A stretch of DNA of 64,000 nucleotides from Spiroplasma apis B31 (GTDB lineage: Bacteria; Bacillota_I; Bacilli_A; Mycoplasmatales; Mycoplasmataceae). Made by a program: the position numbers and the translations under genes. The notes under the pieces were generated by a model, which saw nothing but the letters and a program-made list of their open reading frames with translations, had not been told where the DNA came from and made no database searches. The stretch covers positions 62,001 through 126,000 of the forward strand of contig NC_022998.1 of the NCBI RefSeq assembly GCF_000500935.1, read 5' to 3'. Below, piece by piece: positions 1 to 64,000 of the stretch (position 1 is its first letter; every line of letters starts with the position of its first letter).

Positions 1-2208
1 CAAGAAGATGATGAAGATTTGCAATCAAGAATATATGCTGCAATTGAGGTCGGTCTTTCTTATTCTAATGGTTTAATAAAAATACAATATCCTAAAAGAA
101 ATGATGAAACCCGTCTATTCTCAACTAAGTATTCTTGCAGTGAGTGTGGATTTATAATACCAAACCTTGAAGCAAACCTATTTTCTTTTAACAAAAAAAA
201 TGGAGCTTGTGAAGTCTGCTCTGGTTTGGGAGTTAACTTAGAAGCTGACCCGAGCCTGATTATTCCTGATGACAACTTATCTATCAGATCAGGAGGTATT
301 CTTTATTATAAAAATCTAGTAGACAGTCAAAACATAGAATGACAAAAGTTTAAATCTTTATGTAATTACTACTTAATAGATTTGAATCAACCCATTAACA
401 CTTTATCTGCAAAACAAATGAAAGTCATATTATGGGGTAGTGAAGAACCAATCGAAACAAAAATAACAACTTCAAGCGGTAATGTCTATAATGCCTTCGA
501 TTATACTGAGGGAGTTGGAAGTTTAATTGAAAGAAGATTTATTGAAACTAGTTCTGAAGAAAATAGAAAATATTATGGAAAATACATGGTATCAAAAGAG
601 TGTAAAGCTTGTCAAGGACAACGTTTAAACCCAATTGCATTGAGTGTAAAATTAAATGGATTAAACATTGCTGAGTTTGTGAATTTAACCATCGAGGAAG
701 AACTTAACTTTTTATTAAATTTAAAACTTACTGAACAACAAGAAAAAATAGCAAGCCTAGTCCTTCAACAACTTTTATCTAGAATAAGTTTTTTAAACGA
801 AGTCGGTCTAAACTATTTAACACTTTCTAGAAGTGCAACCACTTTATCTGGTGGAGAGGCACAAAGAATTCGTTTAGCTAAACAACTTGGTTCGAAGCTG
901 TCTGGGGTCCTATATGTTTTGGATGAACCTTCTATAGGATTGCACCAAAGAGATAACGACAAATTAATCAATACTTTGAAAAAGCTAAGAGATTTAGGGA
1001 ATACCCTTATAGTTGTTGAACATGATGAAGATACTATGAAAGAAGCTGATTGAATTGTTGATATTGGCCCAGGAGCCGGGACACGCGGTGGAGAAGTTAT
1101 GGCCCAAGGAACATACGAAGATATTTGTAAAAATGAAAACTCGATAACTGGACAATATTTATCTAAAAAATTATCTATACCAACACCAAAAAAACGTAGA
1201 GGTGGAAATGGGAAGAAGTTAGAAATTCTCGAAGTTACAGAAAACAACTTAAAAAAAATTGATGTGACCATACCACTTGGTAAGTTTGTAACTATTACAG
1301 GAGTAAGTGGTAGTGGTAAATCAACATTAGTTGAAGAGGTAATATACAAAGGTCTCCGTAAGGAAATAAACAATGAATTAATTAGACCTGGTAAGTACAA
1401 AAAAATGAAAGGTCACGAGAATATCGATAAAATAATTTATGTCTCACAAGACCCAATTGGTAAAACTCCTAGATCAAATCCAGCAACATATACATCTGTT
1501 TTTGATGATATTAGAGACCTTTTTGCAGAAGTCCCAGAAGCTAAAATTCGCGGATATAAAAAAGGAAGATTTAGTTTTAATGTACCAGGTGGAAGATGTG
1601 ACACTTGCCAAGGTGATGGAGTTGTTAGAGTGGATATGCAGTTTCTTGGTTTTGTGGAAGTTGTTTGTGAAACTTGTAACGGACGTAGATATAATGAAGA
1701 AACTTTACAAGTTAAATACAAAAAGAAAAATGTACACGATGTATTAAATATGACAGTAGAAGAAGCTTATGAGTTTTTTGAAAACGTTCCAAAAATTAAT
1801 CTTAAATTAAAAACAATACTTGACGTAGGTTTGGGTTACATTAAACTCGGACAAAATGCAACTACTTTGTCTGGGGGAGAAGCTCAGAGAGTTAAGTTAT
1901 CTACTTTCTTGTTAAAAAAATCAACTGGAAAAACAATGTTCTTACTTGATGAACCAACAACGGGTCTTCATATAGATGATGTAAAGCGATTAATAAAGAT
2001 TTTAAATATTTTAGTAGACCAAGGAAATACAGTTTTAACTATTGAACATAATTTAGACTTCATCAAGGTTTCTGATCATATAATTGATTTGGGACCAGAT
2101 GGAGGTTCAGAAGGTGGGAACATTTTAGTAACAGGAACCCCTGAACAAGTTTGTTTGTCATCGGAAAGTTATACTGCCAAATACCTTAAGGCATACTTAA
2201 ATGATTAG
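1..2208 (+). CDS. uvrA: UvrABC excinuclease subunit A (5' end outside window)
   Basis: UvrA is the damage-recognition ATPase of nucleotide excision repair and acts with UvrB and UvrC. The reading frame is open from base 1, so the N-terminal part lies upstream; 735 codons are present against about 940 in the family. Visible features in order are the first zinc module (CSECG ... CEVCSG), CKACQGQRLNP, an ABC signature LSGGEAQRIRLA with a following DEPS Walker B, a second Walker A GVSGSGKST, the second zinc module (CDTCQGDG ... CETCNGRR), a second LSGGEAQRVKL and DEPTTGLH. In-frame UGA codons at 340 and 1051 sit at Trp positions, not breaks. The stop overlaps the folC start by 8 bases, suggesting translational coupling. 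Confidence 0.97.
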
Positions 2209-3295
2209 TGTAGATAAAAAACTTATCCCATTCAAGACTTATTTTCAAAGGCAATATAACCTAAGTAAACTTTTGAATGATATTGGTAATCCACAAAATA
2301 AATTTGAGGTTGTAAATATTGTAGGCACCAATGGGAAGGGTTCAACAGCTAAGTTTATTTATGATAACTTAGTCGGTAAAATAGCTAACATCGGTCTTTT
2401 TACATCGCCAGCATTTTTATTTCATAATGAGCGAATTAAGGTAAATGAAAATTTCATTACTGATAAACAATTAAAAGCAATCATCAAAAAATATAAAAAA
2501 ACTTTTGCGAACTATAAGTTAACGTTTTTTGAAATTTGAACTTTCGTTGCAATAATTTATTTTACACATATGAATGTAGAACTCGCAATAATAGAAGCTG
2601 GCATTGGTGGTATTTTGGATTCCACTAATGTATTTCAAAATCAAAAAGCAGTCTGCATTACAACTATTGATTTAGATCACACAGAAGTTTTAGGGTCAAA
2701 AGTTGAAAACATAATTGAACAAAAAATAGGGATTGTCAAACCAAATGCAAAGGTTTTTATTAGCAACGACAACTTAAAATACAAAGATATTATATCGATG
2801 TATTGTAAGAATGATATAGATTATTGCGAGATTTTTCAAGGAGAACAAACATACCAAAAGTACAATAAAGGTTTGGCAAAAGAACTTGTTGAGTACTTAG
2901 GTTATTCTTTTACAAGTTATCTAGAACCTCCTTTAGGTAGATTGACCATCTTAAATAAAAATCCCTTGCTATTAATCGATGGATGTCATAATATCTCAGG
3001 GGCAAGAGAGTTGTCCAAAGAATGCAAAAAAATCCCAAACCTAACAATTTTGTTCGCTGCGATAAAAGGTAAAGAACAAAACGAAATGATAGAAGTTTTA
3101 GAAAAAAGCTGTGATAAACTTTTTGTTACAACATTCAAACATTTCAAAAGTTGGGACATTAATAAAGTTGATCATCCGAATAGGGTCAAGAACTGAAAAA
3201 AGTTTTTAAGAAAAAATAAAGATAAAAGTATTCTTATATGTGGAAGTTTATATTTCATTCCATTAATATATAAGTGGTTTTTAAGGAGAAAATAA
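2201..3295 (+). CDS. folC: Folylpolyglutamate synthase / dihydrofolate synthase family protein
   Basis: This is a Mur-ligase-family enzyme that adds glutamate to folates and so traps them in the cell. The N-terminal P-loop reads GTNGKGST, and the family segment DHTEVLG ... EQKIGIVKP is present, followed by DGCHN in the C-terminal domain. The product has 364 residues, somewhat shorter than the usual 420 or so, with the C-terminal domain compact. UGA codons at 2537 and 3194 are Trp. The start overlaps uvrA, and the TAA stop at 3293-3295 overlaps the ATG of the folate-type transporter gene, so the two folate functions look coupled. It is more likely to polyglutamylate imported folate than to act in de novo synthesis; that is inference from the neighbour. 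Confidence 0.9.
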
Positions 3296-3972
3296 TGAAT
3301 TTTTACATTTTGACAAATATTATAGGTATTATTGGTGTTTGTGCCACCTTAATAATTGCACTAGCAATGGAAAAGTTTACATTTAAAAAAATAAGTGTTA
3401 AGCACTTAACTGTCATATCAACTTTTGGCGCTTGTTCTGTTGTATTAACGAATATACTTGGTTACAATATTCCGATATTAGGAAATATTAGATTAGCTTT
3501 TGGTGATTGAATTATATTCTTTTTAGGAATGCTATTCGGACCAATTTGTGGTGTTATGTCTGGAATCTCGATAGATGTTGTAGGGTCAGTTATACCAAAT
3601 AGTTTTGGATACCACGCGGGTTACATGTTTAACAAATCTGTTTTAGGATTACTGGGTGCACTTGTATTCATTTTTAAAAAAGAAAAACATATACTTTTAA
3701 AAGTAATTTTACTATATAGTATCGGATACGTACTCCAAAGTCTTTTACTTAACCAGATATGGATGATGTCTTGAAAAGGAGAAGCAGCTTGAGTAGATTT
3801 GATAGGTAAATTGATAAAGTTACCAATAACTTTACCCATTTATATATCTGTGACATATTCAAGCTTCAGAATTATAAAACCATTACTTAATAAATGGACT
3901 ATGGAGAATGTTTGGTGTTTTAGAAACAAAAACACAGCTACTAGCTCATATTTAACTAGTGATAAACTTTAA
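3295..3972 (+). CDS. folT: ECF transporter S component, folate (FolT) type
   Basis: This is a 225-residue integral membrane protein with about six hydrophobic segments. It carries the ECF S-component pattern GNIRLAFGDW followed by FLGMLFGPICGVMSG, which places it in the folate-family S components that bind substrate and pair with the shared EcfA/A'/T energising module (not in this window). Start at ATG 3295 is preferred because AGGAG lies just upstream (3284-3288) and it overlaps the folC stop. UGA codons at 3508 and 3772 are Trp. Direct coupling to folC supports folate as substrate; the assignment rests on motif and context, and another vitamin cannot be excluded. Confidence 0.8.
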
Positions 3973-3999
3973 TGAGTTTAAAACTAGTTTTTTTTATCC
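3952..3999 (+). terminator. Rho-independent terminator after the uvrA-folC-folT run
   Basis: AACTAGT at 3954-3960 pairs with ACTAGTT at about 3984-3990, with an inner AAACT/AGTTT stem, and is followed by a run of T. The left arm lies inside the last codons of folT. It separates folT from the hprK promoter. Confidence 0.65.
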
Positions 4000-4016
4000 A
4001 TAAATCTCGTTATAAT
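3988..4016 (+). promoter_or_regulatory. Probable hprK promoter
   Basis: A perfect TATAAT (-10) lies at 4011-4016, 19 bases before the hprK ATG; the -35 region 17 bases upstream is only a T run that is shared with the terminator. The upstream terminator supports a new transcript starting here. Confidence 0.5.
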
Positions 4017-4035
4017 AATTAAAGCGAGGTTACTT

Positions 4036-4965
4036 ATGAAAAAACTAACACTTAAAAACTTAATAGAAAAGTTTGATTTAGAAGTATTGGCTGGTTTAGA
4101 AAAAATAGACAGTCAAGTAAAAGTTTATGGTCTTAATCGAGCAGGTTTGGAGTTAACTGGTTACTTTGAAGAGGGAGCTAAATCACACAGGCTTGTTCTA
4201 ATGTCAACAAAAGAGTATAACTATATCATGAATTTCGATGTGAAAGAACGTGAAGGACGTTATCGAAAATTATTGATGAAGGATATTCCGGGAGTTATCA
4301 TTACATCTAAGTTCACAGATGAAGTATTTTTTAATGTAGCAAAGGAATTGAATGTTCCTGTTTTAAGAACTTCAATTGAGTCTACAAGTGACTTTATGCA
4401 CAACTCTCTAGATTATATGGATTATTTTTTCGCACCTAAAATAGAAATGCATGCTTCTTTTATGAATATATTTGGGAAAGGCGTTATATTCATTGGCGAG
4501 TCTGGAATCGGTAAATCTGAGATTGCAATGGACCTTGTTAAAAGTAATCATTTATTTGTTGGTGATGATAGGATTGTGGTGACAAAAAAAGCCGGCTCTC
4601 TATTTGGGAGAAGCCATGAAATCTTAAAAAATTTAGTTGAAGTTCGCGGTATCGGTATAATTGATATTTCAAAAACAAATGGTTATCAAGTAATTATGGA
4701 GGAATCAACAGTTGATTTGGTCATTGAATTATCAGCATTTAAAAAAGATGGTGTTGATGATTCTGAAAGGTTAGGAAAAGATTTTCAAAGTTATAATATT
4801 TTAGGAGTTGATGTTCCCTACATAAAAATACCAGTTTCTTCTGGAAGAAATATTCCTAATATAATAGAAACAGCAGTTTCAAAATTAAAAATAACACAGA
4901 GCGGACTTTATAATGATGATGCTTCTCTATTAACGGAAAGAGTGATGGCTTTTACAGATGATTAA
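4036..4965 (+). CDS. hprK: HPr kinase/phosphorylase
   Basis: HprK phosphorylates and dephosphorylates Ser46 of HPr, linking glycolytic state to PTS activity. The 309-residue product has the expected length. It has the N-terminal domain, a conserved His at about residue 139, the P-loop GESGIGKS at residues 154-161, the FVGDDRI segment, and the EVRGIGIIDI signature. Its substrate HPr is encoded at 51566 with an intact Ser46, so the pair is complete. No ccpA is present in the window. The 3' end overlaps the first lgt by 8 bases, the same hprK-lgt-trxB arrangement seen in many Firmicutes. Confidence 0.97.
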   Translation: MKKLTLKNLIEKFDLEVLAGLEKIDSQVKVYGLNRAGLELTGYFEEGAKSHRLVLMSTKEYNYIMNFDVKEREGRYRKLLMKDIPGVIITSKFTDEVFFNVAKELNVPVLRTSIESTSDFMHNSLDYMDYFFAPKIEMHASFMNIFGKGVIFIGESGIGKSEIAMDLVKSNHLFVGDDRIVVTKKAGSLFGRSHEILKNLVEVRGIGIIDISKTNGYQVIMEESTVDLVIELSAFKKDGVDDSERLGKDFQSYNILGVDVPYIKIPVSSGRNIPNIIETAVSKLKITQSGLYNDDASLLTERVMAFTDD

Positions 4966-6328
4966 TTTTTTAGCCGATGATCAAAGAAACACGTCAAATG
5001 AACTGTGAAATAACGGATCAGATTACTTATCTTTTATGTATCCTATACTTGTACTATGCGGGGTGCTTGTAACAATTATTGCATCTGCAATCCAACTTAA
5101 AATAAGAAAAATACCACTTAAAGAGTTTATGAATTCTATTTATATAGTTATTCCAGCTGGTGTAATTGGAGGGTCTATATTTGGTAAGTTAGGTACAAAT
5201 ACTCCGATATATAAACTTATATTTATTTGAGAACCGGGACTAAGTATTTTTGGTGCTTTATTTGCTGGTGGAGCAGCGGGGTTTGTTTGATTTTGATATC
5301 AAAGACATCACACAAAAATCTCTATATGAGTTTATGCTGATTGTATTGTTCCAAATATATTATTAGGACAAGCAATAGGGCGATGAGGAAATTTATTCAA
5401 TCATGAGATTTTAGGAAGGCAAACTGATATTTCAAAGTTTCAATGATTACCTGAGTGAATTTGAATGAGATTGTTTTATTTTGTTGACCCTTCAACGGGT
5501 CAAAAATTATCAAGCCTAAGCTATAACGAACCGCTATTTTTATTTGAATCGATTGCTACATTGATGACTTGATTTTTTATAACATTTTTTATCGCGAATC
5601 TGGGTAAAATTATTAGTAAAAAACCTTGGAATGTTAATCCTTTAGCATTTCCTTGTAAAAAATGAGTTTCAAAAAACTCGCTTCAAGACTTTGACAACAC
5701 TTATCAAAATATTATTTACAAGGTAAATGATAATGGTGAATATAAGTTATCAAAAAGACAAGCATGGTTAAAAGCTTATTTTGTGTATCAGGCAGATAGT
5801 CAAGAAGTGAAATCTGCTCAAAGTATTATCGACAATCACAAGCGTTCGTATTTACAAGCTTTAGATAAGTATAAAGGAGTTAAACTTAAAAGAGATAATG
5901 AGATAAACGTAATTAAAAAAGAAATGTTCAAAAAACGATTATCTAAAAAAGAATTCAGATTGCGTAAAAATAATTTGAAAAAAGATTATGGAAAAATTTT
6001 GAAAGAGTTAAGATGAAAGAAAAGTAGACTATTAAATTTCTTAACCTTGAACTCACAAGAACTATATAATATCAATAATAAGGATAAGTATTGTGTCATT
6101 CATTCTGGTGTATTGTGCTCCACATATGTTATATTTTATTCTATAATTAGATTTATATTAGACACATCAAGAACAACCTATGAGTTGTCGTTCAAATGAA
6201 ATCCCGTAATGAATTATCTTTCCTTAACAGGAATATTGATTTTGGGGTTCATAATGTTGATTTGCGCTCAGTTTATAGCGCCAAAAAAATGAAGGGAAGA
6301 AGGTTGGTTGTATGAAAAATCATATTAA
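4958..6328 (+). CDS. lgt: Prolipoprotein diacylglyceryl transferase paralogue 1 (lacks the conserved His)
   Basis: Lgt transfers diacylglycerol from phosphatidylglycerol to the lipobox Cys of prolipoproteins. This 456-residue copy keeps the hallmark IGRWGNLFNHE segment (equivalents of E. coli Arg143, Asn146, Glu151) and the later RFILD segment. However, the motif that reads S-x-H-G in active Lgt, and in the paralogue at 7381, reads SIFGALF here, so the His103 equivalent is Phe and the Glu243 equivalent is Asp. Between the fifth and sixth membrane segments (about residues 220-355) lies a charged Lys/Glu-rich insertion with coiled-coil character. Many UGA codons encode Trp. It overlaps hprK upstream and trxB downstream by 17 bases. 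It may be inactive or specialised. Confidence 0.85.
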
Positions 6329-7244
6329 AACAGATTACGATTTGATTATAGCGGGTGCAGGTCCAGCTGGATTAACCGCTGCGCTTTACGCTTGTAGGGC
6401 TGGCTTGAATGTGCTAGTTTTAGAAAAGGAAGCACCAGGTGGAAAAGTTGTTAAAACTGGTGAAATTGAAAATTATCCTGGATTTAACTCTATTAATGGA
6501 CCAGACCTAGCTTTCAAATTTTTTGATCAAGCAACTGCCATGGGTGCAAAATTTGAGTTTTCAGGATTGTTAGACTTCGAAAAACAAGATATTTTTACTG
6601 TTAAATTAGAAAATGGAAAAGAAATCACTTGCAAATCATTAATAATAGCAACTGGAACTAAAGAAAATTTATTAGGTGTACCAGGAGAAAAAGAACTTTA
6701 TGGTAAAGGAGTTTCATATTGCGCTGTGTGTGACGGTAGCTTCTATAAAGATGTACCTGTTCTAGTTGTTGGTGGAGGATATTCTGCTATTGAAGAGGCT
6801 ATATTTTTAACTAGATTTGCTTCAACAGTTTACATAGTACATAGAAGTCAAAACTTTAGAGTTGATAATAAATCACTTGAAAAAGCTAAGAAAAATGAAA
6901 AAATTAAATTTATTCTAGATAGTGTTGTTGAAAGAATAAATGGTGATAACAAAGTGGAAAGTGTTGATGTTAAAAATCTCAAAACACAAAAAACCGAAAG
7001 TTTTGAAGTGAAAGGTATTTTCCCATTTATTGGTCAATATCCCGTTACAAGTTTCATTAAACACGAAGAAATCTTAAATGATCAAAGACACATAAAAAGT
7101 GACGAAAACATGAAAACGTTGATTGAAGGTTTATTTGTAGCAGGAGATGTTAGAAACACACCTTTCAGACAAATTGCGACCGCGGTAGCTGATGGAGCTT
7201 TAGCAGGACAAAACGCTGTATCATATATTGAAAATCTCGACTAA
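6312..7244 (+). CDS. trxB: Thioredoxin reductase
   Basis: This is an NADPH- and FAD-dependent enzyme that reduces thioredoxin in the cytoplasm. The 310 residues are the normal length. The N-terminal FAD motif [12 protein letters not shown], the redox-active CAVCDG, the NADPH-binding [10 protein letters not shown] and the C-terminal GLFVAGDVR are all visible. Start at ATG 6312 has GGAAGAAGG just upstream and overlaps the 3' end of lgt paralogue 1, so it is probably co-translated. In the NADPH site the HRSQNFRVD segment keeps the HRR/R-type contact residues in a relaxed form. Confidence 0.97.
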
Positions 7245-7323
7245 AGTCGTTTTTTTTCATAAAATTGAAAATAATTACACGAAAAAGTTCATTTATAAAA
7301 TTTATATTTTAATTTTCATACTC

Positions 7324-7350
7324 TTGATAACAACGTATACAATTTATGTT
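7324..7350 (+). promoter_or_regulatory. Possible promoter for lgt paralogue 2
   Basis: TTGATA at 7324-7329 is followed by a TATGTTAAAAT region at 7345-7355, which could give a -10 at 15-19 base spacing. The gap of 136 bases after trxB supports a separate promoter for the second lgt. A very similar TGTTAAAAT string precedes deoD. Confidence 0.4.
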
Positions 7351-7380
7351 AAAATTTTAAAGGTTAAGGAGTGTTTTTTA

Positions 7381-8703
7381 ATGGAACAATGAACGACGGG
7401 TGACAAATTTCCAAATAACCCCAACATAAATCCGCAATGAACAATACAAGGTGACTACGGTTTCTTACATGTTTATGCATTTACTATGACTTTGGGTGTT
7501 ATTGTCACTATAGCCATATCCGCCTTTAAATTTTGGCGAAAAGGGCTTAGCTTACGTGAACTGTTGATAGGAGCTTGTTTGAGTGTACCTGCTGGTTTGT
7601 TTGGAGCTAGTTTCTTTGGTAAACTAAATGCCGACGGTTATGGTAAAAATGCAAATGGAGCTAGTTTCTTTGAACTATTTGCATTTTGAAAAGAAGGAAT
7701 GTCGATTCATGGCGCATTATTTTTAGGAGGTTTTGTTGGTATATTAATCTTCTATATTTTAGGTCGTAAACAAAGAGTATCTGTCTTAGTTTACATGGAT
7801 TGTATATTACCAAATATACTTATCGGACAAGCTATTGGAAGATGGGGAAACTTTTACAACCACGAAATTTTTGGAAAACCAGTCTGAGATGTATCTAGTC
7901 ACAGTCCAAACCCCTTAAACTGACTACCTGAGTTTTTAAGAGTAAATACTCAATTTAAATACACAGGTAGTGGGGGTGAATTTATTAATGGCATTGAAAT
8001 GATTAATGGTCATACTTATCAAATGCAACCAATTTTCTTTTACGAATCTATAGCTTTATTTTTAGCTTGGATTGTAATTACGGTGTTCATTCCCGGTATT
8101 GGTAGATGAATAAGTAAAAAACCATGAAATTTACATCCAGAAACTTACCAACTCGATTTAAAATATTCGTTTAAGCACGCTTTTACTTGAAAAAAAGACG
8201 CTGAAAAACAAACATACTTCGAAGTTTGAAAAAAAGCCTTTTATTCAAATAACAACGAACAAGCAATTAAAAAATATAAAGAAGAGATAACTAAATTGCA
8301 AGGAACTAATTCACTTGCAAATAAATGAAAAAAAGGAAAAATGTTAGTTGACGCTAACAATCCAGACAATTATAAAATAATTAAAGCAGGTGTTGAAGCT
8401 GGAGCATATTTCTTTTTGTGAAACTTAATTAGATTTGTATTAGAACTTGGTAGACCTAATGATCACTTGTTTTTAATTTATCTACCGACAGCTTCATATA
8501 TAGCGGTTGGTCTTACTTCCTTATTTGGATTACTTTTTATGTTAGTGTCACAGTTTATTTTTCCTAACTTAATCAGGACCCCTGGTTATGTTTATGAAAA
8601 GGAATATTTTTATACTGAGGAGGTTATTGATAAAATGACCTCTCAAGAGAGTAAATTAAAAAAAGTTTTAACAAAAGTAATAAGTAAAAAGAAAAGCAAG
8701 TAG
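7381..8703 (+). CDS. lgt: Prolipoprotein diacylglyceryl transferase paralogue 2 (motif-complete)
   Basis: This is the second Lgt, 440 residues. It retains the residues known to matter in E. coli Lgt: SIHGALF (His103 equivalent), IGRWGNFYNHE (Arg143, Asn146, Glu151 equivalents) and RFVLELGR (Arg239 and Glu243 equivalents). It is therefore the likely active enzyme for the lipoproteins, including the BMP lipoprotein at 27220. Like paralogue 1 it has a long hydrophilic insertion, here about 90 residues (roughly residues 250-340), between the last two membrane regions, and a Lys-rich C-terminus. UGA is used for Trp many times. The start ATG 7381 has AAGGAG about 10 bases upstream. Confidence 0.93.
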
Positions 8704-8713
8704 GGTGATTTAA

Positions 8714-9661
8714 ATGTCTTTTGCAATGAAAGTGAAAGAAGAAATCTTAGAACACACTTTTAGTAAAGAACAAACCATCATGCTACTTTCGGGCTTCATA
8801 AAATACAATGGAGAACTTATTTCTTTAAACGAAAACACAGTCTTGAAACTTTTTTCGCATTCTAATAATGTTATTCGAAAGATATATGCTTTAATTAAAG
8901 AAATATATGTTGGTAACATAGAAGTATCCATTATTGATTCGAAAAAATTAAAGAGAAAAAAAATTTATCAATTATTATTAACAACTAACGTTATCAATTT
9001 TTTAGCAAAGTATAACATCTATGATATAAAAAAATCTAAAAATTATATCGAAATATATTTAAACTCGGATGAAACCGAAAATTATGGTCTTACGAGAGCC
9101 TATATTTCGGGTGTGTTTATTGCTGTTGGAAGTGTTAACTCTCCACAAACAACAAATTATCATGTTGAACTACAAACAAAAGAACTGGAATCAGCTAAAT
9201 ATCTTTGTGATCTTTTAAACCAATTTGATTTTGGTTTTAAAGTTACTACAAGAAAAAAGAAATTTGTATGTTATGCAAAAAAGTCACTTGTAGTATCTGA
9301 TTTTCTCAAGTTTGTAGACGCCGCAAAGGCCGTGTTAATGTTTGAAAATACTAGAATAAGTCGGGATGTAAATAACAATGTTAACAGAATGTTAAATATT
9401 GAAATTTATAATCAACAAAAAACTTATAACGCTGGAGTCAAACAAGTAAGGCAGATATCACACATTATGGAAAAAAACATGTTTGACGAATTATCTAAAA
9501 AGGCACAAGTGTTAGCACAAGTGCGTTTGGAAAATCCGGAAGCAACCTTCTCTGAACTCGGTGAAATTCTGAACGAAGAGAAGAATGTAAAAATTACCAA
9601 GTCGGGAATTAGTAATCTTTTTAAAATTATTGAAAGGTTGTCAGAAAGCATTGGTGAATAG
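8714..9661 (+). CDS. whiA: DNA-binding protein WhiA
   Basis: WhiA couples a LAGLIDADG-like N-terminal domain to a C-terminal helix-turn-helix. In Gram-positives it is tied to cell division and growth control, and in some mycoplasmas it has been linked to regulation of translation genes. The 315 residues are normal. The N-terminal region contains the LTRAYISGVFIAVGSVNSP segment, and the C-terminal part has ELSKKAQVLAQVRLENPEATFSELGE, the WhiA HTH. The start has GGTGATTT upstream, 10 bases after lgt paralogue 2. It is followed after 2 bases by a small XRE regulator, suggesting an lgt-whiA-xre transcript. Confidence 0.92.
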   Translation: MSFAMKVKEEILEHTFSKEQTIMLLSGFIKYNGELISLNENTVLKLFSHSNNVIRKIYALIKEIYVGNIEVSIIDSKKLKRKKIYQLLLTTNVINFLAKYNIYDIKKSKNYIEIYLNSDETENYGLTRAYISGVFIAVGSVNSPQTTNYHVELQTKELESAKYLCDLLNQFDFGFKVTTRKKKFVCYAKKSLVVSDFLKFVDAAKAVLMFENTRISRDVNNNVNRMLNIEIYNQQKTYNAGVKQVRQISHIMEKNMFDELSKKAQVLAQVRLENPEATFSELGEILNEEKNVKITKSGISNLFKIIERLSESIGE

Positions 9662-9663
9662 AT

Positions 9664-9882
9664 ATGGAAAAAAACAACATAATCTTTATATTTAGTCAAA
9701 ATATGAAAGAACTAAGAGTAAAAGCAAACATGACTCAAGAAGAATTAGGGTTTAAATCTAAGTTACATAGAAACTACATTTCAGATACCGAAAGAGGTAA
9801 AAGAAATGTATCTCTTAAAGCAATTGAAAAAATTGCTGAGGGATTAGGTGTTAATGCTATTGAATTATTTAAAGGTTTCTAA
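9664..9882 (+). CDS. Small XRE-family HTH regulator, R-M controller-like
   Basis: This 72-residue protein is a single helix-turn-helix domain: an N-terminal helix, then MTQEELGF as helix 2, LHRNYISDTERGKRN as the recognition region, and a dimerisation helix ending GLGVNAIELFK. The LHRNYISDTERGKRNVSL stretch closely resembles the controller (C) proteins of restriction-modification systems. No methylase or nuclease lies near it in this window, so the likeness is in the family fold only and the role is unknown. The gene starts 2 bases after whiA and is followed by a strong terminator, so it ends the lgt-whiA unit. Confidence 0.8.
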   Translation: MEKNNIIFIFSQNMKELRVKANMTQEELGFKSKLHRNYISDTERGKRNVSLKAIEKIAEGLGVNAIELFKGF

Positions 9883-9895
9883 ATATTTAGAAAAC

Positions 9896-9936
9896 AAAAA
9901 AACATTTTTTGAAAACTCAAAAAATGTTTTTTTTGC
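9896..9936. terminator. Bidirectional terminator between xre and the minus-strand rhodanese
   Basis: A perfect 15-base inverted repeat (9896-9910 with 9919-9933, loop 9911-9918) has A tracts on the left and T tracts on the right, so it can stop transcription from both convergent genes. Confidence 0.85.
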
Positions 9937-9965
9937 CTAATTTATATTTTTTATTAATTTGCGAA

Positions 9966-10361
9966 TTAGTAAATAACAACTTCTGTAAAATTTTCAAACA
10001 AAGGGTTATTTCTAATGTCATCATAATTACCGTACAATAAATAAGATTTGAATCCTTTGGATTTTAATGTTTTATAAATTGTTAAATGACTTCTATAATT
10101 ATTGTCTAATATTAAAATTTTCGAGTCTTTGTTTATTTTCTTAAAATATTTATAATTAAAAGTTGTGACAGGGATGTTAATGGAACCTTTTAAATGATGT
10201 TCCGAAAAAGATAGACTATTTCTAATATCGACAATTTGTCATTTTGGGTTATCAATTATGTTTATCAATTTTTTTATACTTTTCGTTCTAAATTTTTTCT
10301 TGAAATGATTTGTCTTCAAAAATCTAGAGAAAAACTTTATAACATAATCTAATCACTGCAT
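9966..10361 (-). CDS. Rhodanese-like domain protein without catalytic Cys
   Basis: The 131-residue product is read on the minus strand with TGA as Trp. It has a rhodanese fold signature: IVDIRNSLSFSEHHLKGSINIPV (about residues 43-65), then the strand LILDNNYRSHLTIYKTLKSKGF. In an active sulfurtransferase this second strand carries the catalytic Cys in a C-x-x-x-x-R-S loop; here the loop reads LDNNYRS, with no Cys in the loop or elsewhere in the protein. Start at ATG 10361 has GGTGAG a few bases upstream. The N-terminal 40 residues are basic with one hydrophobic stretch. It may be a non-catalytic binding module. It converges on xre across a shared terminator. Confidence 0.75.
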
Positions 10362-10572
10362 AATCTCACCGTTATGATTATACTATTCATTCTCATATTT
10401 TTGGGGTCTGAGATAAACTTTTAATTATTTTTTTAACTACCTTTTAAAGCGATTGGTATAAGAATGCCAATCATTAAGAACAAATAAATTGTGTCTTTGT
10501 ACTTTTACACATTCTTTTTTAGAAAAAGTATGAGAAAATATAGTAATATTATATTGAATTGGAGGCGAAAGT
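10362..10572. other. Divergent intergenic region between rhodanese and secG
   Basis: This non-coding gap must hold the promoters of both divergent genes. An inverted repeat GATTGG (10451-10456) and CCAATC (10467-10472) with a 10-base spacer is visible; it has no T run, so it is an operator-like or RNA hairpin candidate, not a terminator. A GGAGG ribosome site at 10561-10565 precedes secG. Confidence 0.4.
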
Positions 10573-10866
10573 GTGTTAGAAATATTGGCAAGCACATCAC
10601 AAAGACAACTTGGTAACCAAGTGATATTTGTTTTTGAAATACTAGGCTTAGTGGTCTCGTTCTTGATGATTATGGTTGGACTTATCCAAAATAAAACATC
10701 TCAAACAGGCTTAAGTGCACTGAATGGTGGAAATGATGAATTATTTTCTAACTCAAAGGAAAGAGGAACAGATAAAACAATGTCCCTTTGAATGTTTGGG
10801 TTGGGAGCTTCACTATTTGTTATTACAATAGTTATAGGTATAATTACAAACACTGTTCTTAAATAA
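10573..10866 (+). CDS. secG: Preprotein translocase subunit SecG
   Basis: SecG is the small third subunit of the SecYEG channel. The 97-residue product has two hydrophobic segments (about residues 16-36 and 73-95) separated by a loop with the family pattern VGLIQNKTSQTGLSALNGG. Start is GTG 10573, with GGAGG at 10561-10565; TGA 10789 is Trp. It lies 33 bases upstream of rnr, reproducing the secG-rnr-smpB order common in Firmicutes, which supports the assignment despite weak sequence conservation. Confidence 0.9.
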
Positions 10867-10899
10867 TGGTGTTTTTTTATTAGAAAGAAAAGAGTTAAT

Positions 10900-12996
10900 A
10901 TGAAAGATCTAATTATGAAGGCTATTGGAGTTGATAATAAAACTCACATCAATAACCTTTTACAAAAGTTAAACAAGGATTACGAGGAAATTTTAAGTAA
11001 TTTAAAGGAGCTTCAACAAGGTTACAAAATAGGTTGGTCAAAAGAAAATGTAATTTATTATATTGGTGCTAAATATAAGCTTGGTGTGATAAAAATAAAT
11101 GATAAAGGTTTTGGATTTGTCAAAGATATGAATGAAGTTTGTGATGATTATTTTGTGCCTCCGATGAGTTTGAATGGTTCAATCTCCACTGATGAAGTTG
11201 TTTTTACTTTGGAAAAAGAAAATGATGACAGGTTTAGAGCCAACATTGAAGACATAAGTTGTAGGACAAAAACTTCCTTAGTTGGCGAAATACAACCCAG
11301 CAAAGACGGGAGGTTTCTTGACTTTATATCTAATGAACCTGGTTTTAAAAACTACCGGATTGTTATGGTCAACCAAAAAGATTTTCACCTCAAAAAAGAC
11401 ATAATTGTAAAAGTAAAAATTCTAGATGTACGAGAAAAAAAACTATTTACTCGTATACAAAAAATTATTGGTGATGCTAATAAGGCAGTCGATAGAATAA
11501 TTTCAATTGCCTATGAATATAATATTCATCCAGATTTTAATAAACAAACTCTTAGCAATGCAGATCAAGTAGCGGTACCTTTAAACTATGGTGACCCTCA
11601 GATAAAAAGGCGTTTACCAAAAAGCTTGGTAGATAAAAATTTAGTTACAATCGATGGAGCAGACTCAAAAGATTTAGATGATGCAATTTATGTAGAGAAA
11701 GTAAAAGAAGGCTTCAAATTAATAGTAGCTATCGCTGATGTGAGTTATTATGTTACACCGTTTTCACCTTTAGACTCAACAGCATTATTTAGAGGTAACT
11801 CGGTATATTTAGCAAATAAAGTAATACCTATGTTGCCTGAAAAATTATCTAACGGTGTTTGTAGTTTAAACCCTTATGAAGATAAACTTTGTTTAGTAGC
11901 TGAAATAACTTTTGACAAAAATGGAAAAGTTTTAAATAGAGATGTCTATGAGTCAATTATGAACTCTAAAGCACGCCTTACTTATAAAGAAGTAAATGAT
12001 TTTTATGCCACAGGTAAATTAGATCATAACAAAGAAACAGCAAAAATGTTAGAAGTAGCTAAGGAGTTACATGACCTATTAGATATGGAGCGATCAGTTC
12101 GAGGAGTAATAGAGTTTGATATACCAGAACCAAAAATAATCTTAGATAAAGATAGCAATGTAATTGATATAAAGCCAAGAGATAGAGGAATTAGTGAAAA
12201 GCTGATTGAGAATTTTATGGTGAGTGCAAATGAATGTGTGGCCACTATCATCTTTAAAAAAGAACTACCTTTCATTTATAGAAATCATGGTGTTCCAAAA
12301 GAAGAAAAGTTAATTGAATGACACTCCATAATAAAGGCTCTTGGTATAAACGTTAAGTTAACAGAGTCTGATAAAGCAAATCCTAAAACTATCAATAAGG
12401 CTCTTAAAGAAATTGAAAAACAAATATCAGATCAAACCGAACGAGATGTAATAAACGTTACTTTACTTAAATTTATGGAAAAAGCACAATACGAGCTAGA
12501 AAATATTGGTCATTTTGGCTTAGCCAGCGATTGTTATACACACTTTACAAGTCCAATAAGAAGATATAGTGACCTTATGGTACATAGATTTTTAAAACAA
12601 TATTTAGTAGAAAAAGATGTTAGAAGCTTTAAACAAGAACAGAATGAAAAATTTATTTTAAAGGCTTGTAATATAATAAATGATACAGAGAAAAACGCCG
12701 TTAATGCTGAAAGAGAAGTTAATAAAGTCTGTATGGCCGAGTTTTTAAAATCAAAAATCAATCAAGAGTTTGAAGGAATAATAGCAGCAGTACTTAAGTT
12801 TGGTTTATTTGTTCAACTTGAAAATTGTGTAGAGGGTTTAATTCACATATCTGAACTACCTGATTTCAAGTTTGATGAAAAAGCCAACATCCTTGTTGAT
12901 AAACAGAATAAAATATTTAGGTTAGGTCAAAAAATAAAAATCAGAGTTAAAAACGCAGATATTAAAAAAAGAATAATCGATTTTGTTCTTGCTTAA
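10900..12996 (+). CDS. rnr: Ribonuclease R
   Basis: RNase R is a processive 3'-5' exoribonuclease that degrades structured RNA and works with SmpB-tmRNA on non-stop messages. The 698 residues have an N-terminal winged-helix part, cold-shock domains (for example [13 protein letters not shown], residues about 60-72), the RNB catalytic domain with [14 protein letters not shown] (metal-binding Asp cluster, about residues 250-263), [12 protein letters not shown] (about residues 548-559) and a C-terminal S1 domain. UGA at 12319 is Trp. It is the middle gene of secG-rnr-smpB. In mollicutes it is usually the main exoribonuclease because PNPase is often missing; that is family knowledge, not visible here. 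Confidence 0.96.
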
Positions 12997-13007
12997 AGGG
13001 GATTTTT

Positions 13008-13454
13008 ATGGGTGAATTTGTAATATTAAAAAATAAAAGAGCTTATTTTGATTATGAAATCATCGAAAAATTAGAAGCGGGTATAGTGCTAACCGGCCCC
13101 GAAATTAAATCGATAAGAGCTAATGAAGTGTCGATAAACGAAGCGTTCATTTTGATTAGAAAAGGTCAAGTAGAATTATTGAATATGAATATAAAAAAAT
13201 ATGAATATGCAAATTTTGTAGTTCAGGAACCAACTAGAACAAGAGTTCTACTACTAAATAAATCAGAAATAAATAAATTACTCAAAAAAATAAAGCTCGA
13301 GAATCTTACACTAGTACCATTAAAACTTTATTTTAAAAACAGCTATGTCAAATTAGAAATTGGTTTAGCAAAAGGTAAAAAAAACTACGATAAACGTGAA
13401 ACAATCAAAAAAAGAGATATAGAAAGAAGACTTAATAAAATAAAAAAAATTTAG
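13008..13454 (+). CDS. smpB: SsrA-binding protein SmpB
   Basis: SmpB binds the tRNA-like domain of tmRNA and delivers it to stalled ribosomes. The 148-residue sequence has [28 protein letters not shown], the LLLNKSEI region, [19 protein letters not shown] and a short basic tail that enters the mRNA channel. AAAGGGGAT precedes the ATG. It follows rnr after 11 bases. Its RNA partner is encoded at 21782 in this window. Confidence 0.97.
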
Positions 13455-13467
13455 TCGAGGTGACTCA

Positions 13468-13716
13468 ATGTCTACTTATAAAATAATATATTTAAGCGCA
13501 GCATGTGCTTTCTACGCAATCACATTAATTTTATTCATAATATGATTAATATTAAAAATTAGAAAAAGATCAGAAGTTTCAGTTACACTTAAAAATACTC
13601 AAAAGGGAGGATTAGCGGGGTTATTGGACTTTACAAAAAGACATATATTAACATACTCAATCGTTTTTTGTTTAACAATGGCGATTGCCTCAACCTTCTT
13701 AATGATTCAGGCCTAA
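13468..13716 (+). CDS. Small two-helix membrane protein, unknown function
   Basis: I do not recognise this 82-residue protein. Starting at ATG 13468 (with CGAGGTGAC upstream) it has a hydrophobic segment at about residues 8-32, a short basic loop KIRKRSEV, a Gly/Leu-rich patch KGGLAGLLDF, and a second hydrophobic segment at about residues 60-80. TGA codes for Trp at 13543. It follows smpB by 13 bases and so probably belongs to the secG-rnr-smpB transcript. The layout, two helices around a hydrophilic loop, is reminiscent of SecG or a small transporter accessory, but nothing proves that. Confidence 0.65.
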
Positions 13717-13721
13717 ACCTG

Positions 13722-13739
13722 TTTTTTTTTTTTTTTTTT
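13722..13739 (+). repeat. 18-base poly-T tract
   Basis: An uninterrupted run of 18 T follows the small membrane protein gene. CAGG/CCTG (13709-13712 and 13718-13721) could form a weak stem before it, so it may act as the terminator. CCTGTTTT and AAAACAGG flank the run as an inverted repeat. Homopolymers this long are prone to slippage. Confidence 0.7.
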
Positions 13740-14160
13740 GAAAACAGGGTCTGAATACAAATTATAAGCAGAAGTTTTTATACAAATTTTTGAACATTCT
13801 GTTTTTATTGTGATATTTTTCGAATATCTAGAAACAATACACATCACAAAACACCAGTATGCACACTAACAAGTCCTTTTTCCTTATTAAAGAAACTTTT
13901 TTATGTTGTCATTAGTTGAATCCTTCACTTATATGCGATAAGTTTGCCAAATTAAACATTTTTCGAAGTTAGAAGATTAAACCTTTAGTCAAAGATAACT
14001 TTATTGTGGTTGGTTTTAAAAAACACCTTGTAAATAAAGGGTTTTTTAAACTTATCAAAAAATTTCCCAATTTATGAAAATATGCAAAAAAAATTCCTTT
14101 TTCTTAAAAAAAAGAATAAAATAAATTTATGGTTATTAAACCTCTAGAAAGGATATAAAT
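13740..14160 (+). promoter_or_regulatory. ptsG leader region with terminator-like hairpin
   Basis: I see no convincing coding sequence in these 420 bases. A stem TTTAAAAAAC (14015-14024) with GTTTTTTAAA (14041-14050), extended by CC/GG, has its T run inside the right arm and so can act as an intrinsic terminator about 110 bases ahead of ptsG. This resembles the attenuator position controlled by BglG/GlcT antiterminators in other Firmicutes; no antiterminator gene is in the window. AGAAAGGAT at about 14147-14155 is the ptsG ribosome site. Confidence 0.45.
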
Positions 14161-15963
14161 ATGACAAAAAAAATAACAAAAGAAAATGTTAATGCTAAAA
14201 CAGGTACTACTTGGTCTAGGTTTAGAGCAAGTACAGCAGCAACATTCTCAAAATTAAGTAAAGCCTTTTTGTTACCTATAGCATTGCTACCAATTGCTGG
14301 AGTTTTTCTTGGTGTTGGTGCAACTATAGCTAACGAAGCGGCGAAAGATTCGTTCCTATGATATTTAGGTACTACAATGAATAAAATGGGAGATGTTGCA
14401 TTTGGTAACCTTCCTATTCTATTTTGTATAAGTGTTGCCATTGCTTATACTGAAGATTCAGGTGTAGCCGCAATTACAAGTGTTGTTGGTTTCTTGGTTC
14501 TTAATGGTATACAAGCAGCACTTATAACAAAAAATGGTAAAGAAGTTGCAACCAGCTATAATATGTTGTGGTGAAAAGAAATCCCAACAGGCTTGATTAC
14601 ACAAAATGTTGGTATAACTTCTTTAAATACGGGGGTATTCGCGGCTATATTTGTTGGGGCAATCGCTGCCTTTATGTACAATAGATTTCATAAGACACAG
14701 CTACCACAATTTATAAGCTTTTTTTCTGGAAGTAAGTTAGTACCTATAATCACTTTCTTTGCTGTTATCCCATTATCATTCTTCTTCCTATTCATATGAC
14801 CTCCAATAGGTCTAGGACTACAATGATTTGGTACAAATTCAGGTAAACTACCAGTTGGAGTAGATTCTCTAGTTTATGAAATTATTGAGCGTTCATTAGT
14901 TCCTTTTGGACTACATCACGTATTCTACGCTCCCTTGTGATGAACAAGTGCAGGGGGATCAATTAGTGGAGCATTACTAGAAAATCCAGATAAAATAATT
15001 GATTGAAGTAACCCTACATTCTATACAGAAGGTTCACCTTGAACAACTCAACAAGTTTACAATTGAATAAATTCACAACCTGGTGGTGATGATTTCCTAA
15101 AAGCAATTGGAGATCAAACTATGATGTACAGAGTTATAGGTAATGATTTTGGAATAACATTTACTGATTTACAAAATCTAGGACTTAACTTAGGAAGATT
15201 CCAATCAGGTAAATTTGCATTTATGATGTTCGGTCTACCTTGTGCAGCTCTTGCAATGTGATTGAATGTTCCTAAAGAAAATAGAAAACAAGTAATGGGA
15301 ATTTATTTCTCTGCAGCGTTCACTTGCTTCCTAACAGGAATAACTGAACCAATTGAGTTTACATTCTTGTTCTTAGCACCTTGATTATTCTATGGTGTTC
15401 ATATGCCATTAGCAGCAATTTCATTCATGCTAACCGGTTTGATGAAAGTGCACGTATCAATGACAGTTTCTGGGGGATTCATCGATTACATAGTGTTCGG
15501 TCTGATACCTTTAAAACTAGGAACTAATTGATATCACGCTTTATGAATAGGTGCAATAATGGCACCGGCATATTTCTTCTCATTCTTCTTTGCAGTGAAA
15601 TATGCAAACGTAAAAGTTCCCGGTAGAGAAGGTGATGCTACATTATATACAAAAGCTGACTTCAAAGCTAAAAGCGGAAATGGTTCAAACCTTAAAGCCG
15701 AAGCTCAAATTGAAAAAGCTACTAAAATAATTGAGTATTTAGGTGGAGAAAGTAACATTACCGCTGTAGACTCTTGTGCTTCAAGATTAAGATTAACTGT
15801 AGTCGATGGCACAAAGGTGAACAAAGAGGGTATAATGTCACTCGGGGGATCAACTGGTATAATTATCAAAGGTTCTAGTGTCCACGTAGTTTATGGTGGA
15901 GAACAAGAAGTAATTAAACCAAATATGCGAGAGATCCTAGCTAAACAAAGATCTTCTAAATAA
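14161..15963 (+). CDS. ptsG: PTS glucose-type permease, IICB
   Basis: This is a glucose (or closely related hexose) PTS permease of 600 residues with an IIC membrane domain (about 30-500) followed by a IIB domain (about 515-600). The IIC part shows [17 protein letters not shown], the [20 protein letters not shown] segment and [12 protein letters not shown], the substrate-site region of this family. The IIB active Cys is residue 539 in DSCASRLRL. No IIA is fused; the partner IIA is encoded by crr at 56399. Several UGA Trp codons are present. Preceded by a 420-base leader with a terminator-like hairpin and followed by a terminator, it is a single-gene unit. A glucosamine or GlcNAc specificity cannot be excluded from sequence alone. 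Confidence 0.92.
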
Positions 15964-15965
15964 TA

Positions 15966-16000
15966 AAAAAATCTATGAGTATTCTCATAGATTTTTTATT
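15966..16000 (+). terminator. Terminator after ptsG
   Basis: Fourteen-base perfect stem (15966-15979 with 15984-15997), four-base loop, T run on the right side. Confidence 0.9.
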
Positions 16001-16297
16001 CTTTATTAAACTTATGTATTGACTTTCAATAGCCCCTAAGGATTCTATGTATATTTTTGATGGAAATATTTTTGAATAAGAAACTTTAAAAAGAAAATAG
16101 ACTAATTAAATATTTAACTAAAAGTGTAGACTTTGAGCTTTTCGGTCATAAGAATTGAAAGGAACTATCAACAGTGGCATTCAAAGTCACCGTAAACGTT
16201 TCGTAATAAAGATAATGAATTAACAAAGATAATAAAAATTTATTACTACAAATTGAAATGTGTTATTATGACAATGTAGGATAAGGAGACATTCATA
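16001..16297 (+). other. ldh upstream region with RNA-like fold and palindrome
   Basis: No coding sequence seen. GACTTTGA (16129-16136) is perfectly complementary to TCAAAGTC (16181-16188) and encloses a second possible stem CTTTTC/GAAAGG and a short ACT/AGT hairpin, forming a junction-like fold. Just downstream CGTAAACGTTTCG (16191-16203) contains the palindrome AAACGTTT, typical of LacI-family operator cores. A possible ldh -10, TATTAT, lies at 16264-16269, and AAGGAG at about 16283-16288 is the ribosome site. Confidence 0.4.
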
Positions 16298-17251
16298 ATG
16301 AAAAAAGAACAAAAAATAGTATTAGTTGGTTGTGGGGCTGTAGGAACAAGTTTTGTGTACTCAGCTATTAATCAAGGATTAGCACAACATTATGTTTTAA
16401 TAGATGTATTTAAAGATGCAGCTGAAGGAAACGCATTAGATTTATTAGACACACACGCAGTTTTATCAAGTCCATTTGACTCAATCAAAGCAGGAGATTA
16501 CCAAGACTGTAAAGATGCAGATCTAGTAGTAATTACAGCAGGTAGACCTCAAAAACCTGGTGAAACAAGACTTGAAATGATTGCTGATAACGCAAAAATT
16601 ATGAAAGAAATCGCAACAAGCATCAAAAAGTCAGGATTTAAAGGAGTAACACTTATTGCTTCTAACCCAGTTGATGTTTTAACAAGAGTTTATCAAAAAG
16701 TTACAGGTTTTGACTCAAATAGAGTTATTTCTTCAGGAACCACACTTGATTCTTCAAGATTAAAAAGATTATTGGCAGATAAGTTAAATGTTATTCCTAG
16801 ATCTGTAAAAGCATATTTATTTGGAGAACACGGGGATTCATCAGTAGCTGCTTGAAGTAATGCAACTGTTATGGGTAAATCTTTACAAGCATACCTAGAT
16901 AATGGAAAAATCACAAAAGAGGATTTAGAAGAAGTAAAAAACGATGCTGTACATATGGCTTACAAAATAATTGAGAAAAAAAGAGCAACATTCTACGGTA
17001 TCGGAGCTTGTTTGGCAAGAATCTCTAAAGCTATCTTGACTGATGAAAAAGCGCAACTAATGGTTGGTGCACAGTTAACAGGACAATACGGTATTAACGG
17101 AGTTTATACAAGTGTTCCTTGTATTCTTGGATGAAATGGTATTGAAGAAATCTTAGAATGAGATCTTACTTCAGAAGAACTAAGCGGTTTTGGTGCATCA
17201 TGTAATCAACTTGAAGAAGTGTTCAAAACAGCTGAAGAAGCTATTAAATAA
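16298..17251 (+). CDS. ldh: L-lactate dehydrogenase
   Basis: This enzyme reduces pyruvate to L-lactate with NADH, regenerating NAD+ for glycolysis. The 317 residues have the N-terminal Rossmann motif VGCGAVGTSFVYS, the mobile-loop AGRPQKPGETR carrying the Gln (lactate, not malate, specificity) and catalytic Arg, NPVDVLT, and the active-site EHGDSSVAAW with the catalytic His. UGA at 16853, 17132 and 17159 are Trp. It stands alone between long upstream sequence and its own terminator. Pyruvate is shared with the pyruvate formate-lyase locus at 46113. Confidence 0.97.
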
Positions 17252-17263
17252 TAATCTATTATG

Positions 17264-17292
17264 TGACTATTTAATTAATAGTCATTTTTTTA
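17264..17292 (+). terminator. Terminator after ldh
   Basis: TGACTATT (17264-17271) pairs with AATAGTCA (17277-17284), followed by seven T. Confidence 0.8.
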
Positions 17293-17779
17293 TACTAAAA
17301 AAACCAAAATTTTTCTAGACTTAATTTTTTTAAAATATATGTATTAAGAAATTTATAGTGGTAAAATAATTTTGCGTAATTACAAAAGTCAATTAAATAA
17401 ATCAAAGATCGTTTAATTCTTTTGAAAAATCTTAATATTTAGTTATGGTAAATTTAAAAATTATATCCATATAACTTATTTAGATATGTGATTAATAATG
17501 AATGGGTGTTCAAATTGTTTATCGTATAAAATTACTCTTTTATTTATCAATATTTACATAAATCTTTTTCAATATAAAATTTATTAATATATCCACAGTT
17601 CATTGATTCCTTAACTAAAGAATTAATTTAACGGATTTATACTTTTGTATTTTACTAGATTTTTGTCTTTGTTTATACCCAATTACAGTTGGTGATTGAG
17701 TGTAAGTTGATTAATTTTATTGAAATGAAAATCAAATATTAATGTTTTATTAAGTACTTATATAAAGAAAGGTGAAAAT
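17293..17779. other. Intergenic region with no recognised gene
   Basis: About 490 bases of very AT-rich sequence with frequent stops in all frames. I see no tRNA, repeat array or conserved RNA. It presumably contains the promoter of the following ABC exporter pair; AGAAAGGTG at 17766-17774 is the ribosome site. Confidence 0.5.
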
Positions 17780-19585
17780 ATGCAAACATTGGACGAAAGA
17801 GTTAAATTTTTCTCTAAAACAAAATTCAAAAAGCTTGGTATTCTTTTAAAAGAAGTTGCAAAAGAATATCCTGTACTTTTTTCTTCATATATAATAATAG
17901 CTTTTATAGATACATTTTTGTTCTCTGCTATGTCTATTGTTATTACGAACCTGATAAAAGTTATAAATCAAGAAGGTGGTAATTCTCTTTTTGGGCTACC
18001 AATGTATTGATATAATTGAGCAATAATTGGTGCTGTCATGATAGTATGTTTTGCTTTTTCGGAATTTACACTAAATTATCTTAGTGGATTGCTTACAAGA
18101 AAAGCTGAAATTTTTCTAAGGGTGAAATGTTTAGATAACTTAACTAATGTAGACCTTAGTTTTTATTCAAAAAATCAGATTGGAAATATAATGACAAAAA
18201 TAGTTGGTGACTCACAAGGGGTAGCCGATGGTTTGAATGAGTTTGGTGTCAACCTGATATATTGTTTTGTAATGTTCACCACTGTTAATACAGTTATGTT
18301 CTCATTAGATGTCAAAATTGCTAGCATTTGTTTAGGACTATTTTTCATATTATTTTTAATATCTTGAATAATATTTTTCGCATACCAAAAAGCACTTATA
18401 ACATCAATCGATTATAAACAAAAACTTGATACTGATAATACTGATCGATTAATGAATATTCGATTAATAAAGTCTTCTGGAACAGAACTTTATGAATTAG
18501 AACGTGTCAAAGAATTTAATAAGGAATACGATAAAAAAATCAACAAAACTGTTAAAATTAACGCTTGTCTTGTTATATTTTCAAACTTCTTTGGTTGAAT
18601 TCTCCCTGGAATTACAACTATATTGGTTATTGTATTGTATAAAGATATTTGAGAGTTAAAAAGAGTTGTCTCATTGGCTATTGGATTTATGTCATCTGTT
18701 TCAATCTTAACCTCGGCTGTATTTTTATTGCCAATTATTTTAAGAGCTTTATCAAGAACCATAAACTGTAATACAAGACTAAACTTTATATATTCTCATG
18801 AATCATTAATAAAATACATAGAGGAACCAATAGTTGTGAATAACATTGACTCTATTGAGTTTAAAGATGTAGAATTTTCTTACCCTGAATCACCTTCAAA
18901 ACCAATCCTCCCAACCACAAACCTAGTGTTTGAAAAAGGAAAAAGTTATGCTTTTGTTGGGGAGACAGGTAGCGGTAAGTCTACAATTGCAAAACTGTTA
19001 CTTAGATTTTATGACCCTAAAGCAGGAAGTGTTCTTATCAATGGGGTTAACTTAAAAGAAATAGATCTTCCTAGTTATTTAGATAAAGTTGGTTATGTTG
19101 AACAAGAGCCGCAAATATTATATGGTACTGTAATGGATAATATAAAATATGCTAAGTTTGATGCTTCAGATGAAGAAGTAATTGAAGCGGCTAAAAAGGC
19201 CCAGATTCACGACTTCATATTAACTCTTTCTGATAAATATGACACTATTCTAGGGGAAAGAGGATTTATGTTATCAGGAGGACAAAAACAAAGATTAGTA
19301 ATAGCTAGAATGTTTTTGAAAAATCCTCAATTATTGATTCTTGATGAGGCAACTAGTGCATTAGATAATATTGTCGAAAAAGAGGTACAAGCACAATTAG
19401 ATAAATTGGTGGTGGGAAGAACTACAATTGTTATTGCTCACCGTCTTTCAACAATTAAAAATTGTGACAAAATTGTTGTTTTAGGGCAAAATGCTCAAGG
19501 AATAATACAAATCGGAACATTTGATGAGTTAAAAGAACAAGAAGGAAGATTTAATAAGTTATATAAAGCAGGATTAATGGGATAG
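17780..19585 (+). CDS. ABC exporter half-transporter, first of a heterodimer
   Basis: This 601-residue protein fuses an N-terminal six-helix export-type membrane domain (about residues 30-330) to an ABC ATPase domain (about 355-600). Walker [10 protein letters not shown], signature LSGGQKQRL, Walker [13 protein letters not shown] and a switch His in IAHRLST are intact. The next gene encodes a similar protein, so the two probably form a MdlA/MdlB- or LmrCD-like heterodimer for drugs, lipids or peptides; the substrate cannot be read from sequence. UGA Trp codons occur inside the membrane domain (18008, 18017, 18365, 18596, 18650). Confidence 0.92.
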
Positions 19586-19597
19586 AAGGAGGTTTTT

Positions 19598-21469
19598 ATG
19601 GCATTCGAAGAAAAAGCAAAAGAAAGTATCTTAAAACAAATAGATAAAGAACGCAAACATAGAGGTTATATAAAAATGATTTTTATTTACCTAAGAAAAC
19701 ATAAGTTGTTTGCTCTTTTAATTTTTATCCTAGCACTAATGGCTAGCTCAATTGGAGTATCTGCTCCTTTGGTTATGAAACAAATTATGAAGTGTCTTGT
19801 TGATATGACAGATGAGAGCCAATCTCAACCAACAACAAAGTTTATTATTTGAGACTTTACTTGATTGCATTGAGTTTTACTTCAAATAGCAATGTATTGT
19901 GGTCTTGGAATAAGTATTTTTTCATTAAATATTGCAGTAGGTAAGTTAGGTAAAGCTGTCGAAATATATTTAAGAAATGAAACTGTACGAGCACTTATTC
20001 AACAAGATATTTCATACTATTCTGATAAGAAAATCGGAGAAATTCTTACTAAGTTGGGTGCAGACACTTGAATAATTGGTGAACAAACTCAAAATATTCC
20101 AATGATGATTCTTATCGCTATATTCAACTTTATCGGTTCTTCAGTCGTACTTATCTCAGTTGATTGAAGATTAGGACTAATATCAATGTCTTTTGTTGCT
20201 TTTGGTTTGTCTGCAATTCTGATCTTCTTTTCAAAAGTAAAAAGTTGAATAAAAAAATTACGTACAACAATAACATTCGTTAACGGAGATGTCACTGATA
20301 GAATTGGAACAATTCGTCTTATTAAAGCAAGTGGTACAGAAAGTTACGAGAAAAAAAGATTCAGAGAAATTCACACCGAATTTTATGAAACTGTAAGAGC
20401 TTTCTTCAAAAGACTAAGTTTTGTTCTTACAAGTGCTTTTGTCTCTATTATGGCAATTCAATTACTAATTCTTACAACTGCATACGGGTTTTATAAAAAT
20501 GATACTGAAAAATTACTTATCATTACAACTTCGTTTATCTCAGGATTAGGTACAATGACATCTCCAATCTTTCAGTTATTAAGAGCTTTATTCGGTTTCT
20601 TGATGGCGAACGAATGTACTCGAAGAGTATTTCAAATTATTGATTCTAAGCCAATAATGGATCCACACTTTTATTCAGGTCAAGGAAAAATAATAGATAA
20701 AATAGACAAAGACATAATATTTGAAAATGTTTCTTTTAACTACCCAGAAAAACCCGAAAAAAATGTATTACCAAAATTTAACTTTGTTTTTGAAAAAGGA
20801 AAAAGCTATGCTTTTGTAGGGGAAACTGGTAGTGGTAAATCTACAATATCCAAATTATTATTAAGATTTTACGACCCAACAGAAGGACGAATATTGATTA
20901 ATGGAGAAGTTGATTTAAAAGAGTTACACTTAAAATCATATCTTGACCTCGTTGGTTATGTCGAACAAGAACCCCAAATAATGTTTGGAACTGTTAAAGA
21001 AAATATAAAATACACAACTCCAAATGTCACCGATGATGAAGTTATCGAAGCGGCTAAAAAAGCAGACCTTCATAATTTAATAATGTCTTGACCAAACAAG
21101 TACGAAACTATTCTTGGTGAAAGAGGGTTTATGTTGTCGGGAGGACAAAAACAAAGACTAGTAATAGCTAGAATGTTTTTAAAAAACCCACAAATTCTAA
21201 TTTTAGATGAGGCAACCAGTGCCTTAGACAATATTGTTGAAAAAGAAATTCAAGCAGAATTAGAAAAACTTATGATCGGTAGAACTAGTGTTTCTATAGC
21301 TCACAGACTTTCAACAATTAAAAATTGTGATCATATTATAGTTCTAGCACCAGGGAAAGGTGTAGTCCAAATTGGTACGTTTGATGAATTAAAAAATACT
21401 GAAGGACATTTTAAAAAACTATATGATGCAGGATTGATGAAAACCGAGGAAGTTAAGAACTTGATTTAA
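19598..21469 (+). CDS. ABC exporter half-transporter, second of a heterodimer
   Basis: The product is 623 residues with the same plan as its neighbour: membrane domain (about residues 25-345) then ATPase (about 370-615) with [30 protein letters not shown] and IAHRLST. The ATPase domains of the two genes are nearly alike over long stretches, while the membrane domains differ, as expected for an old tandem duplication that became a heterodimer. Both keep the catalytic Glu after Walker B, so neither site looks degenerate. The gene starts 12 bases after its partner with GAAGGAGG as ribosome site and is closed by a strong terminator. Confidence 0.92.
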
Positions 21470-21493
21470 TTTGCAAACAATGAAACTTAAAAT

Positions 21494-21532
21494 AAAAAGC
21501 TCTACACTATAAACTAGTGCAGAGCTTTTTTG
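21494..21532 (+). terminator. Terminator after the ABC exporter pair
   Basis: Fifteen-base stem (21494-21508 with 21516-21530) with one mismatch and a T run. Confidence 0.9.
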
Positions 21533-21767
21533 TCTGTAGTTCAATGTATAATGATGAAAAGATGAGTAATATAGTAAGTACAGTTTCCCAAGGTTGACAT
21601 AACAAAAAATGTAATCATTTTAAAATATTTAACTATCTTTTCAATACCTTCAAATTTATTAGGAAAAAAACTTTTTAAAGATTTGTACATATCAAAATTA
21701 CAAAATTAACATTCACTTGTTAAAAAAGATTTTGATAAAATAAAAGAATTTTCTTTTATGATTGATT

Positions 21768-21773
21768 TATAAT
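21768..21773 (+). promoter_or_regulatory. -10 box of the tmRNA gene
   Basis: A perfect TATAAT ends 8 bases before the predicted tmRNA 5' end; no clear -35 is seen at 16-18 bases. Confidence 0.6.
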
Positions 21774-21781
21774 AAACATAT

Positions 21782-22190
21782 GGGGGTGCCCTGGTTTCGA
21801 CAGGATATATCCTTGCTATAACTGCAGTGGTTTGGTAGACCTTAATACTTCTAGGTTTGATAAAATGCAAACAAAAATAAAAATGAATTTGAAATGCCAG
21901 CATTCATGATCAATAATGCATCAGCTGGAGTTGCTTTAGCAGCTTAATTAAACAATAGTTTAATAGCATTCAACACTATTCGATGTTCTTGTACTTCATT
22001 GTGTAGTGCCTTACCTAGTACAATAGAGTGAACTAATTTGGTGATAAACTCACTCGAAATTAAACACCAACACTAAAAACGATTTTTTGTTAACTTCTGT
22101 AGTTTCTAGTGTATATAAAAGTTAACTAAACTGTAGACGTTATGGTTAGGAGTATTTTGGACGCGGGTTCGATTCCCGCCATCTCCACCA
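21782..22190 (+). ncRNA. ssrA: Transfer-messenger RNA (tmRNA)
   Basis: tmRNA rescues stalled ribosomes by acting as tRNA-Ala and then as message. The 5' end GGGGGTG pairs with CATCTCC at the 3' end before an encoded ACCA, and the T-arm GGGTTCGATTCCC is present. The 5' domain has the diagnostic CCCTGGTTTCGACAGG. The resume codon is GCA at 21867, and the tag reading frame runs to TAA at 21945-21947. The 26-residue tag begins ANKNKNE, contains EMPAF, and ends ALAA. Its hydrophobic C-terminus fits the mollicute situation in which Lon rather than ClpXP degrades tagged proteins (known for Mesoplasma florum). A T run follows directly and may end transcription. Confidence 0.97.
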
Positions 22191-22233
22191 TTTTTTTTGT
22201 TTAATTATAGTATAAGAAAGGAATGTGACATCT

Positions 22234-24180
22234 ATGAATTTTACATCATCGCTAATCGCATGTCTTTCTTACATTATAATTACAATTTTAATATTTACCA
22301 TCACGTGAGGACTCTCAAAACATCTTTTTGAAAAAATAAAAATTTACTACGAATTAGTTCTTGGCGTAGCACTTGGTGTTTTATCTTTGTTTGGTGTAAT
22401 TATAATTTCTCTTCTAATGTCTAAGGATAAAAATTTACAGTTATCAATTTTGTTACCTATATTTTTATTTTGAACTTGTTTATTATTCATTTCTCCTTAT
22501 TCTTCTATTGGGGTTCTTAGTTGTAATTTAATAGCTCTTTTGTTATTTCCAAAAATATTCCCAGAATATTTCGGACAAATCGAAGGAGCAGCAATGATCT
22601 CAATAGTGGTTTTAGCATACTCAGTAACCTTTATATTATTTTTTATAAGTTTGTTTTATAAAAAAATAACAAAAGGACTGATATGATCAGTTACAACGTT
22701 CTTTATTTTATTGAGTGGTTTTGTATCATTCATGCCAATCATAAAAGATAAAACAGCTTTAAATAATTTTGGTACCTTATTATTATGGTTGGGTGTAAGT
22801 TATCTAGCATATGCATACTTAACAGTTGTTAATCAAGTTCACACTCATGCAATTAAATTGCAAAACATTGTAAGGTATGAAGATCAATATTATCTTAACT
22901 CTGCATCTGCACACGAACAAATTTTGAATAATATTTGAAAAAATAAAATCAGGTACGGTATTTATTTAAATTATTATATATCCAACTTTGAGAAGTTTGA
23001 AACAAAAGTAAATACGAACATTAAAGAAACTATAGTATCTGAAATCTCTTCACAAGCTTACAACTTGTTCTCCAATAAGTTTTCGGGTTCAATATTCTTC
23101 AAGCCGAATTACAAAAACTTTGGGGTTTTCATTCCCTTAATGGAACATGACCAATTAGCTGACAAAGAGAAAAAAGAAGTCTTATCGAAGGAAGTGGAAC
23201 TAATAATCAAAAGCATTACCTCAGATTTCTTTATAGAGAATTATAGAGTAAGTGTAAAAATTAAATCAGTCATGTCATTTTATGGTCTACATTCTAACAA
23301 TCTTGATACACTTCTTGAATATAATAACTTAGCACAAAGTCACATAACCTTTGCTAACGAGCAAGTATTAAATGAGATTCAACCACAACAAATAACTAAA
23401 CAAAAAAATAGAAATAAAAAGATGCTTTCTTTAAATGAAATTGTAGCATTGAATCACTGTTCTGTGCTATTTGAACCTATTTATTTCTCAGGGATAAAAG
23501 ACTTTTTTGGTTACAATTTGAATAATATGATCGAAGGTTCTGAAGTAAATTCATCTCTTTTTGAAGAAAATAAAAACATAATTGAAAATTATGGACTTCA
23601 GTCTTTATTTACTAGATATCTTGCACTCTATTCTATTAAAACATTGGCTAAATACAAAATTAAAGATAAAAAATTATTTTTAAGTTATGACATTGGTTAC
23701 TTTACTAGTCCAGAATTTGACTTCCAAGATTTTATAACTAAAATTAATTTATATAAAATAAATAAAAAGAACTTGGTAATTTGTTTTGATATAACACAAG
23801 AAGTGGTTAACAAAAATTACCTAGAAAAAAACATTAATCTTTGCATGGAAAAAGGACTTAAGATAGCTGTAACTAACTTCGGAGCACTTGGAACAGATTT
23901 TAGCTTGTTGGAATTTTATAAACCTACTTATATCTTTTTAGAAGGAGACATTGTAAAAAAAATTAACTTAATAAAAGAGAATGAAGCTATATTGTTAAAC
24001 TGTATAGCTATTGCAAATAAACTAAAGGCTAAATTAATTGCACAAAGAGTAGATACTTATATGATTTATAAAACTTTAAAATCAAAAGGTGTAGAATATT
24101 TTAGTGGCGACCTAATAGGAAGCTCAAGTGAACCTACACCATTAATTGGTACAGAACTTAGATATTTATTAAACAAATAA
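22234..24180 (+). CDS. Membrane protein with degenerate GGDEF-like and EAL domains
   Basis: The 648-residue protein has about seven hydrophobic segments (residues 5-215). Next comes a region with the outline of a GGDEF domain (about 235-340; the GGDEF loop position reads KNFGVFIPL), then an EAL-fold domain (about 405-645). EAL landmarks are recognisable but catalytic residues are gone: the EAL motif reads NLN in FFGYNLNN, the DDFG motif reads TNFG (residues 547-550), the KID motif reads EGD, and the later AEGVE reads AQRVD. It therefore should not make or break cyclic di-GMP. Ligand-sensing or scaffolding is possible. It lies alone after tmRNA and 19 bases before mgtE. Confidence 0.75.
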
Positions 24181-24199
24181 AAAAGGAGTAAAAAAAATT

Positions 24200-25651
24200 G
24201 TGGAAAAAAATAAAATACAAGAGTTAACAAAAAATATCCTTCATTGTCTAGAAGAGAATAATGTAAAGAAATTAAGAGAAATAAGTGAAGACAACTACCC
24301 AGCGGACATAGCCGAAGCATTGGAAGAACTTGAAAACAAGTATATTTTGATAGCTTTAAGGTTATTCTCTACTGAAATAAGTGGGGAGATATTTACTTTC
24401 TTAGATACTGAAATACAAGAGGAAGTTGTAAAGCAATTCTCTTCAAAACAAATAAAAGAACTTTTTGAGGAAATCTACACAGATGATGTTGTAGAAATAC
24501 TCGAAGAAATGCCTTCTAACATCGCTAAAAAAATTTTACGTTCTGCTTCTAGAGAATCTAGAATGCAGATTAATGAAATTTTAAAGTATGAAGAATACTC
24601 AGCAGGAAGCATCATGAATGTCGAGTATACTAAACTTCGTATGAATTGGACGGTTGAAAAAGCGATTGAAACAATCAAGGCCGAAAGAGATAAAACTGAG
24701 GAAGTCTACGATTTTTTTGTTGTTGACGAACTTAATAATTTAAAAGGATTTGTTGAACTTAAAGAGTTATTTTTCTCCAAACCAGAACAGTTAGTCAAAG
24801 ATGTTATGGATGATAGAATAATTTATTCTTATACCAAAACAGACCAAGAAGAAGTAACAGAAAAGTTTAAAAAATATGATATTACAACTTTACCAATTTT
24901 AAATAGTCAAAACAAGCTTGTAGGAATAATAACTGTCGACGATATAATTGATGTCATAGAAGAAGAAGCAACTGAAGATATTCAAAAAATGGCTGGAATT
25001 AGTCCAACAGAAGACGAGTACTTCAAAACTAGTGTTTGAAAAATGGTGAGATCTAGAACCTTATGATTATTGATATTAATGTTGTCTGCAACCTTAACCC
25101 AAATAGTTATCATACTTTTCATGAAAAAGTATAATATAGATACTAAAGTTTCAAGTGCAAATGGAACATGAAATATAACTTATATAGTCACAATGCTCCT
25201 TATGCCTTTGATAACCGTTATATCTGGCACTTCTGGAAACGCCGCCAGTCAAACATCGACGATGGTCGTTCGTTCATTATCTTTAAAAGAAGTTGAAGCT
25301 AAGGACTTTTTTAAGATTTTATGAAAGGAACTGCGTGTTGCATTTTTTGTGGGATTAATACTTATACTTGTGAACTTTATAAGAATGATTGTTATTTATA
25401 GTGTCGAATACAAAGGAAATATTAATAGACAAGAATTATGACACACTATCGCAACAATAACTATTGCTATGTTTTTAACTTTGATGGTTTCAAAAACTCT
25501 TGGTGTTTTGTTACCGATATTTGCCAAAAAAATAAAGTTGGATCCTGCAATAATGGCGGCACCCTTACTCACTACATTGGTGGACGCTCTTGCTACCGCA
25601 ATATTCTTCTCAGTTGGTCTAATATTCTTTATGCCCCAAATTAGCGTTTAG
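24200..25651 (+). CDS. mgtE: Magnesium transporter MgtE
   Basis: MgtE is a Mg2+-gated Mg2+ channel. The 483 residues comprise the N domain (about 1-125, with many acidic residues and the EILEEMPSNIAKKIL repeat), two CBS domains (about 130-255, with SAGSIMN and LVGIITVDDIID), and a five-helix membrane domain (about 280-480) that includes the conserved SGTSGNAASQTSTMVVRSL pore segment. Start is GTG 24200 with AAAAGGAG upstream. UGA codons in the membrane domain encode Trp. No Mg2+ riboswitch is visible in the short upstream gap, so control is probably at the protein level through the N and CBS domains. Confidence 0.95.
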
Positions 25652-25659
25652 GAGTTTTC

Positions 25660-26310
25660 ATGAGATTAAGAAATAAAAGATGAACAGATGAGTATATTGA
25701 AAAGAATAAACACAAAATGTTAGATACTACACACAAAGCAGATTTAAAAAAGCTTTTCGATAATGAGAATGAAGTTTATTTAGAAATAGGCTGCGGTAAA
25801 GGACAATTTAGTATTGAAAGCGCAATAAAATATCCAAATAGAAACTTTATTGCAATGGAAAAAGAAAAAACTGTCATTGGCGTGGCTTTAAAAAAAGCAT
25901 TAGAAATCAATAGTCAAGAGTTAAATAATCTATACTTTTTAAATAGCTACGCCGAAAACCTAGAAAATATCTTTGAAAAAAACTCATTAGGGGGAATATA
26001 TTTAAATTTTTCGGACCCTTGACCAAAGTCAAGACACTATAAAAAAAGATTGACTTATCAAAGTTTTCTAGAAGTTTATTTTAAGATACTTAAAGAAAAT
26101 GCTATTATTGAGATTAAAACAGACAATGATGATTTATTCAATTTTAGTATCGAACAAGCAAAAAGCTCAAAATTTGAAGTAATTTACAGCACCACTGACT
26201 TATACAATGATTTTGAACAACTTCAAAATAATATACCGACCGAATACGAAATTAAGTTCCATAAAATGGGCAAAAACATAAATAAATTAATATTAAAAAA
26301 ATGTCCTTAA
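25660..26310 (+). CDS. trmB: tRNA (guanine-N7-)-methyltransferase
   Basis: TrmB methylates G46 in the tRNA variable loop using S-adenosylmethionine. The 216-residue product has the expected length. The SAM-binding motif is EIGCGKGQF, followed by acidic residue-ending strands and the family motif NFSDPWPKSRHYKKRL, whose Trp is encoded by UGA at 26020. ATG 25660 lies 8 bases after mgtE and has TAGGAG overlapping the mgtE stop. The gene end overlaps the left arm of a bidirectional terminator. Confidence 0.95.
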
Positions 26311-26326
26311 TTAAAAGGACATTTTT
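26296..26326. terminator. Bidirectional terminator between trmB and convergent gene
   Basis: Twelve-base inverted repeat (26296-26307 with 26315-26326) containing the last trmB codons; A and T tracts on both sides serve both directions. Confidence 0.85.
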
Positions 26327-26328
26327 GT

Positions 26329-26868
26329 TTACTCTTTTTTCTTAACGTTTTCATAATATGTTAAATAGTCGTTTTTAAAATCTTCATTCGTCTTAAACAC
26401 AAACAATGTCATTCCAAAAAACAAATAGAAATAAACTATATTCAAGAAGTATACCAACAAATATATCCACCAAAAGTTTTCTATTTGGGTTAATCAACTT
26501 TGTTTATTAATCATTGAACCACTTGCAACCTCTATAAAAAAACACCCTATGGTAAATATATGAATAAATAAGTGTACATACCTACTTTTTTTAATTTCTA
26601 TGGCCTTGGTCTCCTCTACAAATGTGACTTGAACATTGTAGAATAACGAAATTGTTGACTTACTCATATTCATGATTTTACTTATGAATAAAATTATGAC
26701 AAAGTTTAAACTGATTTGTAACGATCAAGATATTTTTTCTCTAGTCGCAATTGAAAGTGAGCTAATTATTATAATTGTTATCAATAAAATGGTAAATACG
26801 GTGCTTGCCATCCATAATACTGGTTTTCTTAATACTTTCTTTATTTTTTTAAATTCCACTTTTTTCAC
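26329..26868 (-). CDS. Four-helix membrane protein, unknown function
   Basis: On the minus strand, with TGA as Trp, there is an open frame of 179 codons. The product has four strongly hydrophobic segments: ASTVFTILLITIIIISSLSIA, a region around ISLNFVIILFISKI, then LFIHIFTIGCFFIEVA, and WWIYLLVYFLNIVYFYLFFG. Its Lys/Glu-rich ends are cytoplasmic-looking. I do not recognise the family. The start is uncertain: two in-frame GTG codons (26866-26868 and 26857-26859) are possible and neither has a strong ribosome site; no ATG exists before the first helix. It converges on trmB over a shared terminator, which supports a real gene. Confidence 0.6.
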
Positions 26869-27000
26869 CGTATTTATTATAACTTTGATTATTGTAGAAG
26901 CAAAAAAGATTTCAAACTCCTACCTACGAAGTCTAAACTTTTTTCAGAAATACTTTCAATATAAGCCTTTATTAGGGGGAGTATAAAAGTTAATTTATAT

Positions 27001-27029
27001 TTAAAAAATGTAATATTTAATACTATAAT
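27001..27029 (+). promoter_or_regulatory. Promoter of the nucleoside-uptake operon
   Basis: TTAAAA (27001-27006) and TATAAT (27024-27029) are spaced by 17 bases and would start RNA just before the riboswitch aptamer. Confidence 0.6.
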
Positions 27030-27048
27030 TAAATTGTAAATGATTTAG

Positions 27049-27167
27049 AGCTTATATATTTCAACATAAAGGGTTGAAGTTTCTACAGTCAAACCAATTT
27101 GACTACTATAAGTTATGGAGGTAAAGAGAATTGATAATAGATTTTATTAATTGTTCTTTACCTTTTT
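27049..27167 (+). ncRNA. Purine (guanine-type) riboswitch with terminator
   Basis: P1 is AGCTTATA (27049-27056) with TATAAGTT (27107-27114). P2 is TTCAAC/GTTGAA with loop ATAAAGG, J2/3 is GTTTCTAC, P3 is a 7-base stem AGTCAAA/TTTGACT with loop CCAA, and J3/1 contains A-C-T. The loops can make the GG/CC kissing contacts of purine riboswitches. The specificity base at 27106 is C, which means guanine rather than adenine. J2/3 keeps the U51 equivalent (27084), unlike the 2'-deoxyguanosine variants known from Mesoplasma florum. A terminator hairpin (27119-27137 with about 27144-27163, then T5) follows, giving an off-switch: guanine binding should stop transcription of the purine uptake genes. Confidence 0.88.
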
Positions 27168-27219
27168 AATAATTAAAATGAGCTTGATTTGTCTTTTACA
27201 CAAATAAGGAGAAACTCAT

Positions 27220-28602
27220 ATGAGAAAATTGTTAACAAGTTTAATGGTGGCTACAATTGCCACTTCAAGCGCATCGACAGCAGTGTCTTGCGGAAAAAAA
27301 TATACTAGATGATCAGAAGTTTATGTAATTACTGATTCAGGTAAAGTTATGGACAAAGCCTTCAATGAAAGTGGTTACAATGCCGGTAAGGAAGTTATGA
27401 AAATGTTAGATGTTAAAACTTCTAGTGGAAGTAACTATGATGGTATTTCATATATAGAGTCAAAAAGTGAAAGTGATATTCAAAATAATTATCAAACAGC
27501 TAAAAACGGTGGAGCAAAAACATTAATTCTTCCAGGTTATAAGCATGGTGGGGAAAATTTAGAAAAAGCAGCCAGCATTGTTGAAAATGTTGTTGTAATC
27601 GATGTACCTAATAAAGACAAGAAACAAGAAAAAGCGTTGCCAAATGTAACTGGATTACTTTATAGAGCAGATATATCTGGATTCTATTCAGGCTTCGCAG
27701 CAATAATTTATTCACTCTTGAATGATAATTATAAAGACAAAAAATTACGCTTGTCTACATTTGGTGGTGAACATAATGGAACAGCAGTTGATAGCTTTAT
27801 GCATGGTTATTTAGCAGCTATAGATACTTATAATACAATGAAAGAATCTAAAAAACCGGTTATAGAGAAATTATTCAAAGATAATAATAAAACCGACGAC
27901 CAAATCAAAAATATGCTAGAAGTTAATGTAGAAAGAGTAACTTCTCAAAGTGATGGCCCAACAGGAGACAAAGACTCTAGTTGATTTTCAAATAGTTTCA
28001 ATCCCGGTGGTGGAAGAATCATATCAGATAAACTAATTAATGAAGGTTCGGATGTTATTATGCCAGTTGCTGGTGCACAGGTAAATGACTTGCTAAGTGT
28101 TATCAAAAACAAAGGTGACTCTACAAAAGTTAAAGTTGTTGGGGTAGATATAGATCAAGCAGAAGTATACGATACCCACAAAGGTTTATTTATAACATCT
28201 GCAGAAAAAGATATTGTCTCATCAACAGTATTAGCTATGTCTCATCAAGACAGTTATATTAGTAATGATAATCTTTTCAATGCAGCAAATGAAAAATATA
28301 AAGATATCAGTGTAACTGAGGACGCTGATAAAGGGTATGAAAAAGTAAATATAACTGAAAAGAAATCATGAGCTGGAACCACTAAATGATTTGGTGGGAA
28401 ATTCTCTTCAGGAAATAGCAATCTCTTATCTTCAGATTTACACGACGCTATAAAAAAACTTTTTGATGAAAACAACCTATTAGAAGCTTCTAAAAATTAT
28501 TTCAAAGAATACGCTAATAAAGGTGCAAAAGAGTTGCTTTCAAAAGTCGCAATAAAAGAGTTTTCAGAAAAAGTATTAGAAGCAAAACAAAGTACAAAAT
28601 AA
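27220..28602 (+). CDS. BMP-family nucleoside-binding lipoprotein
   Basis: This is the substrate-binding lipoprotein of a purine-nucleoside ABC importer. The 460-residue precursor has a signal peptide with lipobox AVSC (Cys at residue 24), so it is lipidated by Lgt. The mature part follows the PnrA/BMP plan: VITDSGKVMDKAFNESGYNAG at the N-terminus, then LILPGYKHG, a GGEHNGTAV segment, VIMPVAGAQ and VKVVGVDIDQAEVY. UGA codons (27310, 27982, 28369, 28387) are Trp. ATAAGGAG precedes the ATG. It is directly behind the riboswitch and followed by a small hairpin and the ATPase gene. Specificity for purine nucleosides is inferred from the riboswitch and deoD. Confidence 0.92.
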
Positions 28603-28609
28603 AATTTAA

Positions 28610-28640
28610 TAATGACCGTCTTATAACCGGTCATTTTATT
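28610..28640 (+). terminator. Intra-operon hairpin after the lipoprotein gene
   Basis: AATGACCG (28611-28618) pairs with CGGTCATT (28628-28635), with a weak T run. It may reduce read-through so that the binding protein is made in excess over the membrane components. Confidence 0.6.
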
Positions 28641-28659
28641 ACGAAAAAAGGAGTTAAAG

Positions 28660-30192
28660 ATGGAACAAAATTATGCCGTTGAAATGGAGAATATATCGAT
28701 GGTTTTTAATGGCAATATTGTTGCCAATAAAAATGTTAATTTTAAAGTCAAAAAAGGTGAAATACATGCATTAGTCGGAGAAAATGGTGCCGGTAAATCA
28801 ACTCTTATGTCAATCTTATTCGGTATTTACGAACCCACTTCTGGACTTATTAAAATTAATGGTAAAGTTGAAACTATTTCCAATCCTGTGAAAGCATCTA
28901 AGTTAGGAATAGGTATGGTTCACCAACACTTTAAGCTAGTTGATATTTTCCCTTTATGAAGAAATATTGCTTTAGGTAATGAAGAAACTTTTTTTAATAT
29001 GTTCGTATGACAAAATAAAATAAAAAAAGATATCAAAAATATTATGGAAAAATATAATTTTCATATCGATTTGAATAAACCTGCTGGTAGTGTTAGTGTT
29101 GGAATGCAACAAAGAACAGAAATATTGAAAATTCTTTATAGAGAAGCAGATATTTTGGTTTTTGATGAACCAACAGCTGTACTTACACCTCAAGAGATTG
29201 AAGAACTTATGAAAGTTATGAAGGAATTACAACAGGCTGGAAAGACCATAATATTCATTACTCACAAAATGGCCGAAATCTGAGAAGTCGCAAACAGAGC
29301 AACTGTAATTAGAAAAGGTGAGGTTGTAGACACATTTAATATCAAGGATACTCGTATAGAAGATCTTGCCACAGCTATGGTTGGTCGTAAATTAGTTGAG
29401 GTTAAAAATAATTACACAAAACCATCACCTGAGGTAGTTTTGGAAATGCAAGATATCAGTGTGAAAAAACACACCAATCACAAAGTACTTGGTCTAAAAA
29501 ACTTCAATCTAAAAGTACACGCAGGAGAAATAGTGGCGATTGCGGGTGTTGAAGGAAACGGGCAACACGAAATAGTGAACGCAATAACTGGTATGACAAA
29601 AATAACAAAAGGGAAAATTCTTATAAACGGTGTAAATATTACAAACTCTTCAATCAAAAAACGATATGAAACTTATAAAATTAGACACATTCCCGAGGAC
29701 AGACATAAACATGGTTTGGTTCTTGATTTTAATCTTTTAGACAACCTAGTTTTGCAAGATATCTCAAATAAAAAATTTAGCAAGTTCGGAATTTTGAACT
29801 TCTCTTCAATTCAATCCGATGGCCAAAAAATTTTATCAATGTATGATGTTAGAAATGCTCAATCTGGTTTTGCAATCGCAAGACAACTTTCTGGGGGTAA
29901 TCAACAGAAAGCCATAGTAGGTAGGGAGCTATCAAGAGAAAGTGATCTAATAGTGATTTTCCAACCTACGAGAGGTTTGGATGTAGGCTCTATAGAATAT
30001 ATACATAAACAAATATTAAAGGCAAAAGAAAAAGGTAAGGCTATTTTATTAATATCATATGAATTGTCAGAAGTTATGGCATTGGCTGATAAAATAATGG
30101 TAATAAATTCTGGGTCATTAGTAGGAACACTTAATGGTAACGGTGTGAGAAAAGAAGATATAGGTAAAATGATGTTAGGAAAGGGTAGATAA
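28660..30192 (+). CDS. Nucleoside ABC transporter, double ATPase subunit
   Basis: The 510-residue protein has two ABC domains in tandem. The first (about 1-245) has Walker A GENGAGKST, QHFKLVD, a degenerate signature VSVGMQQRTEIL and DEPTAVLTP. The second (about 255-505) has the reduced Walker A GVEGNGQ, ILSGGNQQK-type signature QLSGGNQQKAIVGREL and a Walker B-like FQPTRGLD, a pattern normal for the YufO/NupO and sugar ABC families. It energises the two permeases downstream. AAAAGGAG precedes the ATG; the permease start follows the stop after one base. Confidence 0.94.
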
Positions 30193-30193
30193 T

Positions 30194-32326
30194 ATGGATT
30201 TTAATTTGAATAGATGAATACGAAATCAAAAGTTCAAAGCCCTTTTAGCTGGTGATAAAGTTAAGGAAAAAGCAAACTATCTAAAATCTTCAATAATCGC
30301 AATAAGTATTGGTTTAATTATCGGTGCAATAGTTGTTTATATTAATGGATATGATGGATTAGGCTTTTTAGTTAGTTGCTTTGATTATGCAATAAGTGAA
30401 TCAACTATAAACAAGACAATGAATTATTTTGCTGTTTATATGTTTATGGGTCTTGGTCTTGCGCTTGGATTTAAAGTTGGAATTTTTAATATGGGGGGTT
30501 CTGGTCAAGCTATTCTTGGACTAACATTAGCAAGTCTAGCAATCGGTTTAAAAGCGAAACATGATAACATTTCTTTTTCAGAAGTAAATTCTTCATTTAT
30601 GTTTACTGCGTTCCTTTTATTTATTTTTTCAGGTGTAATCGTATCATTAACCGCAGGTTTATTAAAAGTTTTATTTAATATTCATGAAGTCGTAACAACA
30701 GTTATGTTAAATTGAGTAGTATGATACTTCTCAAAATGAATATTGTCTGCGGATTTTACAAAGTCAATAGTTCCTCAAGATATTATTGGCACAACACCGT
30801 CTTTAAATTCAAGTTGGTTAAATATTGGTGATAATAATTGAGCACTTGGTGTGATATTAGCATTTTTATCTATATTAGTAATGTATTTATTAATTACATT
30901 TACAACTTTTGGTTTCAAATTCAGAGTTGTTGGTAAACAACCAGAAGCAGCCCATTATGCTGGTATAAAAAATAAACAATATATTATTCTAACAACAGCT
31001 TTACAAGGACTATTTATAGGTCTTGGAGCAATGTTTTATTGAATGAATATTAAACGAAATGAAAATATCGTAAATGAGTTACTTCCTTCAATTGGTTTTG
31101 ATGCAATTCCAATTACTCTCGTAGCTTTTAATAATCTAATTGGGATAATTCCAGTGGCATTGATTTGAGCTTCTCTTCAAACGGGTAGTGAACAAGCTAT
31201 CGGTATTGAATTTATGGGTCTATCTGAACAAGTTCCACAATTAATATTTGGAATCATAATATATGTTTCTGCAATTTATATACTCTTTTTGAAGATGAAA
31301 CCTATCGAGTTACTCAAAGAGTTCATATACCAACTCAAAGATATTACTCTCAAACAAATAGTTACAAGTTATCGAAGTAAAATTGCAGAATTAAATGTTA
31401 GCAAAAAAACTGTTAAATTGTTGTGCAATTTATCTATTTTAAAATTACACTCAAGCAAAACAAAAGAGAGTGACTTGATAAGAAACCTACAAGAAGTGGT
31501 AGACTTATTTACTAGTTATAATCTCAAGAAAGAAGATCAATCATTTTTAATTAGAAATAAGTATAATTCTATTAAAGAATCCATCAAAAAAATTAAATCT
31601 TATAAAGATATTGATGGAGAGAAACCTTTAGATCAAGATCACACAACTTTAAACGCTTTAAAAAAAATCGAAGAAAATTATTTTGATTTTGCTAATGCAC
31701 AAATCAAAAGAGTACAAGACGAAATAAAAGCGGTTAGACATGAACGCTATCAAGAATTTTTAAAAGATTCATATAAGAGTATAGCAATGGACTTTAAAAA
31801 GATGCGTAATCTTAACTGATATCTTTTAATGGACGAATTGATAATTGAAAAAAATAATTCTATTGAAGTTATTAAAAACCTTAAAGCTACTAATAGTCCT
31901 AATGATTTCTTGAGATTAAAAAACGATATTCAAGAAGAACTTAACTTAAAAAGTCTAAATAAAATTTTAACTTTTAAACAACAAGTAAAAGAGATGAAAA
32001 GTGAATGTCTTGAAAAACAAATAAGAGCAAAAGTCTTTTTAAAAGAACTTTGATATGAAAGAAATAATCAAATCAAAATGCTCAAGAATGACAGAAGATC
32101 AGCTATAAAAAGTATAAAAGATGGTATTAACATTTTAGAAGACAGTAAAGTTATATCCATAAAGGAATCAAAAATTTTGGCTTCTAACAAAAACAATGTT
32201 ATGATAGAACCAGAAAAAAACCTTCTGATGGTTAAATATAACAACACCTACAAAAAAAGTTTAGAAGAAATTAAAGCAATCGCTTTTGATAAAGAAAGGG
32301 AGGTTAATAAAACTCATGATTTCTAG
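30194..32326 (+). CDS. Nucleoside ABC permease with long coiled-coil-like C-terminal tail
   Basis: Residues 1-366 form a typical YufP/NupP-type permease: an N-terminal basic region, about eight to ten hydrophobic helices, and conserved segments GFKVGIFNMGGSGQ, NIHEVVTTVMLNW and FRVVGKQPEAAHYAGI. After the last helix the protein continues for about 344 further residues (nt 31292 on) that are Lys/Glu-rich, contain no membrane segments and show heptad-like hydrophobic spacing. That doubles the protein to 710 residues against about 350 for the family. The reading frame is continuous if UGA is Trp, and the start of the second permease overlaps its stop by 11 bases. The tail's role is unknown; it must face the cytoplasm if the usual topology holds. 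Confidence 0.88.
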
Positions 32327-33212
32327 TTTATTGGAAAACTTCTCTATGTTTTTAGTAATATTCACCTTGGCATCGATTGCGGGAATGATTTCAGAAAGAG
32401 CCGGAGTTGTTAATGTCGGAATAGAAGGATTTATGATAATCGGTGGATTAGTAACGGCGTTAGTTGGTGCTGATTGTTATTCAAGTATGGGTAATATTTC
32501 TCAAATATTAGCATTGCTTGGAGCAGCCTGCGCAGGTGCAACTATTTCATTGTTACACTCATTTGCTTCTATTAAATTAAAGGCCGACCAAATCATATCT
32601 GGTACTGCTATAAATTTATTGGCACAAGGTATCGGATTATATGTTGCAACCACAGGGAAAACATATATTTATGCTGAATACACCCCGATCTCTTTCGAGA
32701 GTAAGAATTTTTTAACATTTTACTTTCTAATTGCAATTTTAATTACTTCTATTACTGGTTTGTACTTTACTTTCACTAAAACAGGTATGAGACACATTTC
32801 TGCTGGGGAAAACCCAAATGCATTAGATGCAGCAGGTGTTAATGTCATAAAGTATAGATATGTAGCAGTTATTGTTTCGGGAGCAATCGCTTCAGTTGCA
32901 GGAGGAATTTTTACAATAACTGTAAAAGGGTCCTTTTTCTATGGAACAGCTGATGGATATGGATTTTTAGCTTTAGCAATTATGATAGTTGGACAATGAA
33001 GAGTTAAGTATATAGCCTTAGGAGCGTCTCTGTTCTCTTTATTTTTCACAATATCAAAATTAATTCCTCTATATGGTGGAATTAAAGACACCTATCGTGA
33101 TTTATTTTTAGTATTACCATTTGTACTTTCACTTTTAACTATGATAGTACTTTCAAAATGGTCAAAAGTGCCAAAAGCAATTGGTAAGCCTTTTGAGAAG
33201 TCTAAAAGATAA
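32316..33212 (+). CDS. Nucleoside ABC permease, second subunit
   Basis: The 298-residue permease is of the YufQ/NupQ type. It has SERAGVVNVGIEGFMIIGGL near the N-terminus, SGTAINLLAQGIG, ENPNALDAAGVNVIKYRY and the AIASVAGGIFT region; about nine helices. ATG 32316 is chosen because GGGAGG lies at 32298-32303 and it overlaps the preceding gene, which couples translation of the two membrane subunits. A longer in-frame start at 32286 would add ten charged residues and lacks a ribosome site. UGA 32997 is Trp. A terminator follows. Confidence 0.93.
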
Positions 33213-33216
33213 TCAT

Positions 33217-33242
33217 AAAAACAAGACAAAGTCTTGTTTTTA
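33217..33242 (+). terminator. Terminator of the nucleoside-uptake operon
   Basis: Perfect 11-base stem (33217-33227 with 33231-33241) around a three-base loop, T run in the right arm. Confidence 0.88.
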
Positions 33243-33262
33243 GTTTAAATATGATTTATTTA

Positions 33263-33296
33263 TTAACAATAGAATGTACATGGAATGTTAAAATAT
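33263..33296 (+). promoter_or_regulatory. Probable deoD promoter
   Basis: TTAACA (33263-33268) followed by TGTTAAAAT (33287-33295). The spacing to the best -10 is 18-19 bases. The same TGTTAAAAT string occurs ahead of lgt paralogue 2. Confidence 0.4.
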
Positions 33297-33322
33297 TTAA
33301 GTACATTAAAGGAGATTATAAA

Positions 33323-34033
33323 ATGACACCACATATAAATGCAAAAAAAGAAGATATAGCAAAAATAGTTCTTATGCCAGGAGACCCATTGAGAGCTGAA
33401 AAAATAGCTAAAACTTACTTAAAAGATTATAAACTTGTAAACGAAGTAAGAAATATGTTCATGTATACAGGTTTTTATAACGGGATTAAAGTAACCATTG
33501 CTGGAAGTGGTATGGGATGTCCAAGCATAGGTATATATTCTTACGAACTGTTTAAGTTCTATGATGTAGATTGTATTATAAGAGTTGGTTCTGCTGGAAG
33601 TTATAACGCAGATATCAATGTTTATGATATATATAATGTTAAAGAAGCATTAGGAGAAAGTAATTATGCTAAAATAGCAGCAAATATTGACAATAACATA
33701 GTTCCTTCTACTAAAGAAGTGTATGATTTAATAAATGTTGTTGCAGAAGAAAGAAAAATGAGTTTACATAGTGGTAGAGCTCACTCATCTGACGTATTTT
33801 ATAGATATGATGACTCTTTAGAGTTTGCAGCTAAAAATAATTTAGATGTTGTTGAAATGGAATCTTTTGCATTATTTGCTAACGCTTTAGTAACAAACAA
33901 ACAAGCGGCTTGTCTATTAACAATTTCTGATAGTTTCATCACTAAAAAAGCAACAACACCTGAGGAACGTCAAAATAACTTTATGAATATGATTGAGTTA
34001 GCTTTAGAAACAGCTAAAAGACTAACAGTTTAG
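33323..34033 (+). CDS. deoD: Purine-nucleoside phosphorylase, DeoD type
   Basis: DeoD splits purine nucleosides with phosphate into base and ribose-1-phosphate (hexameric PNP type). The 236 residues are normal. Visible are the phosphate-site [33 protein letters not shown], the nucleoside-site [10 protein letters not shown] and LTISDS with the catalytic Asp. Start at ATG 33323 is used because AAAGGAG lies at 33308-33314; an upstream in-frame ATG at 33251 would add an unrelated 24-residue extension with no ribosome site. Its position just after the purine-nucleoside transporter shows a joined uptake-and-salvage route. Confidence 0.96.
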
Positions 34034-34047
34034 TTGCAGACTTATTT

Positions 34048-35016
34048 ATGATAATATTGGCAGTTGAGTCAAGTTGTGATGAATTTTCAGTCTCAATAAT
34101 GGTGGATGGAACAATTAAATCAAATATAATATCATCCCAAATAAAAGACCACTCAGTTTATGGCGGCGTTGTTCCAGAGTTAGCCTCTAGACTTCATGTT
34201 AAAAATTTTTCGTGAGTAGTCAAGGAAGCAATCAAGGAAGCAAAAATTAAGATTGATGATATAAACTATATTGCATATACAGCAAAACCAGGTCTTATTG
34301 GAAGCTTGATAATTGGTAAACTTGTAGCGCAAACTATCGCCCTTTATTTGAATAAACCTATCTTAGGTTTAGATCATATTCAGGGACACATTTATGGAGC
34401 TAATATAGAGGAAAAGTTCACTTTTCCTGTTTTGGCCTTAGTTGTTAGTGGTGGTCATACACAAATACAATACTTAAAAAGTCCACTAAATTTTGAAATC
34501 ATTGGTACAACTCAGGATGATGCTATAGGTGAATGTTATGATAAAGTAGCTAGAGCCTTAGGTTTGGGATATCCTGGAGGACCTATCATTGATCAAATAG
34601 CGGCTAATGGAGATCCTGATTTTTATAAACTTCCTTTAATTAAAAATGACAAAACGCTTGATTTCTCCTATTCAGGACTAAAAACAGCCTCTTTAAATTT
34701 ATTAAATAAATTAAAACAAAATAATGAACCTCTCAATTTGGAAAATTTTTGTGCTAGCTTTCAGAAAGCGGCTATTGATGCATTAATTATCAAGTTAGAA
34801 TCGGCAATTAAAGCATATAAACCAACCACTTTAACTGTTGCGGGGGGAGTCTCTGCTAATAAAATGTTAAGAAAGAGAATAATTTCCATTGGTTCATTGT
34901 ATAATATACATAGATTGATATTACCGAAACTTGAATATTGTACCGATAATGCAGCAATGATAGCAGAACTCTGTAAAGAATATCTAGCAAATAAAAGTAG
35001 AAAAACGGAGGGTTAA
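34048..35016 (+). CDS. tsaD: tRNA N6-adenosine threonylcarbamoyltransferase
   Basis: TsaD transfers the threonylcarbamoyl group to A37 of ANN-decoding tRNAs, together with TsaB and TsaE (not in the window). The 322 residues have the N-terminal [34 protein letters not shown], the metal-site HIQGH (normally H-x-E-G-H; Gln here), [27 protein letters not shown] and [13 protein letters not shown] at 34214 is Trp. No strong ribosome site is seen before ATG 34048, which is 14 bases after deoD, so expression may rely on translation through deoD. Confidence 0.95.
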
Positions 35017-35018
35017 TT

Positions 35019-35804
35019 ATGAGATCATTTCTAAGTAAACTAACTACTATTGACGATAAAGACCTAACTAGTAAAGAAAAAAAAATAGTAGAATATATCA
35101 AGTCTCACTTGAAAGAAATCGTTGAAACTAATATGAAAATTGAAAGAATGGCACAAGAGGCTGGAACTGGTTATAGTGCCATCTATGGATTATTGAAAAA
35201 ACTTAATATCAAAGGTTTCCGAGACTTTGCAATTTCATTAGCTAATGACGCGGAAAATCAAGAGATCAATATCGCCAAGAACGATGAGAATGTAGTTGCT
35301 GGATATATAAATATAATTAAGCAGAACTATGCACTAATTGAGAAAAGGTCTATATTTGAAACACTAAATTTAATAAAGGGCACAACAGGAGCTAGGATAT
35401 TTTTCTGTTATTGAGAAAACTTATTGTCAGGTCCTGTACAAGAATTAGCAAACTTTTTTTATAAAGAAGGATATAATGCAATATTATTAGATAGTGATCA
35501 AGAAATACTAAAAGATAGAATCAATTCTTCTAATAGTCAAGACTTATTTATTTTCTTCACTAGATACGGAAATTCATCAAGGCTAAATAGTTTTATTGAA
35601 AACCTTGGAGAAGCTAATCGAAAGATAATATATATATCGGGTAAAATTGCGTCAAGCGACATAACCCAGCATCTATCTTCAATCCATACCTTAATTGTAG
35701 ATAATCCAGATCAAACGATTTATAAAGGACACATATCAAATTCAGTACCATTTAATTATTTCAACGATTTATTAATTTATCACTATTTGAATTCTAATGA
35801 ATAA
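35019..35804 (+). CDS. MurR/RpiR-family transcriptional regulator
   Basis: The 261-residue protein has an N-terminal RpiR-type helix-turn-helix (about residues 1-80; LTSKEKKIVEYI, then MKIERMAQEAGTGYSAIYGLLKKL, GFRDF). A C-terminal SIS-like sugar-phosphate binding domain follows (about 110-255), with its first strand ARIFFCYWENLLSGP. Such regulators sense phosphorylated sugars. The following manA and fruA genes make hexose phosphate metabolism the likely target, which is inference from position. It begins 2 bases after tsaD with CGGAGGG as ribosome site and is 12 bases ahead of manA. The SIS ligand loop is poorly conserved, so the effector is uncertain. Confidence 0.85.
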
Positions 35805-35816
35805 AGAGGTAAATAA

Positions 35817-36731
35817 ATGAGTAAGATTTTTAAAATAAAACCATACTTCTCAAAAAAAATTTGAGGAGGAAATAAATTAGAAAATTTTGGTTTCGAACTG
35901 CCAAATGATTCTATTGGAGAAGCATGATTGATTTCAGCACATAAAAATGGTATGTCTTTTTTAGAAAGTAATGGCTCACGCATCAGTTTAAAAGACTTTT
36001 ATGATAAATATAAAAGTCTTTTTAATTTGTCTGAAAGAGAGTTTCCTTTACTTACCAAAATTATTACTTCAAATGATTTTTTGTCTGTACAAGTTCACCC
36101 TAATGATGAATATGCTTTAAAAAAACACAACTCCTTAGGGAAACCTGAGGCTTGGTATGTACTCGATTGCCCACCAAACAGTAGTCTAATATATGGACAT
36201 ACAGCAAAAACCTTGGAAGATTTTAAAAATAAGGTTATGAATAATCAGTGAGATAGTTTACTTGTAAATGTACCTATTAACATAGGGGATTTTCTATATG
36301 TAGAACCAGGTAAGGTTCATGCAATATCACCGGGGTTAACAGTATTTGAATTACAAAGATCAAGTGATATAACTTACAGACTGTATGACTATGATAGAAT
36401 TGATAACAATGGTAAAAAAAGAGATCTTCATTTAATAGAATCATTTGAAACTGTTTTGATTCCTGATTCGAAACCAGTCATCATCAAAAATAAAACTAAA
36501 TTAATATTTGAATCTTCATTTTTTTCTTTGTATTTATTAGATACTTCTGTCGAAAACAAGTTTAAAATTAAGGAAAGCATAAAATGATTTCAAATAACCG
36601 TCATTGAAGGTCAAGGTCTAATTAATGACGTATTCTTTAAAAAAGGTGAGTCTGCATTAGTACTAGAAAATGGAGGCGAATATTCTTTAGAGGGAGAATT
36701 TAAAATGCTTATTTCATGAGTAGAGAGTTAA
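35817..36731 (+). CDS. manA: Mannose-6-phosphate isomerase, type I
   Basis: ManA interconverts mannose-6-phosphate and fructose-6-phosphate with a zinc ion. The 304 residues match the short Firmicute form. Zinc ligands are visible in VQVHPND, KPEAWY and GKVHAI, and the catalytic Arg region is LQRSSDITYRLYDYDR. Several UGA Trp codons occur (35862, 35925, 36249, 36585, 36717). The start has AAAGAGGT upstream. It would feed mannose-6-phosphate from a PTS into glycolysis; the nearest candidate permease is FruA two genes downstream. Confidence 0.94.
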
Positions 36732-36735
36732 AGAA

Positions 36736-37812
36736 ATGAGAGCGAAAAAGTTTAAACCAAACTTCATAACAAAAATTCGTAGAGTATTTTATGCACTTTA
36801 TTTAAGCGCCGAAAAAGCATTTAGAGCATCTAAAAAAGAAAAGAAACAAGTGGAGAAAAAGTTTGCATGGTTGTTAACAACAAACAAAGTATGTGAAAAA
36901 TATTACAAGAGAGAAGAATTAAAAATACTAGATCTTAATAATTTAAGCTTTATAGACTTCAATTCTCGAGATGGTATTTCTCTTAAAGGTGTTGTTTATG
37001 AACCGAATAAGACTTCAAATAAGTGGGTGATTGCATCGCATTGGTTTGCAGGCCACAAACTATGAAGTTTACACCACTCTAAAGTTTTAAGTGAAATGGG
37101 ATACAATATTTTAGCATATGATTTTAGAGGTCACGCAGACTCAAAAAAAGCAGAAACTTATATGGGCGCTATAGAATTTAATGATTTGATGGGAGCGTTT
37201 GATTGGTTAAAATCTAATAAAAAAATTGATAAACTCATACTTCACGGAACAAGTATGGGCGCTTATGTGTCCAATTTTTGTGCAATTAAATATTATCACG
37301 AGTTAATTATGCATAATTTAATTGCAGTGATATCAGATTGCACATATGGAAGTGTTTATAATTTATTTTTACATGTAAGAAATGTTTATCTAAAAATAAT
37401 TCCGAAACGCAAAATTAAAAAACTAATACAGAAAAACCTAACTAAATATGAACGGTTAAATGAGGATATCAACTTAACAGCGGCAGATATTTTTAAATTA
37501 ATGGATGAGTCAGATAATGATTTAGTGCCAACATTATTTATACATAGTAAAGATGATAAAGTTACACCACCTGCTGATACATATGAGTTGTTGTTAAAAA
37601 GAAGTAAAATATGTAACCAAGATGAACATTTAGTATTTAATTATGCTATGCATACCCAAAGTCTTAGAAATCATTTTAAAAAATTTAACTACAAAATAAT
37701 TGAATTTATATCTAAAATAGAAAACTTGAATGAAGATTACTCATCCCTTATAGACAAGTGGAGATTACTTGAAGAAGAGGAAAAAGACAAAAAGTCAGTC
37801 TTGCTTTTTTAA
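36736..37812 (+). CDS. Alpha/beta hydrolase, membrane-proximal type
   Basis: The 358-residue protein has a basic N-terminus (about residues 1-60, including KKEKKQVEKK), then an alpha/beta-hydrolase core. The oxyanion region is SHWFAGHKLW, the nucleophile elbow GTSMG, the acid HSKDDKVTP, and the final His is in YAMHTQSL. It resembles hydrolases annotated as BAAT/lysophospholipase-like or YqkD-type in mollicutes; the substrate is unknown. It begins 4 bases after manA and ends 81 bases before fruA, so it may be co-transcribed with the sugar genes without an evident metabolic link. Confidence 0.82.
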
Positions 37813-37836
37813 TAAAATTTCCACTTTTTTTATAAT
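37808..37836 (+). promoter_or_regulatory. Possible fruA promoter
   Basis: A perfect TATAAT lies at 37831-37836, 57 bases before the fruA ATG, with TTTAAT at 17-base spacing. GTGAGGAG before the ATG is a strong ribosome site. Confidence 0.45.
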
Positions 37837-37893
37837 ATTTGAAAAAAGTACCATTTTTTTCGTTTACAATCTTTTTGTGAGGAGATTAAAAAA

Positions 37894-40350
37894 ATGGAAA
37901 AAGCTTACGAAAATATTAATGTTTTTTTGGACGTTGAACTTAGCACAAGGAACGACGTTTTAGAGTACATATCAAGCAAAGCTGTAGAACTAAATATTTA
38001 TAGTAATAAAGATGATCTTTTGTTAGGCTTCCTAAGCAGAGAAAAAGAAGCATCCACGGGCTTTGAGGACGGTTTTGCTATACCGCATTCAAAAGTCAAA
38101 GGAATTCAAGAACCAAGTATAATTTGTGTAAGATTAAAAAATGGTGTTGACTGGGAATCACTAGATAAAAAACCAACAAATATCGCAATTGCGTTGATCA
38201 TTCCCGATAAAGCTAATGAAGACCACATAAATCTTTTGAGCAGTATTGCAATTAAGCTTATGAACAAAAACACCAGAGAGTCTTTAAAAAAAGCGACTAC
38301 CAACGCAAAATTTATTAGTATTCTTTGTAAAGAGAAAGATAAACCCAAAGAAAGAGTACAAAAATTAGACCCTAAGGGACTTAATATTGTAGCTGTAACG
38401 GCATGTATTATAGGTGTTGCTCATACTTATATGGCTGAAGAAAGGTTATTAGATTCACTTACTAAGGCTGGACATAACATAAGAGTGGAAACCCAAGGTA
38501 GCAAAGGGGTAGGAACTCCTTTGACAAGCTCTGAAATAGAAAAAGCAGATATAGTAATTCTTGCAGCCGATACAAATGTTGAAAAATCAAGATTCAATGG
38601 TAAAAAAGTTTATGAAACACACGTTTCAAGAGCTATTAAAGAACCGCTAAAAGTTCTAAATGATGCTCTTGATAAAGGAAAGGTATTACAAGATTCAGTA
38701 AGTTTTGGTGATGCTAGTTCTCAATACCACGAGAAACAAGGTGTTTTAAAACATATTCTTGCTGGTATAAGTTATATGATACCAATTATAATTATGGGTG
38801 GTATTTGTCTAGCGGCCTCACTAGGAATAGCGAAAGCAATATGAGGACCAACTGCATCTACAACTGGTCTAAATAACGAGCATCCTTGAAATCCATTGGC
38901 TATAATGGAAAAAATTGGGGGTGCAGCCTTTACATTGATGATTCCAATACTAGCTGCTTTTATAGCTAATTCAATTGCAGGAAGGGCAGCCATTGCCCCT
39001 GCACTAGTTGGTGGTTTTATTGGAAATGATGCAAAAAACTTTATGCCTTTACCAGGAATGCCTGAAGCTTCCGCACCAATGGGTTTCATTGGAGCAATTA
39101 TTGCAGGACTACTAGTTGGGTATTTTGTGAGATGAGTTAATACTTGAAATGTTCCAAAGGCTTTACGAGCAGCGATGCCAATTTTCTTTATACCGATCAT
39201 TGGTGGTGTTGGGATTTCAATACTATTTATATATATAATTGGTGGACCAATTGGATATGTTGTAGGAGAGTTTGGAGAAGCAATTAAAAAAGGATATAAA
39301 TCAGAATCATTTGGTGTTGGTTTAGGAATGGCATTAGGTATATTATTAGGAGCAATGGCTTCATTTGATATGGGTGGACCAATTAATAAAGTTGCCTTTG
39401 TTACATGTGTTGCGTTAATTGATCAACAAGTATACTATCCAATGGGTGCTATGGCCACTGCAATACCAATAGCCCCTCTAGGAATGGGTTTAACCTCAGT
39501 TCTATTCAAAAGATTTTTTTCTAAAGATGAACAAGCGATGGGTGCTAGTGCCATAATTATGGGTACAATAGGTATTTCCGAAGGAGCTATACCCTTTGCT
39601 ATAAGAGACCCTAAAAGAGCTATTCCTTGCAATATTTTAGGTGGAATGGTTGCAGGTGGAATAGCAGGAGCATTTAAAATAGAAGATAGTGCTGGACATG
39701 GTGGACCAATTGTCGCATTCCTCGGTGCTATACCTTATGGAGAACAAACTTTAATTTACTTCGTAGCAGTAGCTGCCGGTGTTTTTGTAACAAGCTCTTT
39801 ATATGGATTATGATTAGTTTCTTCTCTTGGTAAAGTAGGATCTGTAAAGGAAGCAAAAGTTAAAAGAATAGAAGTTTTATTAGAGGAAAGAAAACAAAAA
39901 GAGTACGAAGTAACTAGAAAAATAAAAAACCTAAAACAACTTATAAAAAATGCAAATAACGAGGACGAAGTCTCTGCTTTAAAAATTAAAATAGAGGACT
40001 TACGATCACAATATCTACCAATAAAAACAGAATTTATAGAAAGAAAAGAAAAAACTAATAAATCCTATCTAGAGGTAAAAAACTCAGAAAAATCATTTGT
40101 AGCATCTAATAGAAAAAATATTAAAGATGCTAAAAATAAGATTATTAAAAATAAAAAAGAGGAGCTTGAAAAACTACATAAAGCAAAAGCCGAAAGTTTT
40201 AAAACACTGGATAAGTTCGCTAAAAGAGACTTTAACAAAAACTATTTTAAAAATATTGAAGAAGTTAAAAATACGGCTAGTCAAGAGCTTTTAGATAACT
40301 TGATTAATGTGCGCAAACCTTTTGTTTCAAAGTTTGTAAAAAATTGCTAA
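37894..40350 (+). CDS. fruA: PTS fructose-type permease IIABC with coiled-coil-like tail
   Basis: The 818-residue protein has IIA (about 1-150, phospho-His65 in FAIPHSKV), IIB (about 162-265, phospho-Cys171 in VTACIIGVAHTYMAEE) and IIC (about 285-645), with the conserved GRAAIAPALVGGFIGND and GTIGISEGAIPFAIRDP. It takes up fructose or a related hexose with phosphate from HPr. After the last helix, about 170 extra residues (nt 39841-40350) form a Lys/Glu-rich, coiled-coil-like cytoplasmic extension that is not part of the family. UGA Trp codons occur in IIC. Nearby manA raises the possibility of mannose as a substrate. A terminator follows directly. Confidence 0.93.
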
Positions 40351-40353
40351 TTT

Positions 40354-40380
40354 AAAAAAAGTATGTAAATACTTTTTTTA
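40354..40380 (+). terminator. Terminator after fruA
   Basis: Perfect 11-base stem (40354-40364 with 40369-40379), loop GTAA, T run in the right arm. Confidence 0.85.
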
Positions 40381-40429
40381 ATTGTACGTTTAATTAGGAG
40401 TTCAATTATAATAAAAATGGTGAGATAAT

Positions 40430-41365
40430 ATGGAAACTTGTATTTTAAAAGGTTACGAAAATAAAGATCTACAGTTATATATTTGAAAAGATGTTTCTTC
40501 CCCAAAGGGTGTTTTACAATTGGTACACGGAAGTTGTGAGCATTCTCTTCGCTACAATGATTTTGCAAAGTATTTAAATAGTATTGGATGAATTGTAATA
40601 GCTAACGATCATAGGGGTCATGGCAAAACAGCAAATGTAGAAGATAATGAGTTGGGTTATTTCTCAGATGATGAAGGTTGAAACATAATCATAGAAGATT
40701 TAAAGTATGTTAATAATTATATAAAGAGTAATTATGCAAATTTAGATATCGTAATGTTTGGACATTCTATGGGAAGCTTTATGAGTAGAACATTTATTAT
40801 AAAATATCCCACTCTGTTGGAGGGAGTAATTTTATCAGGAACCGGTTGACAAAATAATTTTCTTTTAAATATTGCAATCAGGTTGGCTAAACGTAACCAA
40901 AAAAAGTATGGTTCTAAAAATATTGATAAAAAAATTTGAAACCTAAGTTATAAAAAATTAAATAAGCGTTACAGTAAATCAAACAGCAACGGTGTAGAAT
41001 GGTTAAGCTCGGTTGAAGATGTACAATCAAACTTTTTAAATGATCCACTATGTGGTCAAATATTTACATCAAGTGCTTTTAAAGATATGTTTGAAGGAAT
41101 AAAGTTCATACAAAATACAACAAACATCTCTAAAGTATCTAAAAATCTACCTATTTTGTTGTTGTCAGGTAAGGATGACCCAGTAGGAAACTACACTAAA
41201 TCTGTCAATAAAACATATAAAGTGTTTATTAACAACTCTTTAAAAGTTGAAATGAAATTGTACGACAAAATGAGACATGAAATATTAAACGAAGTGAACA
41301 AAGAACAAGTGTATGAAGATATAAATAATTTTTTAAGTAAAATCAAAAATACTAGTTTAAAATAA
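40430..41365 (+). CDS. Alpha/beta hydrolase, monoacylglycerol lipase/lysophospholipase-like
   Basis: The 311-residue soluble hydrolase has VHGSCEHSLRY (oxyanion HG motif), DHRGHGKT, nucleophile elbow GHSMGS, the acid in SGKDDPVG and the final His in MRHEILNE. This is the S33/PldB-like pattern of lysophospholipases and monoacylglycerol lipases. It probably acts on host-derived or membrane lipids, which is inference. GGTGAG upstream of ATG 40430 is the ribosome site. It stands alone between the fruA terminator and asnS. Confidence 0.88.
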
Positions 41366-41416
41366 AAAATAGAATTATACAAAAAATAATAATAGATAGT
41401 CTAAGAGGGAAAAAAC

Positions 41417-42781
41417 ATGGATCTAAAATTTATTTATAAAAACCACAAGGAATATGAAGGTAAGGAAGTGTCTTTCATAGCTCGTATTAGAAGTCACAGA
41501 CAGGGTAAAAATATAAATTTTCTTGTGATGAATGATGGAACTACTATTAATGACATTCAAGTAGTCTACACTAGCGATTTAAAAAACATTAATAGTATCT
41601 CTGAAGCAAGAGTTAGTGCAATTCTCGAAGTAAAAGGGATAATCGCTTTAACCCCCGGGAAACAACAGGAGTTCGAAATTAAGGCAACAAATATAGAATT
41701 ATTAGATCAAGCAGTTGAAAACTATCCTTTACAAAAAAAAGAACACTCACCAGAATTTTTAAGGGAAATTGCGCATCTAAGAGCAAGAACAAAAACTTTT
41801 CAATCGATTTTTAGAATAAGGTCAGCTGCCGCATTTGCAATACATAAGTTCTTTAATGAAAACGATTTTATTTACGTGCATACTCCAATAATCACTGAGA
41901 ATGATGCAGAAGGTGCTGGAGAATCATTTATAGTGACAAACAGAGCAGATGATAAATATGAAGAAGACTTTTTTGCTAAAAAAGCTACATTGACTGTCTC
42001 TGGGCAATTGAATGCAGAAGCATATGCACAGGCATTTAAAAAAGTTTATACTTTTGGTCCAACATTTAGAGCAGAAAACTCTAATACTTCAAGACATGCC
42101 GCTGAATTTTGAATGATTGAGCCTGAAGTAGCTTTTGCTGACTTAAATGATAATATAGAGTTAATAGAATCAATGGTTAAATATGTAATCAATTATTTGT
42201 TTGAGCACAATAAAGAAGAATTATTATTTTGTGAGCAAAACCTTGAAAAAGGTTTAATTGATAAACTGCAGAATGTAAAAGATTCTAACTTTGTAATCAA
42301 TGATTACAGGGAAGTCATTGAGATACTTAAAGAAGCCGTTAAAAACGGACATGTATTTGAAGACTCAAGAATAGAGTTCGGAATGGACTTGGGTACAGAA
42401 CACGAAAGATACATTTGTGAAGTTGTAAATAACTGTCCTACTTTCGTAAAAAACTACCCAAAAGAAATCAAGGCTTTTTACATGAAACAAAACGATGATC
42501 AAAAAACTGTAGCTGCAGTAGACTTGTTGGTTCCAGGAATTGGTGAATTAGTTGGTGGAAGTCAGAGGGAAGATGATTATGATAAGCTAATCTCTAGGTG
42601 CCTTGAAATGGGAATTAAACAAGAAGATTTATGGTGATACAATGACCTAAGAAAGTTTGGTTATTATAAATCAGCAGGATTTGGATTAGGGTTTGAAAGA
42701 CTTATAATGTATGTAACTGGTGCAACTAATATCAGAGATGTTCTTCCGTTTCCTAGAACTCCAAGAAACTTATTGTTTTAA
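41417..42781 (+). CDS. asnS: Asparaginyl-tRNA synthetase
   Basis: This class IIb synthetase charges tRNA-Asn. The 454 residues have an N-terminal OB-fold anticodon-binding domain (about 1-110, with GWIxxxR-like [21 protein letters not shown] in which the usual Trp is replaced). The catalytic domain follows, with [11 protein letters not shown], the motif 2 [20 protein letters not shown] and motif 3 [18 protein letters not shown] at 42110 and 42635 are Trp. AGAGGGA precedes the ATG. The sequence matches AsnS rather than AspS at the TFRAENS segment. Own terminator follows. Confidence 0.96.
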
Positions 42782-42847
42782 TCAAATTACTTGATACCAT
42801 ATCATTTGAACTTTTATAAGTAAAAATGTAAGTATGGAATTATAAAT

Positions 42848-42883
42848 AAAATTGTCTCGATTAACCACTCGAGACAATTTTGT
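42848..42883 (+). terminator. Terminator after asnS
   Basis: Perfect 13-base stem (42848-42860 with 42869-42881), eight-base loop, T-rich right arm. Confidence 0.9.
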
Positions 42884-43192
42884 TCTTAGACTTCAAAATC
42901 TTTTTAGTCAAGTATTTATAATATAGAAATTATCAAATATATAAATCTGAAAAAATGTATTTTAGTTGCGATAAAGATGGTATATTTCTCAAATGAGAAA
43001 GGTTTATTTTATATATAAAACTAAGCTCTAGTTAATTGAAACTTAATATAGTTTTCTATCCTGTTTACTTTAAAAAATGAGTGTGTGGTAGATTTAAAGG
43101 GGGCATTATGTTTTTTTAACCATTGCGAAACTATGATATCAAGTCAAGATTTTTAGTGTAAAATTATTATATAGTGATTCAGGGGGAATAAT
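42884..43192. other. Intergenic region with no recognised gene
   Basis: About 300 bases without a supported coding sequence. A small hairpin TTTCTC-AAAT-GAGAAA lies near 42988-43003 and is followed by T-rich sequence. CAGGGGGAA just before 43193 is the next ribosome site. Confidence 0.45.
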
Positions 43193-44158
43193 ATGCTTCT
43201 TTCATTTGTGGTTGTTACTCAGGAAGGGTTACAAGACTTCGAAAAAACAATAAATAGTATCAATAATCAAAGCTTGCAAGATTATGAAATAATAATAGTG
43301 ATGGACAGACCATCTCATGACGATAATAATGATTCATTAGTAAAAAAACTTTTCACAGAAAAAGACAATGTCAAAGTAGTTTTCAATAGTTCTATTCAAG
43401 GTTCATCACTTTCTTGAAATTTAGCTTTGGATTTAGCTGAAGGAAAGTATATAAAGTTCTTTAAAGAAGGTGATTTTATAGCACCAAACTTTGTAGAAGT
43501 TATAAGCGAAAACTTAGAAAAAAATAAAGATAAAGAGTTAGATATTATTGAATATAAAATTCAATTCACAGGTAATGTGGAAAGTGAAATTTTAACATAT
43601 TTGGACAAAGGAAAAGTATACGAAATTAGTAAAGATTTTGATCCCTATGCGTACACTAATCCCTTACTTTTTAACAAAATTTTTAGAACAAAGTTAATAA
43701 AGGACTTTGGGTTTAAATTCAGGAATTTTGTAAGATACGATATGCTGTTCGTATACAAGGTTTTGGGACAAACTGAATATTATTTATTCATTGACTCTGA
43801 ATCAATTGAAAAATCTAACATCCAACCAATACCTTACTCTGTTTTTGATCAAGTAAATCAGTGAACACACATTTTAAACTATTATAGAAGAATCGGAAAG
43901 TATAAACATCTTAAGGATTATTTGAATTACAGCTATTACAAAACTTTAGTTTATATTTGACTATGAGAAATTAAAAAATACGATAATAAGTTATTGATAA
44001 AAAAAGCAACAAATTTTGCTATAAGAAAATTTAAAGATAAAAGAGTAGAGTTCACTACTGATAACACCGTTTTTTTAGAAAAAAGAGACGAAAGATTTAC
44101 TGAAATTTGTGTTAATTTTGATGATTATATAAAAGAGATTTACAAAGTCGTTAAATAA
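43193..44158 (+). CDS. Glycosyltransferase family 2 protein
   Basis: The 321-residue protein has a GT-A fold start, LLSFVVVTQEGLQDFEKTINSINNQSLQDYEIIIV, then GSSLSWNLALDLAEGKYIKFFKEGDFI, where a DxD-like acidic motif is expected but only GD remains. The C-terminal half (about 220-321) is basic with no membrane helix. It may build a surface polysaccharide or glycolipid, or glycosylate proteins. Weak acidic motif means activity is not certain. It starts after a CAGGGGG ribosome site and is 16 bases from the RDD/hydrolase gene, with which it may form an operon. Confidence 0.8.
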
Positions 44159-44174
44159 CTCAGGGGTGCAAATT

Positions 44175-46031
44175 ATGGGTAAATTACCTAAAACTATCGA
44201 AAATTTTAATTCAGACTCTTCACAAAATTGAGTGCCTGCTCATCTAGGAAGAGTCTTTTTTGCACGGTTTTTCGATATCGTGATTAGTTCAGTTCCGATG
44301 TTGATAGTTTTCATTTTTTATAGAGTGGTGGATAGTAAAACAGCCTTAATTGCTGTGAGTTCAGGTTTGTTAACTATTTTTCTTTACTTCAACATAGTAC
44401 CCTTATTTTTCAAAGGAAAAACTTTAGCAAAGTTGATGTTTGGATTAAAAATTATACATTTAGAAAACAAAAAAATAACATTTAAAATATTATTTATTAG
44501 GGAGCTTTATTTTTTATATATCCCGTTGCTTTTTCAGTTATTATGTCAAATTGCAGCCGTATCTATTTTTTTACTATTCACAAGTGATGGTGAAGAAAAT
44601 GCTAACCTAATGGCCTCCACAACAAGCTTTATTTTGCAAAGGATTGGTTATGCGTTCTATGTAGGCTGATTTTTGTATTTACTCATCACCATATATTTAC
44701 AAGTTGATCATATAGCTGCAATAGATTTAAAATTAAAAATAAGAGTTTTGCACACAATAAAGGTGTACAATGAACCTAACATAAAAAAAGAGACACATAT
44801 TCATTTGGAGAATAAAAAACCAGGAATTATTAACCTAGAAGAGTTGAATGTTATACAAGGGGCAAATATGTTTAAAAATAGTTGTAATGCAATAGAAACA
44901 ATGATAGAAGAGAAATACTTTAGTGGTGCTGTTTTTTGTGTGTCAAAAAACAAAGAGCAGGTTTTTTTAAAGTCATTTGGAATAAATGATGTCAAAGAAA
45001 ACACACCAATGAACGAAAATTTAATTTTTAGAGCTTATTCAATGACTAAACCAGTTACTGTTATCGCGTTTCTAAGATTAGTCGATGCAGGTATAGTTAG
45101 TATCGACGATGAAATTTCAAAATTTTTACCGGTATTCAAAAGTCTTAATGTACTCCAAACTAAAACAAGTGATAATGTAGTTCCTCTATCTAATCCAATA
45201 ACTTTTAAACATTTACTTACAATGACGGCCGGTTTTACATATCATGGTAATAAAAATAAAACACAAATATTGACTTCTGAGTTCCTAAAAAACTATGTTG
45301 TTGGTGAAAATGGCAAATATTGGAATTACGATGATTTCTGCACTAATTTAAGTAAAATACCTCTTTTATTTCAACCAGGAACTGACTGAAATTACGGTTT
45401 AGAAATTGACGTATTGGCAGCTGCAATTGAAAAAATAACTAATCAATCGTTTAGAGATCATTTGAAAGATACATTATTCAAAGACTTAGGAATGTCAGAT
45501 AGTGATTTTTATTTATTTGATAAGAGTCGAGAAGCATTTGTTAATGTATGAAATACCGGAGAAGATGGAAACACTTTAAGAAAAAGAAATAACTTCAAAT
45601 ATCTTTCACAAGAAATAGACAAAGTTCCTAATGCCCCTATGGGCGGAGCTGGTTTATTCACAACTGCGACCGATTACAATAAGTTTTTAAATTTTTTACT
45701 CGATGGTAAAAACTCTGAAGGTCAGCAATTAATCTCAGAAAAATTATTAAATGAAATGTGTAAAGACCAACTTGGGGCACTTAAAAAAAGTTTTATTTGA
45801 ACTTTAAATGCGGATTATTCTTATGGTTACGGAGTTAGGGTTAGAATAGACAACAACGAGTCGCCTTTGACAGAGATCGGCGAGTTTGGTTGAGATGGTC
45901 TTTTAGGGTCTGCATCATTAGTAGATAAGAAAAATAATATAACAATGAATATAATGTTAAGCTCGTTTCCAGGGCATAATAAAAAAATATCAACAGAGTT
46001 TTTCGAAGCATTTTATAAAGATGTTAAGTAA
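44175..46031 (+). CDS. RDD membrane domain fused to beta-lactamase-like serine hydrolase
   Basis: The 618-residue protein starts with an RDD-type membrane domain (about residues 18-190: the Arg in LGRVFFARFFDIVISS, then GKTLAKLMFGLKIIHLENKK). After a linker comes a serine beta-lactamase/class C esterase-like domain (about 235-618). The active-site motif S-x-x-K is SMTK (Ser289, Lys292), the second motif contains Tyr407 in WNYGLE, and the third-site region reads GWDGLLGS (W-x-G, as in EstB-type esterases). PMGGAGLFTTATDYNKF is also typical. With no cell wall, a peptidoglycan role is unlikely; an esterase or peptidase at the membrane fits better. It follows the glycosyltransferase after 16 bases. 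Confidence 0.87.
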
Positions 46032-46112
46032 AACTTTTTTTTATTTCCATTAATTTTTAAATAAATGGTATTTTTTCCAAAATATGTGATAATAGATACG
46101 AGGAGGATAAAT

Positions 46113-48185
46113 ATGAGATACAAAGAATGAGAGGGCTTTAAAAAAGGTCAATGAACGGAAGAGGTTGATGTTAGAGGATTTATTCAAGCTAACTATGAAC
46201 CGTACATTGGGGATGACACCTTTTTAATGGGTCCAACAGAAGGTACCAAAATACTTTGAGATAAAATCATGGAATTAACTAAGAAAGAAAAAGAAGCTGG
46301 TGGGGTTTTGGATGTCGATAATGACGTTCCATCCACTGTAACTTCTCACGGTCCTGGTTATATCGATAAAAGTCTAGAAAAAATTGTGGGTCTTCAAACT
46401 GATAAGCCTTTCAAAAGAGCTCTAATGCCATGGGGTGGGATTAGCATGGCAGTCCAAGCCAACGAATCTTACGGTTTTGAAGTAACTGAACGAGTTAAAG
46501 AAATTTTTACCAAATATAGAAAAACACATAATCAGGGAGTATTTGATGCATATACTCCAGATATGCGTAAAATTAGAAGAAGTCATATTGTAACAGGTCT
46601 ACCTGACACTTATGGAAGAGGTAGAGTTATTGGTGACTATAGAAGATTGGCTCTTTACGGAACTGATTTTCTGATACAAGAAAAAATAAGTGATGCAGCT
46701 TTAATTGATGGAGAGATGACAGAAGATAAAATTAGATTAAGAGAAGAAATTGCTGAACAAATTAATGCATTAAATGACATTGTAACTATGTCGAAGTCTT
46801 ACGGTTTTGATGTAACTAAACCTGCCAAAAATGCAAAAGAAGCTTTTCAGTTCACATATTTAGCTTATTTAGCGGCGATTAAACAAAACAACGGGGCAGC
46901 CGAATCCTTTGGTAGAGTAGCTACTTTCTTAGATATTTATTTGGAAAGAGATTTAAAAAACAAAAAACTTACCGAAACCGAAGCTCAAGAGCTAGTAGAT
47001 CATTTAGTAATGAAACTAAGAATTGTAAAATTTACAAGAACACCCGCCTATAATGAAGTTTTCTCAGGAGACCCTGTTTGAGCTACAGAATCAATTGGTG
47101 GAATGGGGTTAGATGGTAGAACACTAGTAACCAAAAATTGTTATAGGTTTATTCATACCTTATCTAATATGGGGCCTTCACCAGAGCCTAATTTAACTAT
47201 ATTATGGGCTCAAAACTTACCAAATAATTTCAAGCAGTTTTGTGCTAAATATTCAATCTTGTATTCTTCAATGCAATATGAGAATGATGACATTATGAGA
47301 ACCACTCACGGAGATGATTATGCAATAGCTTGTTGTGTTAGTCCGATGCAGGTTGGTAAACAGTTGCAATTCTTTGGTGCCAGAACTAATTTAGCGAAAA
47401 CACTATTATACGCAATTAACGGTGGAGTTGATGAAATATCTAAGGAACAAATTTCACCAAGATTCGAACCAGTAACTACAGGAGATGAAAGTTTAAACTT
47501 TGATGAAGTTTGAAACAAGTTTGATAATATGATGTCTTGAGTCGCTGATAAATATGTAAATACTTTAAACGTAATACATTATATGCATGATAAATATTAT
47601 TATGAAAGTGCCGAAATGTGTTTTTACGACACTAAAATGCACAAATTCTTCGCTACAGGGATTGCAGGTCTGAGCGTAGTAGCAGACTCACTTTCTGCAA
47701 TTAAGTATGCAAAAGTTTATCCAGTTAGAGATAAAGACGGTATTGTTGTATCCTATAAAACAGAAGGTGATTTCCCTAAATATGGAAATGATGACGATAG
47801 AGTAGATACAATTGCCAAAGATATTGTAAAAATATTTATGAATAAAGTAAGAAGTCACCAAACATATAAAGGTTCTGAACCTACAATGTCAGTGCTAACA
47901 ATTACATCAAATGTTGTTTATGGAAAATCAACAGGTGATACTCCTTGTGGAAGAAAGTTCCCAGAAGCTTTTGCCCCAGGAGCTAACCCTATGCACGGAA
48001 GAGACTGCACTGGTGCAGTAGCTTCATTAAAATCAGTGTCTAAAATTCCATTCAAACATGCATCAGATGGAATTTCTAATACATTTTCTGTAATACCTAA
48101 CGCCTTAGGTAAAGACGAAGATTTAGTTATAGCAGGAGATTTCAAAGTATCTGGAGAAATACCAGAAGAAGCAAAAATAAAATAA
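46113..48185 (+). CDS. pflB: Pyruvate formate-lyase core subunit lacking the glycyl-radical domain
   Basis: PFL converts pyruvate and CoA into formate and acetyl-CoA. The 690 residues align with the family from WEGFKKGQW through the catalytic Cys407-Cys408 pair in [55 protein letters not shown] and [10 protein letters not shown] up to NALGKDEDL. There family proteins continue into the glycyl-radical domain. This one instead carries about 20 unrelated residues (ending EEAKIK) and stops at TAA 48183-48185, a real stop in code 4. The missing domain is the next gene, in the same frame. CGAGGAGG precedes the ATG. UGA Trp codons are present. Activity should need both subunits. Confidence 0.92.
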
Positions 48186-48215
48186 ATCGTATTAAGACGT
48201 AAAGGAGATAAATAT

Positions 48216-48452
48216 ATGTCAAAACAACAACAAGAAAACTTAGTCAACATGCTTGACGGTTATATGAAAAACGGAGGATTCCATCTAAATGTAAACGTTT
48301 TAGATCGTCATATCCTAAAGGATGCTCAAATGAATCCTGACAAGTATCCACAATTAACTATTAGAGTATCTGGTTATGCAGTTAACTTTGTTAAACTAAC
48401 CAAACAGCAACAAGATGAAGTTATATCAAGAACTTTTCACCAGTCAATGTAA
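48216..48452 (+). CDS. Stand-alone glycyl-radical domain of pyruvate formate-lyase
   Basis: This 78-residue protein is the C-terminal domain of PflB as a separate polypeptide: [20 protein letters not shown], then the radical loop [10 protein letters not shown] with radical Gly53, then [18 protein letters not shown], the normal PFL C-terminus. It has its own AAAGGAG ribosome site (48201-48207) and ATG, 30 bases after the core-subunit stop. It resembles the autonomous radical cofactor GrcA/YfiD and phage T4 protein that repair damaged PFL, but here the partner PflB has no radical domain of its own, so it would be an obligate subunit. A terminator and pflA follow. It might be annotated as grcA, which could hide the split. 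Confidence 0.92.
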
Positions 48453-48464
48453 TATAAATTTATA

Positions 48465-48490
48465 AAAAAGGACTAAGATTAGTCCTTTTT
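48465..48490 (+). terminator. Hairpin between radical subunit and pflA
   Basis: Perfect 11-base stem (48465-48475 with 48480-48490) with T run; partial read-through into pflA would fit the low activase need. Confidence 0.75.
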
Positions 48491-48506
48491 AAATGGAAGG
48501 TGTAAT

Positions 48507-49256
48507 ATGGTTGGTTATTATAATAGTATAGAGACTTTTGGTGCTGTTGATGGTCCTGGTATAAGACTTGTTATATTCCTGCAAGGCTGTTTACTTCGTT
48601 GTAAATATTGTCACAACCCTGAGACTCTTGAGTTTAGCAAAGAAAAAACTATTACCGTTGATGAAGTCCTAGAACTTTTTGAAAAAAATAGATCATTTTA
48701 TGAAAAAGGAGGAATAACTTTGTCTGGTGGTGAAGCAACAACTCAGATGCAATTTTGTATTGAACTTTTTAAACAGGCTAAGTCTAGAAATATTCACACT
48801 TGCTTAGATACTTGTTTTGGTACTTTTCAAAGCATACCGAAAGTTGAGGCGCAATGATTGCAGCTTTTGAAGTATACGGATTTAACTTTAGCGGACTTAA
48901 AGCACATAGACAATGATAAACACATAAATTTGACTTCAAGACCAAACATTAATATTCTGGAAGCTATCAATTTTTTGGACAAAAACGGGGCAAAAATGTG
49001 AGTCAGACACGTACTAGTTCCTGGGTGGACAGACGACAAAGACGATTTATTTAAGTTAGGACAATTTGTTGGCAGATTAAAAAACATGGAAAGACTTGAG
49101 ATGCTACCTTATCATAACCTGATGATTCCAAAATATGAAAACCTTAAAATGAAGTTTCATTTAAAAGATGTCATTCCACCAAGCAAAGAATATGTAAAAG
49201 AATGTCGTGACATAATAAAATTAGGAATGTTGGATACAAAGAAAAGCAATAGTTAA
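48507..49256 (+). CDS. pflA: Pyruvate formate-lyase activating enzyme
   Basis: PflA is a radical-SAM enzyme that abstracts a hydrogen from the PFL radical glycine. The 249 residues have [21 protein letters not shown], the iron-sulfur motif [12 protein letters not shown] (C-x3-C-x2-C), [11 protein letters not shown] and the later [12 protein letters not shown] 48855 and 48999 are Trp. GGAAGGTG precedes the ATG. Its substrate here would be the free 78-residue domain or its complex with the PflB core. The position directly behind the two Pfl genes makes a complete locus. Confidence 0.95.
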
Positions 49257-49257
49257 G

Positions 49258-49278
49258 AAAGACTTCGGTCTTTTTTTT
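49258..49278 (+). terminator. Terminator after pflA
   Basis: AAAGAC-TTCG-GTCTTT stem with a stable UUCG loop and T run (49258-49278). Confidence 0.88.
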
Positions 49279-49338
49279 GATTTTTTGATTTTTTCTATAA
49301 ATAATTGTTATTATAAAAAAGTTACAAGGAGTGAGTAT

Positions 49339-51504
49339 ATGAAAAATTTATTAAACATATTAAATGATCAACAGTTAGATAGTGTTATTACAACAGACGT
49401 ACCTGTAAGAATTATAGCGGGTCCAGGTAGTGGTAAAACGAGAGTAGTAACAACTAAAATTGCATATCTAGTTAAACAAGAGAATATAGCTCCTTACAAG
49501 ATTTTGGCAGTGACTTTTACTAACAAAGCGGCAAACGAGATGAAAGAAAGAGTAGAAAAAATGATAGGTCCAGGCTCAGACAAGCCTTTCATAAGTACGT
49601 TTCACTCATTTTGTGTAAGAGTCCTTAGAGAAGATTTTGAACACTGTAACTTAAAAAAAGATTTCGTGATTATAGACACTTCTGACCAAGCAAAAATATT
49701 TAGAAACATTATCAAAGAACTAAATATTGATATCGATGATAAAAGTTTTACAAGAAAGTGTGCATCAAAAATTAGCGGTTGAAAAAACCATTTTATAGAT
49801 TGAAAAGAGGCAAGAGAATCTTTATATACTCATCAAGAAAAACATTTTGCTACTATTTACCGAGAATACTTAAAGTACCTTGAAAATAAAAACTTGCTTG
49901 ATTTTGATGATCTTATTTTGAAAGTCCACACTCTTTTTAGAACAAATACTGAAATTCGTACAAAATGAAAAAACCGCTTTGATTATATACTTGTCGATGA
50001 GTTTCAAGACACCAATGATATACAATTTAACTTAATTCAATGACTACTTGGTGATAGAAACTGTTTAACAGTTGTTGGTGACCCTGATCAAACAATTTAT
50101 TCTTGAAGGGGTGCTAAGTTAAGGATTATTATGAACTTTGAACAAGTTTACCCAAAAGCACGAACAATTTTATTGACGCAAAATTATAGATCAACAAAAC
50201 CCATTGTCGATTTAGCAAACAATTTTATTATAAAAAACAAAAATCGTGAAGACAAAGAAATCTACACATTAAAAACCGAGGGTAGTAGAGTATCCATCAA
50301 AGAAGCGTCTTCCACAAATTTTGAAGCTAAGTTTGTTGCTAAGAAAATTCAAGAACTTGTTAAAAGCAAGCAATACGAATATAAAGATATTTATGTGATT
50401 TTCAGAATAAATGCTTGGTCACAAGAAATTGAAAAAGAATTTGCCAATGCTAAAATACCTTTCAGTTTAGTTGGTGGTTATCAATTTAGGGAACGTAAAG
50501 TTATAAAAGATGCAACAGCGTTATTAAAAGCGATCTCAATCAAAGATGATTTATCATTTGAAAGAATATTTGATTTCACTCCAAAAGTGGGTTCGGTTAC
50601 ATCTGGAAAACTTTTTGCTGCGGCAAAGGAAATGAATTTGAACATGTTCGACTTTTTAACTCAACACGAGAATAAAGTAAAAGAAATAACAAAGAACTTA
50701 GACTCTTTGATAATAACTCTAAAAACAGGAAATGAGATGTTTATGGAGAACACTAAACTAGCCACTCTTGCGAAGTCAATGATAAAACTGAGTGGCTATG
50801 AAGAAAAAATAAATTCTCAATCAAAAGAAGATTTAGAAAGCCTCCAAAACTTACGAGCCTATTATGATCAGTTCCAAAAGTTTGATGAAGAGTATGATTT
50901 AGAAAAACCAGAAATTAATAGATTAATTAAATTCTTACAAGAAGAGTCGTTATCTAGCTCATCGGAGACTCCTGAAGTTCCAAATAAAGTTACTCTTCTT
51001 ACTATACATGCAGCTAAAGGATTGGAAAATAAGGTTGTTTTCATCGTCGGATTAAATAAAGATATTTTCCCTTCAAAACGAGCATTTACAAGTATGGAGA
51101 ATCTCGAAGAAGAGAGACGAGCCTTTTATGTGGCAATAACAAGAGCGCAAGAAATGCTCTTTATTAGCTATGTATCAGGTGGCTTTTCATATTTAGTGGG
51201 TGGTGAACTTGGAGAATCTAGGTTTATTAGAGAATTGGATCCAAGTTTATATGACTTTGAAAAAAATATTTACTTTCATTCTCCAACTGAGATGACAAGC
51301 CAAATGTATCCTACTGGTTTGGTTCATAAAGAACCAACCAAAATAGAGTCAGGTGTATTTAAAGGTGATAAAGTTGATCACATAATGTTTGGTGAAGGAA
51401 TTGTCACTTCTATTACAGATAAATATCTTGTAATTGCATTTTCGAATCCATCATATGGAACCAAATCTATTCCGATAGTATCTAAATCTTGAAGCAAAAA
51501 GTAA
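49339..51504 (+). CDS. pcrA: ATP-dependent DNA helicase PcrA/UvrD
   Basis: This is a superfamily 1A 3'-5' helicase used in repair and replication-fork maintenance. The 721 residues show motif I AGPGSGKT (27-34), motif Ia TFTNKAANEMKERV, motif II VDEFQDTN, motif III GDPDQTIYSWRGA, motif IV NYRST, motif V LTIHAAKGLE and motif VI EEERRAFYVAITRA. ATG 49339 is chosen for AAGGAGTG just upstream; an in-frame ATG at 49285 would add residues with no ribosome site. The C-terminal tail has GEGIVTSITDK (PcrA C-terminal Tudor-like domain). UGA codons (for example 49780, 49801, 51490) are Trp. Confidence 0.96.
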
Positions 51505-51511
51505 CACTTTC

Positions 51512-51541
51512 TTATCACAAGTATTTACTTTTCTATATAAT
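51512..51541 (+). promoter_or_regulatory. ptsH promoter
   Basis: TTATCA (51512-51517) and a perfect TATAAT (51536-51541) at 18-base spacing, 24 bases before the ptsH ATG; TTAGGAGG at 51549-51556 is the ribosome site. Confidence 0.6.
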
Positions 51542-51565
51542 ATATTTGTTAGGAGGATATAAAAA

Positions 51566-51829
51566 ATGACTTCATTTACAGCTAAAGTTATTGATCCAGT
51601 AGGATTACATGCAAGACCAGCTTCTGTTTTAACTAAGGAAGCTTCTAAATTTGCTTCTGAAATTAAAATAAAATCAGGAGACAAAGAGGGAAACCTTAAA
51701 TCTATTATGAACGTTATGGCGCTTGCTGTTAAATCTGGTGCAGATGTTACAATCGAAGCAACTGGTGATGACGAAAAAGAAGCAATTGCAGCTATTGAAC
51801 AAGCTATGAAAGATAATTCAATTATCTAA
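51566..51829 (+). CDS. ptsH: Phosphocarrier protein HPr
   Basis: HPr passes phosphate from Enzyme I to the PTS permeases. The 87-residue product carries the catalytic His15 in VGLHARPAS and the regulatory Ser46 in NLKSIMNVMAL, so both the PTS and the HprK-dependent modifications are possible. Enzyme I is at 54619 and HprK at 4036. It is a single-gene unit with promoter and terminator, as expected for a highly expressed protein. Confidence 0.98.
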   Translation: MTSFTAKVIDPVGLHARPASVLTKEASKFASEIKIKSGDKEGNLKSIMNVMALAVKSGADVTIEATGDDEKEAIAAIEQAMKDNSII

Positions 51830-51833
51830 AATT

Positions 51834-51860
51834 AAAATGAGTAGTAACTCATTTTTTTTA
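51834..51860 (+). terminator. Terminator after ptsH
   Basis: Perfect nine-base stem (51834-51842 with 51847-51855) followed by a T run. Confidence 0.85.
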
Positions 51861-51946
51861 TTCTTAGCTATATATAAATATTTTAATTTTAAAAACTTTT
51901 TACTAGACCAATAATGATATAATTCTTTCAAGATTGGAGTAAAAAT

Positions 51947-52705
51947 ATGATTGAAATTAAAAACCTTACTAGAACTTTTAAAAACGGGACAGGTATAAAA
52001 AATGTTTCTTTTAATATAAATCAAGGTGATATTGTTGCATTTATTGGCGATAACGGAGCAGGTAAAACCACAACAATTAAAGCACTTTTTGGAGAGGTAA
52101 GACTTAAAGAAGGGAATGTTTTGCTTAATGGTGAAAATCTTCACGAGAATAACAACTTAAAAAATGTGGCTTTTTTCCCTGACACAAACAATATACCTTT
52201 AGATATGAAACTTAATGAGTACATTCACTATTTGTGTGCCGCAAATGGTATGGAAAAAAAAGACTTTATGCCTAACATTGAGCCAATTTACAATATGTTG
52301 GGTTTAGATAAGCACAAGGGTAAAAAACTAAAAGAGCTTTCGGCAGGTTGAAAGAAAAAAGCTATAATGGCAAGCGTTCTTATTAGAGGTCCGAAATATA
52401 TAATTCTTGATGAGCCAACAGCAAATTTAGATGTTGAATCAAAACTTGAGTTTATATCTATATTGAAAGAATTAAACACCTATGGTGTAACAATAATGAT
52501 AACTAGCCACATAATAGAGGAATTACAAGAAATTGCAAATCACTTAGTTCTAATTAAAAATGGCGAAATTGTTTTCGATAAAATTATTGATAATCAAAAA
52601 GAGAGAATTATAGATATTTATAAAAAATTTGTAGATCCCAAAAAAATAGATCTAAGTAATCTAAATAATGTTTATAAAGGAGGACAAAATGGAAAAGCAA
52701 TCTAA
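51947..52705 (+). CDS. ABC transporter ATP-binding protein (ABC-2 type)
   Basis: The 252-residue ATPase has Walker A GDNGAGKTT, a signature LSAGWKKKA whose Trp is encoded by UGA 52348, Walker B YIILDEPTANLD and a switch His in TSHIIEEL. This pattern belongs to the CcmA/ABC-2 group of drug, antibiotic or lipid exporters. The permease gene begins inside its 3' end (17-base overlap), showing strict coupling. The substrate is unknown. It lies between ptsH and ptsI but has its own upstream gap of about 85 bases after the ptsH terminator. Confidence 0.92.
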
Positions 52706-54509
52706 CAAATTTGGTAACAAATTTAAAACAACAAAGATCCTCCTAGGGATTAACTTAAAACAAATATTAAGATATAAACCAACAATTATTATTGGTTCAA
52801 TTGTATTAGTCTTGAATATATTACTATTATTAATTGGAGCTCACACAGGAAAAACTTTCGAGTCTGTTTTAACAAATTCATTAGTAACCAAGTCAATTTA
52901 TTACATTATCGTATTATTCACTTTTGGTCTTTTTATGTCATTAGTCTCTTTGTTTTTTTATAAAAAACATATAAATGAAGGAATATTGAACATTGAATTA
53001 AGGGCAGGTATTAATATTTGAAATTCTTTTTTTCTAAGATATGTATTATCAATGATAGTTATATTAATGTATGTAACTATATATGTGTTAATCTCATTAC
53101 CAATTATATATACTGGAAAATTAGATAGCGACTTAGTATCTAAAATTCAAGTACCACAAATATTATTTCTTTACTTCTTTGCGATAGTTGTATACCCATT
53201 TATAACTATAATCACTTCTTTATTTACTTCAGCTATAGGTACTCTATTGAATATTGTTGTTGTCCTTGCAATTTGTTTCACACCGATGGCAATTGGGCTT
53301 TCAACAAAACTAAGTAGTACAGGTAGTTTTGAAAAATACGAGAAAACTAAAAAACTTTCTTTAATTAATAAAAGATATGAACTAGGAAGCGACTTTTATC
53401 AAAAATTTAAAACTCATTCTATCATGAAAGATGTGTTTACTGATTCAAAACCTTACGGTGAATTAGGTAACTTATTCAATCAGTTTTCTAAGGATGACGG
53501 AAGGATTTCTAATAATTTATTAGCAAGAGCCTTATTTATGGGGCAATCAAGTATAGAATCTTATACAACTAAAGATAATGTACTTAAAAATTGAAAAATT
53601 TATGATAATGTTTTAAAACCAGTTTATGAGGTTACAAAAGACTATAAATCAGACACCACAATTAAAAACTTAGACAGTAATTATTTATTTGGTTCATTTA
53701 CAAATCAAACAAGTAGATCACAACTTAACTTGAAAGCTTATTCAAATTTCCTAAAAGGAAATGAAAAAACAAAAAATCTATCTGAATTATTTGATTATGC
53801 AACATCTGTTTACGATAAATATTGATATGGATTAGCAAATGAATCATACATTTCAAATTACTCAATAAGTTTTAAAGGCAATTCTTTATTACCAAGAGTT
53901 GTTGGAACAACCAACTTGATATTGGGTGAAACAGAGGATTCTTCAAGACCTTCAGAAGAAGATAAACATGATTTAGAATACAACAAAGGATTATTTAACT
54001 TTTATAATGAACACCCAGAATTAATGGTTATGAACTTTTTAGTTACACAATTATATAATGTTGCAACTAATTTTGATAACTTTAATTTCGTAGATGTATT
54101 CAAAACTTATCAAGAGGACTTAACTTTCGAAGATGCCTTAGAAAAATATAATAGTGTTTATAATAAAGCTAACCAATTCAATAACATCAACTTTTTAGGC
54201 AACTTCTCTTGAATATATAGAGGATATTCTAACGACCCCTTTTATATGGATTATTTTTATTCAGATCTTAGCACAACAATTATCACTCCTTATGAAGGGA
54301 TCAAATATATAACACCAGCTGATATTCAATATGCTAAAGAAAAATCAGCAAGCAATCAGCTTTCAAAAAATTTCGAGCCTATATTTGAATCTAAATTAAA
54401 AGCAAAAGGTGGAATAAATTATTGATTATCTGTTTCATGTTGAATCGTAGCAACAGGAATATTCATATTATTCTCTGCTTTAATATTTAAAAGAAAATCT
54501 AAAATCTAA
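52689..54509 (+). CDS. ABC-2 type permease with large extracytoplasmic domain
   Basis: The 606-residue membrane protein has about five hydrophobic helices in the first 205 residues, then a long hydrophilic region of about 365 residues (roughly 210-575), and one final helix (SCWIVATGIFILFSALIF) followed by a basic end. I do not recognise the hydrophilic domain. Its length between helices suggests it lies outside the cell, if helix counting is right. ATG 52689 is chosen for AAAGGAGGA at 52677-52685; an upstream in-frame ATG at 52668 lacks a ribosome site. It pairs with the ATPase just upstream. A terminator follows. Confidence 0.82.
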
Positions 54510-54512
54510 AAC

Positions 54513-54542
54513 AAATAACCCTAACTTGGGTTATTTTTTTAA
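54513..54542 (+). terminator. Terminator after the ABC-2 permease
   Basis: Nine-base stem AAATAACCC (54513-54521) with GGGTTATTT (54528-54536) and a T run. Confidence 0.85.
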
Positions 54543-54575
54543 TAAAAAAAACTAAAAATATAGGGGTAATAATTT

Positions 54576-54583
54576 TGTATAAT
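54576..54583 (+). promoter_or_regulatory. ptsI promoter -10 region
   Basis: TATAAT at 54578-54583 preceded by TTG; no good -35 is obvious. TTAGGAGG at 54600-54607 is the ribosome site. Confidence 0.5.
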
Positions 54584-54618
54584 AAGTATGTTTAATAAAT
54601 TAGGAGGAATACGTAATA

Positions 54619-56337
54619 ATGTCAACAAAATTAAATGGTATTGGTGCCAGCAACGGTATAGCTTTGGCTAAGGTTTATTTATTGGATGAACAACCAATCA
54701 TAATACCTCAAAATAATATTACTAACACAGAAGAAGAATTAAATAATGTCAATCTAGCAATCATAAATGCAAAAAAAGATTTAGAAAATCTTCAAGTTAT
54801 TGCAAAAGAGAAGTTAGGTGAAGAAAAGGCTGCTATATTCGAAGCACATGCGTCAATTTTAGAAGACCCTGCTATGGCTGAAGAGTTCACAGAATTAATA
54901 AAATCTAAAAATTATAACGGAGCAAAAGCAATCAGTGAAGTGGCAAACAAGTTTATTGAGATGTTTAATGCAATGGAAGATGAATATTTTAAAGAAAGAG
55001 CAGCAGACATTAAGGATGTTACAGATAGATTGATAAGATACGTTCTAAAATTGCCTGTAGTTGATCTTGCTACCATTTCAGAAGAAGTTGTAATTGTAGC
55101 AGAAGATTTAACACCTAGCCAAACAGCACAATTAAATCCAAAATATGTAAAAGGATTTGCATGTAATATTGGTGGTAGAACAAGCCACGCAGCAATAATG
55201 GCAAGAAGTTTGGAAATACCAGCGGTTCTTGGTCTGAAAACAATATTGGAAGAAGCTAAAAACGGTGATATCCTTGCGATTGACGGTAACTCAGGAGAAG
55301 TAGAAATAAACCCAGTAAGTAAAGAAGAATGAATCAAGAAAGCTGAAAACTTCTTGAAGGAAAAAGCTGAGCTAGAACAATTTAAAACAAAAAAAACATT
55401 AACAAAAGACGGGTATGATAAATTTGTTTTAGAAGGTAACATTGGTAGTCCCAAAGATGTTAGTGCTGTCCTAGAAAATGGTGGAGAAGGAATAGGTTTA
55501 TTTAGATCTGAATTTTTGTATATGGATAACGATCACTTCCCTACAGAAGAAGAACAATTTGAGGCATACAAAAAAGTTGTCTCAGATATGAATGGTAAAA
55601 TAACTATTATACGTACACTAGATATTGGTGGCGATAAAAAATTATCTTACTTCGAATTCCCTCATGAAATGAACCCATTTTTAGGATACAGAGCAATAAG
55701 ATTTACACTTGATAGAAAAGATATTTTCAGAGACCAAATTAGAGCATTACTTAGAGCAAGTGCTTTCGGTCCTGTTGGAATTATGTTCCCTATGATAGCA
55801 ACAGTTGATGAGTTCTTAGCGGCTAAAAACTTTACTTTAGAATGTAAAAAACAACTTGAGAGTGAAGGTGTAAGTGTCGGAAAAGACCTACAAATTGGTA
55901 TGATGGTTGAAATACCAGCAGCAGCAATTCATGCTGAACAATTTGCTAAATACTCTGACTTTTTCAGTGTTGGAACAAATGATCTTATTCAATATTCAAT
56001 GGCTGCAGATAGAATGAGTGAGCATGTAACCTACTTATATCAACCTTTTAACCCTTGTATTTTAAAGTTGTTGAAACTTACAATAGACGGAGCACATAAA
56101 CACGGGAAATGAGCTGGAATGTGTGGAGAAATGGCTGGAGAACCAGACGCTATACCACTATTGATGGGTCTTGGGCTTGATGCTTATTCTATGTCTGCAA
56201 CTAGTATTTTGAAAGCAAGAAGCATAATGTCAAAACTAACTACTCAAGAAACAAAAGATTTGGCTTCAAAAGCATTAGAGTGTGATACTTCGGAACAAGT
56301 ATTAGAACTAGTGAAAAATTTGATGAAAAATAAATAA
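54619..56337 (+). CDS. ptsI: PTS Enzyme I (phosphoenolpyruvate-protein phosphotransferase)
   Basis: Enzyme I takes phosphate from phosphoenolpyruvate and gives it to HPr. The 572 residues are normal. The active His190 is in [14 protein letters not shown], the PEP-site signature includes [23 protein letters not shown], and the later [11 protein letters not shown] and [17 protein letters not shown]; the Cys of the active site is in [13 protein letters not shown] 55330 and 56110 are Trp. It is followed by crr after 61 bases, likely as one unit. Confidence 0.98.
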
Positions 56338-56398
56338 ACTATTAAACTAATGTAATGTATTACGATATCATATTAATGAAAGAGGAGAGTGCTTAAAT

Positions 56399-56875
56399 AT
56401 GGGTTTATTTACAAAAAATAAAAGTATTGAAATTTTTTCACCAGTTGATGGTGAAATAATAGACTTAGCAAAAGTAGAAGACGAGGTCTTTGCAGAAGGA
56501 ATGATGGGTGATGGTTTAGCCTTCGTACCATCTAATGGTGATTTTGTTGCACCAATGGCTGGAAAGTTAGTAACTGTTTTCCCAACTGGACATGCTTATG
56601 GAATAGAAAGTAAAAATGGAGTAGAAATTCTTTTACACATAGGTTTAGATACAGTTACTCTAGAAGGTGAAGGTTTTGATGTAAAAGTTAAACAAGGTCA
56701 AACAGTATCTGCAGGTGACCAGTTAGTTGTTGTTGACTTAGAAGAAGTGGCTAAAAAAGTTCCTTCTATACAATCACCTTTAATATTTACTATTGACTCT
56801 ATGGAAGGCAAAAAGTTAGAAATAGTAAAAAAAGGAAAAGTAGCAAAAGGCGACTTGGTTGCAATCGTAAAATAA
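56399..56875 (+). CDS. crr: PTS glucose-specific IIA component
   Basis: IIA-Glc moves phosphate from HPr to the IIB of PtsG. The 158-residue product has the phosphorylated His80 in VEILLHIGLDTV and the partner His65 in FPTGHAYGIES; SPVDGEIIDL opens the domain. Because PtsG at 14161 has IIC and IIB but no IIA, this is its missing partner. GAGGAGAG upstream of the ATG is a strong ribosome site. It is the last gene of ptsI-crr and ends in a terminator. Confidence 0.97.
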   Translation: MGLFTKNKSIEIFSPVDGEIIDLAKVEDEVFAEGMMGDGLAFVPSNGDFVAPMAGKLVTVFPTGHAYGIESKNGVEILLHIGLDTVTLEGEGFDVKVKQGQTVSAGDQLVVVDLEEVAKKVPSIQSPLIFTIDSMEGKKLEIVKKGKVAKGDLVAIVK

Positions 56876-56881
56876 ATTAAT

Positions 56882-56940
56882 AAAATCTCAAAAATAATTT
56901 TGGTGAACTTTAACCACAATTATAAAAAGAGATTTTTTTT
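56882..56940 (+). terminator. Terminator after crr
   Basis: Outer stem AAAATCTC (56882-56889) with GAGATTTT (56929-56936) encloses a second stem ATAATTTTGGT/ACCACAATTAT and is followed by T. Confidence 0.8.
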
Positions 56941-57002
56941 ATTTTTTTATTTCTTGCAGAGTTCTCGTTATAATTTAGATAGTGACAAAAAGGTGGCTTA
57001 TT

Positions 57003-58007
57003 GTGAGTAATGTGAAAATTCATCCAAAAAATAAAAAAAACAAACAACTTGATTTTAAAAGTTGACAAGATAAACATTTTTCTACTAACCATAATTTTAA
57101 GTTTGATATATTAAACTGAAAAACTGACGGTATGATTTTTGCAAGTTCTGCATTATTTGTACCTTTATTGTTATCGATAATTTTCACAATTTTTTTCAAT
57201 TTACAAAGTTCGGTAAATGTACAAGCAACACTCCAAATACTAACTCTTATATCTGTTGGTGTTGGTTTTATATTCAATTATATGCGAAACGGTTCGGGCT
57301 TTTGAAAAAATGGTTATGGATGATTTTACATTTATACATTCTTACAACCTGTATTAGCTCTTCTATTAAGTATCTTTTTATTGAGTATACCGAACTCAGA
57401 CGATATAAAAAGTTTTTTAACCATAGGATTATATATTGTGTCAACCACCATCCTTGTTATCTTGGTCATGACTAAGGACCGTACTATATTTAAAAGAATT
57501 AAAGAAACTTTAAAGACTCAAAAAGTAAAGTTATTACTTGTTACATTTGTTGGTATAGTGCTTATTTTGGCTATCTGTCAAGGTATATTTGTATATTTGT
57601 ATAACTGAATATTTAATATAAAAGGCGAATCTAATAATCAAGAAAGTTTAATAGGACCGTTAAAAAATAAAAACACACCAACCATAACAAAAGTTATTTA
57701 CTTGTCTATTTTATTTATATATGTTGTTTTATTAGCACCTATATGTGAAGAAATAGTAACTCGTAATTGCTGATTCTTGAATGTTTCTAATAAGTGGTTC
57801 GCATACATTACAAGCTCAATTTACTTTGGTTTTCTACACTTTGGTTTTACAGGTGATTATATTCATTCACTGAGCTACATATCAAGTGGTTTTATTTTGG
57901 GTGGTGCTTTTATTTTAACCAAAGGGAATGTAACTTACTCATGAATGTTACACCTAACTAACAATTTAATATCGTTCATACTAATATTAGTATCAATATT
58001 CATATAG
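57003..58007 (+). CDS. CPBP family intramembrane metalloprotease
   Basis: The 334-residue membrane protein has about eight hydrophobic segments and the CPBP (CAAX protease and bacteriocin-processing) motifs in order: LLAPICEEIVTRN (Glu249-Glu250), FGFLHFG and MLHLTNNLISF (H-x-x-N-N). It may process peptides in the membrane; the substrate is unknown. Start is GTG 57003 with AAAGGTGG about 8 bases upstream; a second GTG at 57012 is an alternative. UGA codons (57063, 57117, 57303, 57324, 57606, 57771, 57942) are Trp. The pseudouridine synthase gene starts 8 bases after its stop. Confidence 0.88.
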
Positions 58008-58015
58008 GAGAAATA

Positions 58016-58909
58016 ATGACAATTTTAAACGTAAATCAAAATGATGAGAATCAAACAATTTTTAACTTCATTAAAAAGAATTTTAAAACAACTAAACTAT
58101 CTATAATTTATAAATGATTTAGAACTAACAAAATCAAATTAAACAATAAGAAAGTAAAAGATCAAAAACTTAAATTAAAAGCCGGGGATGAGATTAAGGT
58201 ATACGACTCATCACAAAGTGTTTTGAGAGATGAATTCGTAATGTGTGATTTCTCTAGTTTAGATATTATTTTTGAAGATGAAAACATTCTTATTATTGAT
58301 AAAAACCACAATGTAGAAATGCACTCGCAAATAAATCCTTGTCTAGATAACATGGTTAAGACATACTTAATAAGAACAAAACAATATAGTCCAGAAGAAG
58401 AAAATAGTTTTGTTGTTAGTCATGTTCATAGGTTAGATAAGCTGACAGCAGGTCTGGTAATTTATGCAAAAAATAAAAAGACTTTAGATGTTATGCTTCT
58501 CGCAATACAAAATAAATTGCAAATACAAAAATACTACCAGGCAACTTTGGAAAATGATAGTCTTCCCGAGGGCCTTGTTGAGGGATTTATATTATATGAT
58601 AGTGAAAAGCAAAAATCTGTTTATTCCGAAATAGAAAAACCCGGTTATAAGAGTTGCCAACAAATTAATAAATTAGTTGATAAACTTAAGTATACTTATG
58701 AGATTCAACTCTTATCAGGCAGAAAACATCAGATAAGAGCAATATGTAGCTTTTTTAAAGCACCAATAGTTGGTGACTTTAGATATGGTGCTGAAAGAAC
58801 GGGTGTTAAAGCAATTGGCTTAGTTGCAAGCAAGTTACGTTTCGAGAACTTTGAAAATGATTTAGCATACTTAAACGGAAAGGAATTCCTATCTAAAAAA
58901 AGAGTTTAA
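58016..58909 (+). CDS. RluC/RluD-family pseudouridine synthase
   Basis: This enzyme converts uridines of 23S rRNA into pseudouridine. The 297 residues have an N-terminal S4-like RNA-binding part (about 10-65), LDIIFEDENILIIDKNHNV, the catalytic Asp141 in HVHRLDKLTAGLVIYAK, and LLSGRKHQIRAI with the conserved C-terminal motif. The S4 domain and VHRLDKxTxG type favour RluC (23S 955/2504/2580) over RluD, but this cannot be settled here. UGA 58112 is Trp. It follows the CPBP gene by 8 bases with TAGGAG as ribosome site. Confidence 0.92.
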
Positions 58910-58945
58910 ATGATAAAATATTATTTATATAAGGAGGAGGACTAA

Positions 58946-60853
58946 ATGGTATCTACAAAACAGGGTATTTTCAGTATTATTATTGGTACTACTATATCGC
59001 TTTTTAATGCCATAATTCAATTTTTAACTATTTATTGGGTTTTGGAAAAGTTTGGATCACAATTTAACGGGTTTATCAGGTTGGTTAGTTCCTTTTCGGC
59101 ATTGATTGCAACTGCCGAAGGTTCTCTTGGTTTAGCAACAACGATTTTATTGGTTAAACCCATTGTTCAAAATGATTGAATAACCGCTAACGAAATTTAT
59201 TCTACCTCAAAAAAAGCTTATAAAAAATCTGCTTTAACTAGTATAATTCTTGTCTTGTTACTAGCATTTATTTATCCTCTATATGTTGGTGTTTCTGCAA
59301 ATGGTAGCATATTTGATACTTCTAGTTGAAAGCAAATTGGGTTGAATATCACTCAAAACGGCGAGACTACACTTTTAGGTTATTGAGCGCTACTGATTAT
59401 TACCCTTATATTTGGTTTCAAAAACTTTGTAGGTTCTTATTGATTTAATGTCTACGAAAACTTAATCGCAGCAGATAATAAAAACTCAATTAGACGCTTA
59501 GTAATATTATTCACAGATATTGCAGTATATTGGATACTATTCTATTTGCTTAGTTTAAAAAATGTGAATGCCATAATTCCATTTATATCCATATTACTTT
59601 ATTCGCCAATTAAAGGTGCAATGATTTATTTATATGCAAAAAAGAAATACCTTTGATTGAAATATTACAAGGATTTTAATAGTTTCAAACTAAATACTAC
59701 CAAGCGAAAAATTGTAGTTTCTTCAATTGGTACATCATTATTATTAAATACTGACGTTATAATAGCATCACTTGTTCTTGGTCTTGGAGTATCTTCTACT
59801 CTTTCGCTATATCTTGTAATTGCGGTTAACACGCGTCTAATTATGACAAATTTTATTACATCATTTAGAGAGTTCTTTGTAGTTCTAGTTGCCAAACGGG
59901 GTAGAATTCAGTGAGAAAGCTACGCAAAATATGAGCTTTATATTTATTTAGTGGCTGGGTTTACTTTTATAAATATGTCAATATTATCACCTTATTTTGC
60001 AAGTGCATTGTATGGTGATATTGCTCAAAAGTCTCTGGAAACATTGAGCGGTGAAGATGAAGCATTGAGATTCATGTTTTATAATCCGTACTTTTCTATA
60101 CTATACGCTAGTTCAACAGCTTTAATAATTTTGTGCGAAGCACAAATAACCCTTATTCATGCAAAGGGTAGGTATGGGGAAGTATCGAAGTTTCAAAACT
60201 ATTTAGGTTCTATTTATATAGTGTTAAGTTTCGCAATAAGCTATATATGTAAGATAACCAATGCAGGTGGGGAAAACTTCGCATTGGTGTCAGGTATCAT
60301 TGCCCTTTACACAATTAAAATGATCTTTTTAGTAGCTAGATATGCTTATTTATGGTTTTATGTTTGAAAATACGCAACTTACAATTCAACTAAAAAACAC
60401 GTTTTGAATAATTTTTTAATACTTATAGTACCGGCTATAACTATGAGTTTGATAAATTGATTCGTGATAAAAAATAAGTTTGATGTAGAATCATCAGCAA
60501 GAGGTAATGCACCTATTCAACCTTTAATCGGATTATTCTTTGGAGTTATTTTTGTTTCTGGTGTTGTGCTAGTATTGTTCGCTTATTTATTTTCTCCAAA
60601 AATGATGAACGGGATCATGATTAATATGCCATTGATTAACAAAATAGTAACAAAAAAACTCGCTGAGGAACGTCAAAAGCGATTTGAAGAGAATGGTATA
60701 GATGTAAATGATATTGTCGACAATACAGAACAACTATCACAAGCTCTTTATGGAATTAAAGACGACAGTGCAGCTGCCCATATTTCTTTAGAAACATTAG
60801 ATATAAATGTCAGCTCAAATAACGAAAAAATTTATATTATAAAAGGGAAATAA
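58946..60853 (+). CDS. Polytopic flippase-like membrane protein (Wzx/MATE-like)
   Basis: The 635-residue protein has about twelve to fourteen hydrophobic segments and the feel of a polysaccharide or lipid flippase (MOP superfamily): N-terminal KQGIFSIIIGTTISLFNAIIQFLTIYWVL with GFIRLVSSFSALIATAEGSLG, and a mid region FKLNTTKRKIVVSSIGTSLLLNTDVIIASLVLG that repeats the opening fold. A cytoplasmic C-terminal tail of about 80 residues (after about 555) is charged. I do not have a motif that fixes the family, so the name is tentative. AAGGAGGAGG precedes the ATG. It may work with the unknown membrane protein that follows. Confidence 0.65.
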
Positions 60854-60927
60854 CACTCCTTTTTTTATTTTTTTCTAGGCTTATTGTTGGTATGTTGGGA
60901 ATGGTATAATAAATTTGGTGAAAAGAA

Positions 60928-62547
60928 ATGACGAGTTTATCAATTTGATTCCCTATTGTGTTAACAATACCTATTATCTTTATGTTTTACACATCAGGGA
61001 CTATTATATTAGAACTTTTAAAGTTTAAAATAAAGAATAGTTTTTCAGCAATTGCAGCTGGTTTTTTTACTTATTTCACATTTATATCAGTACTAACATT
61101 TCCATTACAACTTATTTCTGTACTACCTTATATATTCTTTATATATTTCATATGAGCATTGACAATTTTGTTTATCGCTTTTTGTTTTGTTTTCTCAAAG
61201 TACTGACTATCAACAAACGTTTTCTCATTGAACACAATCATCTACATGGGAATAGTTGCTTTGATTGTAGGTATTAATTTTTTTGGTATCCAATTCGTGA
61301 ATAACGTTAGTTTTGCACGACACAAAAATACATTATCAATATTGAACTGATTAAAAGATAATCCTGTTTCATTTTTCAATAACGCAACATTATTTAATTT
61401 TTTAGGTTTCAAACCATTTCAAGGGTGATATACTTTTCAATTATCTTTGATAATATTGGGTAATATTGAAACCTACCAGTATCAAGATTTCATAAAACCT
61501 TTTTGTTTTATTATTGATGCATTTCTTTTCTCTTCAATATTCATAACTATGTTTGAGGCTTTAAAGAAAAAAACTAAAAGCATAAATACTTGTGCTTTGT
61601 TCGCCATATCTCTAATTATATTCTCAATAAGTAAATTATTGATAGCTTACTTTGACGCATCGTTCTGGGGAGGAGAGTCAATATTCATTTACTTAGTATT
61701 TTATTCAATAATGTTATTATTGAAGTACACCACTTCTGAGTATAGAGAAAGAAATAACACATTTTTTAATGGAATGGTTTTAGGTGGTTATATTTGTTTT
61801 TCTTGAGATAGTTCTTACCAAGTATTATTTCTTCTTTATGGATTTATATTTGTAATTCAAAAAACGTACTCTAGAAACTTTACTAAAGATTTACTAAAAC
61901 TTTCTATATTCTCATTGATTGATATATTTTTCTTTAACATTGTCTTGGGTTATTATATACAAAGTCTTCTTTTCGGAATACTTACTGTCTTCTTGATATT
62001 GACTGCTTTTTGAATGTCTCGTAATTATTCGGTTGTATCAAAGTTTGAAATATTTATTGACCAAAAGACAAATTTCACAATATTGCTACTTCCTATAAGT
62101 TTTATGTTAATTTCCATCGCTATAACACTAGGTATGGAGCAGCCGTTTGTATCTACAAACGATAACTACCTTAACTTTCTTTACGTTTGAACTTCAATAT
62201 TTAAAAATAAAAATGTTAACTTTTGAACAACTTTTATTCTCGCAATGGTTATTTTAGCCTTATCATTTTTTTGAATATTCATTAGGAAAAAAATTAGAAC
62301 TACAGGGCTTACAGGAATTATTGATTTGATATTGATTAGTTATTTAACTTTCTACAATCCGATAGTTGTTAAGTTTATAAACTTCATATACCCAGATATG
62401 ACAAAAACAAATGGTGTTGTTATGATAGTAATGGGTATAGTATTATTAAATGTTGTTGTTTATTGATTGTTCGACTTCATCAAAAGACGAAAAGTAAGCA
62501 CAAATGAACCAGTTATTATTAAAAAATATACTTGATTAAGTTTATAG
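60928..62547 (+). CDS. Large multi-pass membrane protein, unknown function
   Basis: I do not recognise this 539-residue protein. It has about twelve to fourteen hydrophobic helices with short loops, aromatic-rich loops (WYTFQLSL, FDASFWGGES, EQPFVSTNDNYLNFLYVWTS) and a short basic C-terminus. The layout, next to a flippase-like gene, resembles polymerases or glycosyltransferases of the GT-C type, but no catalytic motif is evident. ATG 60928 follows GGTGAAAAG; many UGA Trp codons occur. Its stop is 11 bases before ligA, so it is probably co-transcribed with ligA. Confidence 0.7.
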
Positions 62548-62558
62548 GAGATATTATT

Positions 62559-64000
<1,442 letters not shown>

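Follow-up and report, generated by a model that had tools for sequence, protein, structure and literature searches.

Several described proteins carry GGDEF or EAL domains, some of them degenerate. The EAL domain of LapD binds cyclic di-GMP, and the protein also possesses a periplasmic sensor. CsrD of E. coli acts, together with RNase E, on the decay of the CsrB and CsrC RNAs. In YdiV/RflP-type proteins the dead EAL domain serves protein contacts. RflP has been named as a degenerate EAL protein (PMC5635695). RgsP of Sinorhizobium consists of 7TMR-DISM, PAS, GGDEF and EAL domains, and its essential function in growth is independent of the EAL domain and of cyclic di-GMP (PMC6107284). According to a paper on other mollicutes, use of cyclic di-GMP is known in no mollicute except Acholeplasma laidlawii; the same paper describes an EAL gene, U1, of Ca. 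Oceanoplasma callogorgiae, whose product has a signal peptide and one membrane segment and for which the authors suggest degradation of cyclic di-GMP (PMC11535214).

Locus and domain folds in Spiroplasma apis

The window, that is, the whole stretch of 64,000 nucleotides analysed here, covers bases 62001-126000 of the single 1,160,554-base chromosome of S. apis B31. It contains a gene (Table 1) that reads through without a break under table 4, four of its codons being TGA for tryptophan. The ribosome site AAGAAAGGA lies 12 nt ahead of the ATG at 22234, and the GTG at 22225 is a possible alternative start. Thus a sequence-only reading of this DNA, in which the gene was called long and intact with a normal ribosome site, holds on both points. 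The gene starts 43 nt after the end of the tmRNA gene and is followed after 19 nt by an mgtE-like gene, and the latter after 8 nt by a trmB-like gene. Since a terminator-like hairpin follows trmB, the GGDEF-EAL, mgtE-like and trmB-like genes are probably co-transcribed. Upstream of the tmRNA gene, two ABC-transporter genes lie side by side at 17645-21469. Their ATPase parts at the C-terminus are closely similar (73% identity over that stretch), and together they probably encode a heterodimeric exporter.

Table 1. Features of the GGDEF-EAL locus, in window positions
Feature	Positions	Strand	Remarks
tmRNA gene	21782..22190	+	conserved upstream neighbour of the GGDEF-EAL gene
CDS	22234..24180	+	648 aa, table 4; protein with seven-helix membrane part, S-helix, GGDEF-like and EAL-like parts
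Membrane part, residues 1-205	22234..22848	+	seven predicted helices, no family match; AlphaFold2 model, Pfam scan of 19 members
S-helix, residues 206-222	22849..22899	+	continuous with TM7; most conserved stretch (HALKLQNIVxYD)
Degenerate GGDEF-fold domain, residues 223-380	22900..23373	+	domain model and fold search
Hairpin holding GGDEF in active cyclases	23095..23130	+	here FFKPNYKNFGVF; conserved in its own right
Degenerate EAL-fold domain, residues 405-640	23446..24153	+	Pfam E 1e-17; Z about 25
EAL motif position (428-430)	23515..23523	+	reads NLN
DDFG motif position (547-550)	23872..23883	+	reads TNFG
KID motif position (568-570)	23935..23943	+	reads FLE
AEG(V/I)E motif position (603-607)	24040..24054	+	reads AQRVD
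mgtE-like Mg2+ transporter gene	24200..25651	+	conserved downstream neighbour outside genus g8; name by sequence recognition
trmB-like tRNA methyltransferase gene	25660..26310	+	conserved neighbour; name by sequence recognition
Terminator-like hairpin, 3' of trmB	26297..26326	+	

The AlphaFold2 model of the full protein, built on 19 orthologs (mean pLDDT 86, pTM 0.57), contains seven long hydrophobic helices (residues 3-26, 36-62, 70-86, 88-108, 119-141, 147-169 and 173-219), the number that had been read from the letters for the membrane part. The last helix extends to residue 219 as the S-helix and is followed by two alpha/beta domains. The membrane part, residues 1-205, has no Pfam match in the 19 members scanned, the sensor families 7TMR-DISM and MASE included.

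EAL is the single Pfam domain found in the protein (PF00563, E=1.1e-17, residues 448-629). As the same family matches in all 19 diverse orthologs tested, the assignment is far beyond chance. Compared with solved structures, the EAL part by itself aligns with Z about 25 and rmsd 2.9 over 233 residues, so that profile and fold both place it in the EAL superfamily. The GGDEF domain has no match in the Pfam scan of the protein and is assigned to its superfamily by fold. Modelled alone (pLDDT 87.7, pTM 0.85), it gives a Foldseek E of 1e-7, and aligns with the GGDEF domain of YfiN with Z 16.4 and rmsd 2.7 over 166 residues. The best full-length matches among the solved structures are the GGDEF-EAL proteins PA0575, MorA, DosP, PA0861 and LapD, and it is the cytoplasmic half that aligns with these tandem proteins. 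These assignments come from Pfam E-values, fold searches and domain models and are therefore independent of the reading of motifs. Both domains of the sequence-only reading have thus been recovered by profile search and structure prediction, EAL by Pfam and by fold, GGDEF by fold only.

Lost active sites and selection

Motif columns were read from an alignment that included 12 intact EAL domains of this class. In the S. apis protein EALxR reads NLNNM, IEITE reads ICFDI and the AEGIE column reads AQRVD. The earlier readings NLN, TNFG and AQRVD were correct. However, the KID column contains FLE, the EGD given for it being two residues off; the correction leaves the conclusion that this motif is lost unchanged. 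The EAL glutamate is kept in 1 of 41 orthologs and the DDFG aspartates in 1 and 3 of the 41, respectively, whereas the EALxR arginine, the KID lysine, the AEGIE glutamate and the second glutamate of IEITE are kept in none. Thus the residues of an active cyclic di-GMP phosphodiesterase, all considered lost in the sequence-only reading, are indeed all replaced in S. apis and essentially all in the 41 orthologs, and in these orthologs no conserved charged or metal-binding set substitutes for them. As the loss is shared by essentially all orthologs, catalysis most likely disappeared before the Spiroplasma radiation.

The GG(D/E)EF loop of active diguanylate cyclases, previously described as unrecognisable, is also missing: the hairpin reads FFKPNYKNFGVF, and Pfam gives no GGDEF match in the protein. 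In place of the GGDEF loop there is now another, strongly conserved sequence, FFKPNYKTFGVF. No GGDEF domain was matched in the S. apis genome or in any of the 60 genomes of the family; the same search gave a match in eight of the control genomes. The dead protein is the only EAL protein of S. apis. The expectation that cyclic di-GMP signalling is not used here agrees with the search for diguanylate cyclases, which detected none in 60 family genomes.

The dN/dS ratios were calculated by the Nei-Gojobori method under table 4, and near-identical and saturated pairs were excluded from the conclusion. Most pairs at dS 0.2-0.6 have dN/dS of 0.04-0.18, with the membrane, GGDEF and EAL parts alike. 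In overlapping pairs the neighbours give 0.06-0.09 (mgtE) and 0.11-0.20 (trmB). Values of 0.3-0.5 come from nearly identical pairs with few changes and from pairs with one truncated copy (genome G026), and values near 1 belong to very distant species pairs, in which saturation leaves no information. Purifying selection maintains the protein, at a level similar to that seen for its housekeeping neighbours. Together with the conserved locus order, this argues against the word 'vestigial' that had been applied to the gene.

Distribution and history of the locus

Orthologs are present in 41 of the 60 family genomes, including all 20 of the genus of S. apis, and nearly all of them have an open frame. 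Fibril, the Spiroplasma cytoskeletal protein, was found in 42 of the 60 genomes (in S. apis at G000:C1:474328-475863). The same 42 genomes have full-strength MreB, and the remaining ones only weak cross-matches to it. The dead GGDEF-EAL gene occurs in 41 of the 42 fibril-carrying, helical genomes (truncated in G026, absent from G025) and in none of the 18 genomes without fibril. In the rpoB tree, which covers 17 of these 18, the fibril-negative genomes form one branch with 100% support. The negatives are one clade and therefore represent a single co-loss, so the match with fibril and MreB is suggestive and not proof, and we rejected it as proof of function. In the mreB cluster of S. apis, an IS3-type transposase-like ORF (L085, 10613-11620; by sequence recognition) is situated between two mreB genes.

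Two further decays are seen inside Spiroplasma, both with fibril and MreB retained. In G026 the membrane part is unreadable in any frame and the cytoplasmic half is open over 482 aa (locus L071), so that this copy may be either in early decay or a shortened form. In G025 neither this gene nor trmB was detected, and one deletion could account for both. Thus the gene is not essential for all helical lineages. In S. helicoides (G036:C1:424287-425818) and in genome G048, which we take to be S. sabaudiense (G048:C1:366301-367830), the fib gene contains in-frame stops or a frame break. A review describes both species as helical and their fib gene as probably disrupted (PMC7609405). The dead GGDEF-EAL gene is intact in both genomes, and thus it tracks helicity and MreB rather than fibril itself.

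The order across orthologs is tmRNA - gene - mgtE, and in genus g8 tmRNA - gene - trmB (the tmRNA being uncalled in three g8 loci). In the non-helical clade mgtE-trmB persists, and in several genomes the tmRNA is just upstream with the gene gone; in two of them (G001, G002) it is about 110-150 nt from mgtE. Gene order points to the Spiroplasma ancestor as already having had the gene at its present locus, with removal in the non-helical clade. One GGDEF-EAL membrane protein with dead active sites has been kept throughout Spiroplasma history and lost together with helicity in the round relatives.

No full-length relative was found outside the family, as a full-length profile search gave only EAL-region matches. 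Nineteen small genomes of the class, each with a single weak EAL match, were considered. About eleven of the 19 encode a lone protein, about 570-610 aa long, that has a membrane segment at its N-terminus and none of the EAL motifs left (loci L167, L169, L174, L176-L180, L182-L184). None of these lone proteins is a full-length relative of the Spiroplasma protein. Retention of dead EAL proteins seems to have happened several times, in parallel, among small-genome relatives.

Candidate functions and known systems

The lost motifs and the purifying selection, which is like that on mgtE and trmB, make a non-enzymatic job, as proposed in the sequence-only reading, the best interpretation, and the protein is probably a sensor or scaffold. 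Specifically, we consider it likely to be a catalytically dead tandem GGDEF-EAL membrane receptor, a pseudoenzyme acting by conformation or protein contacts. The folds, the lost EAL residues, the lack of a detected cyclase, the selection and the ancestral position are what we observe, and the signalling steps would follow this scheme. A cue at the membrane or within it would be sensed by the seven helices, and the resulting change would travel to the GGDEF-EAL pair along TM7 and the S-helix, which run on without a break and are the best conserved stretch of the protein. This pair would neither make nor break, nor most likely bind, cyclic di-GMP, and would alter its contacts with a protein partner. 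A partner within the MreB/fibril swimming machinery would suit the distribution, but this is a guess. A GGDEF-EAL module can then persist after cyclic di-GMP has gone, with selection maintaining it across an entire radiation; small-genome lineages appear to have done this more than once.

A bolder and rather doubtful extension would make this protein the steering receptor that Spiroplasma is missing, a nucleotide-free former cyclic di-GMP sensor that would couple outside cues to reversal of the helical swimming ribbon. It is attractive because Spiroplasma chemotaxis has been shown and no two-component gene was found in the genomes (PMC5289999, PMC8432965). This chemotaxis has no known receptor, and a protein that has seven helices and a cytoplasmic half of signalling type, and that occurs in nearly all helical but in no examined non-helical genomes, is a concrete candidate. 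However, a pair of MreB proteins has been reported to be enough on its own to reconstitute swimming of a minimal cell (PMC9710875), and the ribbon fractions list no seven-helix protein.

Similarly doubtful is a receptor for some other nucleotide, e.g. cyclic di-AMP, GTP or (p)ppGpp, for which the GGDEF/EAL pocket would have been re-tooled, with the membrane part or a partner reading out the signal. Each of the two folds contains a nucleotide pocket, the hairpin of the GGDEF domain has been re-formed but is strongly conserved, and mollicutes use cyclic di-AMP (PMC11535214). However, the EAL part has no conserved charged or metal-binding replacement set.

We consider it improbable that the protein is a passive membrane anchor or scaffold of the MreB/fibril ribbon with no role in sensing. 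Such a role would explain why the gene is found in all but one of the 42 genomes with fibril and MreB and is missing from the 18 others, but the 18 represent one clade and one co-loss, G025 and G026 have lost or truncated the gene despite intact fibril and MreB, and two helical species with broken fib have kept it. Moreover, no seven-helix protein is listed among the proteins of ribbon fractions in the published lists, this one included.

Regulation of the neighbouring Mg2+ transporter MgtE is a still weaker candidate. The gene is directly upstream of mgtE in genera g1, g4, g5, g6, g9 and g10, and 19 nt from it in the window. However, function through mgtE is weakened by genus g8, where trmB is next and mgtE is not adjacent, and by the non-helical clade, where mgtE and trmB persist with the gene gone.

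A true cyclic di-GMP receptor of the LapD type is very improbable. The S. apis protein does have the LapD-type architecture, with a membrane part followed by S-helix, degenerate GGDEF and degenerate EAL in the same order, and LapD is among its matches in solved structures. However, unlike LapD, it has no binding motifs, since every ortholog lacks the EALxR arginine and has substitutions elsewhere in the motifs, and no cyclase was detected in the 60 genomes; hence binding of cyclic di-GMP by the Spiroplasma EAL domain appears unlikely from the residues present. Finally, a decaying relic with no function would fit the loss of all enzymatic motifs and the faster evolution relative to fibril (about 50% vs 82-90% identity within the genus), but is refuted by dN/dS far below 1 in all parts, like that of the housekeeping neighbours, and by open frames in nearly all orthologs.

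The preferred reading, a dead receptor acting by conformation or contacts, has precedents in RgsP and CsrD. U1 is similar to the Spiroplasma protein in having an EAL-like region in a mollicute membrane protein, a comparison made by description only. RgsP is a seven-helix receptor with GGDEF-EAL and is linked to cell shape; however, it includes extracytoplasmic and PAS domains, its EAL phosphodiesterase is active, and it serves cell wall growth, whereas Spiroplasma has no cell wall. YdiV/RflP share the dead EAL domain, but are stand-alone and soluble, with neither membrane part nor GGDEF. CsrD is the best NCBIfam match of the S. apis protein (E 4.7e-8, EAL part only), with 31.8 bits against the cut-off of 663 bits for NF008281. 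It resembles the Spiroplasma protein in being a membrane protein with both domains degenerate, which works through other molecules or partners.
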